Below, piece by piece: positions 1 to 28,285 of a DNA stretch of 28,285 bases (position 1 is the stretch's first letter; every line of letters begins with the position of its first letter). The stretch comes from a virus. Below the pieces are notes generated by a model, which was given only the letters and a program-made list of their open reading frames with translations, made no database searches and was not told where the DNA came from. The DNA is taken from positions 1 to 28,285 of the IMG/VR virus record IMGVR_UViG_3300033064_001296, one strand, 5' to 3'. The position numbers were made by a program, and so were the translations under genes.

Positions 1-2
1 AA

Positions 3-62
3 GCCTACCTGAAGGCCATAGCCCCAGCAGAGAAAGCCTACCTGAAGGCCATAGCCCCAGCA
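3..62 (+). repeat. 33-bp direct repeat (two copies, second partial)
   Basis: Bases 3-29 are repeated exactly at 36-62, a period of 33 bp, which keeps the reading frame and encodes an 11-residue unit. Bases 1-2 fit the end of a further upstream copy, so the array probably continues beyond the window edge. Confidence 0.85.
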
Positions 63-95
63 CTCTGGCAGGTCATAAAAGAATATAATCTATAG
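3..95 (+). CDS. C-terminal end of a tandem-repeat helical protein (partial)
   Basis: The frame starting at base 3 is open from the window edge to a TAG at 93-95, giving 30 residues. It reads as an 11-residue repeat, AYLKAIAPAEK, present once fully and once almost fully, followed by a unique tail ALWQVIKEYNL. The repeat is rich in Ala, Lys and Tyr and should be helical. The start lies upstream of the window. The stop overlaps the SD of the next gene, as expected for an operon. The same style of repeat occurs in the gene at 2707. Function unknown; the frame choice rests on the in-frame repeat and the SD overlap. Confidence 0.6.
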   Translation, partial: AYLKAIAPAEKAYLKAIAPALWQVIKEYNL

Positions 96-104
96 GAGGA
101 AACT

Positions 105-719
105 ATGAAAGTAACAGCAGAAACCGTGATCCAGGAACTAGAACAGAAGGACAAGGCTATCTTTGGCTGGGCAGCCACATTAGAAGTCAAAGATATAGTC
201 TCGCAAAAGAATGCTGAGAACCTGCTGGCCGATGCGAAGTTCGCTCAGAAGAGAGCTACTGAATCCTTAAAGTTTATCACGGACCCGATAAGGGAATCCG
301 AGAAGCGAGTCCGTGACTTATTCCGGCCTTATCTTGACAAACTAGACCTCTGTATTAGCCGAATAAATACCCTGCTGGGTGATTATCACAGGGAACAAGA
401 AAGGATAGCCAGGGAAGAGCAACTATACCTAGCTGCTGAAACTACTGCTAAATTTGCTGAGGCAGAGGAATCAGGTGAGATTGTTGAGTTGCCTACCATG
501 GCAATTCAAACACCGGCTAAAACATCAAGGGCGGAAATTGCTACAACAAGCTATGTTGAAAATGTCGACATTGTAATCGTGACCCCCGATTTAGTACCTC
601 GTGATCTTTGCGAGCCCTCGATGACCAAGATTCGAGCTAGGATAAAGTCTGGCATCAAGGTCATACCTGGTGTTTTAATAACACCTAAGTATGATGTAAG
701 GACTAGGAGATTACAGTAA
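105..719 (+). CDS. Phage coiled-coil protein, function unknown
   Basis: 204 residues with a perfect AGGAGG at 94-99 five bases before the ATG. Residues about 30-120 are charged and helical (KFAQKRATESLKFITDPI, then YHREQERIAREEQ), suggesting a coiled coil; there is a short acidic linker; the C-terminal part ends in a conserved-looking module with VPRDLCEPSMTKIRARIKSG and then IKVIPGV. From memory, this N-terminal coiled coil plus a P-x-x-IR-x-x-IKSG-IPGV ending recurs in phage proteins placed near recombination or ssDNA-binding genes, but I cannot name a proven activity. Its position upstream of a NinB-like gene fits an early or middle DNA-metabolism module. No catalytic motif seen. Confidence 0.85.
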   Translation: MKVTAETVIQELEQKDKAIFGWAATLEVKDIVSQKNAENLLADAKFAQKRATESLKFITDPIRESEKRVRDLFRPYLDKLDLCISRINTLLGDYHREQERIAREEQLYLAAETTAKFAEAEESGEIVELPTMAIQTPAKTSRAEIATTSYVENVDIVIVTPDLVPRDLCEPSMTKIRARIKSGIKVIPGVLITPKYDVRTRRLQ

Positions 720-799
720 TGAGTTACCTTTTAGAAATCTTGAAACTCCACAGAGGAAGAGGGCGGTCGCTAAGTCCTTTGATAGTGGCGGCCAATTAA
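719..799 (+). CDS. Possible 26-residue small protein
   Basis: An ATG at 719 overlaps the preceding TAA in a TAATG junction, and AGGAGA at 705-710 lies about eight bases upstream, both typical of the translational coupling used throughout this window. The product is basic, with RGRGR in the middle, and ends at a TAA at 797-799. It resembles nothing I recognise. It fills most of an otherwise empty 127-base gap before the next gene. It could be a chance ORF. Confidence 0.35.
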   Translation: MSYLLEILKLHRGRGRSLSPLIVAAN

Positions 800-846
800 C
801 GATGTTTTGATGAAAGCCAAGCAGGGCAACAAGGAGGACAAAACGA

Positions 847-1158
847 ATGAGTATTATACCACCAAAGGGAAGCATCCCTGGCAGTGTCAGGAATAACGGG
901 AATGGTAGAGCTGCAATCGGTAGAGTAGCAAGCAAACCAGGTTTCCGTGTTGAGAATTACCAGAACAAACCAAAGACCCACTATAGCAATATGAAAACTG
1001 GGGCTTTGGACAAGATGCTAGCTGATGCCATACTTCTGCATGACCAAGTGCAAGAGCTTATTAAGGTAGACCCCAGCAACGAGAACTTGGACAGGTTTGG
1101 TAAGTTGGCTGAATTAGTGAATCAACTCAGGCTTCAAATAGCAGGGAGAAAGATATAG
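847..1158 (+). CDS. Hypothetical phage protein
   Basis: 103 residues with AAGGAGGA at 831-838 ahead of the ATG. The N-terminal 45 residues are rich in Gly, Asn and Pro and likely flexible (IPPKGSIPGSVRNNGNGR); the C-terminal half is predicted helical (MLADAILLHDQVQELI, then LDRFGKLAELVNQLRLQIAG). No known motif. An overlapping 28-codon ORF in another frame (810-896) competes for the first 50 bases, but the SD favours this start. Function unknown. Confidence 0.75.
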   Translation: MSIIPPKGSIPGSVRNNGNGRAAIGRVASKPGFRVENYQNKPKTHYSNMKTGALDKMLADAILLHDQVQELIKVDPSNENLDRFGKLAELVNQLRLQIAGRKI

Positions 1159-1186
1159 CCAAGCATGGTTAAGAAAGGAGAGAGAA

Positions 1187-1432
1187 ATGAAGACAACAGC
1201 AAGTTGCCCAAAGTGCAACAAGGAGATTGGTCACCTTATCCGTTATCATGGGGTGACAGAGGTAGTATCACTGAGATATATCAAGGGAGACGACTATGTA
1301 CTCGGTGATAATCTTATCTATGGTGAGCCTGAGCCTGACAGCGACTCAGCTTATTTTAAGTGTCCCCTATGTGATAGTGGGGTATGCCACTCTGCTGAGT
1401 ATGCGTTAGAGTTTCTAAAGGGGGAGAGATGA
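1187..1432 (+). CDS. Small zinc-ribbon protein
   Basis: 81 residues with an AAGGAGAGA SD just upstream. Two Cys pairs, CPKC at residues 8-11 and CPLC near residue 59, plus a later Cys-His, make a four-Cys zinc ribbon spanning most of the protein. An acidic loop (EPEPDSDSAY) lies between the pairs. The stop overlaps the next ATG in an ATGA junction, so the pair is probably translationally coupled. Zinc ribbons of this size in phages may bind nucleic acid or host proteins, but nothing here decides the role. Confidence 0.8.
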   Translation: MKTTASCPKCNKEIGHLIRYHGVTEVVSLRYIKGDDYVLGDNLIYGEPEPDSDSAYFKCPLCDSGVCHSAEYALEFLKGER

Positions 1433-1629
1433 AAAATCCAGTACTTAAAGGAACCGTCATTATCAAACTCAACGCAGAGGAAGTACAGGCCCGGCGTGAT
1501 GCGGGGGCAGAGGACACAGCGATTATACATGAGGTTCTTGAAAACATCTTCTGGCCTAGATTTATAGAGGGCGTTACCTACAGGGACTGTGAAATCAAAG
1601 AATCCGAGGAAGAGGCGTTACCATTTTGA
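1429..1629 (+). CDS. Hypothetical small acidic protein
   Basis: 66 residues starting in an ATGA overlap with the zinc-ribbon gene, with GGGGGAGAG directly upstream. It begins with a beta-like stretch (GTVIIKLNAEEVQ), continues with a short helix, and ends in a strongly acidic tail (KESEEEALPF). No family recognised. The TTTTGA at its end also carries the TTG start of the next ORF. Confidence 0.7.
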   Translation: MKNPVLKGTVIIKLNAEEVQARRDAGAEDTAIIHEVLENIFWPRFIEGVTYRDCEIKESEEEALPF

Positions 1630-1787
1630 ACAACCCACAGCTCAAATCGAGAAAGACGCTTATGCAATATTGCCCAGGCTGCCTTAGAATAAGAATGGCA
1701 ACCAGGTCTCATTATGTAGACGAAGATAAACACATGATTGAGACAGTCTGTGCTTGTGGTAAGCTAATCAAAAGAGAGGAGTTTTAA
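1626..1787 (+). CDS. Small zinc-ribbon protein with TTG start
   Basis: 53 codons from a TTG at 1626 that overlaps the TGA of the previous gene; GAGGAAGAGG at about 1606-1615 can serve as SD. The product carries CPGC (residues 17-20) and CACG (about residues 44-47), a compact four-Cys zinc ribbon, and ends KLIKREEF at a TAA three bases before the next ATG. An internal ATG at 1662 would give a 41-residue form starting MQYCPGC but lacks a good SD. The Cys spacing and the tight packing support coding; the exact start is uncertain. Confidence 0.65.
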   Translation: MNNPQLKSRKTLMQYCPGCLRIRMATRSHYVDEDKHMIETVCACGKLIKREEF

Positions 1788-1789
1788 TT

Positions 1790-2047
1790 ATGGCAACTCA
1801 CACTAAGAATCCATTGATCTGCGTACATCCAGACACCAAGAAACGCCTTGACGAGCTGGGCCAAAAGGGACAGAGCTATAACGACATCATAGTTGGTCTA
1901 TTAGGCCCCGAGAAAGAGGTCAGGGGAGAGTTCAACCCCGAAAAGAAAATATGCCATGGGACCCCGATGCGGAAAATAGAGCTCAGAGCAGGGAAGTTCG
2001 CGTATAGGTGTGATAAATGCTCGACCTTAATGGTGAAAGATGGATAA
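1790..2047 (+). CDS. RHH-like small protein with C-terminal zinc motif
   Basis: 85 residues. The first 40 (PLICVHPDTKKRLDELGQKG, then SYNDIIVGLLG) follow the pattern of ribbon-helix-helix-like domains: a short strand, a helix with RLDEL, a turn at GQSY and a second helix. The C-terminal half has CH at 55-56 and CDKC at 74-77, a likely zinc knuckle. RHH proteins bind DNA as dimers, so a small regulator is possible, but the domain call is from the pattern only. SD is AGAGGAG six bases upstream. Its 3' end overlaps the next gene by eight bases. Confidence 0.75.
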   Translation: MATHTKNPLICVHPDTKKRLDELGQKGQSYNDIIVGLLGPEKEVRGEFNPEKKICHGTPMRKIELRAGKFAYRCDKCSTLMVKDG

Positions 2048-2294
2048 TCATTCTGAGGTTAAGGTGCGTTGTGAGCACTGTTATAATGGTATATGGGAAA
2101 CAGAATGTTGCAATGGTGCCGATGGCTGTAGTTGCCGAGGAGAACGTGTGGATATGGGGCAATGCAATGTATGTGGGGGGACAGGCTGGAGAAGCCCGTC
2201 TGCTGTTCGCAATGCCAATCGCCGTCTCATTACGGGTTGTTTTATAGGAACTACCCTGCATGGTCGGACAGGTTTTTGGCAAGGTTATTCATAG
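2040..2294 (+). CDS. DnaJ-type zinc-finger-like small protein
   Basis: 84 residues, of which the first 50 hold CEHCYNG (11-17), CC at 23-24, CSC at 30-32 and CNVCGGTG (42-49). The C-x-x-C-x-G-x-G pattern is that of the DnaJ Cys-rich repeat, here in a stand-alone protein with no J domain. Such domains can bind unfolded protein or act as adaptors; which applies is unknown. The ATG overlaps the previous gene and GGTGAAAGATGG gives only a weak SD. The C-terminal 35 residues look irregular and overlap nothing, so the true end of the conserved part is near residue 50. Confidence 0.7.
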   Translation: MDNHSEVKVRCEHCYNGIWETECCNGADGCSCRGERVDMGQCNVCGGTGWRSPSAVRNANRRLITGCFIGTTLHGRTGFWQGYS

Positions 2295-2308
2295 ATGGTA
2301 ATGGAGCT

Positions 2309-2695
2309 ATGAAACCAGTATTTCGCGGGGTTATAAAGCAAGGTCGAATTAAACTAGACACTCCCGACAAGTATCTGGTTTACCTTTCAGGGCTAGAAGG
2401 CAAGCGGATTGAGCTTATACTCCAGAAGGAAAGAAACGCTAGGACATTGAGCCAGAACGCCTATTACTGGGGAGTGATTATAGAGATTCTAGGAAACCAC
2501 TTTGGCTACGAACCTGACGAAATGCACGAAGCCTTGAAATTCAAGTTCCTCAAGAAACATGAGGACATCCTGGTAACGGTAGGCAGTACGGCTAAATTGA
2601 GCACAATTGAGTTTGGCGAATACCTGGACAGGGTTATGGAATGGGCAGCTAAAGACTATGGAATCTATATCCCCCAGGCCGGGGAATATTTATAA
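2309..2695 (+). CDS. ninB: NinB-like recombination protein
   Basis: 128 residues from the ATG at 2309. The central motif LSQNAYYWGVIIEILGNHFG followed by EPDEMHEALKFKFL, then the segment STAKLSTIEFGEYLDRVMEW and IYIPQAGEYL, match the NinB family as I know it: ssDNA-binding proteins that replace RecFOR in phage recombination. Length is slightly below lambda NinB. The frame is open upstream to 2132, but that extension is Cys-rich shadow of the previous gene; starting at 2309 puts the protein 14 bases past that gene's stop. The SD is poor (TGGAG close to the ATG), so a TTG a few codons upstream cannot be excluded. It belongs to the early DNA module. Confidence 0.8.
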   Translation: MKPVFRGVIKQGRIKLDTPDKYLVYLSGLEGKRIELILQKERNARTLSQNAYYWGVIIEILGNHFGYEPDEMHEALKFKFLKKHEDILVTVGSTAKLSTIEFGEYLDRVMEWAAKDYGIYIPQAGEYL

Positions 2696-2706
2696 GGAGG
2701 AGAGAA

Positions 2707-3120
2707 ATGACTACTAAATCAGGATTTGCTTTCCACTGTCACCATGAAACATTGGTAGAGTGGACGTATGACTACAACGATAGGGTAGAGTACATTAAGT
2801 CTGAAAAGTCAGAAGAAGAGATTGAGCTAAGACTCAGGTTATTCCAGATGATACCCGAAGATAGAATACCCACAGGCTTACGCAATGCACTGGAAGTCTA
2901 TAAAAAGGCACAGAAAGTCTACGAAAATGTACTGGATAGCTGTGACAAGGCACAGAAAGTCTATGACAAGGCACAGAAAGTCTATGGCAAGGCAGGGAAA
3001 GTCTATGACAAGGCATGGATGGCTTACAAAGACCACTTCATTACCCTTCACACTGAACTGTGCCCTGACTGTCCTTGGGACGGCTGGACTATATTCCCAA
3101 ATAGGAGGATACTATGTTAA
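2707..3120 (+). CDS. Tandem 7-residue repeat protein
   Basis: 137 residues with a perfect AAGGAGGAG SD. After an N-terminal domain of about 60 residues, residues 66-108 consist of KAQKVYD-type heptads (KAQKVYENVLDSCD, KAQKVYD, KAQKVYG, KAGKVYD, KAWMAYK), which should form a long helix. The C-terminal segment ELCPDCPWDGWTIFP closes the protein and has a CPDC pair. From memory, long KAY/A-rich repeats followed by a CPDCPW-like end recur in environmental phage proteins without known function. The last bases overlap the next ATG. Compare the partial repeat protein at 3-95. Confidence 0.85.
   Translation: MTTKSGFAFHCHHETLVEWTYDYNDRVEYIKSEKSEEEIELRLRLFQMIPEDRIPTGLRNALEVYKKAQKVYENVLDSCDKAQKVYDKAQKVYGKAGKVYDKAWMAYKDHFITLHTELCPDCPWDGWTIFPNRRILC
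2905..3030 (+). repeat. 21-bp tandem repeat array inside the 2707 gene
   Basis: Units of 21 bp start at 2947, 2968, 2989 and 3010, with a first related copy at 2905 separated by a degenerate insert. The first two full units are identical (aaggcacagaaagtctatga plus c); the later ones differ by a few bases. The period is a multiple of three, so copy-number change keeps the frame. Confidence 0.9.
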
Positions 3121-3299
3121 AAGCTCAAATCAAAGAAATACTAGCCCGTGAGTTTAGTGACACATTCCGCATTGAGAAGTTGGCCAGTGACCTTGAAAAG
3201 TTGTTTATAGACGAGCTTGGCGATTGCTTAGTAAGTATACTGCTAAAACTACAGGAGGATACCGAGGATGAACAAGGATCAGTTAAGCCTAGCGGGTAA
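3114..3299 (+). CDS. Hypothetical small helical protein
   Basis: 61 residues. AGGAGG at 3102-3107 precedes the ATG, which overlaps the stop of the repeat protein. The product is mostly helical and charged (KAQIKEILAREFSDTFRIEK, then ASDLEKLFIDELGDCL). It overlaps the downstream regulator gene by 32 bases and contains that gene's SD. No family recognised. It may bind a partner through its amphipathic helices; no direct evidence. Confidence 0.7.
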   Translation: MLKAQIKEILAREFSDTFRIEKLASDLEKLFIDELGDCLVSILLKLQEDTEDEQGSVKPSG

Positions 3300-3882
3300 A
3301 ATGGGCGGTTCTGCCATTAAGCACCGGTGGACCGAAGCGGAGAGGGAAATAGTACGCTGCGACTATTCCCTAACCAATATTTCTGCTCAGGATATAGCTG
3401 AAAGGCTTGGCGTTACGCTCTGGGCGGTGAAAGGGCAAGTACATTTCTTGGGGCTTTGTAAACTAAGGTCTGGCAGGAAGGCATGGGATGATAAACAAGA
3501 TGATATACTACGGGAATTATTACCTCGATATACACCAAATGGTGTTGCTGAGCGAATGGGGCGGTCTGTCAATTCCATAATTGTCAGATCAAAGCGGCTC
3601 GGGTTATCTAGGCGATCACGCGATGATTGGTATACCAAGCGGGAGGTTATGGAGATTTTTGGTGTAGATCACAAACGGGTACAGTCCTTTATTGATTCAG
3701 GGGCCCTTAAAGCCTCATATCATAATGGAAATAAACCACAGCAAAGAGGTATGTCCATGTGGCATATAGAACGGAGCGACATCTACCGCTTCCTAAGACA
3801 CTATCCCGAGGAACTGAACGGCCGTAATGTGGACCTCATCCAGATAGTTGAGATTCTTGCAGGCTTAGATTTTTCGAGGTAA
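3268..3882 (+). CDS. Multi-HTH DNA-binding protein, probable late-gene regulator
   Basis: 204 residues; AGGAGG at 3252-3257 is about ten bases before the ATG. Residues 21-63 (WTEAEREIVRCDYSL, then DIAERLGVTLWAVKG) and 73-115 (WDDKQDDILRELLP, then GVAERMGRSVNSIIVRSKRL) are two copies of a SANT/Myb-like or GcrA-like helix-turn-helix. Residues 121-170 (WYTKREVMEIFGVDHKRVQS) look like a third, MerR/excisionase-type winged helix. The gene sits directly before the promoter of the terminase operon, where siphophages often place their late activator, so a role there is a reasonable inference. It could also be a TerS-like or DNA-looping protein. Confidence 0.8.
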   Translation: MNKDQLSLAGKMGGSAIKHRWTEAEREIVRCDYSLTNISAQDIAERLGVTLWAVKGQVHFLGLCKLRSGRKAWDDKQDDILRELLPRYTPNGVAERMGRSVNSIIVRSKRLGLSRRSRDDWYTKREVMEIFGVDHKRVQSFIDSGALKASYHNGNKPQQRGMSMWHIERSDIYRFLRHYPEELNGRNVDLIQIVEILAGLDFSR

Positions 3883-3909
3883 CGGACAAATTTAAAAGTA
3901 TGGTATAAT
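3883..3909 (+). promoter_or_regulatory. Extended -10 promoter of the late (terminase) operon
   Basis: TGGTATAAT at 3901-3909 is a perfect sigma70-type extended -10 (TG, one base, TATAAT). A weak -35 candidate, CGGACA at 3883-3888, is 15 bases upstream. The distance from the -10 to the TerS ATG at 3916 is six bases, so initiation would fall at or next to the start codon. No SD precedes that ATG. Confidence 0.7.
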
Positions 3910-3915
3910 TAAGCA

Positions 3916-4491
3916 ATGGCAAGTCCTCTCACGCCAAAGCAGGAAACCTTCTGCCTCAAGTGGATAGAATCAGGAAACGCTTCTGAAGCTGTCCTATTGG
4001 CTGGATATAAAACAAAGAATGCCAAGGTAATCGGCGCGCAGAACTTAACGAAGCTTAACATCCAAGCACGTATAGCTGAACTCCGTGAAGAGACCAAAGA
4101 TGCTACTGTAGCCACAGTCATAGAGCGTAAGCAGATCCTAACAGAGATAGCCCGGGCTAACCTGACTGACTTCGTAGATGAGTCCGGCAACATTACACTA
4201 GAAGCGCCACATAAGGCCGCTATTGTTGAACTGGCAGTCGAAGATTGGAAAGGTGGGCAAGATGAACAAGTAATATCCTCTCGGACTAAGAGAATTAAGC
4301 TCCACAACCCGATCCATGCCATAGGTGAGCTCAACAAAATGGATGGAGCTTATGCACCAGAGAAACACGCACATCTTCTTAAAATTGGATTAGGAGATTT
4401 AACAGATGAAGAACTTGTCGCCATCGTCACTAATAGAGATAACGCCAGTGGAGGCAGCAAGCGAATTACTCAAGAGGCGTCAGGCTCGTAG
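3916..4491 (+). CDS. terS: Terminase small subunit
   Basis: 191 residues. The N-terminal part LTPKQETFCLKWIESGNASE followed by AVLLAGYK and IQARIAEL is the classic Terminase_2 (TerS) helix-turn-helix that recognises the packaging site; residues about 65-120 (TVIERKQILTEIARANLTDF) form the oligomerisation region; the tail is variable and ends in SGS. TerS assembles as a ring and hands DNA to TerL. The ATG lacks an SD and lies six bases after an extended -10, so translation is probably leaderless. The 3' 86 bases overlap TerL. The start is fixed by the family N-terminus. Confidence 0.95.
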   Translation: MASPLTPKQETFCLKWIESGNASEAVLLAGYKTKNAKVIGAQNLTKLNIQARIAELREETKDATVATVIERKQILTEIARANLTDFVDESGNITLEAPHKAAIVELAVEDWKGGQDEQVISSRTKRIKLHNPIHAIGELNKMDGAYAPEKHAHLLKIGLGDLTDEELVAIVTNRDNASGGSKRITQEASGS

Positions 4492-5860
4492 GGAGTTAAT
4501 AGCTTTCTGCCATTATACGTTTCCCGCCTACATGGAGTCTTCGCATCTCCTGGCTCTGTCTGAAGCATTAGAGGCTGTTGAAAGAGGAGAGATCAGGCGC
4601 CTAATTGTTCTTATGCCACCGCGCCACGGTAAAAGTGAGCTGATATCACTAAGGTTTCCTTGTTGGTATCTAGCAAGGCATTCAGAAGACTATATTGTTC
4701 AAGCTGGCTATGCTGAGTCGATCGCACTCACCCACTCACGTAGGGCTAGGGACATATTCTGCTCCGTAGAGATGGTACGGTTGTTTCCCCTAATTCATCA
4801 CCGGCCAGAAAGACCAGGGCAAGAACTGGTTGTTCCCGAAAGGCAGGCAGCGCACGAATGGGGAACTACGCAGGGCGGATCATATTACGCCGTAGGTATT
4901 GGTGGTGGTTTAACTGGCCGTGGGTTTAACTTGGGTATTATCGATGATCCTGTAAAGGATGCTGAAGAGGCTGCTAGTGAAACTATCCGAGAGAGAGTTT
5001 GGGATTGGTACACTACTGTATTTAGGACTCGGGCCCAGCCAGATGCCGCTATAATCATCGTAATGACACGCTGGCATCAGGACGACCTTGTGGGCAAATT
5101 ACTAAAACAGTCAAGGGATGACCCAGCCGCGGATCAATGGGAAGTTTTGCATTTCAAAGCCTTGACTGAAGGCGTGGCGTTATGGCCCGAAAGATACCCG
5201 CTAGCGGCATTGGAGAGCATTAGGGCTTCAGTCGGCGGGAGGGCTTTCACTTCACTCTATCAAGGAGAGCCAACTGTTGCTGAAGGCCAGATAATCAAAA
5301 GGGAATGGTGGCAGTATTATAGGGAAGCCCCAAAACCGAATCGTAAAATCCACAGTTGGGATACAGCCTTCAAGGATAAGAGCAAGAACGATTACTCGGT
5401 CTGCACGATATGGGGCGAGTGCAATAACGGCTTTTACCTCTTGGATGTATGGCGTGGCAGAGTAGAATTCCCGGAGTTGAAAAAGGTAGCCATTTCGTTG
5501 TATGATAGAGACGTGCCCAACGCGGTGCTGGTAGAGGATGCTGCAAGCGGCCAGTCTTTGATTCAGGAGTTGCAGCGTAATACAGCAATGCCAATATTGC
5601 CAGTCAAGGTAGACAGTAATAAGGTAGCCAGGGCAAACGCAATTACTCCACTGATAGAAGCAGGTAAGGTATTCCTGCCCAAGAACGCCCCCTGGTTGTA
5701 TGACTACATCGAGGAATTATCAGGATTCCCTAATGCAGAGCATGATGACCAAGTTGACAGTACGACCCAAGCCTTATCATTTATGAGGGGTGTGGTTGGC
5801 TCCCAGGACAAAATAGTAACCTACGATGCTATGAGCGAGATTGAGGATATAGACCTTTAG
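4406..5860 (+). CDS. terL: Terminase large subunit
   Basis: 484 residues with an ATPase and a nuclease domain. Walker A is PPRHGKSE at 71-78, Walker B is GIIDD at 177-181, and the coupling motif is MTRWHQDD at 220-227. The RNase H-like nuclease shows HSWDT (D319), LVEDAASG (E377) and HDDQVDST (D447/D448). Length and motif order are normal for the phage terminase family with this C-terminal domain. It cuts concatemers and drives DNA through the portal. AGGAG at about 4391-4395 supports the ATG at 4406, so it overlaps TerS by 86 bases; a later Met at residue 43 would drop the conserved ELIAFCHYTFP helix. Confidence 0.97.
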   Translation: MKNLSPSSLIEITPVEAASELLKRRQARRELIAFCHYTFPAYMESSHLLALSEALEAVERGEIRRLIVLMPPRHGKSELISLRFPCWYLARHSEDYIVQAGYAESIALTHSRRARDIFCSVEMVRLFPLIHHRPERPGQELVVPERQAAHEWGTTQGGSYYAVGIGGGLTGRGFNLGIIDDPVKDAEEAASETIRERVWDWYTTVFRTRAQPDAAIIIVMTRWHQDDLVGKLLKQSRDDPAADQWEVLHFKALTEGVALWPERYPLAALESIRASVGGRAFTSLYQGEPTVAEGQIIKREWWQYYREAPKPNRKIHSWDTAFKDKSKNDYSVCTIWGECNNGFYLLDVWRGRVEFPELKKVAISLYDRDVPNAVLVEDAASGQSLIQELQRNTAMPILPVKVDSNKVARANAITPLIEAGKVFLPKNAPWLYDYIEELSGFPNAEHDDQVDSTTQALSFMRGVVGSQDKIVTYDAMSEIEDIDL

Positions 5861-5865
5861 GAGGG

Positions 5866-6120
5866 ATGATGACAGAAGATTTGGTAGAGGATGGATTTGG
5901 TAGTGCTGCAAACGCTGTATGCTCTAAGTGTGGCTGCCGTGCTGTATTTGTAAATCGACCTGGTGATATACGCTGTGGCGTATGCTACGATGGCAACCCT
6001 AAGGAATACTACAATGGCACACAATGCAATGAGTGCGGGATGCGAGCAATTCACGGTAATGGCTGTTTATGTTGTGGCACTAAATATGAAGAAACTGAGT
6101 CGTTATTAAGCGAGGTGTAA
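5866..6120 (+). CDS. Double zinc-ribbon small protein
   Basis: 84 residues between TerL and portal. Cys residues at 19, 22, 24, 37, 40 and at 54, 57, 67, 69, 70 define two consecutive zinc ribbons (CSKC with CGVC; CNEC with CLCC). The SD AGGAGGG overlaps the end of TerL. Two adjacent ATGs (5866 and 5869) are possible starts. The stop is two bases before the portal ATG. No catalytic motif; nucleic-acid or protein binding is likely, but its part in packaging is unknown. Confidence 0.75.
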   Translation: MMTEDLVEDGFGSAANAVCSKCGCRAVFVNRPGDIRCGVCYDGNPKEYYNGTQCNECGMRAIHGNGCLCCGTKYEETESLLSEV

Positions 6121-6122
6121 TC

Positions 6123-7499
6123 ATGGAACAAAATACAGATGATATAGGCTTCCAGACCTTTGACCAGCTATTAAGAGAAGCTACCACTACAGTAGAGAGA
6201 GAACTGGCTATTGAAGACCGCGGCTGGATAATCCTGGGCGCAACTGGCGGCGTCATAACCCAGGCCGAGCGGATAACAAACGTACAGCTCTCCAGGATTT
6301 ATTCAGCGAAAGACCCACTGGGTAAGCAATCGATCAGGTTGTGGACTGATTATACATTTGGCCCGGGTATGTCATGGAGCGTAGAGGAAGAAAAAGAGAC
6401 GAAGCGTGTCCTTGAAGACTTCTGGTATAGTCGTGCTAATCAACCTATATTCGGCGCCCGAGGACAGAGGAAATGCAGCGATAAATCCTTGGTAGATGGC
6501 GAGATATTTTACGCGCTATTCCTGGGCAAAGAATCCACAATCAGGACAATAGACCCCCTTGAAATTACAGAGATTATCACCGACCCTGACGACATCGAAA
6601 AGCCCATGTATTATAAGCGCTCCTGGTCTGACACCCAGGGCAAAGTCAACGAGGCGTACTATCGGAGCTGGCTAAATATCAAGGATACAGGAGCCAAGGA
6701 TTCCAATGGGAATGATCACAAAAAGACTGAGGATGCCATAATCTATCACTTAGCATTGAATACTATCGAGCAGAGAGGCAACCCGTTGCTCCTGCCGGCC
6801 CTGGACTGGATTAAACAAGATCGCCGCTTCATTGCTTCTAGGGTAGCCATGATGCTTGCTCGGACCCGTTTTGCAAATAAGGTTTCTATTGAAGGTGGTG
6901 CTGCGGCTGTTGCTGCAGTCAAAGCAGCCTTTGATGATAAGACTCCTGAGGCAGCCTCGACATTGGTAATGAATAAGGCAGTTAACTCAGAACCTATTGA
7001 ACCGCCTCAGGATGCCAAAAACGCCTATGATGACCACAGGATGCTTAAACTTCAGGTGTGCTCAGCAGTAGGTATCCCTGAGCAGTACTTTGGGGATATA
7101 GCCACCGGGAACCTTGCCACAGCTAAGACGGTTGAGCTCCCCATGTTAAAGATGTTCCAGAGTCATCAGGCGGTTTGGAGTGATGCTTTCCAAGATATGT
7201 TCGAGCTGGTATTTGAGTATAATGACATTCCAAAAGACGCGTGGTATGTAGACAAGGACTTCCCCGCCATAGCTCCTGATGATGTGTTTCAGGCAGCCCA
7301 AGCAATAGTGCAGATAGTTACTGCCTTCCCTGATTTCCAAACATCCCCGGATGTTCAACAGCAAGCCCTTATGACTATCGGAATCAACGACCCAGCCCAG
7401 GTGATAGAGGAGCTGACAAAGGAAGCTAAAGGAGATGTGAATGTGAAACTGGTCAAGGCGCTGAGAGAATTCAAGAGGTTCGTGGAGGCGAAAGGATGA
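6123..7499 (+). CDS. Portal protein
   Basis: 458 residues. Features typical of SPP1/HK97-type portals: an N-terminal region leading to LSRIYSAKDPLGKQSIRLW and FGPGMSW, the wing segment DGEIFYALFLG with RTIDPLEI, the PALDWIKQDRRFIASRVAMM stretch, and the C-terminal SAVGIPEQYFGDIATGNLAT with ELPMLKMFQSHQAVW. The dodecameric portal forms the DNA channel at one vertex and binds TerL and the connector. The order TerL, portal, MuF-type protein agrees, though an accessory island separates portal from MuF here. The stop overlaps the next ATG. Confidence 0.93.
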   Translation: MEQNTDDIGFQTFDQLLREATTTVERELAIEDRGWIILGATGGVITQAERITNVQLSRIYSAKDPLGKQSIRLWTDYTFGPGMSWSVEEEKETKRVLEDFWYSRANQPIFGARGQRKCSDKSLVDGEIFYALFLGKESTIRTIDPLEITEIITDPDDIEKPMYYKRSWSDTQGKVNEAYYRSWLNIKDTGAKDSNGNDHKKTEDAIIYHLALNTIEQRGNPLLLPALDWIKQDRRFIASRVAMMLARTRFANKVSIEGGAAAVAAVKAAFDDKTPEAASTLVMNKAVNSEPIEPPQDAKNAYDDHRMLKLQVCSAVGIPEQYFGDIATGNLATAKTVELPMLKMFQSHQAVWSDAFQDMFELVFEYNDIPKDAWYVDKDFPAIAPDDVFQAAQAIVQIVTAFPDFQTSPDVQQQALMTIGINDPAQVIEELTKEAKGDVNVKLVKALREFKRFVEAKG

Positions 7500-7639
7500 A
7501 CGGTAGAATATCCAAAAAGATTCGCCGAGCAACTAGGCGCAATTGGAGAGAATACCTGAAAGAGATTAAGGGACTCCCCTTTGTTAATCGCTGGGGAATA
7601 GCTTGGTGGATTGTTTTTGGCGATAAAAGGAAAGTGTGA
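7496..7639 (+). CDS. Small basic Trp-rich protein
   Basis: 47 residues in an ATGA overlap with the portal gene; TGGAGG at 7483-7488 serves as SD. The N-terminal half is very basic (RISKKIRRATRRNWREYL), followed by EIKGLPFVNRWGIAWWIVFG. I recall comparable short proteins after portal genes in other phages, with a basic start and a WREY/LPF core, but know no function. Could be membrane- or nucleic-acid-associated. Too short for most gene finders. Confidence 0.65.
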   Translation: MNGRISKKIRRATRRNWREYLKEIKGLPFVNRWGIAWWIVFGDKRKV

Positions 7640-7645
7640 GATAAG

Positions 7646-7933
7646 ATGAGCTATAAGGACAAAGACCTACAACGCACCACTACCAGGGAAAGGGTCAAGA
7701 GGCATAGAGCAAAGCAAAAAGGCGTTACAGGCGTTACCTGCTCTATTGTTCCAATAGGTGAGCCAGGTGACGAAAGCTTGTATGGATGCCCACCACAGGA
7801 TGGGGGCGAGGTATTACGGAGAGTTGTTGCACAGAAATTAAAGGAGGCTAATTGCCCTACCTGTGGTGGCAATGGCTTTATAGAGTATGAACATGGATTG
7901 ATAAGGATGCCTTGTAAGGAGTGCAGGAAATGA
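7646..7933 (+). CDS. Zinc-binding small protein with basic N-terminus
   Basis: 95 residues. The first 27 are basic (TTTRERVKRHRAKQKG), a linker follows, and the C-terminus has CPTCGGNG (70-77) and CKEC (90-93), a half DnaJ-type zinc finger. The SD is weak. The stop overlaps the next start. The pattern suggests a DNA- or RNA-binding adaptor; function unknown. Start of the accessory island between portal and MuF genes. Confidence 0.7.
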   Translation: MSYKDKDLQRTTTRERVKRHRAKQKGVTGVTCSIVPIGEPGDESLYGCPPQDGGEVLRRVVAQKLKEANCPTCGGNGFIEYEHGLIRMPCKECRK

Positions 7934-8352
7934 GTAGACAGGAAGAGATAAGGGAGATGGTTTGCTCAAAATGTGGTTGCCCAATAGAAGGGCTTGGTTC
8001 ATTGTTGGCGAAGGTTGTAAATGGGAAACTAATACACACCAAATGTCCAGTTGAGACAGCCCACTCTAGACAGGAAGAGATAAGGGAAGGGATACAAGCA
8101 ATTATAGACGGGTATGATTCCACACTACCAATCGATGAGCCATGCCCACATTGTGTAGTAGTTGACCAAATCCTCACCTATCTCGACTCCCGAGATGTAG
8201 TGATAAAGGTGGATGGGGAGTTGCCTCGACACCTAAAGGCGATGTGGTGTCACAGTTCTAAGGATATGAGATTTGAGGAATTTGCGTTTGAGGATTCACT
8301 TAGGAAGGCTGGCCTTGTAGCAACTGAGTCATTGATAGGGAAGGTTAGTTAG
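7930..8352 (+). CDS. Hypothetical Cys-rich protein with internal duplication
   Basis: 140 residues from the ATG at 7930 (AAGGAG at 7916-7921; a GTG three codons earlier is less likely). It begins SRQEEIREMVCSKCGCPIEG, and SRQEEIREG recurs at about residue 47. Cys pairs CSKC (about 12-15), a later HTKCP and PCPHC suggest zinc binding. The second SRQEEIREGIQAIIDGYD reads like the natural N-terminus of a protein of this type, so the first 45 residues may be an added zinc module. The rest is mixed helix and strand with no recognised motif. Confidence 0.75.
   Translation: MSRQEEIREMVCSKCGCPIEGLGSLLAKVVNGKLIHTKCPVETAHSRQEEIREGIQAIIDGYDSTLPIDEPCPHCVVVDQILTYLDSRDVVIKVDGELPRHLKAMWCHSSKDMRFEEFAFEDSLRKAGLVATESLIGKVS
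7935..8087 (+). repeat. 21-bp direct repeat within the 7930 gene
   Basis: Bases 7935-7955 (tagacaggaagagataaggg plus a) recur exactly at 8067-8087. The offset is 132 bp, 44 codons, so the frame is kept and SRQEEIRE is repeated. Confidence 0.9.
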
Positions 8353-8360
8353 TTTGTATA

Positions 8361-8406
8361 CATCGTATCCAGGGATGTTTACCAAGAGGTATACTTTGGA
8401 TACATG
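8361..8406. promoter_or_regulatory. Inverted repeat in the only gap of the accessory island
   Basis: CATCGTATCCA at 8361-8371 pairs with TGGATACATG at 8397-8406: ten base pairs with one bulged C and a 25-base loop. TATACT at 8390-8395 in the loop could be a -10. It lies 11 bases before a start codon that has no clear SD, so it could be an operator or an RNA element controlling translation. No U-tract, so it is not a standard terminator. Confidence 0.45.
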
Positions 8407-8417
8407 TTTAGAAAGCC

Positions 8418-8606
8418 ATGAAAGAGCTTGATGATCTAATAGCAGTCCTCGAGGCCGACATACCGGCTAACCCATTGTCTCCAAGGAATATCCGACTGGC
8501 TAATTCCCTGGAGCGTGACCTTCAAAAGTATTTCGATAAACTCGAGAGGTCAATGCCGATGGGAAAGCTAGGGCAGATTTATAATAAGTATGTTGAGGAG
8601 GAGTAA
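8418..8606 (+). CDS. Hypothetical small helical protein
   Basis: 62 residues, helical and charged (MKELDDLIAVLEADIP, then RLANSLERDLQKYFDKLE) with the end MGKLGQIYNKYVEEE. SD is weak (AGAAAG), and an inverted repeat lies directly upstream. Its 3' end carries GAGGAGGAG, the SD of the next small ORF. No family recognised. Confidence 0.7.
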   Translation: MKELDDLIAVLEADIPANPLSPRNIRLANSLERDLQKYFDKLERSMPMGKLGQIYNKYVEEE

Positions 8607-8609
8607 TCA

Positions 8610-8702
8610 ATGTGCAGTTGCGAGAAACGCGGTAGGCCAACTATGTGTGGGGATCGGTACTGTGAGACCTGTATTCTGGACGCCGAGGATGAAAAGGAAT
8701 AG
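8610..8702 (+). CDS. 30-residue Cys-rich miniprotein
   Basis: ATG at 8610 preceded by a very strong GAGGAGGAG at 8595-8603; stop TAG at 8700-8702, three bases before the next ATG. Cys at residues 2, 4, 13, 18 and 21 (MCSCEKRG, then MCGDRYCETC) could bind one zinc. The strong SD and tight packing support translation despite the length. Unknown role. Confidence 0.6.
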   Translation: MCSCEKRGRPTMCGDRYCETCILDAEDEKE

Positions 8703-8704
8703 AA

Positions 8705-8929
8705 ATGATAGTTAAAATATGGTTTCAAAAAAGCAATCAGCCAGTAACATTCAAGGATGCTGATGCAACTTATCAAAAGGGTGACTTATTCTGTGTGGGT
8801 TATTGGGATGAAGCAGACGGCAAACAACACGCTAAGAAGTATCCTATTGTGAGTTTATTTATGGTTGATGAATCTGATTTTCCTTCCAGTCAACCGACAA
8901 GTGGTGAGTTGCACAAGGAGGAGAAATGA
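8705..8929 (+). CDS. Hypothetical small protein
   Basis: 74 residues: an N-terminal beta-type domain (MIVKIWFQKSNQPVTFKDAD, then GDLFCVGYWDEADGK) and a Ser/Thr/Glu-rich tail ending HKEEK. AAAGGAAT upstream is a modest SD. The last four bases overlap the next start and its 3' end contains that gene's SD. No family recognised. Confidence 0.7.
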   Translation: MIVKIWFQKSNQPVTFKDADATYQKGDLFCVGYWDEADGKQHAKKYPIVSLFMVDESDFPSSQPTSGELHKEEK

Positions 8930-9129
8930 CAGCGTGGTTGTTTATAATGTTACTAGTATGTGCTGGGATGTGGAACATCACTGATGGTTGGTTCAGTTTA
9001 TCGCTATACATTAAGAACAAAGACCAGACTTGGTATAAAGACCACTACATCAGGGTTATCAGGATATTGGTCGGTATTCTACTTCTGTATCTTGCTGGCG
9101 TATTCGGTAAATATATGATAGGAGATTAA
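8926..9129 (+). CDS. Small two-helix membrane protein
   Basis: 67 residues with AAGGAGGAG directly upstream and an ATGA overlap with the previous gene. Hydrophobic segments at about 2-17 (TAWLFIMLLVCAGMW) and 43-62 (RVIRILVGILLLYLAGVFGK) are likely transmembrane helices joined by a 25-residue polar loop. The topology would allow a holin or a superinfection-exclusion protein, but no endolysin is nearby and nothing more specific can be said. Confidence 0.75.
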   Translation: MTAWLFIMLLVCAGMWNITDGWFSLSLYIKNKDQTWYKDHYIRVIRILVGILLLYLAGVFGKYMIGD

Positions 9130-9438
9130 ATGACACAGAAAGAGTTTTTTGGGTTACTCACCAGAAAGCATGGACACGTTGAGCCGCTTCACGAAACAAC
9201 TGCTGTACTATCCTACGAAGTTGGTAGGATGATGGAGCAAGCTATGTATATGAAGTGGCAATCAGCTGACACAAACCTGTGCCTAGCACGTAAGGGTTTC
9301 TTCCAGTCTGAGCTTATGGATGCTATAGCACAATGCGTTTTGCTTTGTGAGTCTGTGGGCGTAGACTTTGAAGAGTGGAAAGAGCTTGGTATGAAAAAGG
9401 CGGTAGAACGCTTTATAGGTAAGGAGGTTAAAGGGTAG
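9130..9438 (+). CDS. Possible MazG-like nucleotide pyrophosphohydrolase
   Basis: 102 residues, entirely helical by inspection. HETTAVLSYEVGRMMEQAMY (21-40) and FFQSELMDAIAQCVLLCESV (57-76) resemble the E-x-x-E and E-x-x-D metal-binding helices of the all-alpha MazG/NTP-PPase fold, with E30, E36, E61 and D64 as candidate ligands. Such enzymes hydrolyse NTPs or (p)ppGpp-related nucleotides and occur in many phages. The match is from pattern only, and the spacing is not perfect. It starts directly at the stop of the membrane protein gene; GATAGGAGAT is the SD. Confidence 0.6.
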   Translation: MTQKEFFGLLTRKHGHVEPLHETTAVLSYEVGRMMEQAMYMKWQSADTNLCLARKGFFQSELMDAIAQCVLLCESVGVDFEEWKELGMKKAVERFIGKEVKG

Positions 9439-9456
9439 CTTCACAGCTACTGGCTA

Positions 9457-10269
9457 ATGGAAATTGTAACGAAGGACATTCCGTATACTCGAGCTAATTC
9501 GGAGTTCCGTATCTATTTTCTGGGGGATATACATGCTGGTACAATACACTGTAGCGAGGAAAAGATAAAAGCTAAAGTTGCCGAGATAGGGAAGCTCAAG
9601 AATACCTTTTGGGTTGGCATGGGCGACTATGCTGAGTTCATTACTGCCAGTGACCCCCGCTGGGATCCAAGCCAGAAGGCTATACCTTCATGGGTAGAAC
9701 AGGATAACATAGCGGAGTGTCAGCGTAAGTGGGTAGTCGACCTCTTTAAGCCTATTAAGAATAAGTGCATTGGGCTTCTCTACGGCAACCATGAAGATTC
9801 TATCAGGATACACAGCCACATCAATGTCCAAAAGAATATCTGTGACGACCTTGGCGTTCCTAATTTGGGATACACAGCCTATGTTCGCCTGAGATTCTTG
9901 CGGGACAATAGCAACGAAGCCCATATAGTAAAGGGGGTAGTGACACATGGCGCTGGGGGTGCTATAACCCCTGGTGCTAAAATGATAAGACTGGAACGGT
10001 TTATGAACGCCTTTAATGCGCGGTGGTATGCTCATGCTCATATACATGATATGCTGGAACGGAACCGACCTTATATTGACTGCGACCCGATAGGAACAAA
10101 GATAATTCAACAGGTTCAAGTTGGGGTGACTACAGGGTGTTGGTTCAAGACTTATGGGCAAGGCGTCTATGCTTCGTATGGTGAGAAGAAGAATTACCCT
10201 GCTGTTTCAATCGGCTGCCCATACATTGTAGTTGATCCTTCTACTAATGATATTAAGGCTATGCTTTAA
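9457..10269 (+). CDS. Calcineurin-like metallophosphoesterase
   Basis: 270 residues with the ordered motifs of the metallophosphoesterase fold: FLGDIHAG (D24, H26), GMGDYAE (D57), YGNHED (N111, H112), VTHGAGG (H164) and YAHAHIHD (H193, H195, H197). All dinuclear metal ligands appear present. It hydrolyses phosphoesters, but substrate is unknown: related phage enzymes act on nucleotides or DNA ends. It sits between portal and the MuF-type gene, outside any replication module. The ATG at 9457 has no SD; an in-frame stop at 9436-9438 leaves no earlier start. About average length for phage members. Confidence 0.88.
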   Translation: MEIVTKDIPYTRANSEFRIYFLGDIHAGTIHCSEEKIKAKVAEIGKLKNTFWVGMGDYAEFITASDPRWDPSQKAIPSWVEQDNIAECQRKWVVDLFKPIKNKCIGLLYGNHEDSIRIHSHINVQKNICDDLGVPNLGYTAYVRLRFLRDNSNEAHIVKGVVTHGAGGAITPGAKMIRLERFMNAFNARWYAHAHIHDMLERNRPYIDCDPIGTKIIQQVQVGVTTGCWFKTYGQGVYASYGEKKNYPAVSIGCPYIVVDPSTNDIKAML

Positions 10270-10284
10270 CGTAAAGGACTTATT

Positions 10285-11532
10285 ATGCCATTAAATTCTG
10301 ACCTTGAGAATACCCTAGAGCCCATAGTGAGAGTTCTTTCGGCCTCACTCACGACTACTGTTGAAGGGGACCTGGTACAAGCCTATATTCAAGGTGACCG
10401 AGAGTTAGTTACCTGGGGAATCACCAAAGGCGGCTTCCCGATTGCCTATGAAGGACCACCAATGGAAAAGGCAATAAGTTTCGCTAAAAAACACGGCGCC
10501 AAATTAGTGACTCAAGTAGATGATGAGACTAAGCGCCGCCTAGCTCAAACAGTAGGTGATGCTATAAAGAACAAGCGAGGAATCCCCGGCCTAGCCAGAG
10601 ACATTCGGGGGACCTTCGATAACATGGGCAAATACCGTTCCCAGTTGATTGCCCGGACAGAAACCGCCAGCGCACTCTCTCAGGCATCACTTGATAGAAT
10701 GGAAGCGATGGGAGTAGACGGTAAGGAATGGGTGACTGTTGGTGATGACAGGGTAAGCCCGGAGTGCCAGGGAAACGAGGCAGAGGGAATTATACCAGTC
10801 GATCAGCAATTCAGTAGTGGAGTTATGGCACCGCCTCAGCATCCAGCCTGTAGGTGCGCTGTAGCGCCTGGGATATTGCCTGTTACCAAAGCTCCGCCAA
10901 AAGCACCTAGTGCCGAACCGGAAATTAGTGGGCGATCGGCAAATCAACATTCTCCTAAAGATGTGTTTGGTAAAAATGCCGATGAACTAAGTGTTTATGG
11001 AGACCTCAAGGATAGTCCTGAATATGCTAAGATGGGAAACCAACTATCAAGGCACATATCAAAGACAACTGGTAATAAAGTTTCCAGTGAGGAAGCCGCT
11101 AAGATGGCGCGTAATGTTCACCAATATCAAGGGCGTCAAGATATCTATACTAAAGTACGCTCCGGCAAGTTACCTGATGTCTCCAAAAACATTGAGAACT
11201 ACCTAAAATATGGTGAAAAGTACGATGGTAAGATATACAGGGGGATGACTTTTAGTGATGATGTATTTGTGAATAAATTAAAAGTCGGAAGTAACATGGA
11301 TATGAAAGGGCTTAGTTCTTGGACAACCGATAAAAAATACGCAGGAAATTTTGCAAGTCGGTTAAAGAATAAAGTTACAGTAGAATTAGAAAAAGGCAAC
11401 GGTGTTAGTATAACTCATTTATCTCGTAGTCCATTAGAAAAAGAGGTGCTTCTCTCAGGGACGAGGAACCTTAAAATAACATCAGTAACACAGAAGGGGG
11501 ATAGTTTCTATGTTAAAGTTAAAGAAATCTAA
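10285..11532 (+). CDS. MuF-type head protein fused to a putative ADP-ribosyltransferase
   Basis: 415 residues. Residues 1-195 are a MuF-like minor head domain: KYRSQLIARTETASALSQAS (116-135), TVGDDRVSPECQGNEAEG (151-168) and MAPPQHPACRCAVAP (181-195). A Pro/Ala linker leads to residues about 215-415, which look like an ART toxin fold: IYRG (R319), LSSWTTDKKYAGNF (343-356; STS-like motif) and LEKEVLLSG (E385-x-E387), the R-S-E signature order. MuF proteins are packed in the capsid, so the ART may be injected with DNA and modify a host protein. The ART part is visibly more AT-rich than the head domain. AAAGGA precedes the ATG. Confidence 0.88.
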   Translation: MPLNSDLENTLEPIVRVLSASLTTTVEGDLVQAYIQGDRELVTWGITKGGFPIAYEGPPMEKAISFAKKHGAKLVTQVDDETKRRLAQTVGDAIKNKRGIPGLARDIRGTFDNMGKYRSQLIARTETASALSQASLDRMEAMGVDGKEWVTVGDDRVSPECQGNEAEGIIPVDQQFSSGVMAPPQHPACRCAVAPGILPVTKAPPKAPSAEPEISGRSANQHSPKDVFGKNADELSVYGDLKDSPEYAKMGNQLSRHISKTTGNKVSSEEAAKMARNVHQYQGRQDIYTKVRSGKLPDVSKNIENYLKYGEKYDGKIYRGMTFSDDVFVNKLKVGSNMDMKGLSSWTTDKKYAGNFASRLKNKVTVELEKGNGVSITHLSRSPLEKEVLLSGTRNLKITSVTQKGDSFYVKVKEI

Positions 11533-11605
11533 CCTAGAGGACAAATGGAAGTTTGACCAGCACTTAATAATAGTGACCGAAGAGAAGGAAGATAGTAAAA
11601 AATAG
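11510..11605 (+). CDS. Possible 31-residue protein overlapping the ART end
   Basis: ATG at 11510 lies nine bases after AAGGGGGA (11493-11500) and overlaps the last 23 bases of the MuF-ART gene in another frame; the stop is TAG at 11603-11605. The product is charged (MLKLKKSNLEDKWKFDQHLI) with an acidic-then-basic tail. The SD is better than average here, but the ORF is short and no relative is known to me. Confidence 0.45.
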   Translation: MLKLKKSNLEDKWKFDQHLIIVTEEKEDSKK

Positions 11606-11657
11606 CCCTAGCACCGGCAAGGTTAAGCCAGCGAGGTTGAAATAAAAGGGAGAGGAT

Positions 11658-11855
11658 ATGAATAACGAGAACTCTGAATGGATTCTGCATGAATGCAAGA
11701 ATTGTGGTGCAAAATGGCAAAAGTGTATGCTTTTAGTAGGAGGTCCATGGATAACGATCCCAACCTACATGGGCTCCGATACTTCCTCATGTCCTGATTG
11801 CTTGTCCCAAAATACCATCATGTTTTCAAATAGGGAAAAGGTTAATCCAAAGTGA
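11658..11855 (+). CDS. Small zinc-ribbon protein
   Basis: 65 residues with GGGAGAGG upstream. CKNCGAKW (13-20) and CPDC (about 45-48) form a four-Cys zinc ribbon with a hydrophobic loop GGPWITIPTYMG between the pairs. The stop overlaps a GTG start. Another member of the series of Zn-ribbon small proteins in this window; no specific function. Confidence 0.75.
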   Translation: MNNENSEWILHECKNCGAKWQKCMLLVGGPWITIPTYMGSDTSSCPDCLSQNTIMFSNREKVNPK

Positions 11856-12025
11856 GTGAAAGGCTTGACATTATGGATACAAAGGTGCTAGAATTGCATC
11901 GTTATGTTCAGGCTATTCCGTGGAAAGAATTCATTGACCACGGATGGGTCAAAATTAAGATTACAGATGGCAAGCCCACATTGACAATCCTTGAGAGAAG
12001 TGATAGAGTGAATAGTGGCCGGTAG
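11852..12025 (+). CDS. Hypothetical small protein with GTG start
   Basis: 57 codons from a GTG in a GTGA overlap with the zinc-ribbon gene, ending at TAG 12023-12025. The product (MDTKVLELHRYVQAIPWKEF, then IDHGWVKIKITDGKPTLTIL) looks like a real folded small protein: helix, then strands. Its last ten bases overlap the first helix strand of the structured RNA region at 12016. SD is poor, so coupling to the upstream gene is likely. No family recognised. Confidence 0.6.
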   Translation: MSERLDIMDTKVLELHRYVQAIPWKEFIDHGWVKIKITDGKPTLTILERSDRVNSGR

Positions 12026-12220
12026 TATAATAAGGGTTTAATACGGGCGTAGTGCCAAAAGCAGGAATCCCCGTCCTGCCCGGCCAACTTAATAATAGAA
12101 TAGCTTGCTCGGTGGCCAGAGCTGTTTCAGCGGTTGCCACTGGGACAAGGCCAGCCACCCGTAAAGTGGGCCAAGGGATATAGAGAATGAGTAGTGCGTT
12201 ACCCCTACTACTGGCTGGCA
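12016..12220 (+). ncRNA. Structured non-coding region with two tRNA-acceptor-like helices
   Basis: After the stop at 12025 there is no credible gene until 12368. Two long-range helices bracket tRNA-sized segments: TGGCCGG (12016-12022) with CCGGCCA (12080-12086), 71 bases, and GCCAGCCA (12150-12157) with TGGCTGGC (12212-12219), 70 bases. The first also has a D-arm-like hairpin, GTAT (12025-12028) with ATAC (12041-12044), and CAGGA with TCCTG just before the closing strand. Neither yields a normal anticodon arm and T loop. Near-identical spacers (TTAATAATAGAATA and TTTAACAATAGAATA) follow the first segment and precede the tRNA. TATAAT at 12026-12031 could start a transcript. Confidence 0.4.
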
Positions 12221-12236
12221 TTTAACAATAGAATAT

Positions 12237-12311
12237 CGCGGGTAGGACAAACAGTAAGTCGCTGGCCTCATACGCCAGAGAAACAGAGTGCAACTCTCTG
12301 ACCCGCTACCA
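12237..12311 (+). tRNA. tRNA with CAT anticodon (Met or Ile2), unusual elbow
   Basis: 75 bases fold as a tRNA: acceptor CGCGGGT (12237-12243) with ACCCGCT (12301-12307), six pairs plus a C-T mismatch at 1-72; D arm GAC/GTC; anticodon stem CTGGC/GCCAG with loop CTCATAC, anticodon CAT; variable loop AGAAA; T stem CAGAG/CTCTG with loop TGCAACT; discriminator A; encoded CCA at 12309-12311. The 1-72 mismatch recalls initiator tRNA, but the anticodon stem lacks the three G:C pairs. Position 8 is A, the D loop lacks GG and T-loop position 55 is G, so the elbow is abnormal. Possibly functional, possibly decaying. Confidence 0.75.
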
Positions 12312-12322
12312 AAACGGATGAG

Positions 12323-12354
12323 AACCGTAGGCTTTTATAGTCTGCGGTTTTTTT
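12323..12354 (+). terminator. Rho-independent terminator after the tRNA
   Basis: AACCGTAG (12323-12330) pairs with CTGCGGTT (12342-12349) through eight pairs including one G-T, with an 11-base loop, and is followed by a run of seven T overlapping the stem end (12348-12354). This is a textbook intrinsic terminator placed 12 bases after the tRNA CCA end and 14 bases before the HNH gene. Confidence 0.85.
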
Positions 12355-12367
12355 GTTTATAGATATT

Positions 12368-12943
12368 ATGCCATATCTAGGTGAGTTTAAGTTAGCAAGA
12401 GAGATTGGCCACATTGCTCCTGGTGGTGGTGATAGACACGTGTGGAGTGCCTGTGAAGAGTGCGGAAAGGAAAGATGGGTACGATATAGAAAAGGACAGC
12501 CTGTTTCACTGGTCTGTCTTCAGTGTGCTAACCAGATAAAGCGTAAGAATATGCTAGGACTTCATGGTGAAAGGGCACGACATTGGAAAGGTGGTTGGCA
12601 AAAAGACAATTCAGGATATGTCCTAATCACACTTACTCCAGATAACTTTTTCTATTCGATGACAAATTATAAAGGCCAGATTAGAGAACACCGCCTTGTG
12701 CTTGCAAAGCATTTGAAGCGTTGCCTTTTATCTTGGGAAATTGTGCATCATAGGAACGGGATAAAAGACGATAATCGTCTTGGTAATTTAGAGCTTATTA
12801 AGGGATTAGGACGTCACAACACACAGGTAGAAAGGCAAATTATTATGCTTCAAAAGAAAGTAGAGGTTTTGCAGAACCGAGTTACTTTGCTTGAAGCTGA
12901 ATTAGTATTGGAGGCAAGAGAATCATGCCGTATAGAACAATAG
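12368..12943 (+). CDS. HNH homing-type endonuclease
   Basis: 191 residues from the ATG at 12368. An N-terminal zinc motif CEECGKERWV with a second pair CLQC (near residues 30-54) precedes the HNH core: IREHRLVLAKHLKR (first His), WEIVHHRNGIKDDNR (His-His and Asn region) and LGNLELI. A C-terminal coiled coil (MLQKKVEVLQNRVTLLEAEL) probably contacts DNA or dimerises. Free-standing HNH enzymes of this type are mobile elements in phage genomes and cut alleles lacking them. The TTG start at 12353 lies inside the terminator T-tract and is rejected. No SD is visible. It overlaps the next gene by 19 bases. Confidence 0.88.
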   Translation: MPYLGEFKLAREIGHIAPGGGDRHVWSACEECGKERWVRYRKGQPVSLVCLQCANQIKRKNMLGLHGERARHWKGGWQKDNSGYVLITLTPDNFFYSMTNYKGQIREHRLVLAKHLKRCLLSWEIVHHRNGIKDDNRLGNLELIKGLGRHNTQVERQIIMLQKKVEVLQNRVTLLEAELVLEARESCRIEQ

Positions 12944-15096
12944 GGGAATTGCCAGATAGCGTTAAAAACCTGCCGAAGGCAGGGCAAGAAATGTATATGA
13001 AAGTTTTTAATGCTGCCTTCAAACAATACGACAACGAGGGCAAAGCTCATGCTACTGCCTGGGCGGCTGTCAAGAATAAGTACAAGAAAAACGACTCTGG
13101 CCAATGGGTAACCAAGGAGGCAAATATGAATCTAAGCGATCAGCAAAAACGCAACTTGCTCCAAACAGCCCTAGTCTCTGAATATGGGCTAAAGGTAGAA
13201 TCCCCTATTCCCAAGAATGTATCCATTGAAGAGGTATTCGATAGCGAGATTGTGTATGCCATTGATGGCCAGCTTTACCAATCCAGTTATGAGCTGGGCG
13301 AGGGCGGACCTACATTCGGTGAGCCCAAAAAGGTATTGAGTACCAAAGTATTCAAGGCAATGGAATCGCTTTCTATGGAGAACAGGCGCTCTTTGCTTGA
13401 TGTTGCGCTTCATAATCGTCTTGGTCTAACAAAAGATGAATACCTATTTATTGAAGATATGACTGAAACCGAGGTATTTTATAACTACAACCGCCAAGCC
13501 TATAAAGCCGCATATTCTATTACTGGAGATAACGTAATCACAATAGGTGATTCCAAAAAGGTTACCCGTCAAGTTGTTTACAAGGCAATGGAAGCTCTCC
13601 GAGAAAAATACTCTGAGATCATCCAGGAAGCGGGCAGACGTAATGCCTCTCTGGACTCAAAACGGATCAAGAAGATAGTTGAGCTATGCCAGGAGCTACT
13701 TTCGTCTGACGAATTCAATGATGAGAAAACCGTAGAGGCTATAAATGAAGCCGATAAAACCCTAGTTTGGCTGAAAGAGCAGGCGGTTTCTAAGGTTGAA
13801 GACGGGGTTAACTATCCTGCCTCTGCCTTTGCCTATGTGCCTGATGCTGCGGAAGCCTCGGGCTGGAAACTTCGAATGTGGGAAGACGCTGAGAAAAAGG
13901 TTACTAAGAATCAACTTAGACTTGCCTCTGCCTCTCTCAGTAAAGGTGGGCTTTCTGGTATTCGCACCGCTATACCCGCTGCTGATTTGGCTGCTGTCAA
14001 GCGCAAGATAAGAGCTGAATATCGCAAATTAGGTGTTGAAGAGGCTGATATACCTGCGTGGATTAAGGAAGTTGAAACCCGGGAGCTATTGCAGAGCTTT
14101 ACTCCGCTTACCGAGGCGAAGTTTGATAAAGGCCGCGCTACTGTAATCGTTATCAAGCCTGGCTTTAACGCCACTGAGGACCGGTACTACCCCGCAGAAA
14201 TGTTAAAGCGTGATTATAAGATATTCGAAGGTCAGAAAATGTATGCTGACCATCCTACTGAGGAAGAAGATCAAGCCCGCCCCGAACGGTCGATAAAGGA
14301 TTGGGTTGCTACATTATCCGAAGTCACTTGTGATGAGTCCGGTGTAGTTTCTGGTATTGCCGAGATTCTAGAGCCATGGTTGATGACAAAGTTGGCTTCC
14401 CTGCGAGATAAGCAGATGCTTTCAGAAATGGGCATCTCTATCAATGCAGTTGGGAGCGCTTCTAAGGACACCATCGATGGCAAGGAAACCCTAGTAATCG
14501 AGAAACTCGTGGCTGCCAGGTCGGTAGATTTTGTAACCGAGCCCGGAGCCGGCGGGATTGTCACATTCTATGAATCGGATAGAGGTCACGATATTGACTT
14601 AGTTGAACTAGCAACCTTAAGGGAGAAGCGCCCTGACTTAATCAAAGCTGTTGAGGCTAAAGTTCGGGCAGAAATCACCAAGGAGGTAAAGAAGGCTATG
14701 GAAAACGAAGAGAAAATCACAGAGCTAGAAGGTACGGTCGCAACACTGACCACAGAGCGCGATGCCCTCAAGGAAGCCGCAGAGAAGGCAGAAAAGGACA
14801 AAGCAACAGCCGAAGCACAAGCCACCATTAAGGAGGCTGTAGACAAGGCCGAGCTACCCGATGCTGCCAAAGAGCGACTAATTGAGAGGTACAAGGATGC
14901 CGAAACCGCTGACGGTATTGCAGAGGCGATACAGTCCGAGGTCGATTATATCGGCAAACTCGCCGAGGCCGGCAAGGTCAAAGGGATGGGTGGAAGTAAA
15001 CCCGATCCCGCAAAAGACAACGAAGCCCTGAAAGAGAGCTTCGAGAAACTCGGCCTATCAGAAGAAGAGGCCAAAACCGCCGCTGAAGGGCGCTAA
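12925..15096 (+). CDS. ChaB-domain, repeat, capsid protease and scaffold fusion
   Basis: 723 residues in at least four parts. Residues 1-62 are a ChaB-like domain (PYRTIGELPDSVKNLPKAGQ). Residues about 78-147 and 157-225 are two diverged copies of one module (each ending VFKAMESL / VYKAMEAL). Residues 295-372 (NYPASAFAYVPD to AAVKRKIRAEYRKLG) are a module I recall next to phage proteases. Residues 388-550 are the maturation protease: MYADHP (H443), MGISINAVG (S505) and RSVDFVTEP (D535), a His-Ser-Asp set as in T4 gp21-like proteases. Residues 560-723 are a charged, coiled-coil scaffold. It would shape the procapsid and then cleave it. Unusually long for the family. Confidence 0.88.
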   Translation: MPYRTIGELPDSVKNLPKAGQEMYMKVFNAAFKQYDNEGKAHATAWAAVKNKYKKNDSGQWVTKEANMNLSDQQKRNLLQTALVSEYGLKVESPIPKNVSIEEVFDSEIVYAIDGQLYQSSYELGEGGPTFGEPKKVLSTKVFKAMESLSMENRRSLLDVALHNRLGLTKDEYLFIEDMTETEVFYNYNRQAYKAAYSITGDNVITIGDSKKVTRQVVYKAMEALREKYSEIIQEAGRRNASLDSKRIKKIVELCQELLSSDEFNDEKTVEAINEADKTLVWLKEQAVSKVEDGVNYPASAFAYVPDAAEASGWKLRMWEDAEKKVTKNQLRLASASLSKGGLSGIRTAIPAADLAAVKRKIRAEYRKLGVEEADIPAWIKEVETRELLQSFTPLTEAKFDKGRATVIVIKPGFNATEDRYYPAEMLKRDYKIFEGQKMYADHPTEEEDQARPERSIKDWVATLSEVTCDESGVVSGIAEILEPWLMTKLASLRDKQMLSEMGISINAVGSASKDTIDGKETLVIEKLVAARSVDFVTEPGAGGIVTFYESDRGHDIDLVELATLREKRPDLIKAVEAKVRAEITKEVKKAMENEEKITELEGTVATLTTERDALKEAAEKAEKDKATAEAQATIKEAVDKAELPDAAKERLIERYKDAETADGIAEAIQSEVDYIGKLAEAGKVKGMGGSKPDPAKDNEALKESFEKLGLSEEEAKTAAEGR

Positions 15097-15120
15097 GTAA
15101 AATACACAGGAGGCTAAACA

Positions 15121-15219
15121 ATGGGAGAAATAATTTACTACCCACAAAAGGGAGGCATCAAAGAAGTGCCCTCCAAGGATAAGAAAACAACCGATAACGA
15201 ACCAAAGGGAGGTAAGTAA
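15121..15219 (+). CDS. 32-residue Lys/Gly-rich small protein
   Basis: AGGAGG at 15109-15114 precedes the ATG; the TAA at 15217-15219 is one base before the next ATG, and the end of this ORF carries the SD of the next gene. Product MGEIIYYPQKGGIKEVPSKD plus a Lys/Thr tail. It sits between scaffold-protease and a decoration-like protein. Function unknown; could simply be a leader peptide. Confidence 0.5.
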   Translation: MGEIIYYPQKGGIKEVPSKDKKTTDNEPKGGK

Positions 15220-15220
15220 A

Positions 15221-16195
15221 ATGCCGACAACTGCTGGAAGATACACCGCCGGATTAGATGCCGGTACTGAAGTCTCGTCTACTTATGAAGGTAGACATAT
15301 TACTATGTTAGAGAGTGAACTATTTCACCCTTACGATTCAGATGGTTACGTTCAGAAGGGTGATCCCGTAGTCGTACAGACTACAACCGGCTACATTGTA
15401 GGTGTTGCCTTTGCAACTGCTACTGCTGCAACTGACTACATCGCCATAGATACTGAGGGAATTTGGAACATGACAGTCTATGCCGATACTGATGATGTGT
15501 GGGCCACAGACCAAACAGGTGCGGTCACTCCAGGCGATGCCCTCTTCATTAACCGTGTAACAACTGGTGCGATTACTGCCGGTGTAGGTGCTTGTGGTAT
15601 TAGTAAAAGGCGTGACAAAGCAACGCAAGTCCCATTTGGGTTTGCACTTGGCACAATAGCCGATGCAGCCGAGGGTGTCATTGCTGTCAAGCTTCACAAC
15701 CAAGGGTCTTTCGATCTTGTATCTGCAATGCTAAACAGAGCAGTAGCAGATGGCTCAATGGGTTGGTCATTCTTCGCAAGGCAAACTGATGGCGAGTCTG
15801 AAGGGCTATGTGGTTATCTTGATGGTACTATCCTTGGCACGAACACCGGTGCTGTCTATGGCTTAGGTCTTTGGTTAGCCCTGGATGCCGATGCTACTAT
15901 AGCTGGCGAAATCATCACCCCGCTCGATGTAGGCATCTACTCAGGTGCGGCTCAAGCGGCAGCAACCCTTTACGGTATTCAGATTCAATTCCAGTTAGCT
16001 GGCGCCCCAGCTTCTTTATACAACTTTAGACTGAGCCATATCCAGACGGTAGACGCCATGTACTATGCGAATGGTGTGGGTGCTGTGGGCTTTATCGCTG
16101 ACGCCACTACGGAAAGCACGAAAACTGGTGGGATACCGTATGTCGATATCGCTGGCACTGTTCACTGGATTCGGCTTTACGATGACGAGAGCTAA
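15221..16195 (+). CDS. Capsid decoration-like structural protein
   Basis: 324 residues, beta-rich. Residues about 28-150 resemble the DUF2190-type capsid cement or decoration fold (YVQKGDPVVVQTTTGYIVG, then AVTPGDALFINRVTTGAITA and FALGTIADA). Residues 160-324 are a second beta domain (GSFDLVSAMLNRAVADGS to YNFRLSHIQTVDAM, PYVDIAGTVHWIRLYDDES) of the kind found repeated in phage head proteins. Its place between the protease-scaffold and the major capsid protein supports a head role. AAAGGGAGG is the SD. Confidence 0.75.
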   Translation: MPTTAGRYTAGLDAGTEVSSTYEGRHITMLESELFHPYDSDGYVQKGDPVVVQTTTGYIVGVAFATATAATDYIAIDTEGIWNMTVYADTDDVWATDQTGAVTPGDALFINRVTTGAITAGVGACGISKRRDKATQVPFGFALGTIADAAEGVIAVKLHNQGSFDLVSAMLNRAVADGSMGWSFFARQTDGESEGLCGYLDGTILGTNTGAVYGLGLWLALDADATIAGEIITPLDVGIYSGAAQAAATLYGIQIQFQLAGAPASLYNFRLSHIQTVDAMYYANGVGAVGFIADATTESTKTGGIPYVDIAGTVHWIRLYDDES

Positions 16196-16242
16196 AGAAT
16201 ACAGGTAAACAATAAAAAAGGAGTGAAAAGAAGTAAGGCAAA

Positions 16243-16584
16243 ATGCGTAAAATCAATCTAAAGGACTACACAGTGACAGTGAAATCTCCGGATAGGCTTA
16301 ACCTGGGGGGGGAGATAGAGGCAGAATACCCCTTTAACATGAAAGACTCCGTAATAAATATCCTCTTTATACCCCAGCTTAAATTAAACGGCGTTGAGTT
16401 GCTGAAAGCTAATGTGCTTGGTCAGAAGATACTAGCTTGTGAAAGCGATGAGATTCTTTTGGAAGATGCAGAATGGCAAAGACTCTCAACTGCCGTAGGT
16501 GCAGCCCAGGGATTTGGAAGGATGGAGGTTGAGTTTGTCACACGCATCAGTCAGGCGGAGGTGGTTGAGGTGATACCAAAATAA
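16243..16584 (+). CDS. Conserved-looking phage head-region protein
   Basis: 113 residues, lying 17 bases before the major capsid gene. MRKINLKDYTVTVKSPDRLN opens a small strand region; PFNMKDSVINILFIPQLKL and LEDAEWQRLSTAVGAAQGFG follow, then VEFVTRISQAEVVEVIPK. I recall proteins with a K-L-K-DY-V start, a L-L-F-P-L centre and an E-W-L-A-G-G/N-E-V-R-I end next to capsid genes of other phages, but the role is not known to me. Possible capsid assembly chaperone. The ATG follows a spaced AAGGAG. Confidence 0.75.
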   Translation: MRKINLKDYTVTVKSPDRLNLGGEIEAEYPFNMKDSVINILFIPQLKLNGVELLKANVLGQKILACESDEILLEDAEWQRLSTAVGAAQGFGRMEVEFVTRISQAEVVEVIPK

Positions 16585-16601
16585 ACTAGGAGGTTTCAAT
16601 T

Positions 16602-17753
16602 ATGGAACTTATGAAGTTAATGGAGGACTGGAATGGATATGTCAACATTAACGATGTTGGCAGAGGCGAGGGTTATGAGCAGAAATTGAAGGAGACGATT
16701 GACCTGCTCAGTAACGCCCGTGGCCTTCCAGCTCACAAGCACGAATACCTACTCCGGGAAGCAATCACTACATCCGACTTCCCTTACCTGTTCGGTGACG
16801 TACTGGATAGGCAGGTACTGGCCCAATATAAGGCCACTGAATCGACCTGGAAGAAATACGTCAGAACATCTACGGTCCCGAGGCTTTTCCCGCAGATTGG
16901 CGGATATAGGTTCGCCATAACCGGCGGCGACCAGCGCCTAGACCAAGTGGCTGAAAAGGGCGAGTATCTGGCCAGCGCCAGGGATGAAGCCCAATATACC
17001 CTGTACGTCTACAAGTACGGCCGCCAATTCGACATATCCTGGGAAGCCATGGTCAATGATGATCTGGATGCCCTAAAGGATACCCCGATGCGGTTCGCTA
17101 AGGCTGCACTCAGGACAGAGCAGTATGCCGTTATAAACCAATACGCTGATGACATTGGTACTCATGGTGCCGGAAACCTGTACGACAATGCCACGGCTAA
17201 CCAGGTCAACGGTTCTGTAGCCTTGCTGACCATTGCTAACCTGGAAGCAGCTCTGGAAGCTATGGCTGGATGGAGAGATGCAGGTGGAAGCCCGATATAC
17301 AACAGGGCAAAATACCTCGTTGTCCCGCCCGCGCTTGAAATGACAGCTCGCCAAATCCTGACCTCGGCAACTAAAATGTGGCTGTCAGACGATGCTCTTC
17401 CCGTTGCTCCTACGCCATATCCAACAACTAACGTAGTCTCGCAAATGGGGCTAGAGTTAATCGTAGAGCCCTGGTTACCGGTTGCTGATGCAAGTAATGG
17501 CAATACCGCTTGGTATCTGTTCTCTGATCCCAACGATATAGCAGCCCTCGAGGCTGGTTATCTGAGGGGCCATGAACGGCCAGAGATTTGCATGAAGGCC
17601 AGCGACAAGGTGACCGTTGGTGGTGGAGCAATAACGCCAATGTCCGGAGACTTCGCAACCGACAACATCTTCTATCGTGTTCGCCATTGTTTCGGCATTG
17701 TCGAGCTCGATTGGAGAGCAACCTATGGTGGAGGTTTAGTCAACGGCTGGTAA
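16602..17753 (+). CDS. Major capsid protein
   Basis: 383 residues, near the usual length of an HK97-fold capsid protein. After an N-terminal helical arm come LREAITTSDFPYLFGDVLDR, YVRTSTVPRLFPQIGG, the strand-rich YTLYVYKYGRQFDISWEAM with DLDALKDTPMRFAKAALRTE, ANLEAALEAMAGWRDAGG and YLVVPPALEMTARQIL, ending in GIVELDWRATYGGG. This pattern matches the Mu gpT/HK97-like capsid proteins. TAGGAGG precedes the ATG. It assembles the shell around the scaffold; a strong hairpin follows the gene, as expected for a very abundant message. Confidence 0.92.
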   Translation: MELMKLMEDWNGYVNINDVGRGEGYEQKLKETIDLLSNARGLPAHKHEYLLREAITTSDFPYLFGDVLDRQVLAQYKATESTWKKYVRTSTVPRLFPQIGGYRFAITGGDQRLDQVAEKGEYLASARDEAQYTLYVYKYGRQFDISWEAMVNDDLDALKDTPMRFAKAALRTEQYAVINQYADDIGTHGAGNLYDNATANQVNGSVALLTIANLEAALEAMAGWRDAGGSPIYNRAKYLVVPPALEMTARQILTSATKMWLSDDALPVAPTPYPTTNVVSQMGLELIVEPWLPVADASNGNTAWYLFSDPNDIAALEAGYLRGHERPEICMKASDKVTVGGGAITPMSGDFATDNIFYRVRHCFGIVELDWRATYGGGLVNGW

Positions 17754-17763
17754 GTTAAATTTG

Positions 17764-17809
17764 CTTGTCGGGGTAGAGGGGTTTCTCCTTTCCCCTTTGC
17801 CCCGGCAGG
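17764..17809 (+). terminator. Strong hairpin after the major capsid gene
   Basis: CTTGTCGGGG (17764-17773) pairs with CCCCGGCAGG (17800-17809), a three-base internal loop follows, and AGGGG (17777-17781) pairs with CCCCT (17792-17796) around a ten-base pyrimidine loop: 15 pairs in all, three of them G-T. No U-tract follows, so it is more likely an mRNA-protecting or attenuating stem than a full intrinsic terminator; the genes beyond must still be expressed. Confidence 0.6.
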
Positions 17810-17824
17810 ACTATGGAGGTAAAT

Positions 17825-18127
17825 ATGGGAAATTCAGCGATTGACTTCCCTTGGGTCCCAACGAACTTTACGGGGACGGATGCAATAATCCAGACTGGGG
17901 CTTGTGTCATGCACAACATTACGCTCAATGGCACGACTACAGTTGGCGATGTTGCGATATATGATGGCATTGATGCTACAGGTACGCTTAGAGGGACGCT
18001 AACATTTCGCTCCGCTGTCCAGGTGTCATGCCAACCAATAACTCTAAACTATGACTGCGAGATGGCAACCGGTATTTTCCTGGATGCTACTGATTGGGCG
18101 GGTAGTTTGACTGTAACGCATAAGTAG
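17825..18127 (+). CDS. Small beta-rich head protein (decoration or fibre candidate)
   Basis: 100 residues from the ATG at 17825, which has TGGAGGT five bases upstream; the ATG at 17813 lies before that SD and is rejected. FTGTDAIIQTGACVMHNITL opens a series of strands: TTVGDVAIYDGIDATGTLRG, SAVQVSCQPITLNYDC, ATGIFLDATDWAGSLTVTHK. The alternating Thr/Gly strands suggest a small jelly-roll or decoration fold. It follows the capsid gene, as head-surface proteins often do. Function inferred from position only. Confidence 0.75.
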   Translation: MGNSAIDFPWVPTNFTGTDAIIQTGACVMHNITLNGTTTVGDVAIYDGIDATGTLRGTLTFRSAVQVSCQPITLNYDCEMATGIFLDATDWAGSLTVTHK

Positions 18128-18134
18128 GTGAATC

Positions 18135-18308
18135 ATGGCGCAAGATAGAGAGCCGTATAACTCTAAATATTGTAAAGAGGTAAATTGTTCTGATAGATCG
18201 GGAAATAAGTGTACCCTTTCGACCTGTGAACGTATTGGTGGCGACAAATGGGCTGCTTATTTCACAACTTATGATGAGTTAGCAGACGGAGATAAGGTAG
18301 ATGCCTGA
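18135..18308 (+). CDS. Small Cys-rich protein
   Basis: 57 residues with an ATG at 18135; a weak SD (TAGGTGAA) precedes it. Four Cys, at residues about 13, 18, 26 and 31 (YCKEVNC, KCTLSTC), could form a zinc site or disulfides. The rest (DKWAAYFTTYDELADGDKVD) is acidic. The last eight bases overlap the start of the next gene. Not recognised. Confidence 0.65.
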   Translation: MAQDREPYNSKYCKEVNCSDRSGNKCTLSTCERIGGDKWAAYFTTYDELADGDKVDA

Positions 18309-18609
18309 TCCTAGAATATGGCCTATAGAAAGCTCGGAGATATCTGGTATTGCGATTGGTGCGATCAGTATGTTAATTTTGGCTGCTGCTACTCCAGGGC
18401 GTAGAGCCGATGCAGATTTCACTAATGATAGCGACTGTGTAATTTACCTTGCAAGAGGGGAGGATGCAGTTGTCGGCTCAGAAATCAGGTTAAATCCTAA
18501 TGGTGGATCATATCATATCGGCACTAACAATCTATGGGAGGGGACAGTTTATGCTATCTCCGAAGGCCAGAAATGTAATATCGCTATTATTGAGGGGAGT
18601 AGACCGTAA
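18301..18609 (+). CDS. Small beta-rich virion protein, probable head-surface
   Basis: 102 residues. AISMLILAAATPGRRADADF, TNDSDCVIYLARGEDAVVGS, EIRLNPNGGSYHIGTNNLWE and GTVYAISEGQKCNIAIIEGS form a row of strands resembling small phage beta-sandwich proteins that stud heads or fibres. GGAGATAAGG is the SD. The stop overlaps the next ATG in a TAATG junction. Specific role unknown. Confidence 0.7.
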   Translation: MPDPRIWPIESSEISGIAIGAISMLILAAATPGRRADADFTNDSDCVIYLARGEDAVVGSEIRLNPNGGSYHIGTNNLWEGTVYAISEGQKCNIAIIEGSRP

Positions 18610-19427
18610 TGGGCGGAGAAGGAATACATAATCCAGCAGATGTTGATTTTGATGCAGCTTATCTTTATTTAGGCTATATCTATACGGTTTGCATAGGCAT
18701 ACAAGCCGAAGTTGCAGGGTTAGACGGCGATGCCATGAGGGGAACTGATGGTGCGCTGTTGGCTGCAAGTTATACAGCCGAGAGGGGTACAGACGATGCT
18801 ACCCTTCAAGCCACATGGACTGATGCTATGGCTACAGCGCTGGCTAACTACACAGCAGCGCGCGCTGGATACCTGGATGAGCTTGCCGCGGCTAATCTAC
18901 CGACTGATATTGCTGCTATCATAGCTTGGATTGGTGACATTTTATATGACCTATCAATAGTCGAGCATGAAACATGTAACCGCATCCGTATTTACCCACG
19001 AGAGCCAAGCGAGGTAATATCGATCAACTCAGACGCTGCAGCCGATACATGGGGGGACTGGACTGAGGTTGTGCCGATAAATACTATCGGTTTTGAATAT
19101 CAGCCTGTAGGCGTGATGGTCGAGAATGTAGATGCAGTTGCGACATATATGATTCAGTTCGGGTATAGCACAGTAGACGGTGACGACCCTGTGACGTCTC
19201 AGACTGTCGGCGAGCAGCGATGGCCAGCTTTCGCCTTTCCTCTAAAGGCACCGATGCTTGACTTATTTCTACAAGGCAGGGAATGTCCTACTAACTCTAA
19301 GCTATGGGCTAGGATAAAGACAGAGACTACCAATGTCGACAACTGCGTTATCAGTATTACCATTGCGAGGCATGTTCCAATAACTAACGAGTTGGGGCAC
19401 CTGGCTACATGGCCTTGGGCAACATAA
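18609..19427 (+). CDS. Structural protein with GTDGALLAASYTA motif
   Basis: 272 residues. Residues about 45-85 hold two copies of one unit (GTDGALLAASYTAERGTDDA, then TLQATWTDAMATALANYTAA), a motif I recall from phage fibre or head-spike proteins. Helices follow (DELAAANLPTDIAAIIAWIG), and residues 130-272 are a beta domain (NRIRIYPREPSEVISINSDA, IGFEYQPVGVMVENVDA, SKLWARIKTET). Likely virion protein at the head or neck; exact place not determined. The ATG is coupled to the previous stop. Confidence 0.7.
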   Translation: MGGEGIHNPADVDFDAAYLYLGYIYTVCIGIQAEVAGLDGDAMRGTDGALLAASYTAERGTDDATLQATWTDAMATALANYTAARAGYLDELAAANLPTDIAAIIAWIGDILYDLSIVEHETCNRIRIYPREPSEVISINSDAAADTWGDWTEVVPINTIGFEYQPVGVMVENVDAVATYMIQFGYSTVDGDDPVTSQTVGEQRWPAFAFPLKAPMLDLFLQGRECPTNSKLWARIKTETTNVDNCVISITIARHVPITNELGHLATWPWAT

Positions 19428-19437
19428 GGAGTAAATT

Positions 19438-19770
19438 ATGACAGATATTGAGATAGTACGATTACTCATCGCCGATACGGATTCTGGTCAGTTTACCGAT
19501 GTTCAGATTCAGGCGTTCCTTGATTTAGCCGATGATGCTCTATTACTAGCTGCCTCTTATGCCCTGGAATCATGGGCGGCCTCACTTACCAGTGGCCTAA
19601 CATCTGAAAAGATAGGAGACTATGCTTACACTCAGAAGAATTCAGAAAATAAGATAGCTCTAGCCAAGAAATACAGAGAAGAGTTCGCTCTTGGCTCGGG
19701 CCCGGTGGTTGACTGGGCATCAATGGACTTAGAAACTGTAGGGGAATACCCAATAGAGGAGAGCGAGTGA
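19438..19770 (+). CDS. Head-tail connector (adaptor) protein
   Basis: 110 residues, all helical. EIVRLLIADTDSGQFTDVQI, QAFLDLADDALLLAASYALE and KIALAKKYREEFA follow the helix pattern of gp6/gp15-like adaptors: a short Asp-rich turn, an Ala-rich helix, and a C-terminal helix. These bind below the portal and extend its channel. SD AAGGAG is just upstream. The GTG of the next gene overlaps its stop. Position between head and closure proteins supports the call. Confidence 0.78.
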   Translation: MTDIEIVRLLIADTDSGQFTDVQIQAFLDLADDALLLAASYALESWAASLTSGLTSEKIGDYAYTQKNSENKIALAKKYREEFALGSGPVVDWASMDLETVGEYPIEESE

Positions 19771-20123
19771 GCTATACCAGTTTACTAATTAACGACTGTA
19801 CCGTATATCGCTATACAACGGGGGCAGCCGATGCCTACGGACAACTAACTGTCGGTGCGACCTGGGATGCTGTTGCCGCCTTGTCGGATATAGCCTGCCG
19901 AATAGTATCAGCCAAAGGCAAAGAGGTTGTTGTTGGTGCCGAGGTTGTCGTTGCTGATTATAAGCTATTTCTTGGAGATGTGGTTCTAAGCGAACAGGAT
20001 AGAGTCAAGGTCTACTGGGGAACGGTAGATGCATGGGTAGAATACGAAATATTGTTAGTGAACGACATCCAGAACGGATCAGACAGTCATCACAAAGAGT
20101 GTTATTTGAGGATAGTCAGATGA
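19767..20123 (+). CDS. Head closure (stopper) protein
   Basis: 118 residues from a GTG overlapping the previous stop. The beta-barrel pattern DCTVYRYTTGAADAYGQLTV, DIACRIVSAKGKEVVVGAEV, ADYKLFLGDVVLSEQDRVKV and a final YEILLVNDIQNGSDSHH is that of SPP1 gp16-like or gp9-like closure proteins, which plug the connector and receive the tail. The order adaptor, closure, gp10-like, terminator is canonical. Confidence 0.8.
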   Translation: MSYTSLLINDCTVYRYTTGAADAYGQLTVGATWDAVAALSDIACRIVSAKGKEVVVGAEVVVADYKLFLGDVVLSEQDRVKVYWGTVDAWVEYEILLVNDIQNGSDSHHKECYLRIVR

Positions 20124-20509
20124 AACTTAACGTGAAGATAGACTTCAATTCCAAAACCGAAGAGGCTGCGGATAAAGCCCTGAAGGCTGCTCGGCTGGCC
20201 ATGCGAGATACTGTGGTTGCCATTTGGTCTGATTCCATAAAGCCACCTTCGCCTTACCTAACTGGACACAATCGGCGCTCAATGGTAGGTGAAGTATCAG
20301 GAATGGGGGAGATTAAAAAAGGCAGAGATGCCGTACCAGAAAAAGTTGTGGATGATAGGAAATTAGAAGGTGCTATCTATTCGACTTCTGGTTATGGCGG
20401 TTTCCTGGAGACCGGTACCAGAAACATGGCTGCTCGGCCTTATATCAAGCCCGCTGCCGACAGGCACGTTCCCAACTTTCCCAAACGCATGAAGGAGCAC
20501 TTAGGATGA
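20120..20509 (+). CDS. HK97 gp10-like tail completion protein
   Basis: 129 residues from the ATG at 20120, coupled to the closure gene stop by ATGA; a longer reading from 20033 only adds shadow sequence. The core SPYLTGHNRRSM, GAIYSTSGYGGFLETGTRNM and AARPYIKPAADRHVP matches HK97 gp10, a neck protein needed for tail joining. The basic tail PKRMKEHLG is usual. Confident from the GFLETGT/ARPYIKPA pair. Confidence 0.9.
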   Translation: MKLNVKIDFNSKTEEAADKALKAARLAMRDTVVAIWSDSIKPPSPYLTGHNRRSMVGEVSGMGEIKKGRDAVPEKVVDDRKLEGAIYSTSGYGGFLETGTRNMAARPYIKPAADRHVPNFPKRMKEHLG

Positions 20510-20907
20510 TAGACACCAATAGCATCATAAGGGCGCACCTGGCCGCTGACACGGGCTTAATCGCCTTAGTTGTGGATAGAATCTATTGCCCGCGGTTACC
20601 TGAAAACGCAACCTTGCCGGCTATTGGCTTCTTCACTAGGGGCGGCACATCGACCCCCTATATTCCAGGTATGCCGACACCGAGTGTTCAATTCGATTGT
20701 TGGGCTTCCACTTCACTAGGAGCAAGGGAAGTCTACCGCGCATTGTATGATGCCCTCCAGGGGATTCAGAATACTAAGGTGACGATAGGCGCAACGGATT
20801 ATTATATCCTGAGCGCCATTGAAGAGGTACAAGGTCAAGATTTAGTCGACCAGGATATTCAAAACTATTTCCGTGTATTGACGTTCTTCGAGATAATGCT
20901 AAGGTAA
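20506..20907 (+). CDS. Tail terminator protein (DUF3168-like)
   Basis: 133 residues. TNSIIRAHLAADTGLIALVV, RIYCPRLPENATLPAIGFF, VQFDCWASTSLGAREVYRAL, and the C-terminal FRVLTFFEIMLR fit the DUF3168/lambda gpU-like fold that caps the tail tube and joins it to the neck. It overlaps the gp10-like stop by four bases. Length is normal for the family. Confidence 0.85.
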   Translation: MIDTNSIIRAHLAADTGLIALVVDRIYCPRLPENATLPAIGFFTRGGTSTPYIPGMPTPSVQFDCWASTSLGAREVYRALYDALQGIQNTKVTIGATDYYILSAIEEVQGQDLVDQDIQNYFRVLTFFEIMLR

Positions 20908-20920
20908 AGTGAGGTGAAAT

Positions 20921-21181
20921 ATGGCAAAACAACCAAAAAGTGAAATCGTATCCGAGGAGTTGGTAGATCAATTTGGAAACCCGGATGATTTGATGCCTAT
21001 TCCCGACAGGATGAAGGAATCAAAAGAAGACAAGCCAGCGGAAACACTAGAAGCCCCTGTGCGGGCATCAGTGCCCGAAATTAGGGCATTGCCAACAAAA
21101 CCTGTATCCAGGGGGGAGTCGAACTCTCTGGCTGAAATTAGGGCGCGTAGAGACGCACATCTAGCAAATTCAAGGAGGTAA
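20921..21181 (+). CDS. Hypothetical disordered protein
   Basis: 86 residues, rich in Lys, Glu, Pro and Ser (DRMKESKEDKPAETLEAPVR), with a short helix SLAEIRARRDAHLANSRR at the end. It lies between tail terminator and tail tube genes. AAAGTGAGGT precedes the ATG. No fold seen; probably disordered and perhaps a binding linker. Not recognised. Confidence 0.6.
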   Translation: MAKQPKSEIVSEELVDQFGNPDDLMPIPDRMKESKEDKPAETLEAPVRASVPEIRALPTKPVSRGESNSLAEIRARRDAHLANSRR

Positions 21182-21184
21182 GTT

Positions 21185-22273
21185 ATGGGAACAATAGCAA
21201 ATGTATTAACAGGAGTAGCAACACTAGGTATCAGGCAGCCAAATGATGCTATAGCAGAGTGGTCAAGCGTCAATCCGTATACCGGGACTTATTCGGTAAA
21301 GCTCACGAAGTCCGGCTCGGGTGATAATGGTAGCACACACCTTGAGATCGTCCCGCCGACCAGTGTCACGCTAGGAACTTTCAATACCGGCATAGGTGGT
21401 GCTGACAGCTACGATTTCTGGTACTGTGACGGTGCCGCCGGGGTTGTCGGTAACTTCCTGCAAATCGAGTTTAGGTTTGAAGACCCGAATAGCGATGGCC
21501 ATGTTGACATTACTGCAGTTCCATTCCAGGGTGATACGGCAGACGGTATCTGGACCGCTTGGGACCTAAATACTGATGCCGCAGTCGGATACTATGGAGC
21601 TAATGAGATTGGCACTCGCATGGATGACTGGGGCTTAGGAACAGCCCTGATTAGCACTATCAGAGGTATAATCGGCCCGTTGACCGTTGGTGGTGCTGCT
21701 GGTAGCGCAGACGATTGGATATGTGTCAGGGTACGTTTTGAGCTTTGGGAAGCTACCCCTGCTCGATTTGTCCGTGTCGATTCCGTGAGACTTCAGGGAA
21801 CTCTTTATACGGTAGAGCCTGGCGGAACTGCCCCGGCCATGTCTTTGAGCTCACCTTTCACTGATGTAGGCTATACCGAGGATGGCGTAACGATTGAGTA
21901 TACCGCTGACACAGCCGACATCGAGGTTGAAGAGGAGACATTCGCCATTGATCGGGTGATTACAAAAGAGGCTACAGCCGTCACCTGTAATATGGCTGAA
22001 AGCTCTCTCTATAACATCGACAAGGCTATGGCTGGCGCGGTGTTATCGGGGAATATCCTCAGACTGGGCGGTGGAGTCAATAAGACCATGAACTTGAAGA
22101 TAGCGGGGCTCAACCCGGCTGGCTATATCCGGGAAATACTTATCCCGTTAGCAACAGCCACAGGTGCGGTTGGAATGCCTTACAAGAAGGGCGAAAAGAC
22201 CATAGTTCCCGTTACCTTCCAGGCATTGAAGGGCACGAATGATGCCGTTCAAATAGTCGATAATACAGCGTAA
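21185..22273 (+). CDS. Major tail (tube) protein with N-terminal beta-sandwich
   Basis: 362 residues. Residues about 25-205 look like a ligand-binding beta-sandwich (YTGTYSVKLTKSGSGDNGST, SYDFWYCDGAAGVVGNFLQI, ICVRVRFELWEATPARFVRV). Residues 225-362 have the tail-tube pattern: FTDVGYTEDGVTIEYTADTA, DIEVEEETFAIDRVITKEAT, then MNLKIAGLNPAGYIREILIP and GEKTIVPVTFQAL. Tube proteins of about 140 residues stack as hexameric rings; the N-terminal domain would project outward. AGGAGG is the SD. It precedes the tail chaperone pair, as usual. Confidence 0.82.
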   Translation: MGTIANVLTGVATLGIRQPNDAIAEWSSVNPYTGTYSVKLTKSGSGDNGSTHLEIVPPTSVTLGTFNTGIGGADSYDFWYCDGAAGVVGNFLQIEFRFEDPNSDGHVDITAVPFQGDTADGIWTAWDLNTDAAVGYYGANEIGTRMDDWGLGTALISTIRGIIGPLTVGGAAGSADDWICVRVRFELWEATPARFVRVDSVRLQGTLYTVEPGGTAPAMSLSSPFTDVGYTEDGVTIEYTADTADIEVEEETFAIDRVITKEATAVTCNMAESSLYNIDKAMAGAVLSGNILRLGGGVNKTMNLKIAGLNPAGYIREILIPLATATGAVGMPYKKGEKTIVPVTFQALKGTNDAVQIVDNTA

Positions 22274-22282
22274 AGGAGAAAC

Positions 22283-22675
22283 ATGGAAAGAACAGAGGAG
22301 CAAAAAATCACCTCAGAGACAGTCAAGGTGACCCTGGGTGGCAAGGTCTATGAAATCAAGCCACTGACTATGAAAGAGGCGATCCCCTGGAGGCGGAAGT
22401 ATATTGAGCTTTACAATGATATTGCTCCATTGGCCGCGCTTAGTTCCGATAATGCCGAGGAGTATTTGAAGGCGATGGGCAATATCATGCTGGAAAAGCC
22501 AGAGAAGATTGCCGACTTGTTTTTCGAGTACACAAAACTTGATAGAGAGGAAATCGAAAGCTCGGCAACTTCAAAGGAATTTATAGTTGCCTGTGAGGAG
22601 GTTTTTGCTCTTGAAGCGCCTTTTTTCGGCCTAGCGATAATGAGCATGGCGAGTCTACAAAAGTCTATTCTATAG
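22283..22675 (+). CDS. Tail assembly chaperone, short form (G-like)
   Basis: 130 residues. ITSETVKVTLGGKVYEIKPL begins the common N-terminal strand pair, followed by helices (EAIPWRRKYIELYNDIAPL, EYLKAMGNIMLEKPEKIADL) up to FFGLAIMSMASLQKSIL and a TAG at 22673-22675. It lies directly between tail tube and tape measure, the fixed place of lambda gpG equivalents that coat the tape measure during assembly. The zero-frame product is the abundant short form; the long form uses the -1 frame. Confidence 0.85.
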   Translation: MERTEEQKITSETVKVTLGGKVYEIKPLTMKEAIPWRRKYIELYNDIAPLAALSSDNAEEYLKAMGNIMLEKPEKIADLFFEYTKLDREEIESSATSKEFIVACEEVFALEAPFFGLAIMSMASLQKSIL

Positions 22676-22890
22676 GAGCCAACTTTGAAGCTTTACTGGC
22701 CGAGTGGCACGTTACGCCAGATTACATTCTGGCAAACTGGACGGGTGAGATGTTTGAAATAATGGTAGAGAAATTAGTGGAACGTAAAGAAAGGGAAGCG
22801 GAAGCAATGAAAGGCCGTTCCTCTAGCCGTGTTGTCCCAGAAGATCAGTTATTTAGAGAAGCGGGAATTAAGGTGAAGCATGGCAATTAG
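22283..22890 (+). CDS. Tail assembly chaperone, long form (GT-like, by -1 frameshift)
   Basis: The -1 frame is open from the T6C run at 22621-22627 to a TAG at 22888-22890. Joining after TTC 22625-22627 gives 115 + 87 = 202 residues; the extension begins RPSDNEHGESTKVYSIGANF and continues EALLAEWHVTPDYILANWTG, a segment typical of gpT-like tails, and ends GIKVKHGN. It has no good start of its own and overlaps the tape measure ATG by 11 bases. This reproduces the lambda G/GT arrangement. Frameshift efficiency cannot be judged from sequence. Confidence 0.82.
22621..22627 (+). promoter_or_regulatory. Slippery heptamer T TTT TTC for -1 frameshift
   Basis: In the G frame the codons are CCT TTT TTC GGC, so the run reads T TTT TTC, a canonical X XXY YYZ heptamer with TTT and TTC in P and A sites. 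No other equally good site lies before the G stop; A CAA AAG at about 22660 is a weaker alternative. I did not find an obvious downstream hairpin. Confidence 0.75.
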
Positions 22891-24514
22891 TGTTGGCGAT
22901 GCGGTGCTGCACATCTCAGGCGACACATCCAAGCTTGAAAAGTCACTCCAAGGCGTGAACAAAAAGATGGGCGGCTGGCAAAGTGGCTTAAAGAAGGTTG
23001 GTATCGGTGCTGCTATTGGATTTGGTGCTATCATCGCTGGCGGTACAGCGGCAATCAAGATGGCCGCTGATTTTGAGTCGGGTATGGCTGAAGTTAATAC
23101 CATGATGAACCTATCCGAAACCGAATTTAAGGCTTTCTCCGATGAGGTGCTGGGGCTGGCAAAAGACATGGGGGTTGATGCGGTAGAATCCGCCAACGCT
23201 CTTTATCAAGCTATTTCTGCTGGCGTCCCGAAGGAGAACGCTATTGAATTCCTTACAATCGCTACAAAGGCGGCCATAGGCGGTGTAACAGATACCGAGA
23301 CAGCGGTAGATGGGCTCACCACTGTAATCAATGCCTTTAAGCTACCGATGGCGGACGCCGAGAAAGTGGCAGACCTGATGTTTACCACTGTCAAGGGAGG
23401 CAAAACCACCTTCGAGGAACTTTCGGCTAGTCTCTTTAATGTGGCTCCTATAGCAGCCGCTTCAGGAGTTGCATTTGAGGAGGTGTCGGCTGCATTGGCT
23501 ACTATGACCAAACAGGGTATCCCAACAACACAAGCCACGACTCAGCTCAGACAAGCGATGGTAGCGTTGCAGAAGCCTACGGCTGACATGAATAACATTA
23601 TTAGCGACTTAGGCTATGAATCAGGGCAGGCTATGCTTGCGGATTTAGGGTTAGCCGAGACGTTAAATACCCTAAGAGATGCCACAGACGATAATAACGA
23701 AATGCTAATGAAGATGTTTGGCTCCGTAGAGGCAGGACAAGCAGTTTTGGCTCTCACAGGTGAAAATGCCGATATGTTCACTAAAGACCTCGGGGCGATG
23801 AAGGATGCCGCCGGAGCTTCGCAGAAAGCCTTTGAGGTAATGGAAAATAGTACCTCAAGGAAATTTGAAAAGCTCCAGGAAAAGCTCCAGGGTGTTGCTG
23901 TAACAATAGGCAACGCCTTGATGCCACTATTGGAGCCACTGATAGTAGCCTTTGAGGAACTAATTGAGGCGTTACCGATTAAAGAGATAGCCAAAATGAT
24001 AGGTGACTTGCTACCACCTTTGGTTAAGCTGTTTCTTAATTTAATGAAAGCTATCCCGCTAGATATCCTGATTAAGTTTGTCAATGCTGCCCTAAACCCG
24101 ATGCTTGGCATTTTGGTCGCCATTCTGCCTATCCTCGAGCCGATCTTATTTATATTCGGCAAACTCCTGGGGCTCTTGACGCCTGTGTTGGATATTTTAG
24201 GTAGGGTTCTTGGCTTTGTGGCTAAAATCCTCGGTTCGGGAATTACATCTCTATTAAGCGGTGTAACTTCGCTATTTGGTGGAACGTCTAAAGGTTTCAA
24301 GATGCCCAGTTTCCAGGGCTTCGAGGGCGTAATCCCCGGAATCCCCGGGACACCTATGCTTGCCACTGTCCATGCTGGAGAGTATATCGGCCAGGGCGGA
24401 GGAAATACCGTCAACATCTATAATCCAGTAGTACGAAACGACCGAGATATTCAGGAAATGACACGCCAAATATCAAGGGAACAGTACCGGATGCAGCAAT
24501 TGAGGATGAGATGA
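22880..24514 (+). CDS. Tape measure protein
   Basis: 544 residues. Residues about 65-330 match the TP901-type core (FESGMAEVNTMMNLSETEFK, ALYQAISAGVPKENAIEF, KGGKTTFEELSASLFNVAPI, QGIPTTQATTQLRQAM, MFGSVEAGQAVLALTGENAD). Hydrophobic stretches lie at about 41-62 and 355-460 (VAILPILEPILFIFGKLLGL), usual for proteins that interact with the host membrane on ejection. The Gly/Pro-rich C-terminus includes PGIPGTPMLATVHAGEYIG. It is short for the family; at the commonly cited 1.5 angstrom per residue this implies a tail near 80 nm. It overlaps the GT extension and the Dit-like gene. Confidence 0.92.
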   Translation: MAISVGDAVLHISGDTSKLEKSLQGVNKKMGGWQSGLKKVGIGAAIGFGAIIAGGTAAIKMAADFESGMAEVNTMMNLSETEFKAFSDEVLGLAKDMGVDAVESANALYQAISAGVPKENAIEFLTIATKAAIGGVTDTETAVDGLTTVINAFKLPMADAEKVADLMFTTVKGGKTTFEELSASLFNVAPIAAASGVAFEEVSAALATMTKQGIPTTQATTQLRQAMVALQKPTADMNNIISDLGYESGQAMLADLGLAETLNTLRDATDDNNEMLMKMFGSVEAGQAVLALTGENADMFTKDLGAMKDAAGASQKAFEVMENSTSRKFEKLQEKLQGVAVTIGNALMPLLEPLIVAFEELIEALPIKEIAKMIGDLLPPLVKLFLNLMKAIPLDILIKFVNAALNPMLGILVAILPILEPILFIFGKLLGLLTPVLDILGRVLGFVAKILGSGITSLLSGVTSLFGGTSKGFKMPSFQGFEGVIPGIPGTPMLATVHAGEYIGQGGGNTVNIYNPVVRNDRDIQEMTRQISREQYRMQQLRMR

Positions 24515-25248
24515 GCAATAGCTTTACTTACAGGGGTTATGATTTTGATGATTATGGGCTCGTTGTGAAAGACCGCGATATACCCATGCAGCATGATATT
24601 GATTACACCTCGCTTCATTGGGAATCCTTTGCTACTGACAGCATGATTCCAGCTAAACCAATATCGCTTAACATAGTGGTAACTGCTGCTAGCGTGACGA
24701 CCTTGAAAACTAACATGGATACTATCAAACGACTTTTGAATACCGCGGTTGATGAACGCCTTATTTTGGATTCGCTTGACGACCGCTATTGGTGGGCAAG
24801 GTTTAAGAGTTTGTCCGGGCAGTACAAGGGGATCAAGTTTGAAGGGGTTTTGGATTTCCTATGCTTAGACCCCTACGCCTACGATAACGATGCGGTTTCC
24901 AACGATTACACTGACGACGAAGAGCCCGAGACGATAACCGAGACGCCGGGCGGGACCGCTTTGATTGAGCCGGTCTTTGTACTTACATCATCCGTTAATG
25001 ATGGTGCTGCGGTGATCAAAGTTAACAACGACACGCTCAGTATGCAGCTCCAATGGACTGGGGCAATAACTATCGGAGCTAAACTCACAATTGATTCTTC
25101 TTTATGGTATGTAGATTTAGATGGCGCAGCATCTATGGCAACGGTTTCTGGAGTATTCCCAGTTCTATCTCCAGGTGTAGCGAACACAATAGAGGTCTAC
25201 GATTTTACGGGAAATGTCAATATCGCTTATCGCAATAGATATGCTTAG
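24511..25248 (+). CDS. Distal tail protein (Dit-like)
   Basis: 245 residues. The N-terminus SFTYRGYDFDDYGLVVKDRD and the segments WESFATDSMIPAKPISLNIV and RYWWARFKSLSGQYKG, then FEGVLDFLCLDPYAYDNDAV, match the sipho-tail/Dit family: an N-terminal hexamerisation domain ending in a DP-Y turn. Residues 145-245 form the second, galectin-like domain (IEPVFVLTSS, TIEVYDFTGNVNIAYRNRYA). Dit forms the hub at the tail tip. It overlaps the tape measure stop. Confidence 0.88.
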   Translation: MSNSFTYRGYDFDDYGLVVKDRDIPMQHDIDYTSLHWESFATDSMIPAKPISLNIVVTAASVTTLKTNMDTIKRLLNTAVDERLILDSLDDRYWWARFKSLSGQYKGIKFEGVLDFLCLDPYAYDNDAVSNDYTDDEEPETITETPGGTALIEPVFVLTSSVNDGAAVIKVNNDTLSMQLQWTGAITIGAKLTIDSSLWYVDLDGAASMATVSGVFPVLSPGVANTIEVYDFTGNVNIAYRNRYA

Positions 25249-25271
25249 AAATAAATACAAGGAGGTCTAAA

Positions 25272-25682
25272 ATGGCTAATGCACTTTACGGTAAAGGGAG
25301 GGGGCACTTTCTGGATGGAGACATCGACTGGACAGCCGATGACATCGAAATCAGCTTCATGGATTCAGCAGACTACACACTGAACATAGACGTTGATGAA
25401 GATCAGGTTGACCTCACGGATGCCGGTATCGTGGCTACAGGCGGCACTTTCCTTGGTGGTAAATCTTCAACGCTTGGCGTTGCCGATGCGGATGATGAGA
25501 CACTAGCCACAGTTTCAGGTGACCAATTCGAGTACATCGTTATCTACATGGACAGCGGTACAGATGCTACGAGCTGGTTAATCGCCTGTATTGACACGGC
25601 AACTGGCCTACCCTGCACGCCCAATGGTGGCGACATCACCGTTCAATGGGATGCTGGGGCGAACAAAATCCTGAAATTGTAG
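25272..25682 (+). CDS. Small tail-associated structural protein
   Basis: 136 residues. NALYGKGRGHFLDGDIDWTA and DIEISFMDSADYTLNIDVDE, then ATVSGDQFEYIVIYMDSGTD and SWLIACIDTATGLPCTP, recall small phage virion proteins with an ALY-KGR-FL-GDI-W start that are common downstream of Dit or tail-tip genes. Strand-rich, acidic. SD AAGGAGG. Precise function unknown. Confidence 0.75.
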   Translation: MANALYGKGRGHFLDGDIDWTADDIEISFMDSADYTLNIDVDEDQVDLTDAGIVATGGTFLGGKSSTLGVADADDETLATVSGDQFEYIVIYMDSGTDATSWLIACIDTATGLPCTPNGGDITVQWDAGANKILKL

Positions 25683-25688
25683 TATAAT
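25660..25688 (+). promoter_or_regulatory. Possible promoter before the 25709 gene
   Basis: TATAAT at 25683-25688, with CGAACA at 25660-25665 (three of six matches to TTGACA) 17 bases upstream. The -10 overlaps the end of the previous gene and is followed by AAAAGGAGG and the 25709 ATG. GTAGTATAAT is shared exactly with 12022-12031. Confidence 0.4.
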
Positions 25689-25708
25689 GGAGAAAAAAGG
25701 AGGTTAAC

Positions 25709-26107
25709 ATGGCAGAATTCATAATCCCAAAGGCAGGAGCAGTCCGAATCGGAAATGATGGCTTTCACGTTGTCGTTCAACAGGATGACAAGACCCTATT
25801 GATTCCCTGGGAGGCTGCCCTAGAGGTAGCGAAAGCAATGACAACCGTAGCCAGAAAGGTCGAGGAAACCGCCAAGGCACCTGGGATAATCGCCGATCAA
25901 GCGCTTTTGATGCGTCTTGGTTTTCCTTTAGGGCTAACGAGTAATTCCGATATTCTATCGGAGGCTTTCAAGGATGCCCAGCACGATCCCAAATTGAGGA
26001 AGTACATCACCGGACCGAGGGCGGTAGGAATACCGAGTAGTGAGGCGGTTGGTACACCCGGGTTAATTCAACACGAACCAAAGGGAGGTAACGGCAATGG
26101 CAAATGA
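25709..26107 (+). CDS. Hypothetical protein of the tail region
   Basis: 132 residues with AAAAGGAGG upstream. An N-terminal sheet (EFIIPKAGAVRIGNDGFHVV, QQDDKTLLIPWEAALEV) is followed by helices and a Gly/Pro-rich disordered tail ending KGGNGNGK. The N-terminal IPWEAALEVAKAM pattern resembles small phage proteins of unknown role. The last 11 bases overlap the next gene. Confidence 0.7.
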   Translation: MAEFIIPKAGAVRIGNDGFHVVVQQDDKTLLIPWEAALEVAKAMTTVARKVEETAKAPGIIADQALLMRLGFPLGLTSNSDILSEAFKDAQHDPKLRKYITGPRAVGIPSSEAVGTPGLIQHEPKGGNGNGK

Positions 26108-26294
26108 TTTTGAAAGCATGACACTGGAGCAGCTTCACGCAGAGAAGAGGAGCATTGCGAACAAAATAGCAGCCCTGAAAGCAACAAAACTGGAGATAGC
26201 AGGGGCTATTCAGCTAAAGCGCACCGAGCAGACAGTTGATAATATGAACGAAACCCAGAAAGATTCCCTGAGACAAGTCCTGGGCAAAAAATAA
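26097..26294 (+). CDS. Small coiled-coil protein
   Basis: 65 residues, nearly all helical: SMTLEQLHAEKRSIANKIAA, ALKATKLEIAGAIQLKRTEQ. GGGAGGTAA upstream is the SD. Probably a short coiled coil. It ends at TAA 26292-26294, shortly before a G/C-rich hairpin. Not recognised. Confidence 0.7.
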   Translation: MANDFESMTLEQLHAEKRSIANKIAALKATKLEIAGAIQLKRTEQTVDNMNETQKDSLRQVLGKK

Positions 26295-26319
26295 AGTGGG
26301 CTGTGGCGTGAATTAAGAT

Positions 26320-26349
26320 GGGGGTGGCTGTTAGTTACCCCCTCTTTAT
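26320..26349 (+). terminator. Weak hairpin terminator candidate
   Basis: GGGGGT (26320-26325) pairs with ACCCCC (26337-26342), with a possible further G-T pair and an 9-11-base loop, followed by TCTTTATA. The stem is short but all G/C, and the trailing T content is modest. It lies between the tail genes and the large fibre-like gene. It could attenuate rather than stop transcription. Confidence 0.45.
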
Positions 26350-26359
26350 AGGGGATTAA

Positions 26360-28285
26360 GTGCAAGAGTTAATAGCGCAGCGCAAAGAGAACTCAAAGAC
26401 CTTTGACCTTGGTGGCAATAAGAGAGGTCTTGATATTCACATTGATACTATCCATTATAAGGATAACTACGCTGATGAAGCCGAGCAATGGAAAGACATT
26501 GACCTTACCTGGGAAGGCAATCGCATCACCAAGGCTCCTTATGAGCTGACACTTGAAGGCAATAGAATTACCGTCAAGGATAAGAAGACAGGCGACGTGT
26601 CTACCATTGAACTACTGGAGATTGGTGGTATCCCTATCCCTGCACAGGCTTGGGAACACTCAAAAGGATTAGCAAAAGCGTTTGGTACTGACCTTGAGAT
26701 TGTAGCGAGTAATAGTCGAGTTAGTTTTACCCGCATCCTCAAATCTAATAAAGCCCCAAGGGAAGCCAAGTATAAAATTACTGGTAATCCGTCACTACGA
26801 ATCAAGGCTAGTGATGCTGGCGTCAGGAGCATGCTGGTTCAATCTACGATCAAAGATGGCATTTTAACGGAAACTATAAATGCTGCCGACCTTGCCAACA
26901 AAGAATACCCTATTCGGATTGACCCAACGATAGAACCGCAAGTTGGGCAAAGTGAAGACGATTGCTTTCGCAGAAAAGGAGGGACATCACCATCCTTTGA
27001 CCTTACTAGTAATGCAGTATACGCTGGTGATGCTGGCGGGACTAACGATTTAATGGGTAGTGGTTTTCGATTTCCTGGGGTTGTTCTTGATAAGGATGAA
27101 ACCATCAGTTCTGCTTATCTAGTGTTAACAGGAAGGGACAACCTGTCAGGGACAGTATGCAACTCGATAATCCACGGTGAGCTTCCTGCTGATGATGATG
27201 CAAATGTATTTGTAGATGAAGCAGACTTTGATGGTAGGAGCTATACAACTGCGAATGTTTCTTGGAACGCTATTGGGGCGATGGTACTTGACACTGAATA
27301 CAATAGCCCTGAAATTAAGACCATTGTTCAGGAGCTTGTCAACCGTGCTAATTGGGCAAGTGGGCAGGCGATGGTTATTTTCTGGGAAGATTTTGATGGT
27401 AATTCAGATGGAGGTGCCTATAGAGCTGTTGTTGCTTATGATGTTGATGCAGGTAAGGCAGCTGTGCTGCATATTGAGTATGTTCTACCACAAACCCTTG
27501 AACCCGATGCTATAGCCTCACTAGAAGCCTTTGGAACACCTGTCGTAGCTGGCCCGATAATAGCAACTAGCGTGGTTTCGGCTGAGGCATTCGGTACTGC
27601 ACAACTAAACTTCACTGTATTCCCGTCAGCGATTGCATCGACAGAAGCCTTTGGGACAGCCCAACTAAACTTTACACTTCTTCTTGGACCAACTCTTTAC
27701 GAATACTATATTACTGGGGATGACGCTGCGACTGGTATCTATGGTGCAAATTGGATAAGTCAGACCTCTACACCATCTGCGAATCATACAACTGCGAGTG
27801 TTAAACTAAAACTATACCGTGTCGGTTCTCCAGGCACATTGACTGTTAGCATCAAAGCCACTGCCGCTGGTAAACCCACTGGTGCTGACTTGTGTGTGGG
27901 AACTACCGATGGAGACACACTAACAACTAATACTGCTGGTGAATGGCGAGAGATAGTATTTACATCTACTTCTAATTTAACCGCAAGCACACAATATGCC
28001 ATTGTAACCAAGGCAATTGGTGGTAATGTTAGTAATCTTGTTGGGTGGAGGGCTGATAATAGTAGCCCTTCCTATGCGGGTGGGAGTGCAGTAACCAGCG
28101 GTGATAGTGGAAGCTCTTGGACGGTTTATACATCCAGCGATTATATGTTTGAAGAATGGGGCTCCCACGGAATTGCCTCACTAGAAGCCTTTGGAACACC
28201 TGTCGTAGCTGGCCCGATAATAGCAACTAGCGTGGTTTCGGCTGAGGCATTCGGTACTGCACAACTTAATTTTACTGTATTACCC
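26360..28285 (+). CDS. Large fibre-like or receptor-binding protein (3' partial)
   Basis: Open for 642 codons from a GTG at 26360 (AGGGGA five bases upstream; an in-frame TAA directly precedes it) to the window end. Residues 1-225 are an unknown mixed domain; 225-380 a DNRLRE-like beta domain (ISSAYLVLTGRDNLSGT, YNSPEIKTIVQELVNRANW); 386-445 carry EAFGT repeats (IASLEAFGTPVV, VVSAEAFGTAQLNFT, IASTEAFGTAQLNFT); 448-600 a jelly-roll domain (VKLKLYRVGSPGTLTVSIKA, EWREIVFTSTSNLTASTQYA, DYMFEEWGS); then EAFGT repeats resume. Position after the Dit-like gene and the modular beta domains suggest an adhesin or tail fibre. No chaperone or peptidase motif seen. Confidence 0.82.
   Translation, partial: MQELIAQRKENSKTFDLGGNKRGLDIHIDTIHYKDNYADEAEQWKDIDLTWEGNRITKAPYELTLEGNRITVKDKKTGDVSTIELLEIGGIPIPAQAWEHSKGLAKAFGTDLEIVASNSRVSFTRILKSNKAPREAKYKITGNPSLRIKASDAGVRSMLVQSTIKDGILTETINAADLANKEYPIRIDPTIEPQVGQSEDDCFRRKGGTSPSFDLTSNAVYAGDAGGTNDLMGSGFRFPGVVLDKDETISSAYLVLTGRDNLSGTVCNSIIHGELPADDDANVFVDEADFDGRSYTTANVSWNAIGAMVLDTEYNSPEIKTIVQELVNRANWASGQAMVIFWEDFDGNSDGGAYRAVVAYDVDAGKAAVLHIEYVLPQTLEPDAIASLEAFGTPVVAGPIIATSVVSAEAFGTAQLNFTVFPSAIASTEAFGTAQLNFTLLLGPTLYEYYITGDDAATGIYGANWISQTSTPSANHTTASVKLKLYRVGSPGTLTVSIKATAAGKPTGADLCVGTTDGDTLTTNTAGEWREIVFTSTSNLTASTQYAIVTKAIGGNVSNLVGWRADNSSPSYAGGSAVTSGDSGSSWTVYTSSDYMFEEWGSHGIASLEAFGTPVVAGPIIATSVVSAEAFGTAQLNFTVLP
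27515..27606 (+). repeat. 92-bp direct repeat, copy 1
   Basis: Bases 27515-27606 are identical to 28175-28266, 660 bp downstream (220 codons), both within the fibre-like gene and in the same frame. It encodes EAFGT-type repeats. After the exact block the copies differ only at third codon positions for several codons. Confidence 0.95.
28175..28266 (+). repeat. 92-bp direct repeat, copy 2
   Basis: Exact second copy of 27515-27606; it follows the jelly-roll domain and is near the window end, so further copies may lie beyond. Confidence 0.95.

Follow-up and report, generated by a model that had tools for sequence, protein, structure and literature searches.

A stretch of phage DNA encodes, among its head genes, a small structured RNA that probably belongs to a known orphan family as a new and divergent subfamily. 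Judging from its helices and loops, this element, RNA1, is probably a distant relative of skipping-rope RNA (RF02924) that is missed by Rfam. We think it likely that RNA1 is a phage small non-coding RNA (about 70 nt) and a divergent skipping-rope relative that would head a short transcript and act in trans by its shape.

The window, i.e., the whole stretch of DNA analyzed here, comprises 28,285 nt (28.3 kb; positions 1-28,285 of virus record IMGVR_UViG_3300033064_001296) and encodes a terminase, a portal, a Mu-F-type minor head protein, a ChaB/protease fusion, a capsid and a tape measure protein. Between the end of the minor head gene (11532) and the start of the ChaB/protease gene (12925) lie two small open reading frames, an array of RNA elements and a gene for an HNH endonuclease. 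In the array, RNA1 and a second tRNA-sized element, RNA3, both stand upstream of a tRNA-Met, with near-identical spacers between them and one common terminator after all of them. The features are the following:

10285..11532, + strand: Mu-F-type minor head protein with an ADP-ribosyltransferase-like C-terminus, the upstream neighbor of the array
11981..12009, + strand: predicted sigma-70-like promoter, TTGACA-17-TAGAGT with a TG extension; transcription expected to begin near 12016
12016..12086, + strand: RNA1, 71 nt; closing helix TGGCCGG...CCGGCCA; covariation with L103, L087 and L015; 83 bits with the covariance model R2 (see below); pseudoknot
12089..12102, + strand: spacer TTAATAATAGAATA
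12104..12149, + strand: long hairpin (RNA2); folding z of -3.55, reached by 0/200 shuffles
12150..12219, + strand: RNA3, 70 nt; GCCAGCCA...TGGCTGGC, 8 Watson-Crick closing pairs; abuts the hairpin RNA2
12222..12235, + strand: spacer TTAACAATAGAATA; L017, a locus free of the RNAs, has the identical sequence
12237..12311, + strand: tRNA-Met (CAT) with encoded CCA; Rfam RF00005, 45.1 bits over 12237-12308; relative in L214
12320..12352 or 12360, + strand: intrinsic terminator; position kept in relatives, 48 related terminators
12925..15096, + strand: protein with a ChaB domain and resembling head-maturation proteases, the downstream neighbor of the array

The HNH endonuclease gene (12353-12943) fills the space from the terminator to the ChaB/protease gene. 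L017 lacks this endonuclease gene, and there the terminator is followed at once by the ChaB/protease gene. A preliminary description of the window had reported two segments of 71 and 70 bases, each with 7-8 perfect closing pairs, and near-identical spacers before the tRNA. We recovered both segments (12016-12086 and 12150-12219) and, letter for letter, both spacers (12089-12102 and 12222-12235), and we add to them the hairpin at 12104-12149, the terminator, and the promoter at 11981-12009.

Structure and covariation of RNA1

RNA1 has homologues in three further phages, all from its own group (L103, L087 and L015); the last two were found by using L103 as BLAST query. In L087 and L015 their neighbors are other genes of the portal/minor-head/protease region. 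The alignment of the four copies shows, at the level of sequence comparison, a fold made of a closing helix (7 pairs), a D-arm-like hairpin (4 pairs), a short middle hairpin of 3-4 pairs (4 in the consensus), a T-arm-like hairpin (5 pairs) and a pairing between the first and the last loops (4 pairs). When the pseudoknot is included, 87.4% of the cells of the alignment pair and 9 pairs have changed on both sides; this pairing was reached by 0/500 shuffles, and slid controls had at most 2 pairs changed on both sides. Hence, the covariation analysis that had been proposed for the closing helices favors RNA1, and the suggestion of a new structured phage RNA is borne out by the compensatory changes among its homologues. 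The sample consists of four independent phage copies, from which R2 was also built; with only four sequences, covariation is strong for the varying helices and silent on the invariant ones. In L015, the inner closing helix is unpaired and there is a 10-pair outer helix instead.

The phage pseudoknot has a GGG/CCC core and one covarying pair (C-G, U-A or U-G), the core being invariant in the phage set, so that covariation concerns one of its four pairs only. The specificity of the loop-loop pairing was assessed across 13 sequences, from phages and Anaerolineae: 0/2000 loop permutations reached the observed pairing, and 1/2000 did when one phage sequence was kept with the distinct others. The score used was the best pairing in any register, which for the window and L103 picked GGGUU/AAUCC over the register of the covariation test.

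The D-arm-like hairpin and the 5-pair stem at the place of the T arm, both noted in the preliminary description, are seen in the sequence and in the four-phage alignment. Its statement that RNA1 lacks a proper anticodon arm and T loop also holds: the middle hairpin has 3-4 pairs and a loop of 4-5 nt, where a tRNA anticodon arm has 5 pairs and a 7-nt loop, and the sequence at the place of the T loop is ANTCCCCRN across the phage copies.

Could such shapes arise by chance? The + strand of the window has exactly two places, RNA1 and RNA3, where a perfect 7-pair closing helix goes together with a perfect 5-pair T-arm-like stem, against 0 or 1 in each of 12 dinucleotide shuffles. Folding energy is weak evidence alone (z of about -1.5 for both RNAs, with 12/200 and 18/200 shuffles as good, respectively), and a looser shape descriptor matched 649 such shapes across 181 loci and the window. 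Hence, shape alone is insufficient to settle the status of RNA1 and RNA3. That RNA1 is a real structured RNA is settled by the covariation in its relatives; RNA3 comes without such support. Phage records had no blastn match to the region, scanning viral contigs for the patterns that mark RNA1 gave no additional copies above chance, and none of the loci inspected after these scans (L164, L166, L167, L169 and L170) has an RNA1.

Probable kinship with skipping-rope RNA

To our knowledge, skipping-rope RNA is an orphan family with many copies and no known function. Its founding paper is reportedly that of Weinberg et al. 2017. A pseudoknot between the loops of the first and last hairpins has been reported for RF02924 (PMC7779021), and a survey of phage non-coding RNAs includes skipping-rope motifs (PMC8501573). 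The preliminary description did not mention this family, the nearest known one to RNA1.

The covariance model R2, built from the four phage copies of RNA1, gave them 76-90 bits and gave 13 to the next best match in related phages. Over 923 whole genomes of three classes, it had one outstanding match, in Anaerolineae (G590, 39.4 bits, E 2.6e-8), and this match is a bona fide RF02924 locus by Rfam, with the same ends. In the reverse direction, the RF02924 model matched the L087 copy end to end and in the same helix register, with a weak 19.4 bits (E 1.4e-4 in its record). This is the best score among the RNA1 copies, none of which reaches the gathering cut-off of 36.7 bits. The RF02924 model gave no match to the RNA1 of the window at E<=10, and the Rfam search of the window called neither RNA1 nor RNA3. 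Other matches of R2 were discarded on reading the translated frame by eye: those at 21-22 bits in Dehalococcoidia lie in the coding sequence of an acyl-CoA dehydrogenase, and one at 29.7 bits in Anaerolineae lies in that of a pyruvate phosphate dikinase. R2 scores below 30 bits are therefore meaningless alone. By the Rfam threshold RNA1 falls outside RF02924; by its architecture it is skipping-rope-like, and the two are probably kin.

The likeness covers the order and sizes of the four helices (closing helix, hairpin, hairpin, T-arm-like hairpin), the 5-pair T-arm-like stem with its 9-nt loop abutting the closing helix, and the pseudoknot joining the loops of the first and last hairpins. It extends to the predicted free-standing promoter, the occurrence in phages and, in one prophage, the slot. 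The linker before the last hairpin, AGAUG in RF02924, resembles it to varying degrees in the phage copies: it is AGATG in L087 and L015, AAATG in L103 and AAAAG in the window. The pseudoknots of the Anaerolineae skipping-rope RNAs are CUGCC/GGCAG, CCGCC/GGCGG, CCGUG/CACGG or GGGG/CCCC. In contrast, the GAGG that follows the closing helix in RF02924 is GTAG or GTCG in all four phage copies of RNA1, whose D-stem is shorter and A+U-rich and whose middle hairpin has only 3-4 pairs. This comparison would indicate that helix order and the loop-loop pseudoknot are the essential features and that GAGG is dispensable.

Among the canonical copies in Anaerolineae, the one that scores best (L239/L249, 57 bits) belongs to a prophage, which has the order TerL, portal, Mu-F, skipping-rope, protease, capsid, tail sheath. 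Its slot, after the Mu-F minor head gene and before the head protease, is that of RNA1 in the window and in L103. The presence of the RNA1 subfamily in virion-assembly operons, in a slot that one prophage uses for a canonical copy, would tie the orphan skipping-rope RNA to the phage life cycle. Two further Anaerolineae copies are found in L246 and L247, the latter adjoining a Cas_NE0113 CRISPR-accessory gene. In L241, L243 and L244, the Anaerolineae skipping-rope RNAs are directly followed by a T-rich run, so their closing helix and last hairpin may be their own terminator.

We also compared RNA1 with the int-alpA RNA (RF02996), another phage-linked small RNA, to which it has a local match at the AAAA linker and T-arm-like hairpin (15.7 bits). 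In the int-alpA RNAs that we looked at, one hairpin is missing by comparison, and pairing is possible between the last loop and a 3' tail. We dropped this kinship, since R2 finds 0/18 members and RNA1 does not have the two-hairpin, loop-tail architecture.

A possible exchange slot beside the head genes

More than 100 related contigs were collected by scanning with the proteins encoded next to the array. Many of them have an AU-rich spacer (TTAACAATAGAATA, TTAACAATTAAATA or AACTGAATAG) and one type of terminator just upstream of the ChaB gene. What lies between spacer and terminator varies: nothing in L017 and L041, a tRNA-Asp with spacer repeats on both sides in L023, a tRNA-Met in L100, a hairpin in L015 and L018, and an RNA1-like RNA in L103. 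At this locus tRNAs, structured RNAs and hairpins thus replace one another between constant spacers, and the slot between minor head and protease genes may be a site of small-RNA cargo exchange in this phage group. The idea of an RNA array is supported by the different small RNAs that relatives have between these spacers. The preliminary description had named ordinary tRNAs at the corresponding place as evidence against its reading. Some relatives do have one (Asp in L023, Met in L100), so this counts in part, but such a tRNA is a substitute cargo rather than the ancestor of RNA1. The spacers are rare within the window, and stronger support for them comes from the same spacer at the same position in relatives without the RNAs (L017 and L041). 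We rejected the idea that the spacer is a general phage promoter, since within the window it is confined to the array. In L075, the cargo is a different, longer and possibly structured element (2623-2800). L142 was discarded as a relative: its terminator-like pattern arose by chance, its open reading frames suggest an unrelated phage, and it has no match to the ChaB protein.

Neither the hairpin RNA2 (12104-12149) nor RNA3 has a homologue in the related loci; RNA3 matched neither R2 with filters off nor Rfam, including RF02924, and no covariation was found for it. By eye, the loop GUAA of its first hairpin could pair with its last loop, UUAC, and GAGAAUG before the last hairpin recalls the anatomy of skipping-rope RNA, which makes a second skipping-rope-like RNA a lead. 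The tRNA-Met (12237-12311) is initiator-like, with a C-U mismatch at the first pair. Its D loop AAACAGTAA has an A at the expected G18, and its T loop TGCAACT has G55; since a close relative in L214 (1727-1800) shows GG and TTCAATT, as is usual, a joint change of positions 18 and 55 seems to have taken place. The phage group repeatedly has a tRNA-Met(CAT) in the minor-head/protease region (L171, L191, L204, L210, L214, L032 and L081), and several of these genes encode CCA and resemble initiators in that their first pair is mismatched.

Transcript, role and alternative readings

The promoter predicted in the window has 10/12 hexamer matches and a TG before the second hexamer, which is equalled at 0.1% of random positions. 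The RNA1 of L015 also has a promoter placed for a start at the closing helix (TGGTATAAT), and most of the 10 Anaerolineae skipping-rope loci have a sigma-70-like promoter set to start there. No good promoter was found before the L103 and L087 copies of RNA1, and none was found for RNA3. We infer that RNA1 starts at its own sigma-70-like promoter. RNA1, the hairpin, RNA3 and the tRNA-Met would then form a short non-coding transcript, headed by RNA1 and ended by a single terminator, and the AU-rich spacers may be the sites where its pieces are cut apart. Our best guess for the role of RNA1 is a trans-acting RNA recognized by its shape, which might bind a host or phage protein rather than act by base-pairing or decoding. 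Action by shape is suggested by where the conserved bases of RNA1 are found, namely in helices, in junctions and in loops that pair with each other, with no conserved anticodon or free seed.

The main rival, which we regard as unlikely, is that RNA1 acts in cis on its operon, whether as tRNA punctuation (a tRNA-like shape that marks a cut), as a protector of the 3' end or as a riboswitch of the downstream gene. A ribosome-binding site and a gene do come within 20-30 nt after RNA1 in L087 and L015, and in L103 a terminator comes directly after it. Yet the following genes differ among loci, a terminator separates RNA1 from the next gene in the window and in L103, and in the window and L015 the promoter starts at RNA1 itself. 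Much less probable still is an origin of RNA1 and RNA3 from a tRNA array, as tRNAs that have decayed or are of an unusual kind. RNA1 does resemble tRNA (RF00005) in size, in the cloverleaf-like order of its arms and in the bases of its D-arm, which keeps the equivalents of U8, A14, GG and A21; a tRNA-Met adjoins, and true tRNAs occupy the same slot in relatives. It differs in having no anticodon arm, no TTCRANY loop and a loop-loop contact of 3-4 Watson-Crick pairs, and, unlike the tRNAs of the group, it has no encoded CCA. ARAGORN found no tRNA in the array region (the tRNA-Met was missed as well), and the Rfam tRNA model matched neither RNA1 nor RNA3. All four phages keep the pseudoknot, the CCCC loop and the short hairpin with its GNRA loop, and these covary; the odd middle hairpin and the CCCC loop are thus selected features rather than decay, which goes against the earlier suggestion of degenerate tRNAs. 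Type III toxin-antitoxin antitoxins are RNA pseudoknots (PMC12373285), and RNA1 is a compact pseudoknotted phage RNA. That RNA1-type RNAs are such antitoxins is nevertheless extremely improbable, since they have no tandem repeats of about 36 nt and no toxin-like neighbor, PADLOC having returned nothing relevant on the neighboring genes.

A wider grouping than the trans-acting skipping-rope relative that we favor is quite unlikely: a superfamily of anticodon-less, tRNA-shaped RNAs of phages and satellites, including skipping-rope RNA, the RNA1 subfamily and perhaps RNA3 and a unit of the Streptococcus satellite phage Javan99. Such RNAs would have their own promoters, occupy exchangeable slots beside head or packaging genes and mimic tRNA on a host protein of translation, tRNA maturation or defense. 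The Javan99 unit (L278, 2356-2428) is tRNA-like, with a standard T arm (TTCGAAT) and only a short middle hairpin. It is preceded by TGGTATAAT and adjoins a skipping-rope-like RNA; a promoter placed as in the skipping-rope loci is visible by eye in Javan99. Its sequence, which is partly under a "hypothetical protein" annotation, recurs in many Streptococcus satellites and also just upstream of the terminase genes of full phages (among them A25, Javan23 and Javan318).
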